Positions 1-64,000 of a stretch of 64,000 bases of DNA are shown piece by piece. Location of the stretch: the NCBI GenBank assembly GCA_937995595.1, contig CALKJW010000002.1:1-64000 (forward strand). Direction: 5' to 3'. Within the stretch, counting starts at the first letter, position 1, and each line of letters starts with the position of its first letter. A program made the translations under genes and the position numbers. This stretch comes from an uncultured Phycisphaerales bacterium. Its GTDB lineage: Bacteria > Planctomycetota > Phycisphaerae > Phycisphaerales > UBA1924. The notes under the pieces were generated by a model, which was not told the origin of the DNA, did no database searches, and saw nothing but the letters and a program-made list of their open reading frames with translations.

Positions 1-486
1 CGTCGCCCCGGTGTCGGTCAGCACGAACGGGACGCCTGCGCCGTTGTTGCCGTAGTTGTCAGCGCTGAAGCCGAACGTGGTCTGCGGGTTGCCGGGACGG
101 TCGATCAGCGTGATCTCGGTGTTGCTGGCGTCGTGGCGCAGCCGCACGCTCACGTCGCCCTGCCACGTGTGCAGGATGATCAACTGCACGCGCAAGTTCA
201 GGATCGGATCGCCGTCGGTGGTCATCGTGTCGAACACCGTCGTGTTGTCGGTAATGGCCAGCGCGGGCGTCCGCGTGACGGAGTTCGGGCACGGCCCGCG
301 CATCTGCGCGCCGCCCGGCGCCTGCGGCGCGGGCAGATTGGCCTCCAACTGCTGCTGACGCAACTTGGCCTGCACGTCGGCCGTCGCGTCGTTCACACCT
401 GCCGCCTGCCGGGGCGGCACGCTCGCGGCCAGAGCAACCGCGCACATCGCCGCCGCGGCGATTCCGCCAATCATCCTCGCAATCAC
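1..486 (-). CDS. Secreted protein with a proprotein-convertase P-domain (3' end outside window)
   Basis: The reading frame is open from a GTG at 486 to the window edge, giving 162 residues of a longer protein. The start is set by a purine-rich AAGGAAGG about 7 bases upstream of the GTG; an in-frame ATG at 474 lies too far from it. The N-terminus (MIGGIAAAAMCAVALAAS) is a typical signal peptide. From about residue 75 the sequence resembles the P/Homo B domain: an alternating strand pattern with LHTWQGDVSVRL followed by TEITLIDRPG. In known proteins this beta-sandwich follows subtilisin-like proteases or sits in large secreted planctomycete proteins; no protease domain precedes it here. The function of the whole protein cannot be told from this fragment. 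Confidence 0.72.
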   Translation of the reverse strand, partial: MIARMIGGIAAAAMCAVALAASVPPRQAAGVNDATADVQAKLRQQQLEANLPAPQAPGGAQMRGPCPNSVTRTPALAITDNTTVFDTMTTDGDPILNLRVQLIILHTWQGDVSVRLRHDASNTEITLIDRPGNPQTTFGFSADNYGNNGAGVPFVLTDTGAT

Positions 487-634
487 GGTCCACCTTCCTT
501 TTCGGGACAATCGCCCGTTGAACCGGGTCGCCGATCGGGGGGCTCCTCCGCTCCTCTGGTCGCGCCGAACCCGCATTCCTTACTACTACCACGGAATCGG
601 TCCCGCGCCAAGGGATTCGTTCACCAGACGCGGT

Positions 635-1297
635 TTATTGATCTGAGAGCGGGGTCCACGCAACGGGCGCGCACACGGCTTCACCCAACCGCTTTGCGAA
701 CGACTCGTCGGAAACTTCCACGACGCCGAACCGTGCCGTGTGCGGATTGACCATCTGCACGTCGAGCAACCGGAAGCCGATCTGTTGAAGATGCCGGGCG
801 AGCGTGACCAGGCACACGCTGGAGGCGCCCGATCCGCCCCACTCGGGGCGACAGAACATGCTCTCGGCGAAGAACGCCGCGCCGATGGAGACGCCGTAGA
901 TCCCGCCGACGAGCGTGTCGCGCCCCTCGAACCCGCGCCACGCCTCGATCGAGTGCGCGTGCCCCAACTCGTGCAGCGCGGTGTAGGCGTCGATCATCTC
1001 GTCGCTGATCCAACTCCCCGCGGCGCCGCCGCGCTCGGGCCGGACCGCCGCGCAGCCCGACATCACCTCGCGGAAGGCCCGGTCGCAGGTGAGCCGGAAC
1101 CGCCCCCTGCGCGCAAGGCGCGCCACGGTCCGCGGCACGTGCAGGCCGCCGGGCTCCAGCGGCAGGATCGCTCGCACCTTCGGCCGGTACACCCGCAGCA
1201 CGCGCGGCCCGCGAGTCGGCGGGTCCGCCATCACGAAGTACCCGCGACTGTAGAGTTCCAAGAGCAGTTCGGGTGTTAGTTGGTGCTGATCGGACAC
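635..1297 (-). CDS. aat: Leucyl/phenylalanyl-tRNA--protein transferase
   Basis: This 220-residue protein transfers Leu or Phe from charged tRNA onto proteins with N-terminal Arg or Lys, marking them for ClpS/ClpAP degradation in the cytoplasm. The family signature is visible: LTPELLLELYSRGYFVMADP at the N-terminus, then WISDEMIDAY, LHELGHAHSIEAW, GGIYGVSIGAAFFAESMF and a C-terminal segment with LDVQMVNPH. Length matches the family (about 200-240). The frame is open further upstream to 1417, but homologs begin near the LTPE motif. The GTG at 1297 has a TACCCT hexamer 6 bases before it, which fits a leaderless start. It is divergent from the small membrane genes at 1405. Confidence 0.93.
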   Translation of the reverse strand: MSDQHQLTPELLLELYSRGYFVMADPPTRGPRVLRVYRPKVRAILPLEPGGLHVPRTVARLARRGRFRLTCDRAFREVMSGCAAVRPERGGAAGSWISDEMIDAYTALHELGHAHSIEAWRGFEGRDTLVGGIYGVSIGAAFFAESMFCRPEWGGSGASSVCLVTLARHLQQIGFRLLDVQMVNPHTARFGVVEVSDESFAKRLGEAVCAPVAWTPLSDQ

Positions 1298-1303
1298 GCC
1301 GCA

Positions 1304-1309
1304 AGGGTA
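1304..1309 (-). promoter_or_regulatory. -10 element of aat (leaderless)
   Basis: TACCCT on the minus strand ends 6 bases before the GTG at 1297, so transcription should begin at or within a base of the start codon. No Shine-Dalgarno is present. Confidence 0.5.
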
Positions 1310-1404
1310 CAGGCGGCGGGGTGCCGCCGGCGCGGCGGGCGTTTGCTCGCCGCGGCGAAATCGCGCGGGCATAATCCCAAGAACGCCCACATCCGGAGGC
1401 GCAC

Positions 1405-1635
1405 ATGGACTGGTCACAGTTCTTGGAGAAGGTGCTGCGCGACGACGTGTTGATCCCGACGCTCATCGCCGGCACCGTGGTGTTGGTTGTGCTGTTCAGG
1501 TCCGTTGTCTCGATGGTGTCTTCGGTCTCGCGTGAGCGCACCCGGCGCGAGATCGCCGCGTACATCGCCGAGGGCTCGATGACCCCCGAGCAGGGCGAGC
1601 GGCTGCTGAAGGCGGGCCGGAGCGAGAATACCTGA
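1405..1635 (+). CDS. Small single-span membrane protein, SHOCT-like tail
   Basis: A 76-residue protein preceded by a good Shine-Dalgarno (GGAGG, 5 bases before ATG) and a CATAAT hexamer at 1370-1375. One hydrophobic segment (about residues 15-37, LIPTLIAGTVVLVVLFRSVV) is followed by a cytoplasmic helix rich in Arg/Glu and the motif RREIAAYIAEGSMTPEQGERLL. That tail resembles short SHOCT-type oligomerisation helices. It has no enzyme motif. The next gene (1684) encodes a paralog with the same plan, so the two probably act together at the membrane. The role is unknown. Confidence 0.8.
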   Translation: MDWSQFLEKVLRDDVLIPTLIAGTVVLVVLFRSVVSMVSSVSRERTRREIAAYIAEGSMTPEQGERLLKAGRSENT

Positions 1636-1683
1636 TCAGAGCGCGCTGTGCGAACCCGACGACGCCGAGGAAAGGACAACCGC

Positions 1684-1962
1684 ATGGACCTGTTCACGCT
1701 GGCCGCGACACAACTGGGAGAACTGATCCCCGTCGCCGCGATGGGCGTCGGCGGTGTGATCGCCGTGACGTGGATCATCATGGCGACGATCGACTCGACG
1801 GTGAAGGCGCGAGAGAAGGAAGCCACGCGGCGCGAACTGGCGGCGTACGTCGCCGAAGGGTCGATGTCGGCGCAGGACGCCGCGAGCATCATGAACGCGG
1901 GTCGATCGGCGCGGGCGGTGGCGTCGGCCGACTTCACCTGCGGGCCGAAGAAGGCCTGCTGA
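1684..1962 (+). CDS. Small single-span membrane protein, paralog of the upstream gene
   Basis: A 92-residue protein, start ATG at 1684 with AAAGGAC about 6 bases upstream; an in-frame start at 1648 lacks a ribosome site. It repeats the plan of the gene 48 bases upstream: N-terminal amphipathic stretch, one transmembrane helix (about residues 15-36), then TRRELAAYVAEGSMSAQDA and AGRS, matching the tail of the neighbour nearly word for word. A Cys-containing extension (CGPKKAC) ends the protein. The last 29 bases overlap the 3' end of the convergent glycogen debranching gene. Co-transcription with the upstream paralog is likely; the function is unknown. Confidence 0.8.
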   Translation: MDLFTLAATQLGELIPVAAMGVGGVIAVTWIIMATIDSTVKAREKEATRRELAAYVAEGSMSAQDAASIMNAGRSARAVASADFTCGPKKAC

Positions 1963-4120
1963 TCATCGCGAGCACGCGCAGGGTCTCGGCGACCGACCAC
2001 GCCTGCGCCGGGCAGCCTCCGGCGCGCTGGGGCGCGCCGGGCGCGTCGTCGCCGTCGTAGACCTCGGCGATCTGCCCGGGGCAGGTGCCCTCGCGCGGTT
2101 GCGCGGTGCGCGGGTCCAACGATTCGAGCACGGGCTGGAGGATCTGCCGCGCCTCGCGCCGAGCCGCGGGGCTGAAACCGCCGTCGCGCAGCACCGCCTC
2201 GGCCAGCGGCCCCAGCAGCCACGGCCACGCGGTGCCCTGGTGGTACGCCGCGTCGCGCTCAAAGAGTGTGCCGCGGTACCGCCCGCGGTAGCGCGGGTCC
2301 GCCGGGTCGAGCGTGCGCACGCCCATGGGCGTGAGCAGGCGCGCCCTGACCGTGTCGATGACGGCGCGGCGGCGCTGCGCGTCGAGCATGGAGTGCGGCA
2401 GACTCGCGGCGAAGATCTGGTTTGGCCGGATCGAAGCATCCGGCGCCCACTTCCCGCTGTCGTCGGGCGTCAGGCAGTCGAACAGCGCGCCGGCCCGCTC
2501 GTTCCAGAACGCCGCGGCAAACGACCTCCGCGCCGCGTCGGCGAGGTCGTTGAGGTTGGCGGCTTGTGCCGGATCATCGGGCGCAACCGCCGCGGCCAGC
2601 GAGCGCAGCGCGTTGTACCAGAGCGCGTTGATCTCGACCGCCTTGCCGTGGCGCGGCGTGAAGGTCACGCCGTCGCGGCGCGCGTCCATCCACGTCAACT
2701 GCGTGGCGGAGGTTCCCGCGGCGATGAGCCGGTCGATCGGGTCCATCGCGATGTTGTGATCGGTGCCCTGACGGTACCACTTGACCACGTCGGCGCAGGC
2801 GTCGCGCAGTTCGCGGTCGAACGCGGCGCGGTCGCCCGTCACCGCCAGCCACGCGCACGCCGCGTGCACGAACCACAGCGACGCGTCGACGGTGTTGTAC
2901 TCCGGCTCGCCGGTGCGGTCGTCGAAGACGTTGGGGATGATGCCGCGCCGACGCGCCCGCGCGAACGCGGTGAGTTGGCGCAGCGCCTCCTCGTGCCGGC
3001 CCGTGGCCAGCATCAGGCCCGGCAGGGAGACGAACGCGTCGCGCCCCCAGTCGGAGAACCACGGGTAGCCGGCGATGGTCGAGACGCCCGAGCGCGCCCC
3101 CGCCGCGTCGGTCCGCGCGACGACGAACGCGTCGGCCGCGCGGGCCAGCACGCCGAGCACGCCCGCGTCGCCCGGTTCGCACCCGGACGCCGCGGCCGCG
3201 GCCAGCGCCGCGCCGCGCCGGCGCTGTTCGTCGAGTTCCTCGTCGATCGAGTGGCGCGGCCGCCCGCCGTGCCCGCACTCCGGGTCGTCGAGCCACGCGA
3301 CAAGGTCCGCGTGCGCCTCGTTCACGCCCGGCGCGAGGTCGATCTCGAACGCGCCCGGCGAGAACAGATCCTCGACGCAGTCCTGCCCCCGGTCGGCGTC
3401 CTGCGCGTAGAAGAAGTCGTACCACCACTGCGGATCCTCGGCGAACCTCGCGGCGCCCGCGGCGAGTTCGACCGACAGCCGCGCGCCGTCGCGCGCAACC
3501 TCGACGCCCGTCCGGCCCGCGCGCACCGCGAACGGGTCGGCCCACGCGCGGCGGATCAACCCGTGGAAGTCGCGCAGCGAGACCAGCGGTCGGACCGACA
3601 GCCGCGCGGCGCGTCCGCGCGACGCCGGGGCGCGACGCAGCGTGTAGCGCACGCCGGCGGCGTTCACGCCCCGGAACATCGTCAGCTCGCGCGTCAGGTC
3701 GAGGCCCGTGCGGTCGTCGGCCCACAGCCACCGGCACGAGTGGTCGCACTCGAACGCCGCGAGCCGCGTGCAACCGTCGGGGTGAAGCACCGGCGTGCGC
3801 GCGTTGAACTCGAACGATGAGAACTCGACGGCGCCCAGCCCCTGGACCTCGGCCCGTTCCACCAGCGCGTTGAGCGCGGCGACCCGCGCCACCGGCGGCC
3901 TGCGCGAGGCGACGAGCAGCGCGTGGTAGCGGCGCGTCGGCAGACCCGCCGCGGTGCCCATGGCGAACCCGCCCAGACGGTTGGTCAGCAGCCACTCCTG
4001 CCCGCGCAGGGCCGCGAGCCCGGCCGCGCCGGGGTACGCGAACCGCGCCTCGCTCTGGGCCGCGATCTCGGGGGCTCGAACGCGTGCGCTGGGCGCGGCG
4101 GGGGTCATGGTGCGTGGCAT
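1934..4120 (-). CDS. Glycogen debranching enzyme (amylo-alpha-1,6-glucosidase, GH133-like)
   Basis: A 728-residue cytoplasmic enzyme that should hydrolyse alpha-1,6 branch points of glycogen or limit dextrin. The N-terminal half (about residues 20-300) is the GDE_N-type beta domain, with LTNRLGGFAMGTAAGLPTRR near its start. The C-terminal half is the GDE_C (alpha/alpha)6 catalytic barrel, with GYPWFSDWGRDAF at about residue 348 carrying the conserved Asp, and later NQIFAASLPHSML and HQGTAWPWLLGP. Length is normal. ATG 4120 was chosen because GGAG lies 6 bases upstream; ATG 4132 and 4108 are alternatives. The gene is divergent from the GspE-like gene and overlaps the 3' end of the convergent small gene by 29 bases. 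Confidence 0.93.
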   Translation of the reverse strand: MPRTMTPAAPSARVRAPEIAAQSEARFAYPGAAGLAALRGQEWLLTNRLGGFAMGTAAGLPTRRYHALLVASRRPPVARVAALNALVERAEVQGLGAVEFSSFEFNARTPVLHPDGCTRLAAFECDHSCRWLWADDRTGLDLTRELTMFRGVNAAGVRYTLRRAPASRGRAARLSVRPLVSLRDFHGLIRRAWADPFAVRAGRTGVEVARDGARLSVELAAGAARFAEDPQWWYDFFYAQDADRGQDCVEDLFSPGAFEIDLAPGVNEAHADLVAWLDDPECGHGGRPRHSIDEELDEQRRRGAALAAAAASGCEPGDAGVLGVLARAADAFVVARTDAAGARSGVSTIAGYPWFSDWGRDAFVSLPGLMLATGRHEEALRQLTAFARARRRGIIPNVFDDRTGEPEYNTVDASLWFVHAACAWLAVTGDRAAFDRELRDACADVVKWYRQGTDHNIAMDPIDRLIAAGTSATQLTWMDARRDGVTFTPRHGKAVEINALWYNALRSLAAAVAPDDPAQAANLNDLADAARRSFAAAFWNERAGALFDCLTPDDSGKWAPDASIRPNQIFAASLPHSMLDAQRRRAVIDTVRARLLTPMGVRTLDPADPRYRGRYRGTLFERDAAYHQGTAWPWLLGPLAEAVLRDGGFSPAARREARQILQPVLESLDPRTAQPREGTCPGQIAEVYDGDDAPGAPQRAGGCPAQAWSVAETLRVLAMISRPSSARR

Positions 4121-4446
4121 CCTTTGCTCCATCGGACGGGACGGAGGTTGGATGATGGAAGGTCCGCCGCGGATTCGGGGCAAACCGGCCCGCGGGGCCC
4201 CGAAGTTCGGGCGGAGCGGCGGGCGGGGGGGAACCAACCAGCCGCGTCCGCCATATCGACGTGGGTGGCGTGTGCGCGCCGCAGGCCGTTCGGCTAGACT
4301 CCTGACCCCGGTGTTCGGCTTCGTCCGCCGCGGCCGGGAAAGTTCGGGCGGCGTCGGTCGGGCCGTGGCCCGAGCGCCGCAACCGGGTGTCCGGGTCGTT
4401 GCGGCGCCCAGATCACCCGCTCGCTTTCCAACGCTCACGCACCACC
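4121..4446. other. Divergent intergenic region
   Basis: This 326-base gap separates the debranching gene (minus) from the GspE-like gene (plus). No convincing coding frame. A TAGACT hexamer on the plus strand (about 4293-4298) is a plausible -10 for the rightward gene, leaving a leader of roughly 140 bases. No clear -35 and no strong hairpin seen. Confidence 0.4.
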
Positions 4447-6264
4447 ATGACGACCCCCCTCCTGCCCGTACACGCGAACACGCTGACCGACCTCTCCGGC
4501 CCGGCCCTTCTGCTGGCCGAGGGCGCGTCGTCGATGATCCTGCTCTCGCTGTGGAAGCCGATCCTCGTGCTGCTGCCGTTGGTCGGCTGGGCGTGGGTGA
4601 TCGCCAAGGTCTACGACAAGCACGCGGCGCAGTTCTTTCTGCCGCGGCGGAAGTGGAACCTGGCGCACATGTGCGCGGGCATGCTGGCCGTGGCGCTGGC
4701 GGTCGGGCTGGGGCTGGTGATCGGCAGCAACGAGGGCGCGTTCTGGGCGGGCTTCGCGGCCATGCTGGTGGTGCTCGCGGCGGACCTCGCGGCGTACGCG
4801 ATGGCTGCGAACAAGGACGAGCGCGTGCCGGAGAAGTACCACATCCGCTTCAACGCCGAGACGATCTTCGGCGAAAGGAAGAAGGTCGAGAGCACGGCGG
4901 GGCTGGCCAAGGTCGCGCTGGCCATCCGCTCGCAGGACGAGAAGGGCAAGTACACCGTCACCGTCGCCCCGCCGCTGGCCGACTCGCCCGAGTACGCCGT
5001 GCGCACCGCGGCCGAGCAGGTGTGGATGAACGCGGTCAAGTCGCGCGCCTCGCAACTGGACATCGGCCCGACCGGCAAGGACAACCAGTACGGCGTGTCG
5101 TACCTGGTCGACGGCATGCGGGTCGCGGCCGAGACGATGCCGGCCCAGAACGCCGCGCAGGTGATGAACTTCTGGAAGGCCGCGGCCAAACTCGACGTGA
5201 CCGACCACCGCCGCAAGCAGACCGGGCACGTGCAGGTCGAGCAGCACGAGGTCAAGCGCATCGGGCGGGTCACGAGCATCGGCGTGCAGGGCGGGATGCG
5301 GCTGACGATCCTGTTCGACCCCGAGCAGGCGGTGACGCGCAAGCAGTCGGAACTGGGCCTGCTGGACGTGCAGCTGGCCGAGTTGCAGGCGATCGTCGCC
5401 GACGGCAAGGGCGTGGTGCTGCTGGCGGCGCCGGCCGACATGGGCCGCACGACGACCTTGTACGCCGTGACCAAGATGCACGACGCGTACACCACGAACG
5501 TGCAGACGGTGGAGATCGAGCCGCAGGCCGCGCTCGAGGGCGTGCGGACCAACGTGTGGGACCCGCAGAAGGCCGGGCAGGAGGGCGGCGCGCCGGGCGG
5601 GGCCGAGTTCAGCACGACGGTGCGCTCGATCCTTCGGCGCGACCCGGACGTGGTGGCGGTGGCCGAACTGCTCGACGCCGCGACGGCCAAGGAGATCGCC
5701 AAGGCCGACCACGAGCGCACGCGTATCTACGTCTCCGTCCGCGCGCCCGACGCGCTGGCGGCGATCCAGATGTACGCCAAGGCGGTGGGCGACCTGAAGC
5801 AGGCCGCCGACTCGCTGCACGGCGTGGTGGCCCAACGGCTGGTCCGCAAACTGTGCGTGAACTGCCGCGTGGCCTACCCGCCGACGCCGGACATGCTCAA
5901 GAAACTCGGCATCCCCGAGGGCAAGATCCAGCAGTTGTACCGCAAGGGCGGTCAGGTGCTGATCAAGAACCGCCCGGAGGTCTGCCCGGTGTGCAACGGG
6001 GGCGGGTACATCGGGCAGGAAGCGCTGTTCGAGGTCTACTCGATCGGCCCCGAGGAACGCTCGCTCATCACGCAGGGCAACCTGCAGGGCCTGCGCGCCG
6101 CGCTCCGCAAGCGCCCGCTGCCGACGATCCAGCAGGTGGGGCTGCGCAAGGCGGTGGAGGGCGTCACCAGCATTGAGGAAGTGATGCGCGTGACCAGCGA
6201 CGCGCCGGCCGGCGGCGCGGCCAAGCCCGCCGCGGGCGGCACGCCCGAACCCGCCCCGGCCTGA
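4447..6264 (+). CDS. Membrane-anchored GspE/PilB-like protein with degenerate Walker A
   Basis: A 605-residue protein. Residues about 25-130 hold three hydrophobic segments, unlike normal GspE/PilB ATPases, which are soluble. The rest follows the secretion-ATPase fold. The P-loop position (about 329-340) reads APADMGRTTTLYA, so the invariant Lys is Arg and two Gly are lost. The Walker B region reads DPDVVAVAELLDAATA instead of the usual DPDVVxxGEIRDxETA. The zinc tetracysteine is intact (CVNC at about 470, CPVC at about 514), and FSTTVRSILRRDPD is conserved. ATP hydrolysis is therefore doubtful; a structural or regulatory role is more likely. It is followed 73 bases later by a CvpA-like membrane protein. 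A complete GspE is encoded at 39426-41144. The ATG at 4447 has no clear Shine-Dalgarno. Confidence 0.85.
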   Translation: MTTPLLPVHANTLTDLSGPALLLAEGASSMILLSLWKPILVLLPLVGWAWVIAKVYDKHAAQFFLPRRKWNLAHMCAGMLAVALAVGLGLVIGSNEGAFWAGFAAMLVVLAADLAAYAMAANKDERVPEKYHIRFNAETIFGERKKVESTAGLAKVALAIRSQDEKGKYTVTVAPPLADSPEYAVRTAAEQVWMNAVKSRASQLDIGPTGKDNQYGVSYLVDGMRVAAETMPAQNAAQVMNFWKAAAKLDVTDHRRKQTGHVQVEQHEVKRIGRVTSIGVQGGMRLTILFDPEQAVTRKQSELGLLDVQLAELQAIVADGKGVVLLAAPADMGRTTTLYAVTKMHDAYTTNVQTVEIEPQAALEGVRTNVWDPQKAGQEGGAPGGAEFSTTVRSILRRDPDVVAVAELLDAATAKEIAKADHERTRIYVSVRAPDALAAIQMYAKAVGDLKQAADSLHGVVAQRLVRKLCVNCRVAYPPTPDMLKKLGIPEGKIQQLYRKGGQVLIKNRPEVCPVCNGGGYIGQEALFEVYSIGPEERSLITQGNLQGLRAALRKRPLPTIQQVGLRKAVEGVTSIEEVMRVTSDAPAGGAAKPAAGGTPEPAPA

Positions 6265-6337
6265 GCCGCTCCCCCTCCCCCGCTCCGACGCGCGACGGAC
6301 GTTTCATCGAACCCGTTCGAACCGAGCCAACGACACC

Positions 6338-8119
6338 ATGATCCACGCACCCGTCATCGCCATCATCGCCGTGATCGCTTACATCTGGGCGTCGCGCGGG
6401 TTCTTCTCCGCCTTTCTGCACATGGTCTGCGTGATCGTGTGCGGCACGCTGGCGTTCGCGCTGTGGGAGCCGGCGGCGCACCTGATCATGAGCCTGGACG
6501 ACTCGCGGACCGGCTGGCTGACCGAGTACGCCTGGACCATGGGCCTGCTGCTGCCGTTCTGCCTGCTGCTGGGCGTGTTCCGCCTGGCGGTTGACAAACT
6601 CATCCCGTGGAACGTCGATCTCGACGGGGCGAGCAACCTGATCGGCGGCGGCGTGTGCGGGCTGGTGTCGGGCGTGCTGACGGCGGGCATCGTCCTGCTG
6701 GGCGGGCAGTACCTGCGCCTGGGCACCGAGATCATGGGCTGGAACGCCGTCGCCTACGAGAGCAACGGCTCGCTGGTGCACAAGTCCAACGTCATCCCGC
6801 CGGCCGACCGCATGACGGCGTGGTTCTTCTCGCGCCTGTCCGACACGACCTTCCGGCCCATCTCCGGCGAGTCGCTGGCCAAGTGGAAGCCGGGCATGGC
6901 CGACGCCGGGCACATGCTCCGCGTCACCTTCCCCCCGCCCGACGGCGGCGGACGCCAGACCATCAAGCCCGACGCGGCGGAGGTGCTGGGGCGCTACGTC
7001 TTCGAGCCCGCCAACCCCAAGGACCTGACCACCGACTCGTTCGACGAGGTCCGCAACCAGACGTACAACTACGTCGACGGCTCGTCGCTCTCGGCCGGTC
7101 AGAGTTACATCGAGGGTTTCGTCGTCCGGTTCAAGGCCGGTGCCAAGGAAAAGACCGGGCGCATCGTGGTGGGCAACGGGCACGTGCGGCTGATCGTCCG
7201 CAACCGCGAGGACACCGAGTCGATGGCGATCGCGCCGATGGCGGTGATCTCGCAGGCCGCGGGCGACAACCCGCGCCTGGGCCGCTGGCGGTTCGACGCG
7301 CCCAACGCGTTCATCGCCTCGGTCGGCGGTCGCGACGACGCGCCGATGGCCTTCGAGTTCCCCGTGCCCAAGGGCTCCAGGCCGCTGGGTCTGGAGGTCA
7401 AGGGCGTGCGCTTCGACGTGCGCGGGCAGAAGCCGTTCGCGACGTTCACGTCGCTGGCCTCGCGTGACGCGGCGATCCGCTCGGGCACCATCACGCCGAC
7501 GCGCGCCGCCGACCCGCTCGACGAGTCGGGCGCGGTGGTGTACACGATCACGCCCAACGACATCGCCGCGTTCATCCGCATGAACGACGGGCTGTTCGAC
7601 GGCCTGATGATCCAGAAGGACAACCGCAAGGAGATCGAGATCCTCGAGGAGGGCCAGCGGAACTGGATCATCGGCGGGTTCGCCAAGTTCAACAACAACG
7701 AGATCCAGCGCGGCGCGGGCGTCGACCAGCGGCTGCAGGTCCGGCGCTTCCAGGCGACCGAGGACACCGCGATCGTGCAGGTCGTCGTCGACATCACCAA
7801 CACGTCGTTCGGGTTCCTCTCCAACGCCGCGGCGAACATGGACCAGAGCCGGGCCCCGACGCTGTACGACCACAACGGCACGCCGTACAGCCCGCTGGGG
7901 TTCATGTACAAGGACAGCGGCGAGACGTGGATCCGCTTCACGCCGCAGACGCCGATCACGGCGGTGACGGACCTCCCGCCGCTGACGCGCTCGCGCCCCG
8001 AGCAGCGGCTGATCCTGGTCTTCCGCGTCAGCAAGAACGTGCGGATCGAGAAGTTCGGCGTCGGCTCCAAGATTCTGGCGACGTTCAAGCCGCCGCTGGA
8101 CACGACCACCAACCGCTGA
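6338..8119 (+). CDS. CvpA-family membrane protein with large C-terminal domain
   Basis: A 593-residue protein. Residues 1-130 contain about four transmembrane helices in the pattern of CvpA/colicin V production proteins (WASRGFFSAFLHMVCVIVCG, then a Gly-rich GGGVCGLVSGVLTAG helix). CvpA itself is about 160 residues; here some 450 further residues follow, rich in beta strands and without a motif I recognise. This part is probably outside the cytoplasm. The gene lies 73 bases after the GspE-like gene on the same strand, so the two likely form one transcript, closed by the hairpin at 8138-8177. The function of the C-terminal domain is unknown. Confidence 0.75.
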   Translation: MIHAPVIAIIAVIAYIWASRGFFSAFLHMVCVIVCGTLAFALWEPAAHLIMSLDDSRTGWLTEYAWTMGLLLPFCLLLGVFRLAVDKLIPWNVDLDGASNLIGGGVCGLVSGVLTAGIVLLGGQYLRLGTEIMGWNAVAYESNGSLVHKSNVIPPADRMTAWFFSRLSDTTFRPISGESLAKWKPGMADAGHMLRVTFPPPDGGGRQTIKPDAAEVLGRYVFEPANPKDLTTDSFDEVRNQTYNYVDGSSLSAGQSYIEGFVVRFKAGAKEKTGRIVVGNGHVRLIVRNREDTESMAIAPMAVISQAAGDNPRLGRWRFDAPNAFIASVGGRDDAPMAFEFPVPKGSRPLGLEVKGVRFDVRGQKPFATFTSLASRDAAIRSGTITPTRAADPLDESGAVVYTITPNDIAAFIRMNDGLFDGLMIQKDNRKEIEILEEGQRNWIIGGFAKFNNNEIQRGAGVDQRLQVRRFQATEDTAIVQVVVDITNTSFGFLSNAAANMDQSRAPTLYDHNGTPYSPLGFMYKDSGETWIRFTPQTPITAVTDLPPLTRSRPEQRLILVFRVSKNVRIEKFGVGSKILATFKPPLDTTTNR

Positions 8120-8137
8120 CCGCCGGCTGTTTCGGAA

Positions 8138-8177
8138 CAAACACGGGCCCGCGCACGCGCGCGGGCCCGGTGTGTTT
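8138..8177. terminator. Bidirectional GC-rich hairpin between convergent genes
   Basis: A near-perfect inverted repeat (AAACAC GGGCCCGCGC, short loop, GCGCGGGCCC GGTGTGTTT) lies between two convergent stop codons (8119 plus, 8203 minus). A-rich and T-rich flanks give it terminator character in both directions. Confidence 0.75.
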
Positions 8178-8202
8178 CGGCATCGGCCGCTCGCCGTTCG
8201 CG

Positions 8203-9309
8203 TCAGCGCTTGAGCACCGCGGCCAGCTCGGTCGCGACGTCGGCGTGCAGCCCCTGCTCGCGACCGCGCTCGACCATGCTCAGCGCCACGTCGTCGCGCC
8301 CCTCGGCCTGCACCAGCACCGCCGCGAGCAGCCACGCCGAGCCCGAGCGCACGCGGTTGGCGTACCCGACCGCGCTGTTGACGCGCCGGCGGAGCGACGC
8401 GGCGTCGTCGGCGATGAGCGCGGCGTCGACGGGCGTGCGGGCCAGCCGCGGGCTCTTCTGGTACGCCATCGCCAGCACGGCGACGCTCTCGTCGAAGCGC
8501 CGGTCGGCCATGAGCGCCAGCGCCAGCGAGCGCATCGCCGCCGCGTCGTCGGGCACGTCGTCGAGGTACCTCCGGTACGCCTCGGTCGCGGCCCGCGCCT
8601 GGCCCGAGGCCAGCAGCGCGTCGGCGCGTTCGAGCACGGTCGGCTCGCGCGGCGGGTTGACGGCCCGCTCGGCGAGCGCGGCGAGAATCGCCTGCGACGC
8701 CACGCCCGACATGACAAACGGATCGATCTGCCCGTAGACGACCGGGCGATAGTCGTACGAGTCGTCGTAGTACCGCCGGACGTAAGAATATGAGTAGCCC
8801 CACGGCCAGACGCACCGGCCCCAGGTGTAGCAGCCGGAAGAGCACGGGGAGCGGTACGACCGCCACCACGGGTACACCGTGTAGCCCGAGCCGACGTGGA
8901 AGCGCAGGTTGAACCGGTCGCCGCTGTACGAGCCGTCCACCGTCAGGCCCGAGCCGCTGTTCGCGGCAGAAAACGATCGTGAACCAGAGAGATCGACACC
9001 GCCGCCCGGCCAGCGCTGCAGACCGCCGGACGGGGCCGTCACCACGGGCCGCGGGCGCGGCGAAAGACTCGGCGGCGACGGCGCCGGCGGCGGCAGCAGC
9101 GTCCCGGTTCGGTTGAGCAACGTGCCCCTGCGACCGACGCCAATCGGCGCCGGCGCCTTCGACTTCACCCCCTCCACCGACGGGATCGGCGGAGCCATGG
9201 GCGCAGGAACGCCCCCCTCGCTGGAGGTCTGCGCGGCGGCGACCCCGACCCCAACACCGGCGACCGCGACCAGCGCAAGCAGACTACGACCTCGCACGTT
9301 CGGCTCCAT
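8203..9309 (-). CDS. Secreted TPR-repeat protein with aromatic-rich middle
   Basis: A 368-residue protein. The ATG at 9309 follows GGAG by 7 bases. Residues 1-26 form a signal peptide (SLLALVAVAGVGVGVAAAQ). A Pro/Ser-rich linker comes next, then a Tyr/Trp/Arg-rich segment (about 150-200, with YPWWRSYRSP and WGYSYSYVRRYYDDSYDYRP), which looks surface-exposed or membrane-interacting. From about residue 230 helical repeats fit tetratricopeptide repeats (ARAATEAYRRYLDDVPDDA, then FDESVAVLAMAYQKSPR). TPRs usually mediate protein contacts; no catalytic motif is present. It is divergent from the lipoprotein gene at 9460. Confidence 0.75.
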   Translation of the reverse strand: MEPNVRGRSLLALVAVAGVGVGVAAAQTSSEGGVPAPMAPPIPSVEGVKSKAPAPIGVGRRGTLLNRTGTLLPPPAPSPPSLSPRPRPVVTAPSGGLQRWPGGGVDLSGSRSFSAANSGSGLTVDGSYSGDRFNLRFHVGSGYTVYPWWRSYRSPCSSGCYTWGRCVWPWGYSYSYVRRYYDDSYDYRPVVYGQIDPFVMSGVASQAILAALAERAVNPPREPTVLERADALLASGQARAATEAYRRYLDDVPDDAAAMRSLALALMADRRFDESVAVLAMAYQKSPRLARTPVDAALIADDAASLRRRVNSAVGYANRVRSGSAWLLAAVLVQAEGRDDVALSMVERGREQGLHADVATELAAVLKR

Positions 9310-9447
9310 GGTGTCGCTCCGCCCCGCACCGATCCGCCCTTGCCCACGGCTCACCAATGCTACCCGCATCAGCGTACATCGGTTCGCAAACCGGACTGGA
9401 ACAGTTCCCTGACAGTTCGCCCGCGCACGCGGGGTGTGCGGTCCGTG

Positions 9448-9453
9448 TACGCT
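9448..9453 (+). promoter_or_regulatory. -10 element of the lipoprotein gene (leaderless)
   Basis: TACGCT, preceded by TG (GTGTACGCT), ends 6 bases before the ATG at 9460. No ribosome site intervenes. Confidence 0.5.
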
Positions 9454-9459
9454 GATTGC

Positions 9460-10122
9460 ATGATGCAGGCCCGGTTCGATCTTCGCAGTTTCTGCCGCAG
9501 CGCGGTCGCGCTGTGCGCCACGGCGTGCCTCGTCGCCGCGCAGGCCGGGTGCTCGACCATGGCGCTCCGTGGCGGCACGGGCCGGCTCACCATGACCTCG
9601 ACCGATACGGAGTGGGTTCTGACGCCGGACCTGCGCACCGCGGTGTACACCACGTCCGACATCGCCGCGGCGGACATCTATCTGTCGGACCTTCCGCTGG
9701 AGCGCTTGGCGAACCTCGACGACGACCTGTCGGGCGCGTCGGGCTCGCTGGTGCACATCCGGCTGTTCCTGCTGCCGCGTGCCGGCAGCACGCCGATCGA
9801 TTCCACGGCGTGCAACATCACGCTGCGGCACGTGATCATCGCCTCGCCGGGCCCGGGCGCGCGCCCGGTGATCGGCGTGTACGGCGGGGGCGGGTTCCTG
9901 CTCCCGTCGGGCTCGCCGGGCGATCGGACCATCGGCGGCCGGCTGTCGGAGGTGACGGTGCGCCTGACGGCGTCGACCGAGGGGTTCGAAGACCTGTTCG
10001 AGACCGGCGTGGTTTCGGGGCGCTTCGGCGCGACGCTGAACGCCGACGCCGCGAACGCGCTGGCGGCGCGGGTGCGCCAACTCGACGACCGCGCCGCGGG
10101 GCGCGCGCCGGTCAGACGATGA
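9460..10122 (+). CDS. Predicted lipoprotein of unknown function
   Basis: A 220-residue protein with a lipoprotein signal: hydrophobic stretch (SAVALCATACLVAAQ) ending in the lipobox AQAGC at about residues 26-30. The mature part is beta-rich, with YLSDLPLERLANLDDDL and VIGVYGGGGFLLPSG, and resembles no family I can name. Two adjacent ATG codons begin the gene; the first is 6 bases after a -10-like TACGCT, which suggests a leaderless message. Its last 11 bases overlap the convergent queA 3' end. Envelope location is well supported by the lipobox; function is unknown. Confidence 0.75.
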   Translation: MMQARFDLRSFCRSAVALCATACLVAAQAGCSTMALRGGTGRLTMTSTDTEWVLTPDLRTAVYTTSDIAAADIYLSDLPLERLANLDDDLSGASGSLVHIRLFLLPRAGSTPIDSTACNITLRHVIIASPGPGARPVIGVYGGGGFLLPSGSPGDRTIGGRLSEVTVRLTASTEGFEDLFETGVVSGRFGATLNADAANALAARVRQLDDRAAGRAPVRR

Positions 10123-11248
10123 GCATCGCGTCGCCGTAGGAGTAGAAGCGGTAGCCGCGCGCCAGCGCCCGGGCGTACAGCGCCCTGATCTCGGCCGCGC
10201 CGCCCGGCAGCAGCGCGGCGACCATGGCCATGAGCGTGCTCCGCGGCAGGTGGAAGTTGGTGAGCAGCGCGTCGACGTGCCGGAAGCGGTAGCCGGGCGT
10301 GACGAGCAGGCGCGTGACGCGCGAGCGCTCGGCGCGCATCTGCGCCGTGGACTCGAACGATTCCAGCGTGCGCGCCGCGGTGGTGCCGACGGCGACGACG
10401 CGCCCGCCCGCTGCGCGCGTCGCGTCGATCGCGTCCGCCGCGCCGGGCGGAACGGTGCACCACTCGGCGTGCATCGGGTGCTGCTCGACGAACTCGGTCT
10501 CGACGGGCTTGAACGTGCCCAGGCCGACGTGCAGCACGACGTCGGCCAGCGCGACGCCCGCGCCGGCGACGCGCTCGAGCAGCGCGGGCGTGAAGTGCAG
10601 GCCGGCGGTGGGCGCGGCGACCGAGCCGTGCTCGGGCCGCGCCTGCGCGTCGGCCGGCTCGGCGGCGTAGACGGTCTGGTAGTCGTCGCGGTCGCGCTCG
10701 TCGGCGACGTCGAGCCCGGCGCGCCGCCGGGCGCCGAGGATGTACGGCGGCAGCGGCGTCAGGCCGACGCGCGGCAGCCAGTCGCCGCCGGGAGCGTGCA
10801 CGCGCACGACCCACGCGCCCGAGTCGGCGTCCGCGCCGTCGGACTCGGCCCGGTGCAGCAGTTCCAGCGTCACGCCGCTCTCGCGTCCGGACCGGTCGAA
10901 CAGCGCGACGCGCGCGCCCGGCGCGTGCCGGCGCATCTTGAGCAGCACGCGGCAGCGCGGCGCGGGGTCGCCGGGCGCCGCGGGCTCGTCGTGCAGGTAC
11001 AGGCCCTCGGCCCTGCCGCCCGTGTCGGTGCGCACGCCGCGGAACCGCGCCGGCAGCACGCGCGTGGTGTTGCGCACGAGCAGGTCGCCGGCGCGCAGCA
11101 GGCCCGGCAGGTCGCGGACGATCAGGTCGTCGACGCGCCCCGCGGCGCGGTCGACGAACATGAGCCGCGCGCTGTCGCGCGGCGAGACCGGCGCGGCGGC
11201 GATGGCCGACTCGGGTAGTTCGTACTCAAGGTCCGCGACTCGCAGCAT
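10112..11248 (-). CDS. queA: S-adenosylmethionine:tRNA ribosyltransferase-isomerase
   Basis: A 378-residue enzyme of queuosine synthesis. It transfers and isomerises the ribosyl part of SAM onto preQ1 in tRNA to give epoxyqueuosine. The family landmarks are clear: YELPESAIAAAPVSPRDSAR at the N-terminus, then LLVRNTTRVLPARFRG, PEHGSVAAPTAGLHFTPALL, VVLHVGLGTFKPVE and LLTNFHLPRSTLMAMVAAL near the C-terminus. Length fits the family (about 340-390). ATG 11248 matches the usual start (MLRVADLEYELP); the frame extends to 11290 without family support. A GCCGATAAACT motif about 115 bases upstream (11364-11369 on the minus strand) is a candidate promoter element. Confidence 0.96.
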   Translation of the reverse strand: MLRVADLEYELPESAIAAAPVSPRDSARLMFVDRAAGRVDDLIVRDLPGLLRAGDLLVRNTTRVLPARFRGVRTDTGGRAEGLYLHDEPAAPGDPAPRCRVLLKMRRHAPGARVALFDRSGRESGVTLELLHRAESDGADADSGAWVVRVHAPGGDWLPRVGLTPLPPYILGARRRAGLDVADERDRDDYQTVYAAEPADAQARPEHGSVAAPTAGLHFTPALLERVAGAGVALADVVLHVGLGTFKPVETEFVEQHPMHAEWCTVPPGAADAIDATRAAGGRVVAVGTTAARTLESFESTAQMRAERSRVTRLLVTPGYRFRHVDALLTNFHLPRSTLMAMVAALLPGGAAEIRALYARALARGYRFYSYGDAMLIV

Positions 11249-12016
11249 GCACAACCCCTGCAACCCCGGCGCGTGGTGCGCCGCCAACAACGTTGCCCGC
11301 GAACAACGCGGCCTGCCGAACGCGGGGCACGCACCCGCGGCCCCGACCGGCCGCGAGCGAGTTTATCGGCCCGCGCCCGCGGCACGCGGTTCGAAGCGTT
11401 CTGCGCGTGCACGTTCACGCTGCGCACGCTCAGGCTGTCTGTCGTCTTGCCGCTCTGGCGTGCCGCGCCGTGCGCACTATCGAGCCGCCGACCTTCGCCG
11501 ATGCGCTCCGCGACCAGAACGCGCGCCGCGACGGCGACTGGCCCGGACCGTTTGCGCCCGCCGGTCCGCGTCCGTTGCACACACACCTTGCGGATGCGAA
11601 CCGGCGGGAGCGGCCGTCGCTGTCTGGTGCCGGCGGGCGGGAGTCATTCCAAAGCACGCTGGCCGCCAGCCCCCCTGCCCGGGCCGAACGTTCTTCATCC
11701 GCCTCACTCGCCCCGCGGCTGGGGGATATCCCGCCGGGACCCAAGGCCGGGGCGGTTGCCTCTCCGACCTGCGGCCCACGACCGCTGAACGTCACGGCGG
11801 TGCTGGTGCGGGGGTTCCGGCTCGATCTGCTGGCCTGACGGCAAGCCCGGCCCGCGCGCCCTTTCGGTCGCGGGGAGAAGGTTTCACCTCTCCTGAACAG
11901 GTCTGTACACTGTGCCGACGCTTCGGGCCGCGGGGCCCGGGCGGCGGCACGAGTTCACCAGCGACCCCGAGGCCGCGCCCGCCGGCGCTGCGGCGGGGCA
12001 GGAGGCTTGATTCCCT
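11249..12016. other. 768-base intergenic region with promoters for queA and the EF-G2-like gene
   Basis: Open frames exist on both strands but read as Arg/Pro/Ala-rich shadow sequence with no start signals, so I call it non-coding. It holds a candidate queA promoter motif (11364-11369, minus) and a sigma70-like promoter (TTCACC 11883-11888, 17-base spacer, TACACT 11906-11911) aimed at the GTPase gene at 12017. The middle (about 11400-11850) holds nothing I can identify. Confidence 0.5.
11883..11911 (+). promoter_or_regulatory. Sigma70-like promoter upstream of the EF-G2-like gene
   Basis: TTCACC and TACACT are separated by 17 bases. The predicted start lies about 100 bases before the ATG at 12017, so this message has a conventional leader with AGGAGG close to the gene. 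Confidence 0.5.
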
Positions 12017-14089
12017 ATGGCGGTCCACAAGGTGTCGGACATCCGGAACATCTGCCTGTCGGGGCACGGGGGCACGGGCAAGACGACGCTGACCGAGCGG
12101 CTGCTGTTCGCGACCGGGACGATCAAGCGCATGGGCACGGTGGAGGAGGGCAACACCGTCAGCGACTGGACCGACGAGGAAAAGGCGCACAGGCACTCGC
12201 TGCAGCCCTCGGTCGTGCACTTTTCGTACGAGGGGCACGAGGTCAACCTGATCGACACGCCCGGGCTGGTGGACTTCCTCGGGCAGGCGATCGCGTGCTT
12301 CCCCGCGGTCGAGACGGTCGCGGTGGTGGTCGACGCGGCCAAGGGCATCGAGACGGCGATGCGGCGCCTGATGAAGGTCGCGGCCGAGCGCCGCCTGCCG
12401 CGGATGATCGTGGTCAACAAGATCGACCAGGCCGACGTCGACCTGGAGATGCTGGTCGAGACGCTGCGGAGCGAGTTCGGGCAGGAGTGCCTGCCGATCA
12501 ACCTGCCGACCCCGGACATGAAGGGCGTGATCAACGTCTTCGAGCACGACGGGACCGACGACAAGGGCGACGCGACGGCGTTCTCCAGCGTGCACGAGGC
12601 GCACAAGAAGATCGTGGAGCAGGTGATCGAGGTCGACGAAGACCTGACGATGCAGTACCTGGAGAAGGGCGAGGGCTTCGACCCGCAGAAACTCCACGAG
12701 GCGTTCGAGAAGTGCCTGGACGAGGGGCACCTGGTGCCGATCTGCTTCTGCTCGGCCAAGACGGGCGTTGGGATCGACGACCTGCTGCACATCTTCGCGA
12801 GCCTGTGCCCCAGCCCCGACGAGGTGCACCCGGCCGAGTTCCTGCGGCGCGACCCGGAGGGCAGGGAGCACGACTACCGCCCCGACCCGGACCCGGCCGG
12901 CCCGGTCATCGCGCACGTGTTCAAGGTGACGACCGATCCGTTCGTCGGCAAGCTCGGCTTCTTCCGCGTGCACGAGGGAACGGTCAAGACCAAGGCCGAC
13001 GTGCTGGTCGACGACCACAAGAAGACGGTGCGGCTGGCGCACCTGCACCGCTACCAGGGCAAGGAGCACGTCGAGGTCGACGCGGTCGGTCCCGGCATGA
13101 TCGCGGCGGTGGCGAAGGTGGACGAGCTGCGCTTCAACGCGGTGCTGCACGACTCGCACGAGTTCGACAACGTGCGCGTCAAGCCGCTGCCGCTGCCGCG
13201 CCCGATGTACGGCCTGGCGATCGAACTCAAGAACCACGCCGACGAGAGCAAGTTCTCGGCCGCGGTGCACAAACTCATGGCCGAGGACCCGAGCCTGGTG
13301 GTGGAGCGGATCGCGGCGACCAAGCAGACGGTGATGCGCGGGATGGGCGAACTGCACCTGCGGATCGTGCTTGAGAAACTCAAGCACCACTTCGGCGTCG
13401 AGGTGACGACCAGCACGCCCAAGATCGCGTACAAGGAAACGGTGACGATCAAGGCCAACGGGCACCACCGTCACAAGAAGCAGACGGGCGGCGCGGGCCA
13501 GTTCGGCGAGGTCTTCCTGACCGTCGAGCCGCTGCCCAACGACCACCCCGAGGGGTTTGAGTTCCACAACGAAACCGTGGGCGGGTCGATCCCCAAGCAG
13601 TTCATGCCGGCGGTGGAGAAGGGCGTGCGTCAGGCGATGTCGGACGGCGCGATCGCCGGCTACCCGATGACGGGCATCTGCGTGCGCGTGTACGACGGCA
13701 AGTACCACGCGGTCGACTCGAAGGAGATCGCGTTCGTGACCGCGGGCAAGCGCGCGTTCATCGACGGCGTCCGGCAGGCCAAGCCCGTGCTCATGGAGCC
13801 GATCGTGAGCGTCGAGATCATGGCCCCGCAGAAGCACATGGGCGACCTCACCAGCGACATCATGGGCAAGCGCGGGCGCATCCAGTCGACCGACATGCTC
13901 GGCGACGGCATGTGCCTCATCCGCGCGCACGCGCCGCTGGGCGAACTGCAGACCTACTCCAACCAACTCAAGAGCATGACCGCCGGCCAGGGCTCGTTCA
14001 CGATGGAGTACAGCCACGACGAGCCCGCGCCCGCGCACGTGCAGGCCGAGGTCGTCGCCCAGTACCGGCCCCACCCCGAGGAAGACTGA
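12017..14089 (+). CDS. Elongation factor G-like translational GTPase (EF-G2 type)
   Basis: A 690-residue protein with the full EF-G domain set: GTPase domain (about 1-280), domain II, III, IV (about residue 475 on, KIAYKETVTIKANGHHRHK) and V (VEIMAPQKHMGDLTSDIMG). G1 is GHGGTGKT, G3 is DTPGLVDF and G4 is VNKID. Canonical EF-G has GHIDAGKT and a RGITI switch I; here switch I reads DEEKAHRHSLQ, as in the EF-G2 (FusA2/FusB) paralogs of actinobacteria and others, whose translational role is not settled. It is thus probably not the main translocase. An AGGAGG sits just upstream of ATG 12017. The DUF4259 gene follows after 14 bases. Confidence 0.9.
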   Translation: MAVHKVSDIRNICLSGHGGTGKTTLTERLLFATGTIKRMGTVEEGNTVSDWTDEEKAHRHSLQPSVVHFSYEGHEVNLIDTPGLVDFLGQAIACFPAVETVAVVVDAAKGIETAMRRLMKVAAERRLPRMIVVNKIDQADVDLEMLVETLRSEFGQECLPINLPTPDMKGVINVFEHDGTDDKGDATAFSSVHEAHKKIVEQVIEVDEDLTMQYLEKGEGFDPQKLHEAFEKCLDEGHLVPICFCSAKTGVGIDDLLHIFASLCPSPDEVHPAEFLRRDPEGREHDYRPDPDPAGPVIAHVFKVTTDPFVGKLGFFRVHEGTVKTKADVLVDDHKKTVRLAHLHRYQGKEHVEVDAVGPGMIAAVAKVDELRFNAVLHDSHEFDNVRVKPLPLPRPMYGLAIELKNHADESKFSAAVHKLMAEDPSLVVERIAATKQTVMRGMGELHLRIVLEKLKHHFGVEVTTSTPKIAYKETVTIKANGHHRHKKQTGGAGQFGEVFLTVEPLPNDHPEGFEFHNETVGGSIPKQFMPAVEKGVRQAMSDGAIAGYPMTGICVRVYDGKYHAVDSKEIAFVTAGKRAFIDGVRQAKPVLMEPIVSVEIMAPQKHMGDLTSDIMGKRGRIQSTDMLGDGMCLIRAHAPLGELQTYSNQLKSMTAGQGSFTMEYSHDEPAPAHVQAEVVAQYRPHPEED

Positions 14090-14103
14090 CGGAGGACCGC
14101 CGC

Positions 14104-14502
14104 ATGGGATCCTGGGGCGCGGGCGTGTTCGAGAACGACGACGCCATGGACTTCGTGTTCGAACTCTCGGAGTCCGACGGGTGGAAACTCGTCCGCCGGA
14201 CGCTCAGGCAGTGCGTGGACGAGGGCTACACCGACGCCGCGCAGGCCTCGTCGGCGCTGGTCGCGGCCGAGGCCGTCGCCGCGGCGATGGGCCGCGCCGC
14301 CAAGGCCCTGCCGCCCGAGGTCGCCTCGTGGGTCGCGCTGCACCGCGAGGACCTGCCCGCCGGGCTCGAGGACCGCGCCCGCGAGGCGGTCGAGAAGGTG
14401 CTCGACGACGAGGAGTCGGAGTTGCGCCAACTCTGGGCCGACGAGGACTTCGCGGCGTGGTCCGCCGCGCTGAACGACCTGGTCAACCGGCTGTCGGGCT
14501 GA
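14104..14502 (+). CDS. DUF4259 family protein
   Basis: A 132-residue cytoplasmic protein beginning MGSWGAGVFENDDAMDFVFE, the hallmark of DUF4259 (M-G-x-W-G-x-G-x-F-x-N-D). The rest is alpha-helical with many Ala, Glu and Leu residues and no catalytic motif. GGAGG lies 8 bases before the ATG, and the gene starts 14 bases after the EF-G2-like gene, so the two are likely co-transcribed. The 3' end overlaps a convergent receiver-domain gene by 20 bases. No function is established for the family. Confidence 0.9.
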   Translation: MGSWGAGVFENDDAMDFVFELSESDGWKLVRRTLRQCVDEGYTDAAQASSALVAAEAVAAAMGRAAKALPPEVASWVALHREDLPAGLEDRAREAVEKVLDDEESELRQLWADEDFAAWSAALNDLVNRLSG

Positions 14503-15070
14503 GTTCTCTCTCACCACCGGCCGCGATCAGCGCGGCGCACGTGCAAACCAGGTCCGCGGGCTTCATGGGCTTGCTCATGTACGCCGTGCACCCCGCCGCG
14601 AGACACTCCGCGCCGGCCCCGATGAGCGCGTGCGCGGTGAGCGCGAGGATGGGGATGCACTCGCCGCGGTCGCGGAGTCGCCGGGCGGTGTTGTACCCGT
14701 CGAGCACCGGCATGTGCATGTCGAGCACCAGCAGGTCGAAGGGCCGGTCGGAGTCCGGCCGCGACTCGATCGCCCCGATCGCGTCCTGACCGTTGCCGAC
14801 GATCGCCACCTGGGCGCCCGCGCGCGTCAGGATGTGTCGGATCAGGCGCTGGTTGTCCGGGCCGTCCTCGGCGACGAGGATCCGCCGGCCCTGCAACGAC
14901 CCGGCCTGTTGCCGCATCGACTCCCGTGCCGCTGGCGCCGGCGGCTGAGCGGCGCAAGCACAGGCGGCGGCTGATCCATCGTGCCGCGGTTGAGGCGGCG
15001 AACACGACGTGCCGCGGTCGTCCGACGCCGAGAGGCGCACGCTGACTGCGTCAATGTGGCTATGGCTCAA
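14483..15070 (-). CDS. Response-regulator receiver-domain protein
   Basis: A 195-residue protein. Residues 1-60 are Pro/Ser/Ala-rich and probably unstructured; residues about 62-185 form a CheY-like receiver. Visible landmarks are the acidic pocket ILVAEDGPDNQRLIRHIL, the phosphoacceptor Asp in LLVLDMHMPVLDGYNTARRL, the Thr in ILALTAHAL and the Lys in AYMSKPMKP. The sequence resembles the C-terminal receivers of hybrid sensor kinases, but no kinase domain is in the frame, so it is a stand-alone receiver or phosphate sink. The start at 15070 is TTG with GAGG 6 bases upstream; an ATG at 14917 would leave only the receiver. It has no DNA-binding domain. Confidence 0.87.
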   Translation of the reverse strand: MSHSHIDAVSVRLSASDDRGTSCSPPQPRHDGSAAACACAAQPPAPAARESMRQQAGSLQGRRILVAEDGPDNQRLIRHILTRAGAQVAIVGNGQDAIGAIESRPDSDRPFDLLVLDMHMPVLDGYNTARRLRDRGECIPILALTAHALIGAGAECLAAGCTAYMSKPMKPADLVCTCAALIAAGGERELSPTAG

Positions 15071-15265
15071 GATTCACCTCGTCGGTCATGGACGGGGAAC
15101 ACCCCGGACGGGGCGTGACGTTCGTGTATCGGCAGCACCAGCCGTTTCGTGTGAACGAGTATCAGCGCGATCTCGAACCAGACCAAGGGTAGAAACGTGT
15201 GTGCCGGATGCATCGGATGTGCACGTCGTTTGTGTTCCGTGTTCGTTCGGTCGGGCCGTTGCGGA

Positions 15266-15271
15266 TACACT
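15266..15271 (+). promoter_or_regulatory. -10 element of the PfkB kinase gene (leaderless)
   Basis: TACACT ends 7 bases before ATG 15279. The space (GCCCGCC) holds no ribosome site. A weak TTCGTT 18 bases upstream could serve as -35. Confidence 0.55.
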
Positions 15272-15278
15272 GCCCGCC

Positions 15279-16217
15279 ATGCCGCTCGTCGTTACCGGAA
15301 CCATCGGGATTGACACCGTCTACACCCCCTCGGGACATGCCGAGAGCGTGCTGGGCGGTTCGTGCACCTACTTCGCCGCCGCGGCGTCGTTTCACGGGCC
15401 GGTGCGCATCGTCGCCGCGGCCGGGGACGACCTGCCGGATGCGCACCTGCAGACCATCCGCCACTTTCCGACGATCGATGCCTCGGGGCTGGAGATCCGC
15501 AAGGGCTCCAAGACGTTCCGCTGGGGCGGCAAGTACCACGAGAACATGGACCGGCGCGACACGCTCTACACCGAGCTGGGCGTTCTGGCCGAGGCCCCGC
15601 CGAAGATCCCCGACAAGTTCCGCGATTCGGAGTTCGTGTTCCTGGCCAACACGCACCCGGCGGTGCAACTCGGCATGCTCGAGGCCTTCCCGCACCGGCG
15701 ATTGGCCGTCGCCGACACCATGGACCTGTGGATCAACACGGCGCGGCCCGAACTCGACAAACTGCTCGCGCGCGTCGACGGACTGGTGCTCAACTACGAC
15801 GAGGCCGAACTGCTGACGGGCAAGCGCAACCCCGTGGCCGCGGCGCGGCACATCCTGGGGATGGGCCCGACGTTCGTGGTCGTGAAGAAGGGCGAGCACG
15901 GCGCGCTGCTGATCCACCGCGAGGGCCTGGGCGCGCTGCCGGCCTACCCGGCCGAGACCGTCGTCGACCCGACCGGCGCGGGCGACTCGTTCGCCGGCGG
16001 GATGATGGGCTTCCTCGCCGCGGCGGGGGCCAAACACCCCGGCAACGGGTCGCGCCGCGGGGCGAGTTTCGAGTCGCTGCTTCGCGCGCTGGCGCACGGG
16101 ACGGTGATGGCGAGTTTCAACATCGAGAGTTTCAGCCTCAACCGGCTCAAGACGCTCACGCGCGAGGAGCTCGACGCGCGCTACGCGCAGTTCGCCGGGA
16201 TGCTGCGGATCCACTGA
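15279..16217 (+). CDS. PfkB/ribokinase-family carbohydrate kinase
   Basis: A 312-residue kinase of the ribokinase fold. The C-terminal signature DPTGAGDSFAGGMMG (about residue 228) carries the catalytic Asp and the anion-hole Gly residues. The N-terminal part holds the Gly-Gly motif in VLGGSCTYFAAAASF, and LNYDEAELLTG is the usual helix before the ATP site. Substrate cannot be assigned; members phosphorylate sugars, nucleosides or vitamin precursors. The frame is open further upstream, but the MPLVVTGTIGIDTVYTP start fits the family. The gene lies just before an amidotransferase and a glycosylase on the same strand, each with its own start signal, so a shared pathway is not implied. Confidence 0.9.
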   Translation: MPLVVTGTIGIDTVYTPSGHAESVLGGSCTYFAAAASFHGPVRIVAAAGDDLPDAHLQTIRHFPTIDASGLEIRKGSKTFRWGGKYHENMDRRDTLYTELGVLAEAPPKIPDKFRDSEFVFLANTHPAVQLGMLEAFPHRRLAVADTMDLWINTARPELDKLLARVDGLVLNYDEAELLTGKRNPVAAARHILGMGPTFVVVKKGEHGALLIHREGLGALPAYPAETVVDPTGAGDSFAGGMMGFLAAAGAKHPGNGSRRGASFESLLRALAHGTVMASFNIESFSLNRLKTLTREELDARYAQFAGMLRIH

Positions 16218-16225
16218 CCGTCCGC

Positions 16226-16231
16226 TACCAT
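16226..16231 (+). promoter_or_regulatory. -10 element of the amidotransferase gene (leaderless)
   Basis: TACCAT is followed by 8 bases (CGCTCCCC) and the ATG at 16240. It starts 9 bases after the stop codon of the kinase gene. Confidence 0.5.
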
Positions 16232-16239
16232 CGCTCCCC

Positions 16240-16977
16240 ATGGCCATCCTGATCTTCCAGCACACGCCCACCGAACACGCCGGACGACTCGCCCTGACGC
16301 TGCGCGACCACGCGCGCCGGCTGGACGTGCGCCGGCTCGACCTGCCCGAGTCTCGCGCCAACCCCCACGTGCCGACCGACTTTGACGACGTCGAGGGCGT
16401 GATCAGCCTCGGCGGGCCGATGAACGTCGGCGACGACCTGCCGTGGATGTCGCGCCAGTTGGAGTTCCTCGCCGCGGCGCACAAGCGCAACCTGCCGGTC
16501 GTGGGCGTCTGTCTGGGCGCGCAGATGATCGCCGCGGCGCTGGGCGGCGAGGTGCGGCCGATGGCCGACGGGCCGGAGTGGGGCATGGCCGACGTGACGC
16601 AGTTCCCCGTCGCCAACACCGAGACGATCCTCGCGGGCGTGCCGTGGGCCGCGCCGCAGTTCCACGCGCACGGCCAGGAGGTCGCGACGCCCCCGCCGGG
16701 CGCGACGGTGCTGCAGCACTCGGCACGCTGCAAGGTGCAGTCGTTCAGGGTCGGCCTGCGCACCTACGGGTTCCAGTACCACTTCGAATGCGACCTGGCG
16801 ATGATCGAGGATTTTCTCTTCGCCGGCGACCCGCAGATGGCCGCGGCGGGCATCGACCCCGAGCAGGCGATGCACGAGGCGCGCCTGCAGTACGAGATGT
16901 TCGCGCGGACCAGCGACCGGCTGTGCGTGAACCTGGCGAGTTATCTGTTCCCCGTTTCGCGGGCGATCAGCGCCTGA
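16240..16977 (+). CDS. Class I glutamine amidotransferase-like protein
   Basis: A 245-residue protein of the GATase class I fold. The nucleophile elbow reads VVGVCLGAQMIAAALGG, with Cys at about residue 90. The His of the triad lies in TYGFQYHFECD, which also offers the acidic partner. An upstream GGPMNVGDD matches the oxyanion/substrate loop seen in stand-alone GMP-synthase-like amidotransferases. Such proteins hydrolyse glutamine or gamma-glutamyl compounds; the true substrate is unknown because no synthetase partner is adjacent. Its TGA stop shares a base with the ATG of the following glycosylase gene, so the two are translationally coupled. Confidence 0.88.
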   Translation: MAILIFQHTPTEHAGRLALTLRDHARRLDVRRLDLPESRANPHVPTDFDDVEGVISLGGPMNVGDDLPWMSRQLEFLAAAHKRNLPVVGVCLGAQMIAAALGGEVRPMADGPEWGMADVTQFPVANTETILAGVPWAAPQFHAHGQEVATPPPGATVLQHSARCKVQSFRVGLRTYGFQYHFECDLAMIEDFLFAGDPQMAAAGIDPEQAMHEARLQYEMFARTSDRLCVNLASYLFPVSRAISA

Positions 16978-18008
16978 TGGGCGCGCGGTTCCAGATCGCG
17001 ACGCCGGGCGACTTCGTGCTGTCGCGCGACGCGTGCTCGTACGGCTACTTCCTGCTCGCGCCCAACCACTGGGAACCGGGCACGCGCGAGTTCCGCACGA
17101 CCATCGACGCCGGCGAGCGCGCGTTCACCGTCGTTGTGTCGCAGGACGGGCCGGGCGGGTCCCGTGCGCGGGTCCGCGGCCGGCCGCTGACCGTTCGCGC
17201 CGACGTCGCGCCCTCGCGCGCCGAACGCGACGCCATCGCGGCACAACTGGCGCGGATGTTCCGGCTCGACGAGGACGCGGCGGAGGTCCGCGCGTTCCAC
17301 CGCACCGACCCGCGCTGGCGGCGAACCGGACGGGGGCGGCTGATGCGCTCGGCCACGCTGTTCGAGGACGTCATCAAGACCGTCACCTCGTGCAACGTCG
17401 CATGGCCGAGCACGATCATCATGAACCGGCGGCTGTGCGAGGTCGCGGGGCGCGCCAGCGCTTCGGGCCTGCACGCCTTCCCGTCCGCCGCGCGGCTCGC
17501 GAGGATGCGCGCCCGGACGCTGCGGGCCCGCTGCAACGTGGGGTACCGCGACGCGCGGATCGTCGAGCTCGCGCGGCTCTTTGCACGCGACGCCGGCCCG
17601 CGCGTGCCGCCCCGCGCCGCGGCCCGCGGCGTGTCGTGGCCCGTGCGTTCGGGCTTCTCGGCGTGGCTCGAAGACCGCCGGACCGGTGACGACGCCGTTC
17701 GCGCAGCGCTGCTCGAACTGCCCGGCATCGGCCCCTACGCCGCGGCGAACATCATGCAGTTGCTCGGCCGCTACGCGCACCTGCCGCTGGACAGCGAGAG
17801 CCTGCGGCACGCGCGGACCGTGCTGGGCTACTCGGGCCCCGACCGGGCGCTGATGGAGAAGCTGCACGCCCACTACGAGCCGTTCGGCGAGCACCGGTTC
17901 CGCTCCTACTGGTTCGAACTGTGGGCCTTCTATGAGCAGCGGCGCGGCCCGTCGTGGACGTGGGAGCGTGAGACCACGGGCAAGACTTTCACCGCGTCCA
18001 AACTCTGA
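16977..18008 (+). CDS. HhH-GPD superfamily DNA glycosylase (AlkA/OGG-like)
   Basis: A 343-residue protein. The helix-hairpin-helix motif is clear at about residues 246-260 (LLELPGIGPYAAANIMQLLG), followed by HLPLDSESLRHA with the likely catalytic Asp. The Lys found in bifunctional glycosylases such as OGG1 is replaced by Tyr, so a monofunctional AlkA-like base excision activity is expected. The N-terminal 110 residues are a beta-rich domain as in AlkA/OGG1, and FEDVIKTVTSCNVAWPSTI starts the helical core. The ATG at 16977 overlaps the stop of the preceding amidotransferase. It likely acts in base excision repair of alkylated or oxidised DNA. Confidence 0.85.
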   Translation: MGARFQIATPGDFVLSRDACSYGYFLLAPNHWEPGTREFRTTIDAGERAFTVVVSQDGPGGSRARVRGRPLTVRADVAPSRAERDAIAAQLARMFRLDEDAAEVRAFHRTDPRWRRTGRGRLMRSATLFEDVIKTVTSCNVAWPSTIIMNRRLCEVAGRASASGLHAFPSAARLARMRARTLRARCNVGYRDARIVELARLFARDAGPRVPPRAAARGVSWPVRSGFSAWLEDRRTGDDAVRAALLELPGIGPYAAANIMQLLGRYAHLPLDSESLRHARTVLGYSGPDRALMEKLHAHYEPFGEHRFRSYWFELWAFYEQRRGPSWTWERETTGKTFTASKL

Positions 18009-18052
18009 GACCGGCCGCGGCGGGCGCGGGTGCGTTGCGCCCGCGTGCCCGG

Positions 18053-18058
18053 TATCAT
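18053..18058 (+). promoter_or_regulatory. -10 element of sucC (leaderless)
   Basis: TATCAT, then 8 bases (CGGCTCCC) and ATG 18067. No Shine-Dalgarno between them. Confidence 0.55.
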
Positions 18059-18066
18059 CGGCTCCC

Positions 18067-19260
18067 ATGAAGATCCACGAATACCAGGCCCGCGAACTGC
18101 TGGCAGGCGCCGGCATCCCCGTTCCCGCCTCGATGGTGATCGAGTCGCCGCTGGTCGCCGAGGAGGCGTTTCACAAGGTGACCAAGGCCGCGGGCATGAC
18201 GTCCGACAACGCGCTGGCAGTCGTGAAGGCGCAGGTGCACGCGGGCGGGCGCGGCAAGGCGGGCTTCGTGAAGCTCGTCCGGACCGCCGCGGAGGCGGAG
18301 GCTGCGGCCAGGTTCATGCTGACCAACAGGATGGTCAGCGTGCAGACCGGCCCCGAGGGTCTGGCGGTCAAGAAGTTGCTCATGGCCGCGGGCGTGGACA
18401 TCGACAAGGAGTACTACCTCGCCGTCACGACCGACCGTGCGAGCCGCCGCAACGTGCTGATCGCCTCGCGCGAGGGCGGCGTGGAGATCGAGCAGGTGGC
18501 GCACGAGCGTCCCGAGGCGATCCTCAAGCAGTTCCTGCACCCGACGCTGGGGCTGCAGGGATTCGCCGCGCGGAAGATCGCCTACGCGCTGGGGTTTGCC
18601 GGCAAACTCGCGGGCCAGGCGGCGGACATCATGCAGAAACTCGCGAGGGCCTTTGTCGAGAAGGACTGCACGCTGGCCGAGATCAACCCGCTGGTGCTGA
18701 CCAAGGACGGAAACCTGCTGGCGATCGACGCGAAGTTCAACTTCGACGACAACGGCCTGTTCCGCCACGCCGACCTGCAGGCCTACGCCGACCCCGCCGA
18801 GGAGAACCCGGCGGAGGTCCGCGCCAGCGCGGCGGGGCTGAGTTACATCGCCCTCGACGGCAACATCGGCTGCCTGGTGAACGGCGCCGGACTGGCGATG
18901 GCGACCATGGACATCATCAAACTGCACGGCGGGCAGCCGGCCAACTTCCTCGACGTCGGCGGCTCGGCCAGCGAGCAGGCGGTGACCGAGGCGTTCAGGA
19001 TCATCCTCTCCGACGCCGCGGTCAAGGGCGTGCTGGTCAACATCTTCGGCGGCATCATGCGGTGCGACGTCATCGCGCAGGGCATCGTGAACGCGGCCAA
19101 GGAGGTCGGCTTCAAGGTGCCGCTGGTCGTGCGGCTGGAGGGCACGAACGTCGAGGCCGGCAGGAGGTTGCTCGACGCGGCCCGCAAGGACATCCCGACC
19201 ATGCAGACCGCGACCGACCTGACCGACGCGGCGAAGAAGGTGTGCGCGGCGGTGGGCTGA
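18067..19260 (+). CDS. sucC: Succinyl-CoA synthetase, beta subunit (ADP-forming)
   Basis: A 397-residue subunit of the citric-acid-cycle enzyme that converts succinyl-CoA and ADP/GDP to succinate, CoA and ATP/GTP. The ATP-grasp start [20 protein letters not shown] is typical. [17 protein letters not shown] is the nucleotide loop, [15 protein letters not shown] the metal site, and [18 protein letters not shown] with [16 protein letters not shown] the C-terminal CoA-ligase part. Length fits the family. The alpha subunit (sucD) is not adjacent, which is unusual since sucC and sucD normally form a pair. A GC-rich hairpin after the stop (about 19261-19286) may end the transcript. Confidence 0.97.
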
Positions 19261-19288
19261 GCCGGGCGCAGCGGCCGCGGCCCGGCGT

Positions 19289-19294
19289 TACAAT
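19289..19294 (+). promoter_or_regulatory. -10 element of the MNT/HepT pair (leaderless GTG)
   Basis: TACAAT ends 6 bases before the GTG at 19301. A stem (GCCGGGC with GCCCGGC, 19261-19286) just upstream may insulate it from sucC. Confidence 0.5.
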
Positions 19295-19300
19295 CCCGGC

Positions 19301-19605
19301 GTGGACCGCGAGAAGGTCATCCAGATCCTGCGTGACGCGATGCCCGAACTTCGCCGCAAGTTCCGCGTGGCGGAAGTCTCTCGCTGTTCGGCTCGTTTGC
19401 CCGCGGCGACAACCGCCCCGACAGCGACGTGGACGTGCTGGTGCGCTTCGAGCCGGGCGCGACGGTGACGCTGTTCACGCTCGGCGGGCTGCTCAACGAC
19501 CTCGAGGAGTTGCTGGGGCCGAAGGTGGACGTTGTCGAGGACAGCCCGCGCATGCGAGCCGACTTCCGCGAAGAGGTGGAGCGAGACATCCGACGTGTCG
19601 CCTGA
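19301..19605 (+). pseudogene. mntA: MNT-type nucleotidyltransferase antitoxin gene with a one-base frameshift
   Basis: The frame from GTG 19301 encodes [20 protein letters not shown] then FRVAE, the usual N-terminus of minimal nucleotidyltransferases, but then reads into nonsense. From about 19375 the -1 frame continues with SLSLFGSFARGDNRPDSDVD, containing the GSx(9)DxD catalytic motif, and runs to TGA 19603-19605. The two parts join without loss if one A is restored in GGAAGT. In MNT/HepT modules this protein adds AMP to a Tyr of the HEPN toxin and silences it. The downstream HepT gene is intact. A sequencing error, a true mutation or recoding could explain the break; no canonical slippery heptamer is visible. 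Confidence 0.78.
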
Positions 19606-19957
19606 ACACAAGGCCATGGCGTGGCGGAAGGTGATCAGGCTATTGATCGAGGACATCGATCGCATCGAGCGGTTTCTCGAGGGCCTCGATCAGGACCGGT
19701 TCATCAACGACGAACGCACGGTCATTGCCGTGTGCTACGCGTTTGTGCGAATCGGACAAGGCGTGATGCAGTTGCCGGAGAGCATCCGCGCCGCACGCCC
19801 CACTGTTCCGTGGAAAGAGGTCCGCCACTTCAGGAACTTCATGGTCCATGTGTACATGGCGGTTGATCCTCTGGGCCTGTACGAAACCGCCCGCAAGGAC
19901 CTGCCCGGGTTGAGGCGGGTGCTGCAGTCGGTTCTTGATTCCACTGCGGCGACGTGA
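19595..19957 (+). CDS. hepT: HepT-like HEPN-domain toxin (DUF86 family)
   Basis: A 120-residue all-helical protein. The RX4HXY motif of HepT toxins is present: RNFMVHVY at about residue 80, giving the RNase Arg and His and the Tyr that the partner MNT protein would AMPylate. It is preceded by VPWKEVRHF, a typical lead-in, and IEDIDRIERFLEG near the N-terminus fits the DUF86 helix. The GTG at 19595 overlaps the antitoxin gene by 11 bases; an alternative ATG lies at 19616 with AAGG just before it. HepT proteins cleave RNA, often tRNA, when not modified. With the antitoxin gene frameshifted, whether this toxin is live is an open question. Confidence 0.85.
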   Translation: MSPEHKAMAWRKVIRLLIEDIDRIERFLEGLDQDRFINDERTVIAVCYAFVRIGQGVMQLPESIRAARPTVPWKEVRHFRNFMVHVYMAVDPLGLYETARKDLPGLRRVLQSVLDSTAAT

Positions 19958-20016
19958 CACGGGCGTTCTGCAGTTCTGGTAGTCTCCAAGTACCGCACCC
20001 CCACCGGAGCCACGCA

Positions 20017-20190
20017 ATGGCCGACCTCACCGAACAGAAACTCCTGCTGGTCATCATCGCCATCCTCCTGCCCCCGCTGGCCGTCGGCCTCAAGGAGGGC
20101 ATCGGCCTGCACCTGATCCTGAACATCGTGCTGTGCCTGCTGTTCTATGTCCCGGGCCTGCTGCACGCGCTGTACATCGTGCTGCGATAG
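20017..20190 (+). CDS. YqaE/Pmp3-family small membrane protein
   Basis: A 57-residue proteolipid. Two hydrophobic helices (LLLVIIAILLPPLAVGL and LILNIVLCLLFYVPGLLHAL) around a short polar turn (KEGIG) match the YqaE/Pmp3 family almost residue for residue, including ILLPPLAV and the YxPGxxHALYI end. The family sits in the cytoplasmic membrane and has been linked to membrane potential and salt or stress tolerance in yeast and plants; its bacterial role is not fixed. The ATG at 20017 has GGAG 9 bases upstream. It lies alone between the HepT gene and the secreted paralogs. Confidence 0.93.
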   Translation: MADLTEQKLLLVIIAILLPPLAVGLKEGIGLHLILNIVLCLLFYVPGLLHALYIVLR

Positions 20191-20428
20191 GCCACCGGCG
20201 GCTCCCGACGGTTTGACGCCGAGGCCTGACCACGGCCGCCCCTGCGTTCGAGCGCCCGCATTGTGCGTACGCGCGCGGCCGAGACGCCGGCCCGGGCACG
20301 CGGTGCTGCGCCGCTTCTCCGCAAGTCCTGTTCCGGCCGCGGCAGGATCGGCTTCAAGGCCTCGTATCCTCAATCGGGGAACGCCGCGCCGGCCATGCAC
20401 GCCGCGGGCTTTGCGGAAAGGACTCACC

Positions 20429-21457
20429 ATGTCACGAATCCTCGCGGTGTTCGCGACCCTGATGGTCGTGTTTGCCTGCACGTGGGCACCCGCGGTCGCC
20501 GCGCCCGCGGCGGTCGAATCGCTGCACGAGCCCGAGCAGGTGGACCTCCGCCCGCGCTTGGTCGCCGGCCAGCAGACCCGCTACACGCTGGAGACCGTCA
20601 GCCGCTCCACGCTGACGTGCGACCAGGTGCCGGAGATGAACGGCAGGCAGTCGATGTCGCAGGCGCTGGGCCTGACGCTGCGCGTGCTCGAGACCACCAG
20701 CGACGGGGCAACGCTCGAACTCGTGTACGACACCGTGCGGATCAGGTTCGAGTCCGACGACGGTTCGGCCGAGTTCGACAGCGCGGCCCCGGCCCGGCCG
20801 ACGGGCAACCGCCCGCCGTCCGGCGCCTCGCCGCAGGCCGACCCGGAACTCAGCCGTGCGCTCGAAGCGATGGTCCGCGGCATGGTCGGCGCGAAACTCA
20901 AGATCCAGACCGACACGGGCGGCAACGTCGTGTCGGTTACAGGCGATGGGGGTATTTCCGGCGCAGCGCGGTCGTTCATCCAGAGCGTGGGGCAGGGCCT
21001 GCCGGGCATGCCCTCTTCGATCCACAGCGGCGCCGACACGGCCAAGTGGCTCATCGGGGGGACACGCGGCACGGGGTTTGCACGCGTCGGCGAGACGTGG
21101 ACCAACGAGGACACGCTCGGCGGCACGCCGCTGGGCGACTTCAGGATGACCACGCGGCACACGCTCCGCTCGCACTCGGGCGGCACAGCCAAGGTCGCGT
21201 TCTCGGGCAGGGCCGAGGCGGCCTCGGCCGCGAGTGCGCCCAGCCTGCTGGGGTTCCAACTCAGGGGCTGCACGCACGAAGGGTCGTACGAGTGGGACAC
21301 GGCCCGCGGGATGCTGTCGAGCATGGAGACCGACATGCGCGTGTCGCTCGAGGGCACGATGACCGGCGTCGCGCTCAGGCACGAATCCGTCAACACCGTG
21401 AAGGTCCGCCGCGTCGATGAACGCCGCTCGGTGCAGCCGCCCCGGCCGCGGCCGTAG
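20429..21457 (+). CDS. Secreted DUF6263-like protein, first of three tandem paralogs
   Basis: A 342-residue protein with a signal peptide (ILAVFATLMVVFACTWAPAVAAPA). The mature part resembles the DUF6263-type fold: VDLRPRLVAGQQTRYTLE at the start, then paired strands scoring error-like terms (LTLRVLETTSDGATLELVYD), a GETWTNED turn in the middle and YEWDTARGMLSSMETDMRV near the end. The two following genes repeat these landmarks in the same order. A Pro/Ala-rich insertion (about 118-140) is specific to this copy. AAAGGA precedes ATG 20429 by 6 bases. The three genes are probably one transcript. Function unknown; export is expected. Confidence 0.75.
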   Translation: MSRILAVFATLMVVFACTWAPAVAAPAAVESLHEPEQVDLRPRLVAGQQTRYTLETVSRSTLTCDQVPEMNGRQSMSQALGLTLRVLETTSDGATLELVYDTVRIRFESDDGSAEFDSAAPARPTGNRPPSGASPQADPELSRALEAMVRGMVGAKLKIQTDTGGNVVSVTGDGGISGAARSFIQSVGQGLPGMPSSIHSGADTAKWLIGGTRGTGFARVGETWTNEDTLGGTPLGDFRMTTRHTLRSHSGGTAKVAFSGRAEAASAASAPSLLGFQLRGCTHEGSYEWDTARGMLSSMETDMRVSLEGTMTGVALRHESVNTVKVRRVDERRSVQPPRPRP

Positions 21458-21592
21458 GGCCGCGCGGGCGCGTTATCGGAACCGCTTCTGCCATTGCCGG
21501 CCCGGAAATGGCCCCGGGCAAACAACCGCGGCACATCGGATCGATATCACTCCGCGATGCGCCGGCAGACCGGCGGCGCTGGAGGTGTTCGC

Positions 21593-22510
21593 ATGTTCAA
21601 TGCACGGCGACTGCTGGTTGCGCTGGCGGCGTTGGCGTTCTCCGGCGCGGCCAGCGCGCAGAAGGCTCCCGAGAGCGTCGATCTCTCGCCCGGGTGGGAG
21701 AAGGACGCCGAGGCGCGGTACCACTACCGCGCCCATTCGACGCGCACCGACCGCGTCCCGGCGATGAAAGCCGAGCAGCAGCAGAAGACGCGACAGGAGA
21801 TGCGCATCCGGCGCAAGGTCCTGTCCACGGGGCCCGAGGGCACCGACCTGGAACTGGTCTTTGAGCGCATCGTCGTCGTGGCGATGTCGGGCAAGATGTT
21901 CATCCGCTGCGACTCCAACGAACCCGTCGATCCGGAGCGGGCCAACAGCCTCGACCCGGTCGTGCGCCCGGCGGTCAACAAGCCCGTGCGCGTCCGCCTC
22001 GGGCCCGACCACCGCGTGCTGGCGATCGAAAACCTGCCGACCGGCGTCGACGCCGACGGCAACCCCACGCGACTGGTCGTCGATGAGGAACTGGTGCGCA
22101 ACTCGCTCGCGGCGATGTACAGCCTCGAGAAGACTCCCCCCGCCGCGCGCGTCGGCGAGCGGTGGACAATCAACGAATCGCTGCCCGCAAGCGACGCCGC
22201 GGAACTGCACATCGTGCACACACGCCGGCTGACCGGCGCGAACGAGTCCACGGCGACCGTCGAGTCCACGGCCATCGCCGACGTGCGACCCGTGGGGAAC
22301 TCGGGCGCGCGCCCCCCGCTGCTGGTTGACTTCTCCTGCGTGAGCAGGCACGAGTGGGACACGGGCGCGGGCCGGTTGCGCTGGATGACGCTCGAACAGA
22401 AGATCGAAACCCACGGCGTTGTCCGCCAGATGCGGTCGGAGCACACCAGCGAGGTGCTGATCACCCTCGCGCTCGACGGCGTCGAGATTCCGCCCAAGCC
22501 CACTCCCTAG
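21593..22510 (+). CDS. Secreted DUF6263-like protein, second paralog
   Basis: A 305-residue protein, ATG 21593 with GGAGGT 6 bases upstream. Signal peptide LLVALAALAFSGAASAQ ends at about residue 23. Shared landmarks with its neighbours are VDLSPGWEKDAEARYHYRAH after the signal, a variant GERWTINESLP turn and HEWDTGAGRLRWMTLEQKIE near the end. It differs from the first copy by lacking the Pro/Ala insertion and by a charged QQQKTRQEM stretch at about 60. The gap to the upstream gene is 135 bases. No enzyme motif is seen; a structural or sensory envelope role is a guess only. Confidence 0.75.
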   Translation: MFNARRLLVALAALAFSGAASAQKAPESVDLSPGWEKDAEARYHYRAHSTRTDRVPAMKAEQQQKTRQEMRIRRKVLSTGPEGTDLELVFERIVVVAMSGKMFIRCDSNEPVDPERANSLDPVVRPAVNKPVRVRLGPDHRVLAIENLPTGVDADGNPTRLVVDEELVRNSLAAMYSLEKTPPAARVGERWTINESLPASDAAELHIVHTRRLTGANESTATVESTAIADVRPVGNSGARPPLLVDFSCVSRHEWDTGAGRLRWMTLEQKIETHGVVRQMRSEHTSEVLITLALDGVEIPPKPTP

Positions 22511-22627
22511 AATCGGCGGACAGGCAACCCGCATTTCGCACACGCCGCGGTGCCGCGGCGGTAGAACTCCCGCGGCCGGCGAGTTCCGCCGATCTTGAAA
22601 CCGGGAACCGAATACACGGAGCAACGC

Positions 22628-23578
22628 ATGAGATCTCGCGCACTGGCCGTTCTGGCGACGCTGACGACCGCGACACACATTCTGGCGGCGGGCACGGCCG
22701 CGAACGGAGCCGCGATGGACGAACCCGTCTCGCTCAAGCCGAACCTGACGCCGGGCTACGAGGCGCGCGTGGTCATGGAGATGACGCGCAAGACCACCGA
22801 GCGCCTGGGCATGAACCCCGGCGGCGGCGCGCCGCCCGAGCGCACGCTGTCGGGCACGCAGACCGTCGGCTTCCTGATGAAGGTCGTGCGCAGCGACGAC
22901 GCCGGCGCCGTGGTGACGATGCGGATCGACGACATCGAGACGACCGCGACCACGCCGCGCGGCGAGTTCCGCTGGAAGAGCACCGACCCGCGCACGCCCG
23001 GCGACAACAGCAACCTCGCGCTGACCTCGTCGCGCCCGATGCTCGGCGCGACGATCACCTTCACGCTCGACAAGGACGGGAACGTGGTCAGCGCGGACAA
23101 CGGCGGCGTGAACATGCCGACCGGCGACCTGTCGGACTACGCGCGGCTGGTCGTGGGCAACGAAGAGGCTCGGGCGCGGTGGAGCCCGGTCTTCGCGCCG
23201 CGCAAGCGCGACTACAGCGTCAAGGTCGGCGAGGAGTGGAGCCTGGTCGAGGCGATGAAGAACCCGCCCATCGGGCAGTTCAACACGAACATGACCCTCA
23301 AGGTCGCCACGGCGTCGAAGAACACCGCGCGGGTCGAGGTGAACGGCAACTACACGCTCGTGGCCTTCCCGGAGGGCTCGACGCTGCTGTTCGAGGTCAA
23401 GGGGTCCAAGGTCGCGGGGCAGATCGAGTGGGACCGCACCGTCGGGCTCTTCAAGAGCGCGGAGTTTGACCTGGAGATCGAACTGCACGGGGCGGCCCAG
23501 GGGCTGCCGATCCAGCGCAGGACCGAGACGAAGATCAAGATCCGCCGCGAACCCGCGCCGACGCCCAAGGGCGAGTGA
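22628..23578 (+). CDS. Secreted DUF6263-like protein, third paralog
   Basis: A 316-residue protein, ATG 22628 with GGAG 5 bases upstream and a signal peptide (ALAVLATLTTATHILAAGTA). The paralog pattern recurs: VSLKPNLTPGYEARVVMEMT after the signal, VGEEWSLVEAMKNP in the middle and IEWDRTVGLFKSAEFDLEIE near the end. This copy has the clearest strand pattern (GATITFTLDKDGNVVSADNG), the line that DUF6263 members share. It ends 21 bases before the stop of the convergent threonine aldolase gene, so it closes the cluster. Function unknown. Confidence 0.75.
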   Translation: MRSRALAVLATLTTATHILAAGTAANGAAMDEPVSLKPNLTPGYEARVVMEMTRKTTERLGMNPGGGAPPERTLSGTQTVGFLMKVVRSDDAGAVVTMRIDDIETTATTPRGEFRWKSTDPRTPGDNSNLALTSSRPMLGATITFTLDKDGNVVSADNGGVNMPTGDLSDYARLVVGNEEARARWSPVFAPRKRDYSVKVGEEWSLVEAMKNPPIGQFNTNMTLKVATASKNTARVEVNGNYTLVAFPEGSTLLFEVKGSKVAGQIEWDRTVGLFKSAEFDLEIELHGAAQGLPIQRRTETKIKIRREPAPTPKGE

Positions 23579-23599
23579 TCGCGCGGCGCGGCCGATCAA

Positions 23600-24655
23600 T
23601 CAGGCGGCGACCAGCGGCGCTGCGCCGACCGCGCGGGCCACTGTGGCGACGGCCTGGTCGATCATCGCCGCGCCGACGTCGAGGTGGCAGACAAAGCGGA
23701 CGCGCTGCGCGCCCGTGGGCAGGGCGAGCACGCCCGACGCCTTGAGTTTCTGGCAAAGGTCCGCCGCCGAGCCCAGACGCGGGTCGATGTCGACAAAGCA
23801 CATGTTCGTCTCGACGGGCAGCGGGATCGACAGGCCCGGCAGGTTGCCCAGCGCGTCGGCCAGGCGTCGCGCGCTGGCGTGATCCTCAACCAACCGCTCG
23901 CGGTGATGGTCCAGCGCGTGCAGCGCGGCCGCGGCGAGCACGCCCGACTGCCGCATCGTGCCGCCGAACATCTTGCGGAACCGGGCGACTCGGGCGATGG
24001 TGGCGCGGTCGCCCGCGACGGCCGACCCCGCCGGCGCGCCCAGGCCCTTGGAGAAGCAGCACGACACCGTGTCGGCGTGGCGCGCGTAGTCGGCCGGCGC
24101 GTGCCCGGTCGCCGCGCACGCGTTCCAGATGCGCGCCCCGTCGAGATGGACGCGGAGTCCGCGCTGCCGCGCTGTGCGCGCGACGCGCTCGAAGCGTTCG
24201 AGCGGCCAGACCGCGCCGCCGCCTCGGTTGTGCGTGTTCTCGATGACCAGAAGGGACGAGTGCGGGCTGTGCACGTTGTTCGGACGGACCGCGTCCTCGA
24301 CGTCGCGCGATTCGAACAGCCCCGCGTGCCCGCGCAGCGGGCGGATCATCACGCCCGAGAGCGCGGCGGGCGAGCCGGTCTCGTAGTGGATGATGTGGCT
24401 GTCCTCGTGGGCGATCAGTTCGTCGCCGGGCTCGGTCTGGGCACGGATGGCCGTCTGGTTGGCCATGGTGCCCGTGGGCACGAAGCACGCGGCCTCCTTG
24501 CCCATGATCTGCGCCACGCGCTCCTGCAGCGCGATCACCGTCGGGTCGTCGCCCAGCACGTCGTCGCCCACGACCGCCTCGGCCATCGCGCGGCGCATGG
24601 CGGGCGTGGGCCGCGTCACGGTGTCGCTGCGCAAGTCGATGATCGCTGCGGACAT
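23600..24655 (-). CDS. ltaE: Low-specificity L-threonine aldolase
   Basis: A 351-residue PLP enzyme that cleaves L-threonine or L-allo-threonine to glycine and acetaldehyde. [19 protein letters not shown] is the family N-terminus; [20 protein letters not shown] and [13 protein letters not shown] follow. [13 protein letters not shown] carries the PLP-binding Asp, and [14 protein letters not shown] the Schiff-base Lys (about residue 201). Length is usual. ATG 24655 has GGGAG about 5 bases upstream. A long in-frame extension to 24808 has no family support. It is convergent with the DUF6263-like cluster and divergent from the CHAD-Ppx gene. Confidence 0.95.
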
Positions 24656-24798
24656 AGAGACTCCCTCGGAAAGCCGGGCGGGCGGCGCATCGGTCTCGGT
24701 GCCGCGTTTGGCGCTGGCGCGGGAGTCTATGGCGACCCGGCGACAAGTGTGAAGAATGCGGCCCGCGCCGGGATGGCGCGCGGCGCACCGGGCGGGGG

Positions 24799-24808
24799 CC
24801 GATACCAT
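24799..24808 (+). promoter_or_regulatory. Candidate promoter with CCGATA/TACCAT
   Basis: CCGATACCAT lies 38 bases before ATG 24847. It combines the recurrent CCGATA motif with a TAnnnT -10; a Shine-Dalgarno-like GGAACGGAG follows in the leader. Confidence 0.45.
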
Positions 24809-24846
24809 GCAGCACCGCCCCTCACCCGGAACGGAGCAACCAACGC

Positions 24847-27612
24847 ATGGCGTCCGGCAAGCGAAAGGCCTCTCAGCCTGTCGATGAACGGTCGGCGGGC
24901 GCTGACTTCATGGCGGATGTCGTCGCGCAGCGCACGCGCGTGCTGGTCCGGGCGATGCGAGCCGCCGCCCGGCCCGACAAGGACGGGGGCGAGCGGGCCG
25001 TACATCAACTCCGGGTCGCGACACGGCGTGCCGCCGCGGCGCTCGACGCGGCTGAGCCCCTGCTCGGAGACAAGCGGGCCAGAGCGGCGACGCGCGTGCT
25101 GCGGAAGATCCGACGCGCCGCCGGGCCGGTGCGCGACGCGGACGTGCTGCTCCGCTGGGTCGAGGCGGCGCGGCGCAAGCAGCCGGACGACCGGCCCGGG
25201 TTCGTGCTGCTGGCGCGGGCGCTGCGAGAGCGGCGTGCCGCGGCCGCGTCGGAACTGCCCGATGCGCTCGACCGGCTGCGGAAGCGAGCCGCGCAGCGGC
25301 TGCGGCGGGCCCAGCGCGAGATCGAACAAACCGGCAGACGCGGGCCGAGCATCGGCGAGGTGATGCGCGCCGGGCTGAAGCGGCACGCCGACGCGGTGCT
25401 CGCCGCGGCCGATGCGGACCTGGGCAAGGCCGAGAACCTGCACAAACTGCGGATCGAGTGCAAGCACCTGCGGTACTCGATCGAGATCTTCGCGCCCGTC
25501 GTCGGCAAGGCCGAGAGCCGGCGCCTGGTGAAGTGCCTGACGGACTTCCAGCAGCAACTCGGCGGGTTCACCGACTGCTCGGTCCGCGTCGAGAGGCTCG
25601 CGGCCGTGCTCGACGAGTTGCGCAAGGCCAAGCCCGAGAACGCTGGCCGGGACCGCGGCAGGGCGGTGGAATCCCTCCGCGCGATCCTGCGCGCCGAGCG
25701 TGCGGCGTTCCGGCGCGAACTGCGCGCGGCCCGCGCCGCGTGGGAGCGCCTGCCTGCCTCGGGCTTGTTCGACGAGATCCGAAGGCTCGTGTCTGCCACC
25801 GACGCGCCCGCGGCGCCACCAACCGACCAGACCATGCCGGCCCTCGCATCGCCGAGCGTGAACGGCGTGCTGCACGCCCCGCGCAAACCGACCGATGGCG
25901 TGCAACCGAAGCGGCGCGGCAGGGCGCCACGCCCGCCGCGCAAGGGCCGGAACCGGATCGCGGCGATCGACATCGGCACCAACAGCATCCGGCTGATCGT
26001 CGGCGAGACCGAGTGCGACGGTTCGTACCGCGTGCTGGACGACGAGAAGGAGATCACGCGCCTCGGGCGCGGGCTGCACGAGACGGGTCGGCTTGACCCG
26101 GACACGATCGAACACTCCGCCGTGACCATCGCACGGATGAAGTCCATCGCCGAGGGGTACGGCGCGAGCCAGATCCGCGTGGTGGCGACCGCGGCCTGCC
26201 GCGAGGCCGCCAACGCCGCGGAGTTTCTGAAGCGCGTGCGCGAACTGGCGGGGCTGGAGGTCGAGGTCATCCCCGCCGAGCAGGAGGCGCTGCTGGCGTA
26301 CCGCTCGGCGGCCAACGCGTTCGACCTGGCGGGATCGCCGGCGGCGGTGGTCGATATCGGCGGCGGGAGCCTGGAGGTGGTGCTGTCGGCCGGAGTCGGT
26401 CATGGGGACGTGCGCGGCGCCGGGCTCGGCGGCGGCGTGATCGAGCGTGTCTTCAGCCTGCCGCTGGGCGCGGTGCGGCTGACCGAGAAGTTCGGCGGCC
26501 CGACCGCCGCGGCGGGCGCACGCCACAAGGAACTGGTCAGGCACGCCGACAGCGTGCTGCGGAAGGGGCTCGGGAAACTGCCGTTCGTCCCGGCGATCGT
26601 GGTCGGCACGGGGGGTACGTTCACGACGCTGGCGGCGATCCTCGCGCACAAGGAACTGGGGCCGGCGGCGCAGGGACTGTTCTCCGGCTCGGTGCAGGGT
26701 CGCGAGGTGCGCCGCAGCGAACTCCGACACGTGCTGGACTATCTGCGCGACCTTTCGCTGCGGGAGCGCTCGCGCGTGCCGGGCCTGCCGGCCGACCGCG
26801 CCGACATCATCGTCGCGGGCCTGACGGTGATCGACCGGCTCCTCGAGCGGCTCGGCGCCAACAGCGTGCTCGTTCACGAAGGGGGCATCCGCGACGGGCT
26901 GCTGCTGTCGATGGTGCGCGCCGAAGCATCGGCGGAAGCCAACGGCGGTCGGGCCAACCCGCTGCGCGGCGTGCTGCGCTTCGCCAGGGCGTGCCAGTAC
27001 GAGGCCGCGCACGCGCGGCACGTGGCGCGGCTGTGCCTTCGCATCTTCGACCAACTCGTCGAGCAGCGGGGCGCGCTCAGGAACCCCGACGCGGCGGCCC
27101 TCTCGGCGCGCGACCGCGTGCTGCTCGAAGCCGCGGCGTTGCTGCACGACGTCGGGTACCTCGTCAACTACGCGTCGCACCACAAGCACTCGTACCACCT
27201 GATCGTGCACGCCGATCTTCCGGGCCTGACCAGCCGCGAGATCCAGGTCGTGGCGAACATCGCGCGCTACCACCGCGCGGCGGAGCCGAAGGACAAGCAC
27301 CGCAACTTCGCCGCGCTGGCGGAGGAGGACCAGCGCCGGGTGCGCGCCCTGTCGGCGATCCTGCGCGTCGCCGACGGCCTCGACCGCACGCACATGCAGC
27401 GCGTGCGGGACCTGCGGCTGCGGATCGCGCGCGACGCGGCGCACTTCGGCGTCGTCGCCGACGAGGAGCCGGCGGTGGACGTGTGGGGCGCGGCGCGAAA
27501 GTCGCGGTTGTTCTCGCGCGTGTTCGGCGCGATTCCGCACTTTGAGTGGACAGCGGGCGCATCAGGGCACGACCCGACGGCCGAGCCGGCGGCTGCACCA
27601 TCGACGGCGTAA
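24847..27612 (+). CDS. CHAD - Ppx/GppA - HD domain fusion, polyphosphate metabolism
   Basis: A 921-residue cytoplasmic protein of three parts. Residues about 20-310 are a CHAD domain ([16 protein letters not shown] and [18 protein letters not shown]), a helical module known to bind polyphosphate. Residues about 366-690 are a Ppx/GppA phosphatase with [44 protein letters not shown] and [13 protein letters not shown]. Residues about 707-900 are an HD-type helical domain ([20 protein letters not shown], then IARYHR). The C-terminal part resembles the HD-like end of E. coli Ppx/GppA. The likely reaction is hydrolysis of polyphosphate or pppGpp, with CHAD as substrate tether. A Pro/Lys-rich linker (about 318-365) joins CHAD to Ppx. 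Confidence 0.92.
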
Positions 27613-28133
27613 GGGAGCGGATCGGCACCGGTTTCAGGGGTCGTAGGACCACCGTAAACCGATGGTGTGCAACGACTTGCGCGCTCCGAACTTGGTTGGA
27701 ACCAGAATCCTGCCCGGAGCCCCGTTACCAGACGGAGATCGTGCGCAAACTGAGCCTGCTCATGCTGTTGCGCGCCTGTAGCGGTTATTCGGACGTGGTG
27801 AAACGACAAACGCGGGGAAGAATTGCCGCAAGTGCTGATCAGGCGGGAATTTCGGATGAAGGCTATTGACCCCCAAAACTGGTTGTGATACAAGGGACCT
27901 TGCTCGCGAGCATACGAGCGGGTCTTGGGCCATGGAGGCTCAGGAGAGCAAGGGTGCTCAGGTTGGTTTGGATCGGGTCAGCGGTTTGACAAGGCCAATC
28001 CGGAAGTTGCCGGCGAACCGGCGATTCGAGGGAGAGGCAACGACGCACGCAGTCACTTGCGCCGAGTTTGGAGCTCGTCGCAGCGGGCGAAACGTGGTTT
28101 CGTTCATGTGTTCCTGTACTAGGAGGTTCTCAG
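27613..28133. other. 521-base non-coding region carrying the promoter of the secreted Cys-rich gene
   Basis: Short frames here have no start signals and no recognisable product. The region is less GC-rich than its surroundings. It holds a strong promoter (27866-27894), a perfect 12-base palindrome at the predicted start of transcription, and a leader of about 230 bases ending in AGGAGG. A leader of that length could carry regulation, but I recognise no riboswitch. Confidence 0.5.
27866..27894 (+). promoter_or_regulatory. Sigma70-type promoter of the secreted Cys-rich gene
   Basis: TTGACC and TACAAG are separated by 17 bases, the best -35/-10 pair in the window. The expected start is about 27901, the first base of the palindrome TGCTCGCGAGCA (27901-27912). 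Confidence 0.65.
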
Positions 28134-29795
28134 ATGGTCCGTATGTGTGATGTGATGACTCTCGCCTGTGCGACCGTCATGGCGGCTGGCACCGTCGCGA
28201 CGGCTCAGAACAAGGCGGCTGCCCCGGCCGAGGCCGTGGAGCAGGTGACGGCGCCTGGCTCGTTCCGCCAGATCGCCGGCAACAACATGACGGGTTTTGT
28301 GACCCGCAGCGGTCTGGGCGGCTGCTCCTGCCCGGTTGGCGGCAACGCCTGGTGGAACGGCGACTGGGATCCGAGCGACGGCGACGGCCAGGCCTCTCAC
28401 GAGGGTGGCGGCGCTCCGGCGGGCGCGGTGGCCGCGGACGACTTCTACCTCTGCGAGGGGTACGTCCACACGCTGCGTTCGATCTCGGTGCAGGTGCTTA
28501 ACAACAGCACGTTCGGCCTGACCCGGGCTCGCCTGGAGATCTGGTCGGACTGCAACGGCTGCCCCGGCCAGTTGCTCTACGTCCTGAAGCGTCACTCCGT
28601 TGAGCAGAAGGGCAGCAACATCAACGGCACCGGCTTCAACCTGTACACCTACACCTTCGAGCTGGGCAACACCCTGCACACCGGCGGCCCGTTCGACGGT
28701 CAGGATCAGGACGGCACCTGCCCCGGCGAGACGGTCTCCGGCTGCACGGTTGACCCGGACTGCTTCCGGTACATCGCCCTCAAGGGCGGCACGTACTGGA
28801 TCTCGGTCGTCGGCCGCACCGACGGTCAGGGCACCGACCTGACCTTCTGGGCCACGGCCAACAGCAACACCTCCAGCCCCAACAGCAGCATCAAGGGCTC
28901 CGTCGCCAAGAAGCGCAACGGCGTCCCGCCGAGCAACTGGATGGGCCCGTGGGAGTACTACGAGCCGTGGATGTCGGTCGAGGATTGCTGCGTCGGCTGC
29001 ACCGACCTGGCCTTCCGCGTCTGCTACGACTCCTGCAAGATCCTGAAGGACAACGGCGCGGACATCGGCATCATCAGCAACGGCAACCCCGGCGTGAACG
29101 AGGAAGGCGCCCGCTCCGAGCGCTCCGGCCTGGTCCGCAACAGCCGCGCTGCTGACGACTTCGTCGTCCCGCCGTGCGCCGACTTCGATGTCTGCTACGT
29201 CGAGGGCTGCATCTACACGAACTGCCCCGAGTTCACCGCGTTCTTCGAGATCTACCAGAACGACTGCAAGCTCCCGTACTACACCCTCGGCATGGGCGCG
29301 TTGGCAACCGGCCGCTACGAGGAGACCAAGCGCGTCTGCCTGGGCTACGAAGTGGCGATCGACGGCGTCGGCGGCCTGAAGGCCTACCGCGTCGAGTTCC
29401 ACGACATCACCGGTATCGTGCTGCCCTCCGGCCAGCAGTACTGGATCTCGATCGGCGTGCAGGACACCTTCTCGTTCATCGAGCGTGGCTTCTTCTGCCG
29501 CAACCGCTACTGCGACAACTCCTGCCCGATCATGTTCAACCCCGGTGCGGTCATCGACCCCGCCGCGAACTATGTGAGCGGCGGCGTGCCCACCTGGCGC
29601 AGCACGAAGGACTTCCCGACCCGCTGGGGCAACGGCGGCACGGACTTCTCCTTCCTGATCGCCGGCACGGCTGTCGATCCCGCCACGGGCCCGAACGCCG
29701 AGCCCGCCTGCGTCGCCGACGCGAACAACGACGGTGCGGTCGATGTCTCCGACATCTTCCACTTCCTGTCGGTCTGGTTCGCCGGCTGCCCGTAA
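28134..29795 (+). CDS. Secreted Cys-rich two-module protein with C-terminal EF-hand/dockerin-like tail
   Basis: A 553-residue exported protein. AGGAGG lies 7 bases before ATG 28134, and residues 1-24 form a signal peptide. Two Cys-rich beta modules follow: A (about 90-300, AADDFYLCEGYVHTLRSISV to CCVGCTDLAF) and B (about 301-515, SCKILKDNGADIG, AADDFVVPPC, VCYVEGCIYTNC). The end, ADANNDGAVDVSDIFHFLSV plus a terminal Gly-Cys-Pro, has a Ca-binding DxNxDG loop as in planctomycete dockerin-like anchors. The last protein of this window carries modules A and B in the same order. With its strong promoter and terminator this looks like an abundant surface or exoprotein. Cysteines suggest disulfides. 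The ligand is unknown. Confidence 0.85.
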   Translation: MVRMCDVMTLACATVMAAGTVATAQNKAAAPAEAVEQVTAPGSFRQIAGNNMTGFVTRSGLGGCSCPVGGNAWWNGDWDPSDGDGQASHEGGGAPAGAVAADDFYLCEGYVHTLRSISVQVLNNSTFGLTRARLEIWSDCNGCPGQLLYVLKRHSVEQKGSNINGTGFNLYTYTFELGNTLHTGGPFDGQDQDGTCPGETVSGCTVDPDCFRYIALKGGTYWISVVGRTDGQGTDLTFWATANSNTSSPNSSIKGSVAKKRNGVPPSNWMGPWEYYEPWMSVEDCCVGCTDLAFRVCYDSCKILKDNGADIGIISNGNPGVNEEGARSERSGLVRNSRAADDFVVPPCADFDVCYVEGCIYTNCPEFTAFFEIYQNDCKLPYYTLGMGALATGRYEETKRVCLGYEVAIDGVGGLKAYRVEFHDITGIVLPSGQQYWISIGVQDTFSFIERGFFCRNRYCDNSCPIMFNPGAVIDPAANYVSGGVPTWRSTKDFPTRWGNGGTDFSFLIAGTAVDPATGPNAEPACVADANNDGAVDVSDIFHFLSVWFAGCP

Positions 29796-29834
29796 TCTCG
29801 GCTGACCGAGATTCGAGGTTCCTCTAGCCTCACG

Positions 29835-29872
29835 CAACGCCCCGGGTTCTGCCCGGGGCGTTGTCTTTTTCT
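29835..29872 (+). terminator. Rho-independent terminator after the Cys-rich secreted gene
   Basis: CAACGCCCCGGG and CCCGGGGCGTTG form a perfect 12-base-pair stem with a short loop, followed by TCTTTTTCTG. It begins 40 bases after the stop codon and is the clearest intrinsic terminator in the window. Confidence 0.92.
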
Positions 29873-30027
29873 GTCCCGCTGGTCGAGTCGAATCGACAGG
29901 CGGCACGACCGCGAATCCTCCACCGCGCACGCCGCGCACCACCGCAATCGTCCGTCCTGAACGCGCGACCCCGTCATGGCCTGCATCGTGATCCGGCATC
30001 GCCCTCAGCCATCGAACACCGCACGGG

Positions 30028-30033
30028 TACAAT
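30028..30033 (+). promoter_or_regulatory. -10 element of the sigma/anti-sigma operon
   Basis: TACAAT lies 38 bases before the GTG at 30072. No clear -35 is visible, as may be expected for an autoregulated ECF promoter. A leader with GGAG follows. Confidence 0.4.
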
Positions 30034-30071
30034 CGCCGCGGCGGTGTTCGGCCGCGCAGACCGGAGCAGGC

Positions 30072-30635
30072 GTGGAGCACGGGATCCTTCAGAAAATCGC
30101 CGCGGGTGATGCTTCGGCCGTGCAGGCGTGCATCGACCGATACAGCGGCCTGGTCTGGTCGCTGGCGCGGCGCTTCTGCCCGACCCCGGCCGACGCCGAG
30201 GACGCGGTGCAGGAGATCTTCCTGGACGTGTGGCGCTCCGCCGCCCGCTTTGACGAGCGCGTCGCGTCCGAGACGACGTTTGTCGCCATGATCGCGCGTC
30301 GGCGGTTGATCGACCGCGGCCGACGCACTGGCCGCGCCGTGGCATCGCTCGACAACGAGGACAGCGCCTCGCCGGTCGTCGACCGCGCGCCGCGCGCCGA
30401 GTCAACGCTCGCCGACGCCGAAGACGCCCAGCGGGCCGCGATCGCGCTGGACAGCCTCAAGCCCGAGCAGCAGAAGGTCCTGCGGCTGTCGATCTATCAG
30501 GGCCTGTCGCACGAACGCATCGCCGAAGCCACGGGCATGCCGCTGGGCACGGTCAAGACGCACGTTCGCCGCGGGCTGATCCGGCTGCGCGAAATCCTCG
30601 GCGGCGCCGCGGCAGGATCGGAGGGCGCACCATGA
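30072..30635 (+). CDS. ECF-type RNA polymerase sigma factor (SigK-like)
   Basis: A 187-residue sigma factor. Region 2 spans about residues 17-85 (ACIDRYSGLVWSLARRFC, then AEDAVQEIFLDVWRSA), and region 4 about 125-178 (LKPEQQKVLRLSIYQGLSHE, then GTVKTHVRRGLIRLREIL, the -35-binding helix-turn-helix). There is no region 1 or 3, as in extracytoplasmic-function sigmas. The start is GTG 30072 with GGAG 5 bases before it; the frame extends upstream to 29976 without signals. Its stop overlaps the start of the RskA-like gene by four bases (ATGA), fixing the pair as sigma and anti-sigma. The regulon is unknown. Confidence 0.93.
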   Translation: MEHGILQKIAAGDASAVQACIDRYSGLVWSLARRFCPTPADAEDAVQEIFLDVWRSAARFDERVASETTFVAMIARRRLIDRGRRTGRAVASLDNEDSASPVVDRAPRAESTLADAEDAQRAAIALDSLKPEQQKVLRLSIYQGLSHERIAEATGMPLGTVKTHVRRGLIRLREILGGAAAGSEGAP

Positions 30636-31438
30636 ACGCCGCCCCCGCGCCCGCCCCGTCGATGGACCGCCTGCTGGAACTGCTGGCCGACCGTGCCGTG
30701 CAGCCGCTGCACCCGTCGGAGTTGGACGAACTGGACGCGCTGGCGGCGGCTTTCCCCGACGCGGACCTTGAATGCATGGACCGTGCCGCGGCGGCGCTGG
30801 ACGTCGCGCTTGGCGCGGGCAATCGCTCCGCACCGCCCGCCGCGGTGCAACAGCGGCTCGCCGCGGCGGGCGCGGCGTGGGCCGCCGCCAACTGCGCACC
30901 GGCGCCGCTGAAGTTCGCCGACGCCGATCGGGTTCGCCGCGTACGCGTTGCGGCTTGGACAGGCTGGCTCGCCGCCGCCGCGGCGGTCGCGCTGGCCTTC
31001 GCGGCCTGGTGGGGACGCGGATCGGCGCCGCCCACGCCGAGCGAGCGGCTGGCCGCGTTGCGCCGCGCCGCCGACGTGCAGTCGCTGACGTGGTCCGCCG
31101 GCCCGACGGCCTCGGAGTGCGGCAACCCCAGCGGCGAGGTCGTGTGGAGCCCGTCGCGACAGGAGGGCTACATGGTCTTCCGCGGGCTGAAGGCCAACGA
31201 CCCGTCGCGCGACCAGTATCAGTTGTGGATCTTCGACGCGACACGCGACGAGCGCCACCCCGTCGACGGCGGCGTGTTCGACGTCGCGAGCGAGGGCGAG
31301 GTGATCGTCCCGATCCGCGCGAAGTTGCCGGTGCGCGAAGCGACGCTGTTCGCCGTCACGGTCGAGCGGCCCGGCGGCGTGGTCGTTTCCGACCGTTCGC
31401 GTCTGCCGGTGCTGGCGGAGGTCAAGCCCGCGGGTTGA
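30632..31438 (+). CDS. RskA-like anti-sigma factor
   Basis: A 268-residue membrane protein, translationally coupled to the sigma gene (ATGA overlap). Residues 1-100 are the cytoplasmic sigma-binding part with short helices (DRLLELLADRAV, LHPSELDELDALAAAFPDAD). One transmembrane helix spans about 109-130 (WTGWLAAAAAVALAFAAWWG). The outer part matches the RskA C-terminal domain: GEVVWSPSRQEGYMVFRGL, then QYQLWIFDA and VFDVASEGEVIVPI. In the family, regulated cleavage of such a protein frees its sigma factor. No zinc-binding HxxxCxxC is present, so the ZAS type is excluded. Confidence 0.88.
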   Translation: MNAAPAPAPSMDRLLELLADRAVQPLHPSELDELDALAAAFPDADLECMDRAAAALDVALGAGNRSAPPAAVQQRLAAAGAAWAAANCAPAPLKFADADRVRRVRVAAWTGWLAAAAAVALAFAAWWGRGSAPPTPSERLAALRRAADVQSLTWSAGPTASECGNPSGEVVWSPSRQEGYMVFRGLKANDPSRDQYQLWIFDATRDERHPVDGGVFDVASEGEVIVPIRAKLPVREATLFAVTVERPGGVVVSDRSRLPVLAEVKPAG

Positions 31439-31981
31439 TCACGGCCGATCCGCGTCGTGGGTCAGTTCGCGCACGCCCGAGCCGGACAGTTCGACCGTTC
31501 GGCCGTCTGGACCGCGGAAGAGCACCAGTCGCGCGGCCTGATCGATGCGTTCGATCCGCCAGCCGTGCGCGGGCTCGTCTCCCACCGTGAACAGTCGGTT
31601 GTTGATCGATGCGATCGCTTCGCTGCCGCGGCTGACAATCCCGCCCAGACGCAGCATCGGAACAACGATGCGCGGCGTGCCGTCGACCTCGACGATCGGT
31701 GACGGGCGCGTGGCATCGGGCGCGTGCATGGGCGAGCGTGACAGCGCGTCTTTCCAGTCGCCTTCGTCGATCCACGCCAGGGCGCGGCGCTGCGCATCGG
31801 TCAAAGGCGCGCCGGGCGGCGTTGCGGCGGGGGCGGGGTCAGGGTTGGTCTGCGCCGGCGCCGCCGACGCCGACGAAGGGCCATGGCCCAGCGCGAACCG
31901 CGCGGCCTGCACCGCCACGATCGGACCAGCCGCGGCGGCGACCCACAGGACCTTCTGACGTGCACTCGTGGAGAGGTTCAC
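31439..31981 (-). CDS. PilP/GspC-like inner-membrane protein, last gene of the secretion/pilus operon
   Basis: A 180-residue protein with an N-terminal membrane helix (VLWVAAAAGPIVAVQAARFA), a Pro/Ala linker, and a C-terminal beta domain resembling the homology region of GspC/PilP: LRLGGIVSRGSEAIASINN, LFTVGDEPAHGWRIERID, and ARLVLFRGPDGRTVEL. In other systems this domain links the inner-membrane platform to the secretin. The GTG start at 31981 overlaps the stop of the PilO-like gene by four bases (GTGA). The 3' end abuts the anti-sigma gene without a gap on the opposite strand. The assignment rests on position and fold pattern more than on sequence identity. Confidence 0.7.
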   Translation of the reverse strand: MNLSTSARQKVLWVAAAAGPIVAVQAARFALGHGPSSASAAPAQTNPDPAPAATPPGAPLTDAQRRALAWIDEGDWKDALSRSPMHAPDATRPSPIVEVDGTPRIVVPMLRLGGIVSRGSEAIASINNRLFTVGDEPAHGWRIERIDQAARLVLFRGPDGRTVELSGSGVRELTHDADRP

Positions 31982-32604
31982 CGGTCGTCTCCGGGTTGCG
32001 CGACCAGAACGGCTTCGGCCAGCCGCGCCGCGAGGGTCGTGTCGAACGCCCAGTGGTGCGTCGAGATGATCGCCATCACCGGCGGCTCCGTCGGGTCGGT
32101 CGCGGCGGAGAGCCGGACCGAAGCGACCGCCGAGTTGGGGAACGTCTGGGGGAGTTGAGCGAGGAACGCGGCGATGCTCGCGAACTCGCCGCGCACGGTC
32201 ATCGTGTAGCCGATGGACTCGTCTCGGTGCTGGGCCTGACCGTCTGCCGGTCTGGGAACCGGCGGCCCCGAGTCGGGCTGGAGCTGCTCGAGGCGCAGGG
32301 AGTGCCCCCGCGCGAGGTTGGTCAACTCATCGAGCATCCGCGCCTCGTTGAAGGCGACGCGTCCGAGATCGTGCATCGCCGTGGCCCTTTCGGCCACACG
32401 GGCGGCGGCGGCGCGGAGTTCGTCGAGCGAGAGTTCGCCGGCCGCGCCGGACCCCACGCCCTGCGCGACAAGGGCCTCGGCCTGCGCACGGACATCCTCG
32501 GCCCGGCGCTCGACCGGTCGTACGCCGAAGTACCACGCCGCGCCGCAGACCATCACGCCGATGGCCAGTTCCGACAGCAGCCCTCGTCGCTCGTAGGTCA
32601 TCAT
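31978..32604 (-). CDS. PilO/GspM-like platform protein
   Basis: A 208-residue protein with one N-terminal transmembrane helix (LLSELAIGVMVCGAAWYFGV), a helical region rich in Ala/Glu (about 30-100, coiled-coil-like) and a ferredoxin-like C-terminal half with IGYTMTVRGEFASIAAFLAQ, the signature stretch of PilO. PilO forms a platform with PilN and PilP, and GspM does the same with GspL in type II secretion. Two adjacent ATGs begin the gene; the first, at 32604, overlaps the TGA of the PilM-PilN gene by four bases. Its own stop overlaps the next start. Confidence 0.82.
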   Translation of the reverse strand: MMTYERRGLLSELAIGVMVCGAAWYFGVRPVERRAEDVRAQAEALVAQGVGSGAAGELSLDELRAAAARVAERATAMHDLGRVAFNEARMLDELTNLARGHSLRLEQLQPDSGPPVPRPADGQAQHRDESIGYTMTVRGEFASIAAFLAQLPQTFPNSAVASVRLSAATDPTEPPVMAIISTHHWAFDTTLAARLAEAVLVAQPGDDR

Positions 32605-34301
32605 GGATTGCTCTCCGGCCGGGCGGCCGCGACTTGGGAGCGCAGCACCGGCAACTCGACGACGTGCATCGTGACGGTGAAGGACTGCGACTGCGCGCCG
32701 TCGATCTGCACGCGCTGCGTCGCGCTCAGGCGCGCCGACGCCGCGACCGGCGACGCCGACAGGGCCTCGACGAACGCGCGGATGTCCGCCGCGGGGTCCT
32801 CCGACTCGCTGAGCCTCACGAACCCGTCGATGCGCGCGATACTGCCGTCGGCCTCGCGCGTGATGTCGATGGACGTGACGCGCACGTTGCGCGCCGCGCC
32901 GGCAACGGCCGCGAGCGCCGCGGCGGCGTGCGGGGCCTGCCCGGTCGTCCTGCCCGCGCGCGATTCGGCCTCGGCGAGCGCGAGCCGCGCGGCGAGCGTC
33001 GCGGCGCGGGTCTGGGCGACGGCGCGGTCGGCCTCGGCCCGAGCCTGCAACGACGCCAGGCGCGCCGACTCGGCTTCGAGCGCGACGGCCGCGGAGCGCC
33101 ACTCCCACGCCAGCAGCGCGCCGGCGAGCGCGACGCCCGCGGCCAGCGCGACCCGGGCCCGGCCATGGGCGCGGCGCGCCGCCATGCGGGCCGGAACGAG
33201 CAGGGGCACGAGGTCGGCGTGCGCGGCGAAGGCGGCGATCGCGCCGCTGTGCGCGCTGCTGTCGAGTCGGCCGCGCTCGACGGGCGCTTCGACCAGAGCG
33301 AGGCCACACTGACCGGCGATCCATCCGCCCAGGCCGGGCACGCACGCGCCGGGGCCGTCGATCCGCAGTCGCACGGACGACCGCTCGCTCTCGGTGAGCC
33401 CGAAGCGCAACGACTGCCTGGTCTCGATGGCGATGCGCTGCAGCGCGGGCTGGATGATCGGCAGCACCGCGGCCCCGGTCAGGCCCTGCACCCGTTCGTG
33501 GCCGTGCAGGGGCGCATCGGGCGCCGGCACGCCCGCCGCGCCGAGCAGTGCGCGGGCCGCGGGTCGGTCGAGGCGCACCTCGATCGACTCGTCGCGCGAG
33601 CGCAGCGGCTGCTGCTGCAGCGCCTCCACCAGCGTCTCGACGCCGAGCGCGACCGGGCGCACGAACTTGACCGCGCCGTCCACGACCGAGGCGAGCGCCG
33701 AGCCGTGCTCGCCGATCCACAGGACGGCCGACCGGTCGCCCGCGCGTCGGCCCAGCGCGGCCGCGCCCCTGAGCGCGGCGAGCATGGCCACCGCGCCGAC
33801 GGGTGCGGCGCCGGCGAACCTCAGTCCTGCGCTCTCGATGAACCCGACCAGCGCGTCGGCGTCGTCGGATCGCTGCACAACGGACAGGTAGTGCGCGACG
33901 CGGGCGTCCCTGCCGCCCGATGCCGCGGTATCGGCATGCACACGCCGCACAGCGCACGGCTCGGCATCGATCGGGAAGTCCGCGACGGCGCCGACCCCGA
34001 GCAGCGCCGCGCTTTCGGCTTCGCTTTCGCTGAACGACGCTGGGCACGGTGTGAGCGTCGCGACAACTCGCGGCGCATTGAGCAGCACGACGGCGCGGCT
34101 CCCCTCGCACCAAACCTCGCGCACCAGGTCGGCCAGCGTCGTCGAATGGCCGCTGAGCGAGCGCGGCCAACCCGATTCGAACTCGGGGTCGTCGATCCTC
34201 CGCCACGCCGACGCGACGACCCGCCGGCCGCGCACGACGCTCACCTCGATCCGCGAGGACGAGATCTCGACGACCGCCGTTGCGCTGTGAGAGCCGAACA
34301 T
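32601..34301 (-). CDS. PilM-PilN fusion (GspL-like platform protein)
   Basis: A 566-residue protein. Residues 1-370 resemble the actin-like PilM/GspL cytoplasmic fold, with VVEISSSRIEVSVVRGRRVV, WIGEHGSALASVVDGAVKFV and VPGLGGWIAGQCGLAL. One transmembrane helix (about 385-405, VALAAGVALAGALLAWEW) is followed by a coiled coil and a PilN-like domain with NVRVTSIDITREADGSIARI. In T4P systems PilM and PilN are separate; in T2SS the counterpart GspL is a single chain. The gene begins at ATG 34301, 90 bases after the PA14 pilin gene, and that gap holds two CCGATA motifs that could give it its own promoter. Confidence 0.85.
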   Translation of the reverse strand: MFGSHSATAVVEISSSRIEVSVVRGRRVVASAWRRIDDPEFESGWPRSLSGHSTTLADLVREVWCEGSRAVVLLNAPRVVATLTPCPASFSESEAESAALLGVGAVADFPIDAEPCAVRRVHADTAASGGRDARVAHYLSVVQRSDDADALVGFIESAGLRFAGAAPVGAVAMLAALRGAAALGRRAGDRSAVLWIGEHGSALASVVDGAVKFVRPVALGVETLVEALQQQPLRSRDESIEVRLDRPAARALLGAAGVPAPDAPLHGHERVQGLTGAAVLPIIQPALQRIAIETRQSLRFGLTESERSSVRLRIDGPGACVPGLGGWIAGQCGLALVEAPVERGRLDSSAHSGAIAAFAAHADLVPLLVPARMAARRAHGRARVALAAGVALAGALLAWEWRSAAVALEAESARLASLQARAEADRAVAQTRAATLAARLALAEAESRAGRTTGQAPHAAAALAAVAGAARNVRVTSIDITREADGSIARIDGFVRLSESEDPAADIRAFVEALSASPVAASARLSATQRVQIDGAQSQSFTVTMHVVELPVLRSQVAAARPESNP

Positions 34302-34340
34302 GCCTGTCTCCGTTCTCGGACGTGCGGCCGTGACCCGCCT

Positions 34341-34355
34341 TATCGGTGCTATCGG
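34341..34355 (-). promoter_or_regulatory. Paired CCGATA motifs before the PilM-PilN gene
   Basis: Two CCGATA copies (34355-34350 and 34346-34341 read on the minus strand), nine bases apart, about 40-55 bases before ATG 34301. They could be promoter -10 regions or a repeated binding site. Confidence 0.35.
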
Positions 34356-34391
34356 CCGGATTCGAGGCCCGGTTCAGCGGGCCGTCCCCGC

Positions 34392-36161
34392 TCAGGGCTC
34401 CAGCACCCACGCCGTCACTGCGGGCGACCCGCTGCCGCTCCCTCCTCCGCCCGTGCCGGAAGATTCGTAGAGCGAGACGTCGCCATGGAAGCGGGACTTG
34501 TCGCCGATGGTCATGGTGCGGCCGTGGTAGGTTCCGAACAACTCGCTGCCGGGGTTGCCCGTCCCCCACATTTCCAGCGAACCCTTGGGATTCCGCACGT
34601 GCGCAACGAGTTTGGCCTTGTCGGTCATCTGGATCCGGCGCGCATCGCCGGACATGAAGACCCAGCACCGTCCGGGGTCGCCGGTGTTGGAGTTGATCTC
34701 CGCGTGGTTGTAGATGTTCACGTCGCCCGCGACGAAGAGCGCCAGCGTCGAGCCCGGGGTCAGTTCGAACCGCACCCGGTCGCCGATCTGGAAGTTACCC
34801 GTGCAACGGATCACGATGTTGCCGCTGATCGTGATCACCGTGTTGTTCCCCCAGACGCTCAGGTTCTGGAAGGTTCGGTTCGTCGTGACGGTCTGCGACG
34901 ACGTCCACGTGACGCTGCCGGACGTTCCGGGCATCGTGACCCACGGGTCGATGTGCCTGTGGATGCCCACGGCGACGGGGCGCGCCGTGGACCCGCCGGT
35001 GATCTGGGCGTTGGTGTAGAGCGCCACCACACTGGCCGGGTTGCCGCCCGGGCCGACGTGCAGACTCCCCTTGATCTGCGCCCGCTGGGTCATCTGCACG
35101 CGCTGGCTGCCGGTCGCGTTGGTCGCCACCAAGAGTCGGTCGGTCAGGATGTTGGCGCCGCCGTACGGGCCCGCGGCGGCGGAGAAGCCGTCGATGAAGG
35201 CCGCGGTCGCGGAGTTGTCACCCCAGACGTACAGCGTGTCGGCCAGGGCGATCGGCGGGAACGGCACAGCGAAGCCCGAACCGTTCGAGAACGCCGAGGG
35301 CGGGACTGTTGTCGTGGCGGTGTCGCCCGGCCCGCGCCAGCCGAGTGTCAACGCGTGACTGCCGCCGTTCTCGAAGAAAAGCACCTCGATGTCGTGCGCG
35401 CCGGCGGTGAGGTTGACGGTGCCGTTCCGCGTGCTGTAACTGTGCAACCCGTCGTGGTTGATGACCTGCGAACCGTTGATGAGCAGCCGCGACCCGTCGT
35501 CACTGCCGATCGTGAACATCCACGACCCGGCGGTCGGGATGTCGATCCTGCCCCGCAGGCGCACGCCGTAGCGGGTCGTCGGGCCGGAGTTCCAGAACGG
35601 GTTGGCGGCGTCGGACGCGGTGGTGAAGTTCAGGTACGGGACGGGCCCGACCGCGCTCGGCGGCGCGTTCCAGTTCACACCTGCCAGGTTGCTGAGCGCG
35701 ACGCCGACAGAGTAGAACTCCGCGGCAAGGCCCGCGCCGCCGCCGCCGGAGCCGCCCGTGGCGGGCAGGCTGTAGGCGACGCGGACCTGTCGCTGAGCCT
35801 CGGTCGCCTGCGCGCGGGAGACGACCTCGCCCGAACTCGGGCCGGCGGTGTGCAACTGGCTGCTGATCCGCGCGCCCAGCAGCAGCGGGCCGGTTGCGCT
35901 CTGTCCGTCGGCTGAGATGGAGCCGATCGTCCCGTCGCCGTCCTCGTCGGCGCCGGTCGCCAGTTCGCGCAGCGCCATCTGCGCGCCGGCCTCCGCCGCG
36001 TACAGGCTCCGCAGACTCTCGGCCCGGTGCACGCCCAGCGCCTGCTCGCGCGAGCCGGCCACCACCATGCCGACGACGACCAGTTGCAGCACGACCAGGG
36101 CCAGCACGATGGCCACGGCCGCGCCGCCGCGACGATGTCGTGGTCGGGCGAGCCTCGTCAT
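34392..36161 (-). CDS. GspK/PilX-like minor pseudopilin with inserted PA14 domain
   Basis: A 589-residue protein. The N-terminus is prepilin-like (RRGGAAVAIVLALVVLQLVV) without Glu at position 5, as in GspK/PilX. It continues with SLRSLYAAEAGAQMALREL, the usual PilX helix. Residues about 135-310 are a PA14-type beta domain (GVRLRGRIDIPTAGSWMFTI, GSDDGSRLLINGSQVINHDG, HDIEVLFFENGGSHALTLGW), known in toxins and adhesins as a sugar-binding fold. The rest (about 325-580) is beta-rich with TISGNIVIRCTGNFQIGDRV and resembles parallel-strand domains of planctomycete PilX proteins. ATG 36161 overlaps the GspJ stop by four bases. It may place a carbohydrate-binding tip on the pseudopilus. Confidence 0.82.
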   Translation of the reverse strand: MTRLARPRHRRGGAAVAIVLALVVLQLVVVGMVVAGSREQALGVHRAESLRSLYAAEAGAQMALRELATGADEDGDGTIGSISADGQSATGPLLLGARISSQLHTAGPSSGEVVSRAQATEAQRQVRVAYSLPATGGSGGGGAGLAAEFYSVGVALSNLAGVNWNAPPSAVGPVPYLNFTTASDAANPFWNSGPTTRYGVRLRGRIDIPTAGSWMFTIGSDDGSRLLINGSQVINHDGLHSYSTRNGTVNLTAGAHDIEVLFFENGGSHALTLGWRGPGDTATTTVPPSAFSNGSGFAVPFPPIALADTLYVWGDNSATAAFIDGFSAAAGPYGGANILTDRLLVATNATGSQRVQMTQRAQIKGSLHVGPGGNPASVVALYTNAQITGGSTARPVAVGIHRHIDPWVTMPGTSGSVTWTSSQTVTTNRTFQNLSVWGNNTVITISGNIVIRCTGNFQIGDRVRFELTPGSTLALFVAGDVNIYNHAEINSNTGDPGRCWVFMSGDARRIQMTDKAKLVAHVRNPKGSLEMWGTGNPGSELFGTYHGRTMTIGDKSRFHGDVSLYESSGTGGGGSGSGSPAVTAWVLEP

Positions 36162-36703
36162 GGCGCGGCTCCGGTGGTGGCGCAGCGCGGGAAGACCCGC
36201 GTGCGCAGCGTCTCGTTCACGCCCGACCGGCTCATCGTCAGCGTGATCTCGATGCGCCGCACGGCGTCGCACGCCGAGCCGGACAGACTCGCCGGCAGCG
36301 GCTGGTTGGCCGCGTCGAAGCACGCGACCGAGAACGCCGAGACATCCGAGAGCAGCGTCCTCGCCGCGTCGCCGTCGAGAGCGAGCACGACCCGATCGCC
36401 GCTGCGTGAGAGCGTGCCGCCGCCGCCCCACGAGATCGAGTTCGCCGACACGCTGTCGATCCACGGCGTGCCCGGCGCACCGGCACGCGACGGGATGGCC
36501 CGCAGTTCCGCCGCGATGCGCTCCATCGCCGCCGAGCCCTCGGCCGACAGGTGCGAGCGCGCCGCGCTGCCCGCGTAGGCATCGGTCGCGGCGAAGATGA
36601 TGCGCGACGCGGCGACCGACACGACCGCGAGCACGGTCATCGTGGCGACCGCTTCGACCAGCGTGAACCCGCGTGCGCGATGTCGTGTGCGTGCGCCGTG
36701 CAT
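36158..36703 (-). CDS. GspJ-like pseudopilin
   Basis: A 181-residue pseudopilin. The class III prepilin site is clear (ARG then FTLVEAVATMTVLAVVSVAA), with the conserved Glu at +5 after cleavage. The globular part is beta-rich with PWIDSVSANSISWGGGG and RRIEITLTMSRSGVNETL. The size fits GspJ rather than GspI or GspH. ATG 36703 lies two bases after the stop of the GspI-like gene, and its stop overlaps the PA14 pilin start. It would sit near the pseudopilus tip with GspI and GspK. Confidence 0.85.
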   Translation of the reverse strand: MHGARTRHRARGFTLVEAVATMTVLAVVSVAASRIIFAATDAYAGSAARSHLSAEGSAAMERIAAELRAIPSRAGAPGTPWIDSVSANSISWGGGGTLSRSGDRVVLALDGDAARTLLSDVSAFSVACFDAANQPLPASLSGSACDAVRRIEITLTMSRSGVNETLRTRVFPRCATTGAAP

Positions 36704-36705
36704 GG

Positions 36706-37128
36706 TCAGTAGTCCGTCACCACCGCCGCGAGTTCGAACGTGCGAGTCACGCCGCGCGCCCCGGCGTAGTCCACGCGCACCGTCACGACCTTGTACCCCG
36801 TGCCCGCGCCGACCAGGTCCGGCCCGCGCTCGGCGACGGTCACCTGCCGCGCAAAGCCCGCGAACCCCGCGACCGGGCTCTCGGCGGGGTAGTTGGCGGC
36901 GACGACGTAGGCGTAGCCTCGCGAGGGATTGGCCCGGTCGGCCAGCACGTCCTCGATCTTCTCCGCCGCGAGCCAGCGCGCGCGGTTGAGCATGACCGGC
37001 TCGGCCCTTCGCTCCGCGGCGTCGCGCACGGCCCAGAACATCGCGGGCACGGCGACCGACAGGATCACGATGGCGATGATCGCCTCGATCAGCGAGAACG
37101 CGCCCGGTCGGTGCGGAGCGCGGCTCAC
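36706..37128 (-). CDS. GspI-like pseudopilin
   Basis: A 140-residue pseudopilin with cleavage site PGA before FSLIEAIIAIVILSVAVPAM and the Glu at +5. The following segment (LNRARWLAAEKIEDVLADRA) is the helix shared with GspI. GTG 37128 overlaps the stop of the GspH-like gene by four bases (GTGA). The size matches GspI, the smallest minor pseudopilin. No Shine-Dalgarno is needed given coupling. Confidence 0.85.
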   Translation of the reverse strand: MSRAPHRPGAFSLIEAIIAIVILSVAVPAMFWAVRDAAERRAEPVMLNRARWLAAEKIEDVLADRANPSRGYAYVVAANYPAESPVAGFAGFARQVTVAERGPDLVGAGTGYKVVTVRVDYAGARGVTRTFELAAVVTDY

Positions 37129-37670
37129 GGCAACACCCCCACGTGCCCGGTGCCGGGCTCGATGCGCACCTCGACGCCCGAACCCAGACCGATCGTTCCG
37201 GTGGTGGTGAGCGCTGTGCCGCCGAAGGCCAGCGGTCGGCCCTTCCAGTCGAACCCTGCCCACGAACCGCCGCCGATGCTCGCCGATACCAGCGACACGC
37301 CCGCGAACTCCGCCACGCCGAAGCGCTGCACATGGTCGCGGCCGGTCGCCGGGTCGGTCCAGGGCAGCGCGTGGGCGCGGCCCGGGTTGACCCGCTGCTC
37401 GATGCGCAGCGCGTACTGGTTGGCCGCCACGTCGAACGCGACCCACGCCGGCAGCGCGGCGGCGACGGCCATCTCCCGCGCAAGACGAAGGTCGCGCGCG
37501 ACCTGCGCCGCCGCGGCGGAACGCCGCGTGCCCGTCGTCGAGGTCATCGCCGGCACGGCGACCGCGGCGAGCACCGCCGCGACCGTGAGCACGGCGACCA
37601 GTTCGACCAACGAGAAGCCGCGCCCGGCAAGCCGGACGCGGCGTGGGTTTGTGCGGGTCTGTGCTGCCAT
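37125..37670 (-). CDS. GspH/FimT-like pseudopilin
   Basis: A 181-residue pseudopilin. The cleavage site GRG before FSLVELVAVLTVAAVLAAVA is canonical, and AAAAQVARDLRLAREMAVAA matches the GspH/FimT helix. The C-terminal beta part ends in TGTIGLGSGVEVRIEPGTGH, a pattern common in FimT. ATG 37670 was chosen; a TTG at 37685 is the only other in-frame option and lacks a ribosome site. The stop overlaps the GspI start. It lies 28 bases after the major pseudopilin gene. Confidence 0.87.
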   Translation of the reverse strand: MAAQTRTNPRRVRLAGRGFSLVELVAVLTVAAVLAAVAVPAMTSTTGTRRSAAAAQVARDLRLAREMAVAAALPAWVAFDVAANQYALRIEQRVNPGRAHALPWTDPATGRDHVQRFGVAEFAGVSLVSASIGGGSWAGFDWKGRPLAFGGTALTTTGTIGLGSGVEVRIEPGTGHVGVLP

Positions 37671-37698
37671 CGCGCCGTCCGTCAACGGCCCGCGTCGA

Positions 37699-38130
37699 TC
37701 ACCACAGGTGCTCGCCGACGCCGGTCGTGTTGCTGTTGGCCCAGAACTTGCCCGTCGTGGCGTCGTAGTTCCACCCGGCGCTGCCGCTGACCGGCGGGGT
37801 GGTCGCCCACGTCGCCGCCTGGATGGTGTTGGAGTTGTTGTAGGGGTTGGCCGGCAGAGGCTCCTGCATCACGGTGCCGAGCGTCTGCAACTGCGTGAGT
37901 GTCGGCCACGTCGCGGTGCCGTTGCTCACGATCGAGTTGGCGTGGAAGTTGGCGATGCCCGAGCGAACCGCGCCGAGCGTGCCCTTGCACGCCGATTCCT
38001 TGGCCTTGGCGGCGTAGTCGAAGTACTTGGGGATCGCGACGCCCGACAGGATCGCCAGGACGACGATGACGACGATCAGTTCGACCAGCGTGAACGCGCG
38101 GGCCAGAGGATGCCGAGTAGCGAGGCTCAT
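37699..38130 (-). CDS. GspG-like major pseudopilin
   Basis: A 143-residue pilin-like protein. ARA then FTLVELIVVIVVLAILSGVA is the prepilin site with Glu at +5, followed by IPKYFDYAAKAKESACKGTL. The globular end has PYNNSNTIQAATWATTPP and GWNYDATTGKFWAN, a common planctomycete variant of the GspG C-terminus (WxYxxxxGxxxxN). AAAGGAG lies 6 bases before ATG 38130. It should polymerise into the pseudopilus. The 84-base gap to GspF, the largest inside the early part of the cluster, may hold a separate promoter for the abundant major subunit. Confidence 0.92.
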   Translation of the reverse strand: MSLATRHPLARAFTLVELIVVIVVLAILSGVAIPKYFDYAAKAKESACKGTLGAVRSGIANFHANSIVSNGTATWPTLTQLQTLGTVMQEPLPANPYNNSNTIQAATWATTPPVSGSAGWNYDATTGKFWANSNTTGVGEHLW

Positions 38131-38214
38131 GTCTGTGCTCCTTTGTTCGGTCACATTGATGGAATCGGCATGCCTTGGCCGTGACTTGACTCTGCGAACG
38201 TGTCCATTACGGCG

Positions 38215-39429
38215 TTATCCCACGAGCCTGACCATGTCCCACATGGGCAGGAAGATCGCCAGCGCCACCACCAGCACAACACCGGCGATGGCCACGATCA
38301 GCACCGGCTCGATCACGGTGCCGATATTCCTGGTCAGGTGCGCGGTCTCGCGGTCGTAGTGGCGGGCCACCACCTCGCACATCTTCGGCAACTGCGCCGA
38401 CTGCTCGCCCGCGGCCAGCATCCGCTTGGCGAACCCCGGCAGGTAGGGGCAGTCGGCCAGCGCGTCACTCATGCGTGAGCCCGCGCGCACCTTCGCGGCC
38501 ATGCGCTCGGCGTCGGCGATGAGCCTCGGCCTGCCCGATGCGCCCGCGGAGAGTTCCAGCGCCTCGATCAACCCAAGCCCCGAAGCCAGACTGACCCCCA
38601 GCACCCGCGAGAAGCGCGCCACGGCCAGACCGACCAGGATCCTGCTCAGGTACGGCACGCGGTGCAGTGCGCCGTCGATGACCAGCCGCCACCGCGCCGA
38701 GGCCCACGCCCGGCGCAGGCCGAACACCGCGCCGGCAATCGCCAGCCCGTAGGCCCAGAAGTACGACTGGATCGACGTGCCGAAGACCATCAGGGCCCGC
38801 GTGAAGACCGGCAGGTCCATCCCGCGCTGCTCGAACATGCCCGCGAACCGCGGCACGACGAACCCGACGAGGAACAGCAGCGCCAGCGAGAGCGCGCCGA
38901 CGATGCACGCCGGGTACATCAGCGCGCCGCGGACCATCTGCCGCGTCTCCTGCCCGCGCTCGAGCATGTCGGAGAGGTGCTCGAGCACCTTGGACAGGTT
39001 GCCGGTGCGCTCCGCCGCGCGGACGGTCTGGATGTAGACCGACCCCAGCGCGTCGCGGTGCGCGTCCATCGCCTGCGCCAGTTGCTCGCCCGAGTCGATC
39101 CGCCGGGCGATGTCGGAGATGATGTCCTTGAACCGCCCCTCCGGTTCCTGCTCGGCGATCGTGGCCAGGCCCTGCCCCAGAGGGATCTGCGACGACACGA
39201 ACACGCCCAACTGGTAGGTGAAGTGGGCCAGGTCCTTGGCGCGCACGCGACCGCGCCGGCCGAACAGCGATCCGCGGGCACGGTCCGACGCCGCGCGCAC
39301 CAGCGTCGGCGTCAGGCCCAGCGCCTGGATCCTGCGGCAGGCCTCGACCTTGCTCGCGGCGTGCATCACGCCCTCGCGCCGCGCGCCGGACCGATCGACC
39401 CCGCGGTACTCGAAGGTCAGCGCGCTCAT
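38215..39429 (-). CDS. GspF/PilC-like inner-membrane platform protein
   Basis: A 404-residue polytopic protein with the duplicated T2SSF domain. LTFEYRGVDRSGARREGVMH is the usual N-terminus. First repeat at about 70-190 (FTYQLGVFVSSQIPLGQGLA, then VRAAERTGNLSKVLEHLS); second at about 270-390 (FSRVLGVSLASGLGLIEALE, then MLAAGEQSAQLPKMCEVVAR). Three transmembrane helices, the last being VLIVAIAGVVLVVALAIFLP. It anchors the ATPase and drives pilin addition. ATG 39429 overlaps the GspE stop by four bases. Confidence 0.95.
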   Translation of the reverse strand: MSALTFEYRGVDRSGARREGVMHAASKVEACRRIQALGLTPTLVRAASDRARGSLFGRRGRVRAKDLAHFTYQLGVFVSSQIPLGQGLATIAEQEPEGRFKDIISDIARRIDSGEQLAQAMDAHRDALGSVYIQTVRAAERTGNLSKVLEHLSDMLERGQETRQMVRGALMYPACIVGALSLALLFLVGFVVPRFAGMFEQRGMDLPVFTRALMVFGTSIQSYFWAYGLAIAGAVFGLRRAWASARWRLVIDGALHRVPYLSRILVGLAVARFSRVLGVSLASGLGLIEALELSAGASGRPRLIADAERMAAKVRAGSRMSDALADCPYLPGFAKRMLAAGEQSAQLPKMCEVVARHYDRETAHLTRNIGTVIEPVLIVAIAGVVLVVALAIFLPMWDMVRLVG

Positions 39430-41144
39430 GCCGCGAGCCTCCGCACCACGTCGCGCTCGGGCGCGTCCTCGCTCTCGCCGGTGCTCTGCACGGCGACGAC
39501 GCGGGCCACTTCCTCCAGCGTCGTCAGGCCGATGCGGGCCTTGTCCAGCCCGTCCTGCCACATCAGGCGCATGCCGTCGGCGATGGCCCGACGGCGGACC
39601 TCGTCGGCCGACGCCTCGGCCTCGATCGCCGCGCGCACCCCGTCGGTCGTCCGCATCAGTTCGTACACACCGACGCGTCCGCGGTACCCCGACGAGCCGC
39701 AGCGCCCGCAGCCCGCGCCGCGCACGTACTGGCCGTCCTGACCCGTCGCCGCGAACAGCCGCAGCACTTCGGCGCCGGGCGCGGCGGGGCGGGCGCAGTC
39801 CGGGCAGGTCCGCCGCACCAGCCGCTGGGCGATCACGCACAGCAGCGCGGCGTTGACGGCGAACGCCGGGCAGTGCAGGTCGCGCAGGCGCGGCACCGCG
39901 CCCGCGGCGTCGTTGGTGTGCAGGCTCGACAGCACCAGGTGCCCCGTGAGCGCGGCCTGCACGCTGATGCGGGCCGTCTCCTCGTCGCGGATCTCGCCCA
40001 CGAACACCACGTCCGGGTCCTGTCGGAGGATCGACCGGAGCGCGCCGGCGAACGTCAGCCCGATCTCCGGGTTCACCTGCACCTGCCGGACCAGGGGCAT
40101 GCGGATCTCGACCGGGTCCTCGATGGTCATGATGTTCCGGTCGGCGGTGTTCAGCCGCTTGAGCGCGGTGTACAGCGTCGTGGTCTTGCCCGAGCCGGTC
40201 GGCCCGGTGACCAGGATCATGCCGTACGGGTTCTCGATGATGCGTTCGAGATCCTGCGCCGCGCCCGCGGGGAAGCCGAGCGTCGGGAAGTCCTTGATGT
40301 TCGCGCCCGAGGCGAGCAGGCGCAGCACCGCGTTCTCGCCGCAGACCGTGGGGATGATCGACAGCCGCACGTCGACGCTTCGCCCGCCGTGGGAGAATCG
40401 GAACTTGCCGTCCTGCGGGCGGCGGGTCTGGGTGAGGTCGAGGTTTGCCATCACCTTCAGGCGCTGGATCAGCCCGCTGTGCGCCGCCAGACCCGGCCCC
40501 TGCACGGCGCGCAGCGTGCCGTCGACGCGGTAGCGCAGGTGCAGTTCGTGCTCGTCGGGGCCGAGGTGGATGTCCGACGCGCCAAGGTCGAGCCCCTGCG
40601 CGATGATCTGGTTGACCGCAGCCACGATCGGCTCGCGCGCGTCGGCCCCGGACTCGGGCGTCGTCGCCGTCGCGCCCTCGCGCTGCCCGGGCGCGCCCGC
40701 GCCGTCGCCGGTCAGCGAGTAGGCCCGGTCGATCAACGCCCGCAGCGCGCCGGGGTCGCACAGCACCGGGTCGACCTCGCTCTTGAGCAGCGCCCGCAAC
40801 TGGTCGACCGCGCGCAGGTCCAGCGGGTTCTCCATCCCCACCGTCACGGTGCGCTCCAGCACGAACAGCGGGAAGGCGCGGAGCGTCTCGGCCGACCCGC
40901 GCGGCAGGAGCGCGGTGTTGCGGAAATCGACATCGTACATCGACAGATCGACGTACGGGTGCTCGCTGGTCTCGGCCCGGACGACCGCCACCTGGCGCGA
41001 CGTCAGAAGGCCCATCGCCACCACGGCCTCGTCGAACGCGACGCCCGTCTCCTGCGCGTGGCGCAGCGCGGCGTCGGCCCGCTCGCGGGTCAGCGTGCCG
41101 TCCTCGACCAGCGCGGCGACCAGGAACTCGTCGTGGCTCAGCAT
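39426..41144 (-). CDS. GspE/PilB-type secretion ATPase
   Basis: A 572-residue hexameric ATPase. The N-terminal domain (1-150) resembles the MshEN/GspE N fold (LSMYDVDFRNTALLPRGSAE). The core has LVTGPTGSGKTTTLYTALKR (Walker A, about 315), ASDIHLGPDEHELHLRYRVD, VGEIRDEETARISVQAALTG (Walker B and His box), and a zinc tetracysteine (CPDC and CGRC). All catalytic residues are present, unlike the membrane-bound relative at 4447-6264. ATG 41144 overlaps the PilZ gene by seven bases. It powers the pseudopilus of this cluster. Confidence 0.96.
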   Translation of the reverse strand: MLSHDEFLVAALVEDGTLTRERADAALRHAQETGVAFDEAVVAMGLLTSRQVAVVRAETSEHPYVDLSMYDVDFRNTALLPRGSAETLRAFPLFVLERTVTVGMENPLDLRAVDQLRALLKSEVDPVLCDPGALRALIDRAYSLTGDGAGAPGQREGATATTPESGADAREPIVAAVNQIIAQGLDLGASDIHLGPDEHELHLRYRVDGTLRAVQGPGLAAHSGLIQRLKVMANLDLTQTRRPQDGKFRFSHGGRSVDVRLSIIPTVCGENAVLRLLASGANIKDFPTLGFPAGAAQDLERIIENPYGMILVTGPTGSGKTTTLYTALKRLNTADRNIMTIEDPVEIRMPLVRQVQVNPEIGLTFAGALRSILRQDPDVVFVGEIRDEETARISVQAALTGHLVLSSLHTNDAAGAVPRLRDLHCPAFAVNAALLCVIAQRLVRRTCPDCARPAAPGAEVLRLFAATGQDGQYVRGAGCGRCGSSGYRGRVGVYELMRTTDGVRAAIEAEASADEVRRRAIADGMRLMWQDGLDKARIGLTTLEEVARVVAVQSTGESEDAPERDVVRRLAA

Positions 41145-41578
41145 CGGCCGGCCCCTCCGTTCCCGTTGCGCGGCGCGGCTTCCGCGGCGGGCGCCGCCCG
41201 CAGCGCCTGCATCAGTCTGTCGGCCAGTTCGGCCCGGGCGTCGCCGGTCTGCGTGAACGCCAGGCCGAGGTAGTACGTCGGCTTGCGGCTGTTCATCAGC
41301 ACGCGCTGCACGCGCGCGGGCATCTCCAGCAGCGTGTCGCCGAACCCGGCCGCGACGACGACACGCAGGCCGCGCGGCAGGAAGACCGACGTCTCCAGGC
41401 CCAGGCCGCCGCCGCTGGCATCGACCATCATCGCCGGGATCGCGCCGCTGCCGTCGCCCGCGCTGCGCGAGAGCGTCACCCGCTCCGCGTCGGCGTCGCC
41501 GACGCGCACACGCACCGGCACCCGGCACTCGCGCCGTTCGTGCTGACGGACGACCAGTTGCTGGGCCGGGTCCTTCAT
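41138..41578 (-). CDS. PilZ-domain protein, first gene of the secretion/pilus operon
   Basis: A 146-residue protein. RQHERRECRVPVRVRVG gives the RxxxR motif and DASGGGLGLETSVFLPRG the D/NxSxxG motif that together bind cyclic di-GMP. LVVVAAGFG-like strands complete the PilZ barrel. The C-terminal Ala/Arg-rich tail is likely flexible. It heads the cluster and overlaps gspE by seven bases, which suggests that cyclic di-GMP tunes the ATPase, as in some T4P systems. A CCGATA motif lies about 62 bases upstream (41640-41645, minus strand). Confidence 0.88.
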   Translation of the reverse strand: MKDPAQQLVVRQHERRECRVPVRVRVGDADAERVTLSRSAGDGSGAIPAMMVDASGGGLGLETSVFLPRGLRVVVAAGFGDTLLEMPARVQRVLMNSRKPTYYLGLAFTQTGDARAELADRLMQALRAAPAAEAAPRNGNGGAGRC

Positions 41579-41821
41579 GCGGCCGTGCTCCGTTCTTCAC
41601 CGCCGGCGGCGGAAGCGCTGGGCCGGTGCGGTTCGGGCGTATCGGCCATTGCCGGGCGCGGGTTGATCCGAACCTCGACCCGAACGCCCGCGCGCAGCGA
41701 CGCCGGGCGGGGCCCGTGGTTCCGAGAACCGCGCCCGGAGGCGCGTGTCCGCGGGTGCGTGCAAAGTCGGCTCCCCGATCACCCGATAGCCGACGTTGGC
41801 CCCGGTGCCGGAGCACGACAC

Positions 41822-42103
41822 ATGAGCAACCCTCAGCGATCCTTCGAACAGGTCAAGTCGATCCTCGGCAAACTCGACCGGGACATCGACGCGGCCCGCG
41901 AGCGTCGGCTCCAGTCGAGGCAGGCGCCGCCGAGCGTCGGCGCGCCCGCGGGCTACGTGCCCCCTACCCCCGTGCAGGCCCCTGCGCCGCAGCCGCAGAG
42001 CCAGCCGGCGCCCAACGACCCCGGCCGCCACGGGTACGGGCGGGCCCGACCGTTGCGGACCGAGGGCCGCACGGCCTTCCCCCCGCCGATCCCTCGCCCC
42101 TAG
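41822..42103 (+). CDS. Small Pro/Gln-rich protein of unknown function
   Basis: A 93-residue protein. The first 35 residues (MSNPQRSFEQVKSILGKLDR, then DIDAARERRL) form a charged helix; the remainder is Pro/Ala/Gln-rich (PPTPVQAPAPQPQSQPAPND) and probably disordered. No signal peptide or membrane segment. It starts at ATG 41822, with GGAG 8 bases upstream, and a CCGATA motif (41783-41788) points at it. The frame extends upstream to 41540 only as shadow sequence. It lies 65 bases before the STAS gene on the same strand and may be co-transcribed with it. Confidence 0.6.
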   Translation: MSNPQRSFEQVKSILGKLDRDIDAARERRLQSRQAPPSVGAPAGYVPPTPVQAPAPQPQSQPAPNDPGRHGYGRARPLRTEGRTAFPPPIPRP

Positions 42104-42168
42104 CCGAACAGACGGACGAGCGTCCTGCGTCCGCCCGACCCCACAACCCGCTGCGTGGCGTTCCAACG

Positions 42169-42624
42169 ATGTTGCGGAACCTGCGAAAACTCCTCGGTGT
42201 CGAGAACGACCACGACACCCCCGCGCCCGAGCCGTCCCGCGCCACCGCCGGCACGGCCACCTCGCGCAGCGGCCTGCTCACGCACACGGTGCTGGGCCAG
42301 ACGCTGGTGGTCACGGTCGTCAAGCCCGAACTCAACGCCTTCATGGCCGCGGAGATCAACCACGAGATCCGCGCGCTGTTCGACGACGCGCCCGGCGTGC
42401 GTCACATCGTGCTCGACCTTGAGAACATCGAGTACCTCGACTCGGCAGGTCTCAACACGTTCGTCGACCTGCTCGGCGCGGTGAAGGCCCGGCAGGGCCG
42501 CATCGCCATCGCCGCGGCGACGCAGCAGGTCGAGGTGCTCTTCAAACTCACGCGCCTCGAACTGGTGTTCTCGATCCGGCGCACCGTGATCGAGGCCGTC
42601 GACGCGCTGGAACGCACGGGCTGA
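42169..42624 (+). CDS. STAS-domain anti-sigma-factor antagonist
   Basis: A 151-residue protein. After a 35-residue Pro/Thr-rich lead, residues 40-145 form a STAS domain: LGQTLVVTVVKPELNAFMAA, then IVLDLENIEYLDSAGLNTFV, in which the Ser of DSAG is the usual phosphorylation site of SpoIIAA-type antagonists. EVLFKLTRLELVFSIRRTVI closes the domain. Such proteins bind serine kinases or anti-sigma factors in partner-switching cascades. No kinase or phosphatase partner is adjacent. The start at 42169 is the first ATG at the family N-terminus; the longer upstream frame is shadow sequence. Confidence 0.9.
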   Translation: MLRNLRKLLGVENDHDTPAPEPSRATAGTATSRSGLLTHTVLGQTLVVTVVKPELNAFMAAEINHEIRALFDDAPGVRHIVLDLENIEYLDSAGLNTFVDLLGAVKARQGRIAIAAATQQVEVLFKLTRLELVFSIRRTVIEAVDALERTG

Positions 42625-42662
42625 GCCCCATCTCCCGCCGCCACGCGGCACTGGCGTCGCGC

Positions 42663-44537
42663 TCACTCCTTGCTCTGCGCCCCGATCCACCGGACCACGC
42701 GCTCCTCCAGCGCCGGCAGCGGCAGAGGCCCCGCGCCCAGCACCGCCTCGTGAAACTCGCGCACGTCGAACCGCGCGCCCAGAGCGGCCTCGGCACGCCC
42801 GCGCAACTCGCGGATCTTCAACTCCCCCATCTTGTACGCCGTCGCCTGCCCCGGCCAGGCGATGTAGCGGTCCACCTCGCGCTCGATGTTGAGCGCCGAG
42901 AGGCCGGTGTTGTGCAGCATGAAGTCGATCGCGCGCCGGCGCGACCAGCCCTTGGCGTGCATGCCCGTGTCGACCACCAGCCGGCACGCGCGCCACATCT
43001 CGTAGGTCAACCGCCCGAAGTCGTCGTACGGGTCGGTGTACAGCCCCTTGGCGCCCTCGCCCACCTCCAGCCCCAGCCGCTCGGCGTACAGCGCCCAACC
43101 CTCGCCGTAGGCCGTGAACCAGCACAGCGTGCGGAACGGGTGCACGCCCTCGAGTTCCTCGTGCAGCGCGACCTGCAGGTGGTGGCCCGGCACCGCCTCG
43201 TGCAGGGCGAGCGCGACCATCTCATACTTGGGCCGCTGGTCCAGCCGGTACGTGTTGGCCATGAACCACGCCGGGATGCCCGCCTTGAGCGACCCTCGGT
43301 AGTAGTAGGCCGTCGGCGAGGTCTTGGCCGCGAACAGCGGGATCTCGCGCACGCCGTAGGTCAGCCGCGGCAGCGTGCGGAAGAGTCTGGGCAACTCCGC
43401 GTCCATGATCTTACATATGTTGCGATACCCCGCGAGCAGTTCGTCTTCGTTCTTATAATAGAACCGCGGGTCGGTCCGCAGATAGTCCAGGAACGCCGCG
43501 TGCAGCGCGTCGCTCGGCGGCTCGTCGGCGCGCGGCCAGTCGGTCCGCGCGATCACCCCCATCATCTCCGCGCGGATCCGCGCCACCTCCGCGAGCCCGA
43601 TCTCGTGCACGCGGTCGGCCGTCACGTCCAGCGTCGTGTGGTCGCGCAGCGCAAAGTCATACGCCGCGGGGCCGTCCACGCCCTCCGACACCGCGATGCT
43701 CTCGCGGCACTCGGGCAGATACTCCTTCTCGAGAAAGTCCCCGAGCCGCGCAAACGCCGGCGCAATGCCCTCGGCGATCGCCCTGCGCGCCCGCGCGGCG
43801 TTGGCGTCATCCGCCGGCAGCGCGCGGTACGGCCCGTAGAACGGGCTCAGCGTCGGCGATCCCGCCCCGCCCGCCAGCACCCGGCACTGCTCCACCGCCC
43901 CCGCCATCACCACCCGCGGCGGAACGCGCCCGGCCTCCAGCCCCGCGCGCATGTTCGCCACGTGCTGATCGATCAGCCGCGGCACGGCCTCCAGCCGCGA
44001 AGCGAAGTCGGCGTAGTCCTGCGACCCGAAGAACGGCAGCCGATCGCCCATCTGCGGCAGCCACACCTGCGGCCCGTTGCGGCCGTTCACGGGCGTCTGC
44101 TCGGGGTGGAACCTCGCGCCCGCCAGCGCGCTTTCCAACTCGTGCCGCAGCAGGTCCGCATCGACGTGATCGGCCTCGGTCCAGCCGCTCCGCTCCAGCG
44201 CGTTCAGCCGCGCGAGCCGGTCGGCCTGCTCGGCCAGACGCCGCGAGATCGCCTCGGGCGAGACGTCCTCCAGCCGGTCGTTGAACCGCTTGTCGCCGCG
44301 GCCGCTGGCCAGTTGCGGGTTCTCTCGCAGCATCCACTCCACGTGCTCGTCGAGCAGCGCCAAAAGTTCGGCCGACCGCCCCGTGCGCCACGGCTCGTCG
44401 CGCGTGCCCAGCACCGGGCTCGCCGCGCCGTCACGCGCGCCGCGGATCTCGGGCTGCGCCACCGCCGCGCCGGCGCTCGCCGCCAGCACCGCTCCAACGA
44501 CCGCGACACGTCGCACGCGAGGTGTGATCCTGCTCAT
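42663..44537 (-). CDS. DUF885-family predicted zinc metallopeptidase, exported
   Basis: A 624-residue protein with a signal peptide (VRRVAVVGAVLAASAGAAVA, about residue 27). The helical DUF885 fold is recognised by ALHEAVPGHHLQVALHEELE (HExxxGHH zinc site, about residue 445), FTAYGEGWALYAERLG (second zinc ligand Glu region) and AIDFMLHNTGLSALNIEREV near the C-terminus. Members are thought to be carboxypeptidase-like. The start at 44537 follows a TACGCT -10 by 6 bases, so the gene is probably leaderless and shares a compact divergent promoter with the gene at 44589. About residues 355-370 are coded by unusually AT-rich codons (43428-43475). Confidence 0.9.
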   Translation of the reverse strand: MSRITPRVRRVAVVGAVLAASAGAAVAQPEIRGARDGAASPVLGTRDEPWRTGRSAELLALLDEHVEWMLRENPQLASGRGDKRFNDRLEDVSPEAISRRLAEQADRLARLNALERSGWTEADHVDADLLRHELESALAGARFHPEQTPVNGRNGPQVWLPQMGDRLPFFGSQDYADFASRLEAVPRLIDQHVANMRAGLEAGRVPPRVVMAGAVEQCRVLAGGAGSPTLSPFYGPYRALPADDANAARARRAIAEGIAPAFARLGDFLEKEYLPECRESIAVSEGVDGPAAYDFALRDHTTLDVTADRVHEIGLAEVARIRAEMMGVIARTDWPRADEPPSDALHAAFLDYLRTDPRFYYKNEDELLAGYRNICKIMDAELPRLFRTLPRLTYGVREIPLFAAKTSPTAYYYRGSLKAGIPAWFMANTYRLDQRPKYEMVALALHEAVPGHHLQVALHEELEGVHPFRTLCWFTAYGEGWALYAERLGLEVGEGAKGLYTDPYDDFGRLTYEMWRACRLVVDTGMHAKGWSRRRAIDFMLHNTGLSALNIEREVDRYIAWPGQATAYKMGELKIRELRGRAEAALGARFDVREFHEAVLGAGPLPLPALEERVVRWIGAQSKE

Positions 44538-44543
44538 GCCGAC

Positions 44544-44549
44544 AGCGTA
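44544..44549 (-). promoter_or_regulatory. -10 element of the DUF885 gene (leaderless)
   Basis: TACGCT on the minus strand ends 6 bases before ATG 44537. Confidence 0.55.
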
Positions 44550-44575
44550 CCACGCCGCGGCGGGCGGTTCGGCGG

Positions 44576-44581
44576 TATGCT
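44576..44581 (+). promoter_or_regulatory. -10 element of the small membrane protein gene (leaderless)
   Basis: TATGCT ends 7 bases before ATG 44589. With the opposing element it makes a 52-base divergent promoter. Confidence 0.55.
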
Positions 44582-44588
44582 CTGGGCC

Positions 44589-44879
44589 ATGGTCAGCCAG
44601 ACCCGCAAGCGCATCGGCCTCGTCATCCTCGTCCTCACTTGGGCCGCCATCGCCGCGGTGATCGCCGTGCAGGTGCGCGACCGCCGGGCCGCGGCCAGCG
44701 CCAAGGCCGAACTCGAGGCCCGCGAGGCCGAGTTCATGGCCAAGATGGACCGGATCGCGGCGGAAGAAGCCCGCAAACGTGCCGCGGAGGAGCGCGACCG
44801 CCCCGCGCAGGCTGAAGTCCCGGACCCTGAGGCCCAACCGGGCACCCCGCCCGCTGCGCCCCCCACTCCCGCGCCCTGA
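44589..44879 (+). CDS. Small single-span membrane protein
   Basis: A 96-residue protein with one N-terminal transmembrane helix (RIGLVILVLTWAAIAAVIAV), a charged coiled-coil-like segment (about 30-70, LEAREAEFMAKMDRIAAEEA) and a Pro/Glu tail. The start follows a -10 by 7 bases. It is divergent from the DUF885 gene and lies 116 bases upstream of the tRNA-Gln. No family is recognised; an in-frame ORF extends far upstream but only as shadow sequence. Confidence 0.65.
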   Translation: MVSQTRKRIGLVILVLTWAAIAAVIAVQVRDRRAAASAKAELEAREAEFMAKMDRIAAEEARKRAAEERDRPAQAEVPDPEAQPGTPPAAPPTPAP

Positions 44880-44961
44880 TCGCGGCCGCGAACGCCTCTT
44901 GCCGCGCCCCCCGTGGCCGCACCGGCCGCCGGACCGCCCACGCTTGAATCCGCCCGCCCGG

Positions 44962-44971
44962 CCGATAGGAT
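44962..44971 (+). promoter_or_regulatory. Candidate tRNA-Gln promoter
   Basis: CCGATAGGAT combines the recurrent CCGATA motif with a TAGGAT -10, about 25 bases before the tRNA. Confidence 0.4.
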
Positions 44972-44995
44972 TGGTGCCGAAAATGGTCCAATCAC

Positions 44996-45066
44996 AGGGG
45001 ATTGGTGTAACGGTAGCACGAGTGACTCTGACTCACTTAGTCTAGGTTCGAATCCTAGATCCCCTG
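44996..45066 (+). tRNA. tRNA-Gln (anticodon CUG)
   Basis: A full cloverleaf folds: acceptor AGGGGAT with ATCCCCT, D stem GTGT with GCAC, anticodon stem AGTGA with TCACT around CTCTGAC (anticodon CTG, reading CAG), and T arm CTAGG-TTCGAAT-CCTAG. The discriminator is G and the CCA end is not encoded. The last 12 bases overlap, in antisense, the 3' end of the lipoprotein gene on the minus strand. Confidence 0.95.
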
Positions 45067-45555
45067 CTTTTCTGAACCTCCGGCGGCGGCGTCCGGCGCA
45101 TCGGGCCGGTGCCAGCGGGCCCGCTCAAACGTGCTCGGCTCGGCCGCTAAGGGCCCACGCTGGTCGGCGTACAACTCGATGCCCGCGGCCGTCGCGCGAA
45201 CTGACACGAGCCGCGGGAGGGTCCGGTCCAGTTTCACCGAGTACCACTCGCCTTCAACGCCCACGTGGAGCCGCGGCCCGGCGTAGAAGACCTGTGGGCG
45301 CCCGGTCCGCGCCAGACCGGGCGAGAGATCGTCGTCTCTGCTTGTCGTCCATTCCGCGCCGGGCTTCAGGAACACCCAGTACCTTGAGTTCGGCCGCGGG
45401 TAGCCCAGCAGCGTGCTGTTGGGGATCGACACCGCGAGGGTCAGCGGCTGCCCGGTGTCGTTGGCGAACGTGACGGGACGCTGGCCGGCGCACGCCGCCA
45501 GCGCGCCGGCCAGCGTGAGCAGCGCCACCAGACTCATCGCACGCCAAGGATTCAT
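45055..45555 (-). CDS. Predicted lipoprotein of unknown function
   Basis: A 166-residue protein with a lipoprotein signal: MSLVALLTLAGALAACAGQ with the lipobox LAAC at about residues 19-22. The mature part is a small beta domain (VTFANDTGQPLTLAVSIPNS, VQFYAGP-like strands, EGEWYSVKLDRTLPRLVSVR). A Pro/Ala tail ends the protein. The stop codon lies inside the tRNA-Gln gene on the opposite strand, so its last four codons are fixed by the tRNA sequence. It is about 40 bases downstream of the MqnE-like gene on the same strand and is probably read from the same message. Function unknown. Confidence 0.75.
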   Translation of the reverse strand: MNPWRAMSLVALLTLAGALAACAGQRPVTFANDTGQPLTLAVSIPNSTLLGYPRPNSRYWVFLKPGAEWTTSRDDDLSPGLARTGRPQVFYAGPRLHVGVEGEWYSVKLDRTLPRLVSVRATAAGIELYADQRGPLAAEPSTFERARWHRPDAPDAAAGGSEKQGI

Positions 45556-45595
45556 CGGCGTTGATGCTTCGCGCTTGCCGCCGTGCGGGCACGCC

Positions 45596-46948
45596 TCATG
45601 CCGCGCGCCACGCGCGCGGGTCCTTGTCGTCGCGGAACACGCGCCGGTACAGCGTGTCGCGCTCGACGGGCTCGAAGCCCGCGTCGCGGATCGCCTTCTG
45701 CAGCGTCCAGACGTTCACTTCCTGGTGCGTCGGCGCGTCCTTGGCGCCCTGCGGCACCTTGGTGATGTCGTACCACACCACCGTGCCGTCGATGTCGTCG
45801 GCCCCGCACTGGAGCATCAACTGCGCCATCGGCAGCGTCTGCATGATCCAGAACGCCTTGACGTGCGCGAAGTTGTCGAGCATGAGCCGCGCGATCGCGA
45901 GCGTCCGCAGGTTCTCGAGCCCCGTCGGGCCCGGCAGGTGCTCCAGGTCGCTGCCATCGGGGAAGAACGGCAGCGGGATGATGGTCTGGAATCGGCCTTT
46001 GGTGGGCCGGCACTCCGTGCCGGCCGAAACAGCCGCATGTGGAGGGCTTGCACCCGGCACGGAGTGCCGGGCCACCTCGGACAAGGCTTCATCCTGCGCA
46101 TCCCGCAGCATCTGCATGTGCACGAGCCGCTCGCGCCGCTGCTCGATGTGCCCGTAGAGGATCGTCGCGTTGGTGTTCAACCCCAGCGCGTGCGCCTCGC
46201 GGTGCACGTCGAGCCAGACGTCCGAGCGGATCTTGCCCTTGAACGCCTCGTCGTGCACGCGGTCGTCGAACACTTCGGCCCCGCCGCCGGGCAGCGAGCC
46301 CAGACCCGCCTTCTTGAGTTCGCTCAGCACCCAGCGGATGCCCTCGCGCCGTGCCGCGCGCCCCTCATCGCTCGCGTCGTTCGCGCCCCTGTACACCTTC
46401 GCGATGCGCGCCAGGTGCACGACTTCCACCGCCGTGAACGCCTTGACGTGCAGGTCGCTGCCGAGCCGCTTCGCCTCATCGCGGATGGTCGAAACGAGTT
46501 CGGGGTAGTAACTCCAGGGCAGGTACGGGTGCAGCCCGCCGACGGAGTGAATCTCCGTCGCGCCGGCCTCGACGGCCTTGCGGACCTCCTCGCGGACGTA
46601 GGCCATGTCGCGCGTGTACGCGCCCGGCTCGTCCTTCTTGCGGTAGAACTCGCAGAACTTGCACGACAGCGCGCACACGTTCGAGTAGTTCAGGTGGCGG
46701 TTGATGTTGTAGTAGGCGATGCCACCCGCCCCCGGCGCGCCGTGCAGGCGGTTCCGCACGGTCGCCGCGAGTTCGCACACGCTCCAGATGTCCGGCGTCG
46801 TGTAGAGCAGGTCGCCGTCTTCGAGCGTCAACCGCTCGCCGCGCTCGACCTTCTCGCGGACCGCGTCCAGTCGACGGTCGCGGCCGCGCGTGTGCGCGCG
46901 TGCGCCGGCGAGGCCCCGGCCGGTTGGTTGTGCCGCGCTCGTGGTCAT
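45596..46948 (-). CDS. mqnE: Aminofutalosine synthase-like radical SAM enzyme with in-frame palindromic insertion
   Basis: A 450-residue radical SAM protein. NRHLNYSNVCALSCKFCEFY (about residues 80-100) gives the CxxxCxxC cluster motif. The rest follows the MqnE/MqnC pattern: GATEIHSVGGLHPYLPWSYY, VHLARIAKVY, GLNTNATILYGHIEQRRERL. MqnE condenses a carboxyvinyl chorismate product with SAM to aminofutalosine in menaquinone synthesis. Typical members have about 370-390 residues; the extra length is partly an insert of about 31 residues between LRDAQDE and GRFQTIIPLPFFP that is encoded by the repeat at 46001-46076. AGGAGG lies about 10 bases before ATG 46948. No other mqn genes are here. MqnC cannot be wholly excluded. 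Confidence 0.85.
   Translation of the reverse strand: MTTSAAQPTGRGLAGARAHTRGRDRRLDAVREKVERGERLTLEDGDLLYTTPDIWSVCELAATVRNRLHGAPGAGGIAYYNINRHLNYSNVCALSCKFCEFYRKKDEPGAYTRDMAYVREEVRKAVEAGATEIHSVGGLHPYLPWSYYPELVSTIRDEAKRLGSDLHVKAFTAVEVVHLARIAKVYRGANDASDEGRAARREGIRWVLSELKKAGLGSLPGGGAEVFDDRVHDEAFKGKIRSDVWLDVHREAHALGLNTNATILYGHIEQRRERLVHMQMLRDAQDEALSEVARHSVPGASPPHAAVSAGTECRPTKGRFQTIIPLPFFPDGSDLEHLPGPTGLENLRTLAIARLMLDNFAHVKAFWIMQTLPMAQLMLQCGADDIDGTVVWYDITKVPQGAKDAPTHQEVNVWTLQKAIRDAGFEPVERDTLYRRVFRDDKDPRAWRAA
46001..46076. repeat. 76-base palindromic element inside the MqnE-like gene
   Basis: Two 23-base arms (46001-46023 and 46054-46076) are inverted copies with one mismatch. Each arm is itself a near palindrome centred on GGCACTCCGTGCC. 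Thirty bases separate them. The element is read in frame and codes for part of an insert absent from typical MqnE proteins. Its look is that of REP-like or RPE-like repeats. Confidence 0.82.
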
Positions 46949-47068
46949 CGGACGCTGCCCTCCTGAAGGCCCCGGCGGAACTTTCAGCGGTTCCTGAAAA
47001 CTGTGGAATAATAGCCTGTGAACGGGGCCGCCGGCGTGCCCGCGCCCGCCGCGCAGCACCCGCGTCAA

Positions 47069-47074
47069 TACCAT
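47069..47074 (+). promoter_or_regulatory. -10 element of the sulfotransferase gene (leaderless)
   Basis: TACCAT ends 7 bases before ATG 47082 with only C/G bases between. Confidence 0.5.
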
Positions 47075-47081
47075 CGCCCCC

Positions 47082-48677
47082 ATGCCCGCCCCGCGCCGAC
47101 CGCTGATCGCCCTGCCCTCGGCGCACTACATGGCCTTTGCGCCGCTGGACTGCTGGGCGCGGGTGCTTGTCCGCGGCGGGGCGTTCATCTCGCCGCGATA
47201 CTGGCCGCGGCTGGCGTGGTGCCTGTTCACCAGCGCGCTGGCGACGGCGGTGACGCTGCCGGAGCGCGTGCTGCTCGCGCCGATTCTCGCCGTATCGCGC
47301 CGGCGCGCGGTCGGGCACGCGCCGGGCGCGGTGTTCGTGCTGGGCTACTACCGCTCGGGCACGACGCACCTGCACTACCTGCTCTCGTGCGACCCGCGGT
47401 TCGTGACGCCGCGCTGGTACCAGGCGCTCGCGCCCGCTGGGTTCGTGCTGTCGTGGCAGTTGCTGCGGTGGGTGATGACGCCGTTTGTCTCGAGCAAGCG
47501 GCCGCAGGACGACGTGGCCATCGGCCCCGAGTGGCCGGCGGAGGACGACTTCGCGGTCAACAACTGGACCGGCGCGTGCACGATGCCGGGGCGCATGCTC
47601 CTGCCCCGCTCGTGGGCGCGGTTCGCGCCGTTCAACGACGTGGCGGGCGCGCCGGAGCACGACCGGCGGCTGTTCGCGGCGACGCTCGCCGGCTTTGCGC
47701 GCAAACTGGCGATGGTGTCCCGCGGGCGGGCGCTGCTGTTCAAGACCCCCGCGCACACGGCGCGGGTCGGCGAACTCGCGCGGCTGTTCGGACCTGGCGC
47801 CAAGTTCGTGCACCTCTCGCGCGACGCGGGCGACGTGCTCCGCTCCAACGTTTCGATGCACGCGCGGTACACACCCTACTTCCTGCAGGACCACCCCGGC
47901 GACGCGGTCATCCGCGAGCGCATCATCGCCGAGTACGACGCGACCGAGCGCGCGTTCCTGCGCGACGCGGCGGGCCTGCCCCTGGGGGCGCTGTCGCGCG
48001 TGCGCTACCAGGACTTGATCGCCGACCCGATGGGACAGATTCGGCGTGTGTACGCGGAACTGGGACTCGAACTCTCGCCGCGCGCCGCGGAGCGCATGGG
48101 CGCGTACCTGCGCAGCGTGAGCGACTACCGCGTTGCGGGCGAGAAGAGCCGGGAGCGCACGCCGACCGACGGAACGCCCGCGCGACTCGCGTGGATGCGC
48201 GAAGCCTTCGGGCACGACCGGCCCGCCGCGGCGCGCGTCGATCCGCCCGCGGCGGCCGGCACAGCGCGTATCGGCGGGGCGTGGGCGGGTGCGCTCGCGG
48301 CGTGCGTCGCGGCGGTCCTGTGCGCGGGACTCTGGCTCGCGCTGGCCGCGGCGACGCGCGACCGCTCCGACATTCTCATCTGGCCCGTCGGGGTGGCGGT
48401 GGGGATCGCCGCGCTCCGCGCGGCGGGCGTCGGGTCGTGGCGGCTGGGCCTGTTCGCGGCGCTGCTCGTGCTGCTCACATATCTCGGGGTGGCGTTCCCC
48501 GCGACGTACCTGTCGTGCAACGACTACTGGAAGCGCTACGGCTACCCGTGGAGCGACGTGTGGGACTCGACGCGCGACGGCGTGCTCGCGACCAACAACG
48601 TCTTCTGGGCCGTGCTGGGCATCGGCACGGCGTACCGCTTTGCCTCGCGCAGGCACGTGCGGCCGCCGGGGATGTGA
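47082..48677 (+). CDS. Sulfotransferase-family protein with C-terminal membrane domain
   Basis: A 531-residue protein. The 5'-phosphosulfate loop is VFVLGYYRSGTTHLHYLLSC (about residue 88), the usual GxxRSGTT of the PAPS-dependent fold. The 3'-phosphate site is likely in KFVHLSRDAGDVLRSNVSMH. Substrate cannot be assigned. Residues about 400-510 add three hydrophobic segments (AWAGALAACVAAVLCAGLWL, LGLFAALLVLLTYLGVAFPA, VFWAVLGIGTAYRF), which ordinary sulfotransferases lack. The N-terminus also has a hydrophobic stretch (about 45-70). The enzyme is thus probably membrane bound and may sulfate a lipid or surface glycan. It is divergent from the MqnE-like gene. Confidence 0.85.
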   Translation: MPAPRRPLIALPSAHYMAFAPLDCWARVLVRGGAFISPRYWPRLAWCLFTSALATAVTLPERVLLAPILAVSRRRAVGHAPGAVFVLGYYRSGTTHLHYLLSCDPRFVTPRWYQALAPAGFVLSWQLLRWVMTPFVSSKRPQDDVAIGPEWPAEDDFAVNNWTGACTMPGRMLLPRSWARFAPFNDVAGAPEHDRRLFAATLAGFARKLAMVSRGRALLFKTPAHTARVGELARLFGPGAKFVHLSRDAGDVLRSNVSMHARYTPYFLQDHPGDAVIRERIIAEYDATERAFLRDAAGLPLGALSRVRYQDLIADPMGQIRRVYAELGLELSPRAAERMGAYLRSVSDYRVAGEKSRERTPTDGTPARLAWMREAFGHDRPAAARVDPPAAAGTARIGGAWAGALAACVAAVLCAGLWLALAAATRDRSDILIWPVGVAVGIAALRAAGVGSWRLGLFAALLVLLTYLGVAFPATYLSCNDYWKRYGYPWSDVWDSTRDGVLATNNVFWAVLGIGTAYRFASRRHVRPPGM

Positions 48678-48680
48678 GGC

Positions 48681-48733
48681 GGCACGGGCGTCCCGCCCCT
48701 GATCGGAGGGCACGCGGCCGGGACGGCCGTGCC
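48681..48733. repeat. Palindromic repeat between convergent genes
   Basis: Arms of 15 bases (48681-48695 and 48719-48733, GGCACGG-C/G-CGTCCCG type) are inverted with one mismatch around a 23-base centre. It starts three bases after the sulfotransferase stop and ends four bases before the last base of the convergent gene. It may act as a terminator or be a dispersed repeat. Confidence 0.6.
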
Positions 48734-48737
48734 ACTG

Positions 48738-49727
48738 CTACCGCTCCGCGGTGGCGCGCCGCAGCCGATCTCCGATCGCCTCCCACAGCGCGCTGTCGGT
48801 CGGGGGGCGTTCGATGAGAACGCGCGCAGCGCCGAGCGCGTCGGCCTCGCGCAGGCGGGCGTACAGCGCCGCGGCGTAGTCCTCGGCGCGCCGGGGCATC
48901 GGGATCGCCACGTGCGGCGCGGGCACGTCGCGCGGGCCGAGCGTCAGCACCGCCGCGCGGCTGCCGCGATCGTCGTCGAGCACGCGCGGCCAGTCCGCGG
49001 CGTCGAACAGGTGCGCGGGCGTCCGCGGCGCGTAGTGCCGCGCGAGCAGGCCCGGCGATTCCATCGCGCCCCCGTGCCCCGCCGCCCCGGGCACCGCCGC
49101 CGTCTCGACCCGCTCGCCGAGCACGCGCTCGATCTCCGCCGCGCCGACGAGGCCGGGCCGGAGGATCCGCGGCGCGTCGCCCGCGAGCGAAAGCACCGTG
49201 GACTCGATCCCGCCGCGGCACGCGCCGCCGTCGAGGACGAACACCTCCGGACCCGGGAATCCGGCGCGCACGTGCTCGGGCGTGGTCGGCGAGACCGTGC
49301 CCGAGGGGTTCGCGCTCGGTCCGACCAGCGGCCCGCCGAACTCAAAGAGCAGCGCGAGCGCGACCGGGTGATCCGGGCAGCGCACCGCGACGTTCGGCCC
49401 GCCCGCGGTGACGATCGGCGGCAGGCCGTTCCGCCCCGTCCGCCGCGGCAGGACGATCGTGAGCGGCCCGGGCCAGAACGCGCGCGCCAGCGCGTCGGCG
49501 CGGTCGGTCCACTCGGCGACGACGCGCCGCGCCATCTCGGGCCCGCTGGCGTGCACGATCAGCGGGTTGACCGGCGGCCGGCCCTTGACCTCGTACACCG
49601 CGCGCACCGCGCCCTCGTTGAAGGCGTCCGCGCCCAGCCCGTACACCGTCTCGGTCGGGAAGGCGACCAGCCGCCCCCGGCGGAGCAGGTCCGCGGCGTG
49701 GCGGATGTCGTGCGCGGCGTCCTTCAT
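48738..49727 (-). CDS. tsaC: Threonylcarbamoyl-AMP synthase (Sua5/YrdC/TsaC family)
   Basis: A 329-residue enzyme that makes threonylcarbamoyl-AMP from Thr, bicarbonate and ATP for the t6A base of ANN-decoding tRNAs. GRLVAFPTETVYGLGADAFN is the YrdC N-terminus, KGRPPVNPLIVHASG the KxR and substrate loop, PGPLTIVLPRR and GPSANPSGTVSPTTPEHV the remaining motifs. The length and the C-terminal domain (about 215-329, SPGLLARHYAPRTPAHLF) mark it as the Sua5 rather than the short TsaC type. The start follows an AACAAT hexamer by 7 bases. Confidence 0.95.
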   Translation of the reverse strand: MKDAAHDIRHAADLLRRGRLVAFPTETVYGLGADAFNEGAVRAVYEVKGRPPVNPLIVHASGPEMARRVVAEWTDRADALARAFWPGPLTIVLPRRTGRNGLPPIVTAGGPNVAVRCPDHPVALALLFEFGGPLVGPSANPSGTVSPTTPEHVRAGFPGPEVFVLDGGACRGGIESTVLSLAGDAPRILRPGLVGAAEIERVLGERVETAAVPGAAGHGGAMESPGLLARHYAPRTPAHLFDAADWPRVLDDDRGSRAAVLTLGPRDVPAPHVAIPMPRRAEDYAAALYARLREADALGAARVLIERPPTDSALWEAIGDRLRRATAER

Positions 49728-49734
49728 GCGGGCG

Positions 49735-49740
49735 ATTGTT
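49735..49740 (-). promoter_or_regulatory. -10 element of the Sua5-type gene (leaderless)
   Basis: AACAAT on the minus strand ends 7 bases before ATG 49727. Confidence 0.4.
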
Positions 49741-49804
49741 GCACCGGCGTCGGATGTGTGATGTCAGAGGCCGATCCCGATACCCGAACCCGACACCCCG
49801 AGCC

Positions 49805-50917
49805 TCACCTGTTCAGCACCGAGATCACCAGCGCGACGATCGCCGCGATGATCAGGCACATGATGGCGAACAGCGTGATCTTGACCCAACTGTAGGGCCG
49901 GTCGCCCTGCACCTCGCCGGTGCGCGCGTTCACGAGGAACCGGAACACGCGCCCCTTGTAGCGGTACGCGCTGACCCACACGGGCAGCAGCAGGTGCTTG
50001 TAGGTCAGCCGGTCGTGCCGGCTGTGCATCCTGCTGATGCGCTGCTCGTCGCCGCCGATGGCCCGGCGGATCGTGCCCTCGATCGTCGGGCGCATGATGC
50101 CCTTGGCGATCTCGAACCCCTGCGCCAGGTCGATCTGGTAGCACTCGGCGTGGAAGCCCGCGAGGTAGTCGTCGGCGTAGGGCACGACGGCCTTGAGGTC
50201 CCACGGCTCCAGCGCGTGCAGGCGCTTCTCGGGGAGCGACCGTGTCGCGATCACCAGCACGTCGTCGAAGTCGTTGGTCACCACGCCCTCGCGGTACGAC
50301 CAGCGCACCTTGCGCACGGTCCGCCGGTTCTTGCCCGAGCCGACCGTCACATAATATGCATCGCCGCGATACCCTTCATACCTTGTTGTTACAAATGTGT
50401 CGTACGTCCACGCGGGCACGTACGCCCCGCTGACGCCCGAATCGAGCCGGCCCTGCTCCCTGAGCGCGTTGGGCGCGAACCAGCGGCTGGCCAGCCACGC
50501 GCGGAACGCCTCCACCGCGCGCTGCCGCGGCACGTGGAACGGCAAAATGCAGTTGGGGCGGATCAGCGTCGCCGTCGATTCCTGCGCGACGATGTTGCTG
50601 CCGCAGAACGGGCACGACACGCTCGTCACGTTCGGCGGCTTGTCGATCACCGCGCCGCACGACGAGCACTTGAGCGCCGTGTGGGCATCCTTGGGCGCGG
50701 CGGCCTGCATCTCCGCCAGCGAGGCGTGGAACGACAGTTCCTCGACCGCCGCGGAGCCCCCGCCGTCGTCGATCTGGTTCTCGTGCGCGCAGTACGGGCA
50801 CTTGAGCGCCATCTGCCCGGGCGCGAACTCCAGTTTGGCCCCGCAGTTCTCGCAGGGGTAGCGGCGCAGGCCGGCCTCCATCGGCGCCGGCGGGGTCTGC
50901 TGGCGTTCGCTCTCCAC
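49805..50917 (-). CDS. Zinc-ribbon membrane protein (YdjG-like)
   Basis: A 370-residue protein. Two zinc ribbons lie near the N-terminus: CENC with CPYC (about 22-41) and CSSC with CPFC (about 83-104). A middle domain with VPAWTYDTFVTTRYEGYRGD and a C-terminal transmembrane helix (about 346-367, ITLFAIMCLIIAAIVALVIS) follow. This layout is like B. subtilis YdjG, a TFIIB-type zinc-ribbon membrane protein encoded with an SPFH protein (YdjI). The start GTG 50917 has AAAGGAG upstream. It is 32 bases downstream of the SPFH gene, so an operon is likely. Codons at 50345-50405 are unusually AT-rich. It may recruit partners at the membrane; helicase names given to this family are not supported. Confidence 0.82.
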   Translation of the reverse strand: MESERQQTPPAPMEAGLRRYPCENCGAKLEFAPGQMALKCPYCAHENQIDDGGGSAAVEELSFHASLAEMQAAAPKDAHTALKCSSCGAVIDKPPNVTSVSCPFCGSNIVAQESTATLIRPNCILPFHVPRQRAVEAFRAWLASRWFAPNALREQGRLDSGVSGAYVPAWTYDTFVTTRYEGYRGDAYYVTVGSGKNRRTVRKVRWSYREGVVTNDFDDVLVIATRSLPEKRLHALEPWDLKAVVPYADDYLAGFHAECYQIDLAQGFEIAKGIMRPTIEGTIRRAIGGDEQRISRMHSRHDRLTYKHLLLPVWVSAYRYKGRVFRFLVNARTGEVQGDRPYSWVKITLFAIMCLIIAAIVALVISVLNR

Positions 50918-50949
50918 GCCGCGCTCCTTTCAGAAGACGGATCGCGCCG

Positions 50950-52104
50950 TCAGGACGCGGGCGGCGGCGGGACCGCGCCGGGGATCGGCGGGGGCATCGC
51001 GCCGCCGCCTCCTTGGGCGAACGCCGCGGCTAGTTCCGGGAGGTCCCTGGCGGCGACCCACGAGGCCATGCCCTGCCGCCACACGAGCGTGTCGGGGCTC
51101 AGGTCGCCCGCGCGCGCCCGCGCGATCACGAGCCCCGGCTCGAACGGCCCGTGCTGCTGCCCGTTGACGGCCAGGAACAGCGGCCCGCCCCCCACCGCCG
51201 CGCCGGGCACCGGCGGCGGCACGCCCGGCCCGACGGCCCCGACGCCCGCGCTCTGCTGCATCGCGCCGCCCATCGTGCCCGCGAACGCCTGGCCCATGCC
51301 CATGCCGACGAACATGCCCGCGGTGCCGGGGTTCTTTGCCGCGTCGCCGATCGCCTCGGCGGCCTTGAACTTGGTGTACGCGTCCATGTTGCCGATGACG
51401 CCCATGCTCGAGCGCTTGTCGAGCGCGGCCTCGACCTCCGGCGGCAGCGAGATGTTCTCGACTGTCAGCCGCGGCACTTCGAGCCCGTACTTGTCGAAAT
51501 CGCCCTGGCACTTGCCGGTAATGAACTCCGACAGCTCGCGGTAGTTGCCCGCCAGGTCGAGCATCGGGATCTTCGACTCGCCGAGAATGTCGGCGAACTC
51601 GGAGACGATCAGGTTCCGCAGTTGGTTGGCGATCTCGTCGGTCGTGAAGCGGCCGTCGGTGCCGACGACGTTCTTCAGGAACGCGCCGGGGTCCTTCACG
51701 CGCATGGTGTAGGTGCCGAAGGCGCGCAGCCGCACCGGACCGAACTCCGGATCGCGCACCATGATCGGGTTCATGGTGCCCCACTTGAGATCGGTGAAGG
51801 TGCGCGTCGAGACGAAGTAGACCTCGGCCTTGAACGGCGACTCGAAGCCGTACTTCCAACCCTTCAGCGTCGCGAGGATCGGCAGGTTCTGCGTCGTCAG
51901 CGTGTGCGTGCCGGGCCGGAAGACGTCGGCCAGTTGCCCCTCGTTGACAAAGCACGCGGCCTGACCCTCGCGGACGACGAGTTTGGCGCCGTACTTGATC
52001 TCGTTCTGGAACCGCTCGAAGCGGAAGACGAGCGTGTTGTTCGTGTCGTCCATCCACTGGACGATGTCGATCAGTTCCTGGCGCAGACGGTTCCAGATGC
52101 TCAT
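50950..52104 (-). CDS. SPFH/band-7 protein with C-terminal GYF_2 domain (YdjI-like)
   Basis: A 384-residue protein. The SPFH domain covers about 30-250 (LVVREGQAACFVNEGQLADV, GTHTLTTQNLPILATLKGWK, FGTYTMRVKDPGAFLKNVVG). A Gly/Met/Pro-rich linker comes next, then a GYF_2 domain (about 312-368, GPLFLAVNGQQHGPFEPGLV with WRQGMASWVAARDLPEL), a fold that binds proline-rich or prokaryotic protein partners. The start ATG 52104 has GGGAAG upstream. SPFH proteins scaffold membrane microdomains. The zinc-ribbon gene follows after 32 bases. Confidence 0.9.
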   Translation of the reverse strand: MSIWNRLRQELIDIVQWMDDTNNTLVFRFERFQNEIKYGAKLVVREGQAACFVNEGQLADVFRPGTHTLTTQNLPILATLKGWKYGFESPFKAEVYFVSTRTFTDLKWGTMNPIMVRDPEFGPVRLRAFGTYTMRVKDPGAFLKNVVGTDGRFTTDEIANQLRNLIVSEFADILGESKIPMLDLAGNYRELSEFITGKCQGDFDKYGLEVPRLTVENISLPPEVEAALDKRSSMGVIGNMDAYTKFKAAEAIGDAAKNPGTAGMFVGMGMGQAFAGTMGGAMQQSAGVGAVGPGVPPPVPGAAVGGGPLFLAVNGQQHGPFEPGLVIARARAGDLSPDTLVWRQGMASWVAARDLPELAAAFAQGGGGAMPPPIPGAVPPPPAS

Positions 52105-52300
52105 GCTTCCCGCCTTTCTCCGAGCCAATCGCCCGGCAGACAGCATACGCGGGCCCGTGTCGGCCCGTCCCCTTGTGCCCTCCCCCGGCGCACCCGCCAC
52201 GGAGGGTCTTTCGGAAACCGCCGCGGCGGTTGCAGGAAGGGGTTCGCGTGGCGCGGCGGCGGGCCGGCCGCGATCCGGCGTGTCGCGGGGAGGTGGCGCC

Positions 52301-54139
52301 TCAGCGCTTCTGGTAGTCCGGGAACAGGTCGCTGGGGCGCGACTCGGGCGTGACGCCGGGCGCATCGAAACGGATTCGGTTCCGCTCCAGCGCGCTGCCC
52401 ATCGTGCCGTGCAGGCGCGCCAGCGAGGCGTTGTAGTCGGTCATCGCCGTCCACTCCTGCTGCTCGGCCGCGGCAAGGGCCTGCTGGCGGCGCAACTTCA
52501 GGTCGAGGAACTCGGGCGTGAGCCGGCCGAGGGTCTCCTCCTCGACCTGCAGGGCCCGCAGGTTCTCCGCCGCGGCGATGCGGAAGGCGCGGTTCTGCTC
52601 GATGAGCACGTAGTTGAGTTCGACGTCGCGGATCGCGGCCTTGACCTCCGACACGACGTTCTGCACGGTGTTTCGGTAGGCGATGGCCGCCTGCTGACGC
52701 TCGAGCCGTCGCACGGTGTAGTTGCTCTCGGCGGCGCGGTTGCCGATGGGCATCTCGAACGCGAGGGCGACCTGGTAGTCGACGAAGCGCCCCTCCTCGA
52801 GCGTGTCGTAGGCCGAGTCTCCCGAGTCGCCCATGCCGCTCAGGCGCGTGAGCGCGCGGAGGTTGAGGGCGGGCAGGCGCGCGTTGTCGGCCGCGCCCAG
52901 GCGGATCGCCGTGTTGTCCAGCGAGATGATCGCCCGCTGCACCTCCGGGCGCTGGGCGATGGCGGTGTTGATGGCGTCGATGAGGCTGAGTTCGACGGGC
53001 TGGTCGACGGGGTCGTCGGCGGGGAGGAGCAGGGTCTCTGCGCCGACGGGGAGGTCGGGGTCGTTGAGCAGCAGTTTGAGCCGCTCGCCCGCGTCGCGCA
53101 GGACCTTCTGGGCCTGCATGAGTTGGGCGCGTCGCGACTCGACGTTGGCCGAGGCGTCGGCGATCTGCGCGGGGCGCGCGTCGAACTGCGCGCGGGCGCG
53201 GAGTTTCTGCAGCACCTCTTCGCCGCGCTCCAGCAGGCGCTGCAGCACGAGCACGTCGTTGCGCGCCCGGACGAGCGTCCAGTAGGCGGCCTCGGTCTCG
53301 ACGACGTTTCGGATCAGGTCGGCCTTGAGGCTCTGCACGTCGTCGCGCTCGGAGTTCTGCGCCAGCCGGACCTGCGCCAGCGTCACGTCGGTGCCGAAGC
53401 CGCGCAGCAGCGGCTGGTCGAGTTGCACGACGATGTTGGCCTCGCGCGCGGGGTCGGGCCGGTTGAACAGGTTGTCGGTCTCGACGTCGGTGTAGGTGAA
53501 CTGGTGCTGGACCGTGAACTGCCCGCCCGACACCAGCGGCTTGCGCACGCCGATGGTCGCGTCGACCACCTGCCGCTGGTCCGAGCCCACGCCGACGGTC
53601 GAGCCGCCGATCGACGGGCTGGTCCGCGGCTGGTCGGTCGCCGACCACTGCGTGTTGCTGAACAGCACCCAGTCGAACGCCGCGTCCGCGGCGGCCAGTT
53701 GCGCCCGGCTGATCGACGGCGCGAGGCGAGCGAACTGCACGTTCAGGTTGTTCTCGACGGCCGTAGCGATGGCCCGCTGCAGGCCGATGGTCGCGGTGGG
53801 CAGGTCGCGCGGCATCAGGAGCGAGTCCATCTTCGGGGTTCGCTCGACGTACGACTCCGGCCCGGCCATGGTGACCAGCTCCTGCATGATGCGTGGCTCG
53901 ATGTCCAGCGACGGGACGCGCGGCTCGCGCGTCAGGGGGCGCGGCGCGGGCCAGTTGCGCGCCTCGGTCAGTTCCCGTTCCGTGCTCTCGCGGACGTAGC
54001 GCCGAAGATCGCGTTCGGGCTGGTCGCGCAGGGGCGAAGCGCAGCCCGCCACGAGCGCCACCGCCGCGGCCAGACCGGCCGCGCCGGTCATACAGGTTCG
54101 GGATGTCTGACGATCCCCGGAGAGGTTGGTGTTCCGCAC
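52301..54139 (-). CDS. TolC-like outer-membrane efflux lipoprotein
   Basis: A 612-residue protein. A signal with lipobox (AAAVALVAGC, about residue 33) is followed by two OEP domains with long coiled-coil helices, e.g. LNVQFARLAPSISRAQLAAA in the first and VQNVVSEVKAAIRDVELNYV in the second. FDWVLFSNTQWSATDQPR is the strand region after the first helix, and GQFTVQHQFTYTDVETDNLF another. TolC-type trimers form the outer channel of efflux pumps and type I secretion. Inner-membrane partners are not adjacent. The GTG start 54139 has AGGA 7 bases upstream; ATG 54091 is an alternative. Confidence 0.9.
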   Translation of the reverse strand: MRNTNLSGDRQTSRTCMTGAAGLAAAVALVAGCASPLRDQPERDLRRYVRESTERELTEARNWPAPRPLTREPRVPSLDIEPRIMQELVTMAGPESYVERTPKMDSLLMPRDLPTATIGLQRAIATAVENNLNVQFARLAPSISRAQLAAADAAFDWVLFSNTQWSATDQPRTSPSIGGSTVGVGSDQRQVVDATIGVRKPLVSGGQFTVQHQFTYTDVETDNLFNRPDPAREANIVVQLDQPLLRGFGTDVTLAQVRLAQNSERDDVQSLKADLIRNVVETEAAYWTLVRARNDVLVLQRLLERGEEVLQKLRARAQFDARPAQIADASANVESRRAQLMQAQKVLRDAGERLKLLLNDPDLPVGAETLLLPADDPVDQPVELSLIDAINTAIAQRPEVQRAIISLDNTAIRLGAADNARLPALNLRALTRLSGMGDSGDSAYDTLEEGRFVDYQVALAFEMPIGNRAAESNYTVRRLERQQAAIAYRNTVQNVVSEVKAAIRDVELNYVLIEQNRAFRIAAAENLRALQVEEETLGRLTPEFLDLKLRRQQALAAAEQQEWTAMTDYNASLARLHGTMGSALERNRIRFDAPGVTPESRPSDLFPDYQKR

Positions 54140-54414
54140 GTTGTCGTCCTGGTATCGCGCGGGCGCCGGCCCCGCGGCAAGTCATTCCTGCGCAAGCCGT
54201 TGCGGCCCGCCCCGTGAACGGATCTCTCAGGCGACGGCCGCCGCCGCGCCGAGTTCTCCACCGCTTGACGCAAAGGCCACGTCAAGGGGCGGTACTATAC
54301 GCCCACCCGGTTCCGGCCCGAGTGCCGGAGGGGTTCCCTGTGAGCAATACCCGGCGGACGGGATTCCGGCCGGAGCGCGTCACGTCAAACGGTCTTGAAC
54401 GGAGTCCGAGCACC

Positions 54415-55824
54415 ATGACCATCCACACCCAGTTGTCCCGCGCCGCGGGCCTTGTCCTTGCCGCGTCGGTCCGGGGTTCGAGCCCGGTCGTCTGCTCCCT
54501 GCTGCTCGCCGGCGCGACCGCGGCGGCGGCGCACGGGCAGCAGATCAAGAACGTCGAGCCGTACCACGTCACCGTCCTGCGCGACAACACGCCGATGAAG
54601 TGCGCCGACGGCGGCATCTTCTACGCCGTCGCCGTGCTCAAGGCCGGGCAGGTGCTGCGGGTCGACGGCGAGGGGCCGGGCTGGCTGCGCGTCGAGTACC
54701 TCCCCGGCATGAAGGCGCACGTGAAGGCCTCGGACGCGAACCTCGAGGCGGGCGGGCGGACCCTCAAACTCACGCGCCCGTCGCGCCTGATGGCCGCCAA
54801 CGTGCAGGCCGGCTCGCGCCCGTGGCAGTACCTGCTCGACAACGACCTGCCCGCGGGCACGACGCTGCAGGTGCTCGAGGCGGTGAAGGCCTCGGACGGG
54901 ACGATCGAGGGGTACCTCGTCCCCGCGCCGGCGCAGGCGCGCGGGTACGTGAAGAACGACCAGGTCCGCCGCGCGACGCCCGAGGAAACGGCGGCGTACG
55001 TCCGCGTCGACCCCGCGCGCACGACGCCGACCACGCCCACGACGCCCGATCGGGCCGCGGCCCCGGCGCCGGCCCAGCCCGAGACCCGACCCGCCGACCC
55101 GACGCCCGCACCCGCGCAGCCCGCGACCGACAGCGCGCAGACCGGCACGCCGACGCAGCCCGGGGGCGCGCCGGCGCAGCCCGCGCAACCGCCCGTCGCC
55201 GTCGCGCCGCCGGTCCCCAAGGCGATCAGGGACGTGGAACTGCTGCGCACGCTCTTCGACCGCGCGATGACCAGCGCCGCAAGCGAGGACGAGGTCAAGA
55301 CCGTCATCGGCGAGTTCGACCGCACCATCAACTCGCTGGGCGCGAGCGAGACCGACCAGCACCTCAAGCGGCAGTTGACCGAGCGGCGCAAGGCGCTGAC
55401 GCTGCGGCTGGACGTGATCGAGTTCGGCCGACAGGCGCGGGCCGCGTCGCAGGCGATGGACGAGCGCGAACTGCGCGTCCGCGAGATGGTCGACAACATC
55501 GAGAAGCAGGCGATCTACACCATCGTCGGGCGCATCGTGCCCAGCACGATCTACGACGGCCGTCGCGGCATGCCGCTGATGTACCGCGTCGAGTCGGCGG
55601 ATTCCTCCTCGACCCGCACGCTCGGCTACGTCGTGCCCGGGCCGGGCGTCGACCTGCTGCTGTCGTCGGGCAAGGTCGTCGGGATCGTCGGCGAGTCGAG
55701 GTTCGACGAGGCCCTGCGGCTGAACCTCGTCGCCGCGCGGCGCGTGGTCGAACTCAACCCCGCATCGCCTGCCCGCAACGAGCCGGCGACGGCGACGGGC
55801 GCGGCGGAAAAGCCGGGCGAATGA
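54415..55824 (+). CDS. Secreted SH3-like domain protein
   Basis: A 469-residue protein with an N-terminal signal region ending near AAAAHGQQ (about residue 43). Residues 44-105 resemble a bacterial SH3 domain (VLRDNTPMKCADGGIFYAVA, LKAGQVLRVDGEGPGWLRVE), with a second, weaker copy at about 110-190. A Pro/Ala/Thr-rich linker (about 200-265) separates it from a helical domain (about 280-360) and a C-terminal beta part with RGMPLMYRVESADSSSTRTL and LGYVVPGPGVDLLLSSGKVV. The last segment resembles SH3-like extracellular domains too. A TACTAT hexamer at 54293-54298 is the likely -10. It probably binds cell wall or surface polymers; function unproven. Confidence 0.72.
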   Translation: MTIHTQLSRAAGLVLAASVRGSSPVVCSLLLAGATAAAAHGQQIKNVEPYHVTVLRDNTPMKCADGGIFYAVAVLKAGQVLRVDGEGPGWLRVEYLPGMKAHVKASDANLEAGGRTLKLTRPSRLMAANVQAGSRPWQYLLDNDLPAGTTLQVLEAVKASDGTIEGYLVPAPAQARGYVKNDQVRRATPEETAAYVRVDPARTTPTTPTTPDRAAAPAPAQPETRPADPTPAPAQPATDSAQTGTPTQPGGAPAQPAQPPVAVAPPVPKAIRDVELLRTLFDRAMTSAASEDEVKTVIGEFDRTINSLGASETDQHLKRQLTERRKALTLRLDVIEFGRQARAASQAMDERELRVREMVDNIEKQAIYTIVGRIVPSTIYDGRRGMPLMYRVESADSSSTRTLGYVVPGPGVDLLLSSGKVVGIVGESRFDEALRLNLVAARRVVELNPASPARNEPATATGAAEKPGE

Positions 55825-55886
55825 GAATCGCGGAGTCCGGAGTCTGGAGCGCGGAGTGAGTGCGCCACGGAGCGTCCGCTCGGCGC

Positions 55887-58800
55887 TCACGATGGCGGCG
55901 CCGCGCCCCACCCGCCTCCGCCGGGCGTGCGGACATCGAGCGCGTCGCCCGGCGCGGCGTCGAAACTCGCGCAGGGGCCGAGCGCCTCGGCGACGCCGCT
56001 CGCACGCGTGAGCGTCTGCTCGCCGGGCGCGCCGTTGTTCCCGCCCGCGGCGCCGCGCGGCGGGCGCGTTCGCCGCTGGGTGAGCAGCGAGACCTTCGCC
56101 GGCGCGAGAAAGCGGATGCGCCGATCGATCCCGTCGCCGCCGGGGCGCAGGCCCGCGCCGCCCGAGCCGTGCCGGACGGCGAAGCGCTCCAGCCGCACGG
56201 GGTAGCGGCGCTCCAGAATCTCCGCGTCGGTGATGCGCGTGTTGGTCATGTGCGTGTGCACGGCCGATGCGCCGGCGAAGCCCGGCCCCGCGCCCGCGCC
56301 GCCGCCGATGGTCTCGTAGTACGACGGCGCGCCGGCGCGCGTCTCGGCGAACACGAGGTTGTTCATCGTGCCCTGGCTGTCGGCGCACAGGCCCAGGGCG
56401 CGGAGCAGCACGTCGGTCACGCGCTGGCTGGTCTCGACGTTCCCCCCCACCACCGCCGGGCCGTCGTCGCCGTCGAACCGCGGGTTGAGCATCCCCTCGG
56501 GCAGGAGCACCCGCACGGGACGCACCAGGCCCTCGTTCAACGGCACGGGGCGCGCCAGCAGCACGCGCAGCGCGTACACGATGCAACTGCGGACGATCGC
56601 CGGCGTCGCGTTCAGGTTCCCCGCGTGCACGGGCGCGCTTCCCGCAAAGTCGATCACCAGTTCGTCGCCCCGGTTGTCGAGCGTGACCACCACCGGCGCG
56701 CCGTCGTCCATCGAGTCCTGGGCGCGTGTCACCCCGCGCGGCAGGTCGCGCAGCCGCGCCCGCAGCAGCGCGGCGGATCGCTCCTGGATCGCCTCCATGA
56801 ACCCGGCGACGGCCGATGCCCCGTGCCGGAGCACCAGCGTTCGCAGCGTCTCGGCGCCGCGCGCGTTGGCGGCCAGCGCCGCGCGCACGTCGGCGAGGTT
56901 GTCACCGATGTTGCGCGAGGGAAAGGGCCCCGCGGCGAGCCGCACGGCCAGCGCGTCCAGCCGCGCCACACCGGCCTCGACGACCTTGAACGGCGCGAGC
57001 ACGACGCCCTCCTCGCAAAGCGAGCGCGCGTCCGGGGGCATCGAGCCCGGGCGCGAACCGCCGACCTCGGCGTGGTGGGCGCGGCTGGCGACGTAGCCGA
57101 TCAACACGCCGCGCTCGTCGTGCACGGGCGTGACGACGGTGATGTCGGGCAGGTGCGAGCCGCCGTGCGCCGGGTGGTTGGTGACCGCGCTGTCGCCGGG
57201 GCCGAGCGCCAGCGCCTCGCGCACCGCGCGCACGCACACGCCCAGCGAGCCCAGGTGCACCGGCACGTGCGGCGCGCACGCCACCAGCGACCCGCTCGCG
57301 TCGAGCACGGCGCACGAGAAGTCCAGCCGCTCCTTGACGTTCACCGAGACGCTCGTCCGCGCCAGCGCTTCGCCCATCTCGCACGCGACCGACTCGAAGC
57401 GCGCGGTGAAGAGTTCGAGCGAGCCGGGATCGATCGCGCGCCCGATATCGGCGCGTCGCGCGGGCCCGGGCGCGGCGGCGGAATCCAGCACGATCGCGCC
57501 GTCGTGCCGCACGCTCGCACGCCAGCCGGGCTCGACAACGACCGTCGCGTGGTCCTCGGCGATGATCGCCGGACCGCGGACCTCGGCGCCCGCGCCGAGC
57601 GACGCCCGATCGAACACCCGCGCGTCCGTCCACGCGCCGGCGAAGCACGCACGCCGCGTACGCACCGGCGCGGGCGTGTGGGCGCGCTCCGGCGGGTCCT
57701 GCCGCGGCGCGGCCCCGTTCGCGCCCGCCGCCGCGAGCACGCGCAGCCACACCACCTCGACTGCGCGGCCCTCGGGCACATAGCCGTACACGCGCCGGTA
57801 CGCCGCATCGAACAGGCCCGCCAGGCTCGCCGCGCCCTGTTGCTCGGGAAGGTCGATCTCGATCGGCGTCTCCTGCCCGACCAGCCGCACCGCCGCGATT
57901 CGTCGGCGCACCCGCGTGCGTGCATCTCCCCCGCTCGCCGATGCGGCCGCGCTCCGCGCTTCGCGGCACAGATCCTCCACCCACGCATCAATCTGACCTG
58001 TGCACTCGGCGAGCGGTCGCAGCACCTGCCGCTCGGCCACGCGCTCGACCTGCGCCGCGGCGAGCCCGGCCGCGCTGAGCAGCCCCGCGTCGACCGGCGC
58101 GAGCGCCGAGGTCATCCCGAGCCGCGCCGCCACGGCGCACACGTGCTGCCCGCCCGCGCCGCCGAAGGCGACCAGCGTCACGCCGCCGAGGTCGTGCCCG
58201 CGCCGGGTCGAGATGCGCTGCACCGCGCCGGCCATCCGCTCGGCCGCGATGTCGAGAAAGCCCTGCAGCAGCGATTCGGGCGTCCACTCGCGCCCGGTCG
58301 CCGCGGCCGCGTCGCGCCGCACGCGCTCGAACGCGCGCTCCGCCGCGGCGAGGTCGACCGGGACGGCGAACCGCTCCGGGCACAGTCGGCCGAGCAGCAG
58401 GTTGACGTCGGTGAGCGTGAGCGGCCCGCCCGCGCCGTAGCACGCGGGGCCGGGGTCCGCGCCCGCGCTCTCGGGACCCACGGCCAGCGCGCCGTCGCGG
58501 AACGCGCACACCGACCCGCCGCCCGCCGCGACCGTCTCGACGCCGACCGCCGGCGCAACCAGCGTCGCGCCGCCGACGGTGTGCTCGAACACCATCTCGC
58601 ACCCGGCGTCGCGTGTCCAGCGGGCCGCGTCGGTGCTGGTGCCGCCCATGTCGAACGACACCGCCTGCGCGCAGCCCGCGGCCGAAGCCGCAGCGGCCGC
58701 GCCAACCACGCCCGCGGCCGGGCCCGAGAGCAGGCTGTCCTTGGCGGCGAACGCGTCGGCGGGCCAGAGGCTCCCCGTGCTGCCCATCACCAGCAGCGAC

Positions 58801-59738
58801 GAACCCGGCGCGGCCAGCGCGGCGCGCACGCGCGCAAGGTACCCGTCGATCACCGGCGCCAGCGCGGCGTTGACCATCGCGGTCGTCGCGCGCGGCAGGA
58901 TCTTCACGAACGGCGCCAGCCGCGCCGAGCAACTCACACGCTCGAACCCTGCCGAGCGCAGGCACGCGGCAACCGCGTCCTCGTGCGCGCTGTTCAGGTC
59001 GCTGTGCAGCAGCGCGACCGCGCCGTCGCGGAAGCCCGCGCGCACCAGTCGCTCGGCCTCGCGCCGAAGGGCCGCGACGTCGATCGGCTCGATCTCGCGC
59101 CCGCGCGCGTCGAGCCTGCCGATCACGCCGACCGTCTCCGCGGCGAGCGGGCGCGGGCGCCGGATGTCGAGGTCGAACAGGTCGGGCCGCTGCTGCGTGC
59201 CGATGCGCGGCAGGTCTTCCAGCCCCGCGTTGACGAACAGCGCGACGCGCGCCGTCGCGCCCGTCAGCAGCGCGTTGGTGCCGCGGGTGGTCGCCAGACG
59301 CATGCGAACGGCCGGGAGCACGCCGCGCGCCGGCGTGCCGGCAATCAACCGCGCGGCGAGCACCGGCGCTTCGTCGTCGGTCAGCAACTCGACGATCTGC
59401 CCTTGGCGCCACTCGACCTGCGCGCCGCCGAGGAGCAACGCGTTGCCCGACGACGACTCGATCGGCGTCCGCTCATCGGGTCGGCCCAGCGGCGCCAGCC
59501 ACCAGCCTGCCGCGGCGTCGGTCTGCGTGCACCACGCGCCGCCGTTCGGCGCGGCCGCGCCGTCCCACCCCTGCTCGAGTTCGACGCGCCGCGGACCGAC
59601 CACGCGTGCAACCCGCGCGCGAAGCCTCCCGGTCGAGAGCACCTTCGCCCGCCGCAACGAGCCGTCGGGGCCGCGCCCCAGCGCGTCGGTGAACGTGCCA
59701 CCGGTGTCAATCCAGATGTCCCATGCTTGTTCGGGCAT
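55887..59738 (-). CDS. Hydantoinase/5-oxoprolinase-type HyuA-HyuB fusion
   Basis: A 1283-residue cytoplasmic enzyme. The N-terminal half (about 1-690) is the HyuA type ATP-using subunit: WDIWIDTGGTFTDALGRGPD at the start, VSFDMGGTSTDAARW and GPESAGADPGPACYGAGGPL. The C-terminal half (about 725-1283) is the HyuB type (ELFTARFESVACEMGEALAR, NHPAHGGSHLPDITVVTPVH, AHHAEVGGSRPGSMPPDARS, ETIGGGAGAGPGF). Fused enzymes of this length hydrolyse 5-oxoproline, or hydantoin-like rings, with ATP. ATG 59738 begins directly before the family start; GTG 59750 is the alternative. A CCGATAAACT motif (59825-59820 on the minus strand) lies about 85 bases upstream. Confidence 0.92.
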   Translation of the reverse strand: MPEQAWDIWIDTGGTFTDALGRGPDGSLRRAKVLSTGRLRARVARVVGPRRVELEQGWDGAAAPNGGAWCTQTDAAAGWWLAPLGRPDERTPIESSSGNALLLGGAQVEWRQGQIVELLTDDEAPVLAARLIAGTPARGVLPAVRMRLATTRGTNALLTGATARVALFVNAGLEDLPRIGTQQRPDLFDLDIRRPRPLAAETVGVIGRLDARGREIEPIDVAALRREAERLVRAGFRDGAVALLHSDLNSAHEDAVAACLRSAGFERVSCSARLAPFVKILPRATTAMVNAALAPVIDGYLARVRAALAAPGSSLLVMGSTGSLWPADAFAAKDSLLSGPAAGVVGAAAAASAAGCAQAVSFDMGGTSTDAARWTRDAGCEMVFEHTVGGATLVAPAVGVETVAAGGGSVCAFRDGALAVGPESAGADPGPACYGAGGPLTLTDVNLLLGRLCPERFAVPVDLAAAERAFERVRRDAAAATGREWTPESLLQGFLDIAAERMAGAVQRISTRRGHDLGGVTLVAFGGAGGQHVCAVAARLGMTSALAPVDAGLLSAAGLAAAQVERVAERQVLRPLAECTGQIDAWVEDLCREARSAAASASGGDARTRVRRRIAAVRLVGQETPIEIDLPEQQGAASLAGLFDAAYRRVYGYVPEGRAVEVVWLRVLAAAGANGAAPRQDPPERAHTPAPVRTRRACFAGAWTDARVFDRASLGAGAEVRGPAIIAEDHATVVVEPGWRASVRHDGAIVLDSAAAPGPARRADIGRAIDPGSLELFTARFESVACEMGEALARTSVSVNVKERLDFSCAVLDASGSLVACAPHVPVHLGSLGVCVRAVREALALGPGDSAVTNHPAHGGSHLPDITVVTPVHDERGVLIGYVASRAHHAEVGGSRPGSMPPDARSLCEEGVVLAPFKVVEAGVARLDALAVRLAAGPFPSRNIGDNLADVRAALAANARGAETLRTLVLRHGASAVAGFMEAIQERSAALLRARLRDLPRGVTRAQDSMDDGAPVVVTLDNRGDELVIDFAGSAPVHAGNLNATPAIVRSCIVYALRVLLARPVPLNEGLVRPVRVLLPEGMLNPRFDGDDGPAVVGGNVETSQRVTDVLLRALGLCADSQGTMNNLVFAETRAGAPSYYETIGGGAGAGPGFAGASAVHTHMTNTRITDAEILERRYPVRLERFAVRHGSGGAGLRPGGDGIDRRIRFLAPAKVSLLTQRRTRPPRGAAGGNNGAPGEQTLTRASGVAEALGPCASFDAAPGDALDVRTPGGGGWGAAPPS

Positions 59739-59750
59739 TGATTGGGCCAC

Positions 59751-60036
59751 CCATCAGGGCCCGTCCCCACTCGGCCGCATGCCGTCCGGACACAGGGGAA
59801 GGTGCTCATTGGCCCAGTTTATCGGTCTGTACGAGTTCGTTTTTGATCGGATCGCGTTAGGAAGTGCCCCATAAATGTGGGATTATTCTGTAGGTTAGGA
59901 CTTGTGCCCAGAATGGGGGACTGTTCTAATAATATTGATACCCCAGACAGGGGGATGGCTTGCCAGCCACGGTCGCGGCATGCCACGGGATGGAACTAGG
60001 AGTTTCGGTCTGCACAAGGCCAGGAGGCGTTCGGCC
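59751..60036. other. AT-rich divergent intergenic region
   Basis: No coding frame. About 59840-59945 is far more AT-rich than the rest of the window and carries the promoter of the giant secreted gene. The leftward gene's CCGATAAACT motif is at 59820-59825. Confidence 0.5.
59902..59930 (+). promoter_or_regulatory. Promoter of the giant secreted gene
   Basis: TTGTGC and TCTAAT are separated by 17 bases. The expected start is about 59937, leaving a leader of 100 bases with GGAGG near ATG 60037. Confidence 0.5.
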
Positions 60037-63000
60037 ATGCGCGGCATTTGTCGTTTTGGGCAGGCGGTTGCGTGTGCGCTCGCGGGCATGCTGGGCGCGG
60101 CGGGGGTTGCACAGGCGGACACCTTCACCGTCACCAACACGCTCGACTCCGGGGCGGGCTCGCTTCGCGCCGCGATTGATGCCGCGAACGCCAACCCCGG
60201 CGCGGACGTGATCAACTTTGCCATCCCCACGAGCGATCCCGGCTTTGTGGACGCGGACACGGACTATTGGCGCATCGCGCTGACATCGGGACCGCTGCCG
60301 GTCATCGGCGAGGCGGTGCTCATCGACGGCTGGTCGCAGCGGGTGCCGCCGGGGCCGGGCCTGCCCATCATCGAGATCAACGGCGCCGCGCTGGCGGCCG
60401 GCAACGGTCTGGACATTCGCGCCGCGGGCGTGACGGTGCGCGGCCTCACGATCGTCGGGTTTCCCGGGCACGGGGTGATGATCTCGGGGAGCGACACCGT
60501 CGGGTGCTGGGTCTATGGCTGCCATGTCGGCACGGACCCGCTGGGTATGACGGCCGTGCCGAACTCGGGCGACGGCGTGCTCATCAACAAGGGCGCGGGG
60601 CAGTGCCTGATCGGCACCAACGGCGACGGCGTGAACGACGAGGCGGAGCGGTGCATCATCTCGGGCAACATGGGCTCGGGCGTGCGGCTGGTCAACACGC
60701 GCCTGGACACGCTGGTCGCCAACCGCGTGGCGGGTTGCTGGATCGGGCCGGACGTCACCGGCCGGGCCGCGCTGCCCAACCGCAACGGCGGCGTCTCGCT
60801 GCAGTCGGCCGAGCGCACGATCATCGGCACCAACTCGACCGACAACGGCTTCGACGCCGGCGAGGGCAACCTCATCTCGGGCAACGAGGGCAACGGCGTC
60901 ACGATCCTCGGACGCCCGCAGACCGGCACCACGGTCTCGGGCAACCGCATCGGCACCGACCTGACCGGCGCCAAGCCGCTGCCGAACACCGGCGACGGCG
61001 TGTTCGTGGCCGACAGCCCGACGGTCGGCGAGCACCGCGTCGGCACCGCGCTCGGGCCCGACTACCGCGCCTATCAGGCGAACATCATCGCGTTCAACGG
61101 TCGGGCGGGCGTGATCGTCACGGCGGGGCTCAACACAGCCATCCTCGGCAACTCGATCTACGACAACGGCGAACTCGGCATCGACCTGGCGCCCGACGGC
61201 GTGCGCGGCGTGACGCCCAACGACGCGCTGGACCAGGACACCGGCCCCAACGACCTGCAGAACTTCCCGATGATCCTCGACGTGTCCGCCGCGGGCGTCG
61301 TGCGCTTCGAGCTGCACTCGCGGCCGCAGCGGAGTTACTGGGTCGAGTTCTTCCTCAACCGCCTGCCCGACCCGAGCGAACTGGGCGAGGGGCAGGTCTT
61401 CCTCGGCGGCGACACGGTCGTCACCAACGGCATGGGCAGCACGGGCGTCCGGACGTTCAGTTTCGATCCGAACATCAACCCCGACCTGGTCTGGGTGACG
61501 GCGACGGCGACGGAACTGCCGCCGGTACAGACGGTGGGCGGGCCGACGACGCTGATCGGTAACACGTCCGAGTTCTCGGTGGCCGTGCCGCGCGACCTGC
61601 CGCCGACCGCGACGCCGCAGATGGTCGACACGTTCCGCGATACCGACGTGACCATCACGCTCGAGGGCGAAGACCCGGAGATGATGCCGCTGACGGCCCT
61701 CATCGAGAGCCTGCCGTCGCGCGGCACGCTGCTGCAGTTCGGCACGCTGACGCCGATCCTGGTCGCGCCCGCGCCGGTGACCGACGCGCAGAACCGGGTG
61801 GTCTTCCGGCCCGTGCCCGGCGAGATCGGCTCGCCGTACGCGACCTTCGAGTTCCGAGTCAACGACGGGATGACCAACAGCCTGCCGGCGACGGTGACGG
61901 TGAACGTGCTGCCGGTCAACGACCCGCCGGTCGCCGCCGACGACGAGTACACCACCAACGAGGACACGACGCTCACGGTCAACGCGCCGGGCGTGCTGCT
62001 CAACGACAGCGACCCCAACGGCGACGCGCTCACGGCACAACTGGTCAGCGGCCCCTCGCACGCCGCGGCGTTCACGTTCAACGCCAACGGCTCGTTCACC
62101 TACACGCCCGCGCCGAACTTCAACGGCGTGGACAGTTTCACCTACCGCGCCTTCGACGGCCTGGCGTTCTCGAACGTCGCGACGGTGACGATCAACGTCG
62201 CGCCGATCAACGACCCGCCTGTCGCGGTCGACGACGACTACACCACCAACGAGGACACGCCGCTGGTCGTGCCCGCGCCGGGCGTGCTGATCAACGATTC
62301 CGACGTGGACGGCGACGCGCTGACGGCGCAGCTGGTGAGCGGACCCTCGCACGCCGCGGCGTTCAACTTCAACGCCGACGGCTCGTTCAGCTACACGCCC
62401 GTGGCCGACTACAACGGCTTGGACTCGTTCACGTACCGCGCGTTCGACGGGCAGGCGCTCTCGAACACCGCGACGGTGCGCATCACCGTGCTGCCGGTGA
62501 ACGACCCGCCGGTGGCGCGGTGCCGCGACGTCGTGATCGACGCGCGGTTCGAGTGCCCCAGCCTGTTCATCACCGTCGACGACATCGACAACGGCTCGTC
62601 GGACCCCGAGGACGGGACGAACATCCAGCGGGTCGCGTCGTTCCTCGGGCCGTTCCCGATCGGCACGACGCCGGTGACGCTGACGGTGACCGACTCGGGC
62701 GGCCTGAGCGACTCGTGCGTGGCCAACGTGACGGTGCTGGCCATCGACTGCCAGCCCAACGGCATCCCCGACGCCTGCGAGGCCGACAACGGCTTTGTCG
62801 ACTGCAACGGCAACAGCGTGCCCGACGAGTGCGAGTGCTTCTGGGACAACGGCGCCCCGCCGCTGAACGGCACGGCGATCAACGGCCAGTTGTCGCACCT
62901 GGGCGGCGGCGCGCCGCTGGGCGCCAAGGTGGCCGAGGACTTCTACCTCAGGCCGGGCGAACTGCACCGGCTGCACCGCTTCACCGGGTACATGCTCAGC

Positions 63001-64000
63001 AGTTCGTTCTCGCAGTTGCGCCGGGCGCGGCTGGAGTTCTACAACGACTGCAACGGCGAGCCCGCCGCGGAGCCGTTCGCGACGTTCACCAACTCGGTCG
63101 TCGAGGCGGTGACGCCGAGCCTGGGCGGGTTTGACCTGATCACCTATTCCTTCGACCTCTGCGACGCGCACCTCTGGCTCGAGGGCGGCAGGTCCTACTG
63201 GGTCTCGCTGTACGGCATCTCCGACGGGCAGATGTCGGACCTGTCGTACTGGGCGATCGACGAGGCGTCCGGCCCGCTGGCCATCGCGGGGCGGATGCCG
63301 CACAAGCGCGACGGCGTGCCCACCGGCGTGTGGAACGAGTACGACTTCGGGCCGTGGTACGCCGCCGACGAGTGCTGCCTGGGCTGCCGGAATCTGGCCT
63401 TCAACCTGCGCGGCGAGTCGTGCAAGATCCTGTGGGACAACGGCGGGCCGGACCTCGGCGCCGGACGCGGCGGCTCGCCCTCGGGCGCCAACCGCAGCCG
63501 CACCAGCCGCACCGCCGACAACTTCGTGACCCCGCCGTGCGACGTGTCGGAGGTCTGCCTGATCCAGGCGTGGATCTGGACCAACTGCGACCCGGTGCAC
63601 GGGTTCATCTCCATCTACGAGAACGACTGCAAGGTCCCGCTCAACGCGCCGCTGCACACCGCCGTCCCGACGCGCGTCGTGCCCACGGGGCAGACCGTGA
63701 CCATCGAGAACCAGGTCTTCCACGGCTTCCGGCTTGAACTGGAGTACCCGAACTGGATCCTGCGCGAAGGCCGGACCTACTGGCTCACGGCCGGTGCGCA
63801 CAGCACGGGGAACTTCACGACGCGGTCGTTCTTCGCCAACGCGGCGGCGGACTGCCCCACGCCGTGCAACGTGGTGCGCATCAGTCCCGGCGTGAAGCGC
63901 GACATCGCGCCCACCGTCACCCAGTGGGCGCCGACGGATCGCGACTACGCCTTCCGCGTGGCGGTGCGCCTGCCCCAGACCCCGCTGGCGGTCGATCCCG
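60037..64000 (+). CDS. Giant secreted multidomain protein (3' end outside window)
   Basis: The frame is open from ATG 60037 (GGAGG 9 bases upstream) to the window edge: 1321 residues without a stop. A signal peptide (ACALAGMLGAAGVAQA) ends at about residue 28. Residues about 30-450 form a right-handed beta-helix (FTVTNTLDSGAGSLRAAIDA, NLISGNEGNGVTI, NIIAFNGRAGVIV). Two cadherin-like repeats follow at about 628-822 (VNDPPVAADDEYTTNEDTTL), exactly 291 bases apart. Then come a Ca-loop DCNGNSVPDEC (about 923) and two Cys-rich modules (about 935-1130 and 1131 on) that match the secreted protein at 28134 (SCKILWDNGGPDLG, TADNFVTPPC, IWTNC). It is probably a surface or extracellular adhesin. Confidence 0.9.
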   Translation, partial: MRGICRFGQAVACALAGMLGAAGVAQADTFTVTNTLDSGAGSLRAAIDAANANPGADVINFAIPTSDPGFVDADTDYWRIALTSGPLPVIGEAVLIDGWSQRVPPGPGLPIIEINGAALAAGNGLDIRAAGVTVRGLTIVGFPGHGVMISGSDTVGCWVYGCHVGTDPLGMTAVPNSGDGVLINKGAGQCLIGTNGDGVNDEAERCIISGNMGSGVRLVNTRLDTLVANRVAGCWIGPDVTGRAALPNRNGGVSLQSAERTIIGTNSTDNGFDAGEGNLISGNEGNGVTILGRPQTGTTVSGNRIGTDLTGAKPLPNTGDGVFVADSPTVGEHRVGTALGPDYRAYQANIIAFNGRAGVIVTAGLNTAILGNSIYDNGELGIDLAPDGVRGVTPNDALDQDTGPNDLQNFPMILDVSAAGVVRFELHSRPQRSYWVEFFLNRLPDPSELGEGQVFLGGDTVVTNGMGSTGVRTFSFDPNINPDLVWVTATATELPPVQTVGGPTTLIGNTSEFSVAVPRDLPPTATPQMVDTFRDTDVTITLEGEDPEMMPLTALIESLPSRGTLLQFGTLTPILVAPAPVTDAQNRVVFRPVPGEIGSPYATFEFRVNDGMTNSLPATVTVNVLPVNDPPVAADDEYTTNEDTTLTVNAPGVLLNDSDPNGDALTAQLVSGPSHAAAFTFNANGSFTYTPAPNFNGVDSFTYRAFDGLAFSNVATVTINVAPINDPPVAVDDDYTTNEDTPLVVPAPGVLINDSDVDGDALTAQLVSGPSHAAAFNFNADGSFSYTPVADYNGLDSFTYRAFDGQALSNTATVRITVLPVNDPPVARCRDVVIDARFECPSLFITVDDIDNGSSDPEDGTNIQRVASFLGPFPIGTTPVTLTVTDSGGLSDSCVANVTVLAIDCQPNGIPDACEADNGFVDCNGNSVPDECECFWDNGAPPLNGTAINGQLSHLGGGAPLGAKVAEDFYLRPGELHRLHRFTGYMLSSSFSQLRRARLEFYNDCNGEPAAEPFATFTNSVVEAVTPSLGGFDLITYSFDLCDAHLWLEGGRSYWVSLYGISDGQMSDLSYWAIDEASGPLAIAGRMPHKRDGVPTGVWNEYDFGPWYAADECCLGCRNLAFNLRGESCKILWDNGGPDLGAGRGGSPSGANRSRTSRTADNFVTPPCDVSEVCLIQAWIWTNCDPVHGFISIYENDCKVPLNAPLHTAVPTRVVPTGQTVTIENQVFHGFRLELEYPNWILREGRTYWLTAGAHSTGNFTTRSFFANAAADCPTPCNVVRISPGVKRDIAPTVTQWAPTDRDYAFRVAVRLPQTPLAVDP
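61921..62502 (+). repeat. Two tandem 291-base repeats inside the giant secreted gene
   Basis: The units start at 61921 and 62212, each at GACCCGCC, and a third GACCCGCC at 62503 marks the end. Each codes for one 97-residue cadherin-like domain. The DNA is closely similar over most of the unit (e.g. CACGCCGCGGCGTTCA in both), which points to a fairly recent duplication. Confidence 0.88.

Follow-up and report, generated by a model that had tools for sequence, protein, structure and literature searches.

A REPIN in frame within an mqnE-like gene of a Phycisphaerales bacterium, and RAYT genes within housekeeping genes of the order

The mqnE locus and its palindromic element

The window analysed here is a 64,000-nt stretch of DNA (positions 1 to 64,000 of contig CALKJW010000002.1) from an uncultured Phycisphaerales bacterium. 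It carries on its minus strand an mqnE-like gene that contains a 76-nt palindromic element. The features of the locus are as follows.

45596..46948, minus strand: mqnE-like gene for aminofutalosine synthase, a radical SAM enzyme (Pfam and NCBIfam; start codon at 46948 inferred)
45998..46081, minus strand: loop codons SEVARHSVPG-ASPPHAAV-SAGTECRPTK, contributed by the REPIN and its edges
46001..46076, minus strand: REPIN of two inverted GTGG-headed REPs and a 30-nt spacer (arm search, copy counts, RNA fold)
46001..46023, plus strand: REP copy 1, GGTGGGCCGGCACTCCGTGCCGG, head outward, with a 9-bp stem and a 3-nt loop
46024..46053, no strand: spacer between the REP arms, diverged from the congener, where the arms are identical
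46054..46076, minus strand: REP copy 2, GGTGGCCCGGCACTCCGTGCCGG on the minus strand, GTGG head outward

The arms are 23 nt each, 96% complementary (one mismatch) and 30 nt apart, and both have a GTGG tetranucleotide 5' of the palindrome, as repeats of the GT[AG]G REP superfamily do. Single arms form stem-loops (fold z-scores of -3.1 and -2.7) in the 20-40 nt range of REPs, and the two inverted REPs together make one hairpin, which is the arrangement of a REPIN. Folded as RNA, the whole element reaches -58.3 kcal/mol (z-score -6.5), and none of 200 shuffled sequences was equally stable. A preliminary description of this DNA had proposed 23-base inverted arms with one mismatch, each palindromic in itself, and an open reading frame across the element; both proposals are borne out, the minus-strand frame of mqnE running through. 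The REP consensus of the window's GTGG type is stop-free in all six frames, and the GTAG form of the REP has a TAG in one of the six.

In the MqnE protein, Pfam domains Radical_SAM (residues 87-278) and CofH_C (320-435) flank the loop encoded by the REPIN. The NCBIfam model for MqnE is the best match of the protein, with 376 bits, below the cut-off of 435. An AlphaFold2 model (mean pLDDT 72.6, pTM 0.78) gives pLDDT below 50 to residues 294-314, between a helix (271-293) and a strand (320-323); this is weak evidence of disorder, because four further stretches also fall below 50.

The loop was surveyed in 61 genomes of the family, in which 48 loops were readable (30 loci and 18 of 20 further regions), two fetched unreadable loops and 11 genomes being left out. 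The QD and FQ motifs stand apart in all 48, by 69-327 nt, and the window's loop, at 111 nt, is therefore not longer than usual for the family. It had been supposed that homologs join directly at this point. This does not hold, since a loop of variable length is present in 46 of 46 readable homologs outside the genus; the reported extra residues are extra relative to the NCBIfam MqnE model (protein residues 36-443 on model positions 1-351) and not relative to the loops of the family. The same insert in close homologs from unrelated phyla had been named as a sign of ordinary loop variation; among the 48 readable loops of family genomes the insert was seen only in the window and the congener, and a loop of differing sequence at this site is indeed ordinary in the family. 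No empty mqnE site was found, the loops of the nearest relatives being different ones. Three of the 48 loops have inverted arms that exceed shuffle level, namely those of both congeners and that of a genome of another genus (G059). The latter holds an unrelated REPIN (L296, 311-401; arms of 31-36 nt, the 36-nt arms being 92% complementary), which means that REPINs entered this loop on at least two occasions.

The congener (genome G047) carries the mqnE REPIN at the same position. Between it and the window's own genome (G000), 0 of 46 arm positions and 12 of 30 spacer positions differ, and the mqnE flanks differ at 63 of 623 positions, 55 of which are third positions (55 of 207). The chance of 16 unchanged arm codons is P about 0.005-0.007, and this excess conservation, measured over those 16 codons, weakly suggests conservation or conversion of the repeat itself. 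A hairpin retained because it serves the mRNA of mqnE, say by causing a pause or by stabilising the transcript, would also fit arms that are identical in two species while 27% of nearby third positions differ, and would fit the very stable fold. We consider such a role improbable, given that the same REP is found in a range of unrelated genes as well as at sites whose flanks are not clearly coding, and that only three of the 48 mqnE loops hold an inverted repeat beyond shuffle level.

Dispersed copies and their reading frames

The genome of the window comprises 3.11 Mb in 55 contigs. A 13-nt core of the repeat, GGCACTCCGTGCC, has 14 matches in it and none for the reversed control; in the congener there are 57 copies with at most one mismatch, again with none for the control. 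The repeat is thus dispersed and multicopy, as REPs are, and the further copies in the host genome that the preliminary description called for are present. Two other counts are less telling: within the window alone the core has two matches (at most one mismatch), which is not decisive, since 10 of 100 shuffles reached two or more, and the 23-nt form with up to three mismatches gives 39 matches in G000 against 10 for the control, some of them the same palindrome met from the opposite strand. Copies with one mismatch or none occur in 6 of the 163 genomes of the family (G000, 15; G047, 57; G002, 18; G018, 2; G086, 1; G089, 1), those of G002 carrying a GTAG head. An exact 25-nt form was found in 24 stretches of named genomes, 23 from Phycisphaeraceae bacterium ACE_PLA19 and one from Phycisphaerales bacterium Bin_61_1, in a search that may omit the window's own genome. 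One locus of G002 (L335, 1545-1813; G002:C12) has four direct GTAG REPs with an 82-nt period, in flanks without clear one-strand coding.

The core counts of G000 and G047 against their controls, the pair of GTGG heads and the fold z-score lead us to reject a chance palindrome. Ordinary variation of a loop whose length does vary across the family, combined with such a palindrome, retains a negligible probability against them.

Away from the ends of stretches there are 60 sites or clusters, 17 in G000 and 43 in G047. They were scored by codon usage, with a model trained on the window, which may suit G002 less, and a threshold of 0.15; the test passes over sites that lie 250 nt or less from the end of a stretch, for instance one in G047 (C25) and one in G002 (C20). 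Clear coding flanks on one strand were seen at 3 of the 17 and 12 of the 43 sites, and all 15 are stop-free and in the same phase on both sides, with none out of phase, where one third would be expected in the same phase without constraint. Two of the G000 sites sit between genes on opposite strands; at the remaining sites at least one flank lacks a clear coding signal. For random positions drawn from these loci, both flanks are coding in 68% (G000) and 48% (G047) of cases. REPs are depleted from genes, yet not excluded from them.

Pfam searches of the spanning frames show that at least 19 of the 60 sites or clusters are read in frame with an identifiable gene, a lower bound in that the candidate list may omit in-gene sites (gatB of G000, L020, was added by eye). 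Six of them fall within a single Pfam match, in genes for ileS, an aldehyde dehydrogenase, a PLP decarboxylase, gatB (in both G000 and G047) and a short-chain fatty acid transporter. Thirteen lie between matches of one protein, namely mqnE (two, that of the congener counted by 91% identity), valS (three), dihydrolipoamide acyltransferase (two), dprA, squalene-hopene cyclase, ffh, serS, a B12-binding/MeaB protein and a lipoyl/hexapeptide protein. At three further scanned sites (L112, L202, L207) only one of the two flanks matches a family. Copies both in genes and between them were thus seen, a distinction that the preliminary description had asked to be drawn. By eye, the gatB site and a second valS site are common to G000 and G047; gatB holds one REP in G000 (L020, 1501-1523) and two tandem REPs 30 nt apart in G047 (L138, 1471-1523), all in frame.

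In frame between clearly coding flanks are 15 of the 60 GTGG sites and 0 of the 14 GTAG sites of G002. Two of these 14, seen by eye, are the ends of a RAYT inside miaA, so the flank test misses some in-gene sites, and an explanation of the difference by the stop-free GTGG form as against the TAG-bearing GTAG form is suggestive only.

RAYT genes within housekeeping genes

A RAYT with the window's REP within about 1.5 kb was not found at the Y1_Tnp loci of G000 (2 of 2) or of G047 (10 of 11), and the source enzyme is therefore missing, unassembled or unread there. The two Y1_Tnp genes of G000 (L045, L046) were rejected as the source, having other palindromes alongside and none of the window's REP. 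At L046 (1797-1814; G000:C2) the Y1_Tnp-like frame starts beside the palindrome CGGGGGCTTACGCCCCCG, which is perhaps the REP of another, decaying RAYT.

The genome G002, from another genus of the family, does have a RAYT that carries the window's REP, in its GTAG form, at both ends. The repeat GGTAGCCCGGCACTCCGTGCCGG lies at 1174 (plus strand) and 1820 (minus strand) of locus L105, with the same stem, a GTAG head and the heads pointing outward as in the mqnE REPIN. This RAYT lies in frame within miaA, Pfam matching IPPT and Y1_Tnp in one frame, and GGTAGCCCGGCACTCCGTGCCGGGC is a candidate single-stranded REP substrate for the RAYT domain of the MiaA fusion.

With this RAYT as the query, matches were found in 141 of 400 genomes of the order. 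We read 91 loci. These are the listed matches down to E 1.6e-18, without that of G143 and one of those in G208, together with a weaker match in G067 and a further two Y1 loci of G047 (L257, L258); one locus without a match and six duplicates were removed, leaving 84. In 74 of the 84, host motifs stand in the same stop-free frame as the RAYT, a proportion that applies to this RAYT clade only, weaker matches being mostly in short frames. The hosts are valS (36), rdgB (19), leuS (16) and, once each, miaA, a kbl-like gene and hsp70. Host motifs were present on both sides in 70 of the 74, the other four being cut by contig ends or missing a motif. The remaining 10 loci are free-standing or unclear.

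Domain searches agree with the motifs. Y1_Tnp was matched in all five fusions scanned (below the cut-off in one, RdgB): in the ValRS, RdgB, MiaA, Kbl-like and Hsp70 fusions the host family is matched by two or three segments, and Y1_Tnp follows the best of these, which ends before the RAYT. No splicing domain was detected in the Pfam scans of these five. For LeuRS, the fusions are supported by motifs and by long frames on the same contigs that match TIGR00396; two insertion sites are in use, with TTRPDT following the insert in 14 cases and VDLY(I/V)GG in two. When modelled, the RdgB fusion (mean pLDDT 76.3, pTM 0.58) aligns with E. coli RdgB in a match that spans the insert (1k7k, E 4.5e-13); its RAYT part matches TnpA-REP bound to a REP hairpin (4er8, E 1.2e-7).

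Inverted arms of at least 16 nt with at most one mismatch surround 69 of the 72 in-gene RAYTs with enough flank, against 3 of 216 mismatched pairs. The in-gene RAYTs are thus Y1 HUH transposases between inverted REPs, the composition of a REPtron. In a crude scan without a control, the heads at the 74 loci were GTGG in 39, GTAG in 7 and other in 24, and four had no palindrome; stop-freeness was computed for the window's REP type only.

Some arrangements were noted by eye. The valS gene of G002 (L097, minus strand) holds another type of RAYT in frame, with the edges TSRDRQGA and PLPDGRGS, in the loop that holds the present clade in relatives. In an hsp70-like gene of G082 (L251), a peptide like that of a REP pair (GVPPASP...GRRDACPT) stands on both sides of the in-frame RAYT, as if a REPIN had been doubled. 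In the phylum, a valS-type RAYT was matched in at least 152 of 392 genomes, some of them from the order; outside the order, the matches listed are mostly short frames. Seven loci chosen there, with preference for long frames, include four RAYTs that by eye lie in frame inside other genes, namely alaS (L322), a DinG-like helicase gene (L323) and two methylase-like genes (L316, L328); L304 and L302 are unclear or free, and L309 yielded no reading.

The dN/dS ratio of the RAYT part is 0.09-0.38 in 11 of 13 computable pairs, that of the host parts being 0.09-0.35; of the other two pairs one is without amino-acid change and one saturated, dS is high in several, and the 13 are not independent of one another. 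These ratios indicate that the in-gene RAYTs are under purifying selection. A tree of 79 RAYTs (omitting the valS locus L186/L278, the short L272, L273, L274, and L258) has 10 host-label changes, with a minimum of 7, against 39.6 for shuffled labels; its topology indicates that RAYT lineages keep to their own host gene, with some jumps, and the well-supported branches alone are compatible with one origin per host gene. The valS guests of G099 and G101 differ at pS 0.009, the silent sites of the host at 0.38, and the near-identical tract extends from the left REP past the right REP into the host gene. The rdgB genes of G066 and G065 have the same pattern in weaker form (0.054 against 0.231). 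Such patterns suggest that the guest was recently transferred into an identical site. The valS genes of G099 and G101 are mosaic elsewhere too, so ordinary recombination could produce a near-identical guest.

Origin of the mqnE element and relation to known systems

Our preferred reading, which we regard as probable, is that the mqnE REPIN was copied in trans by a RAYT, landed in a tolerant loop of MqnE in an ancestor of the genus and has persisted there in frame. A RAYT (TnpA-REP) acting on REP hairpins in trans, by single-strand cutting and joining, would have made the copy. It would have landed in the length-variable loop between the two MqnE domains, in the ancestor of both known genomes of the genus, and would persist since it is in frame, is free of stops in six frames and adds residues where they presumably do little harm; the encoded loop is probably neutral. 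The autonomous unit, REP-RAYT-REP, which in this order is found in frame inside housekeeping genes, would be a larger occupant of the same niche.

The mqnE pair might instead be a scar, left where a REP-RAYT-REP unit lost its RAYT and collapsed to REP-REP. The outward layout is that of the RAYT locus of G002, RAYTs inhabit other housekeeping genes of the order, and in the valS loop that RAYTs occupy in relatives G000 has a single REP, G047 a different peptide that looks like a repeat. We think this unlikely, as all 48 readable mqnE loops are too short to hold a RAYT and a REP pair is itself a common mobile form.

As a REP pair in frame within a gene, the element is one more case of a kind already published: in the text of PMC3733652 available to us, intragenic REPs are described in several species, in frame, and REPs are reported from Planctomycetes (R. 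baltica). The suggestion that no such element had been described in planctomycetes was accordingly too strong for REPs in general. The element had also been likened to the Rickettsia palindromic elements (RPEs). The likeness holds for palindromic inserts that colonise many genes in frame, but the label does not, since the intragenic repeats of R. conorii that correspond to RPE-4 and RPE-6 are grouped in that text with the CGTC superfamily, and the CGTC tag is absent from the window's element, whose head is GTGG.

The closer match is to GT[AG]G REPs and REPINs as characterised in the accessible parts of PMC3733652 and PMC6006769, with a GTGG head, a short perfect stem, a small loop, dispersed copies and inverted dimers; in a relative, G002, this REP stem also bounds a RAYT. 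The differences are that about one third of the sites or clusters of the window's type lie in recognisable genes, while most REPs are reported as intergenic, and that the cognate RAYT was not found at either of the two Y1_Tnp loci of the window's own genome. In Opitutus terrae, which in the available text of PMC3733652 has the most intragenic copies of the GTAG type and one REP family that is mostly GTGG, and in other species, intragenic REPs are likewise in frame, often in pairs that encode 20-30 residues, and lie in conserved genes including those of tRNA synthetases. That case differs in phylum, sequence and host genes, and the same text makes no mention of a RAYT within a host gene.

The in-gene RAYTs, with their HxH motif and inverted REPs at both ends, resemble REPtrons (a TnpA-REP gene with its REPs), which the sources available describe as free-standing; here the whole unit is a domain-sized insertion in frame in a conserved enzyme. 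No report of a RAYT inside a host gene was found in the literature searched, which covered few subscription papers and is no proof of novelty.

Inteins and homing endonuclease genes are guests at a few conserved sites of housekeeping genes, in frame. The in-gene RAYTs are like them in the near-identical guest of a diverged host gene in one species pair, and unlike them in being single-strand HUH transposases rather than double-strand endonucleases, and in having no splicing domain in the five fusions scanned.

We tentatively propose that planctomycete REPtrons are selfish guests translated inside essential genes, at fixed loops, and spread between species, with REPINs as their non-autonomous offspring; from the sequence comparisons we regard this as quite possible, if somewhat short of probable. 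A RAYT with inverted REPs, often GTGG-headed, would occupy fixed loops of LeuRS, ValRS, RdgB and others, would be translated as a domain within the enzyme that harbours it, and would reach the same site in other species. Its decay by frameshift or nonsense mutation would then harm the host, and REPINs like that of mqnE would be non-autonomous offspring in the same niche.

How stable-looking, single-copy RAYT genes are kept is a question raised in the accessible text of PMC6006769. If the RAYT is an in-frame domain of an essential enzyme, decay would be punished at once and the gene could persist without benefit to the host. The in-gene RAYTs and REPs would also document which loops of universal enzymes tolerate insertions. 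They may, moreover, explain odd recurring peptides met in these sequences (TECRPT, GTGFQPV and SRDRQGA), which also occur in planctomycete annotations.
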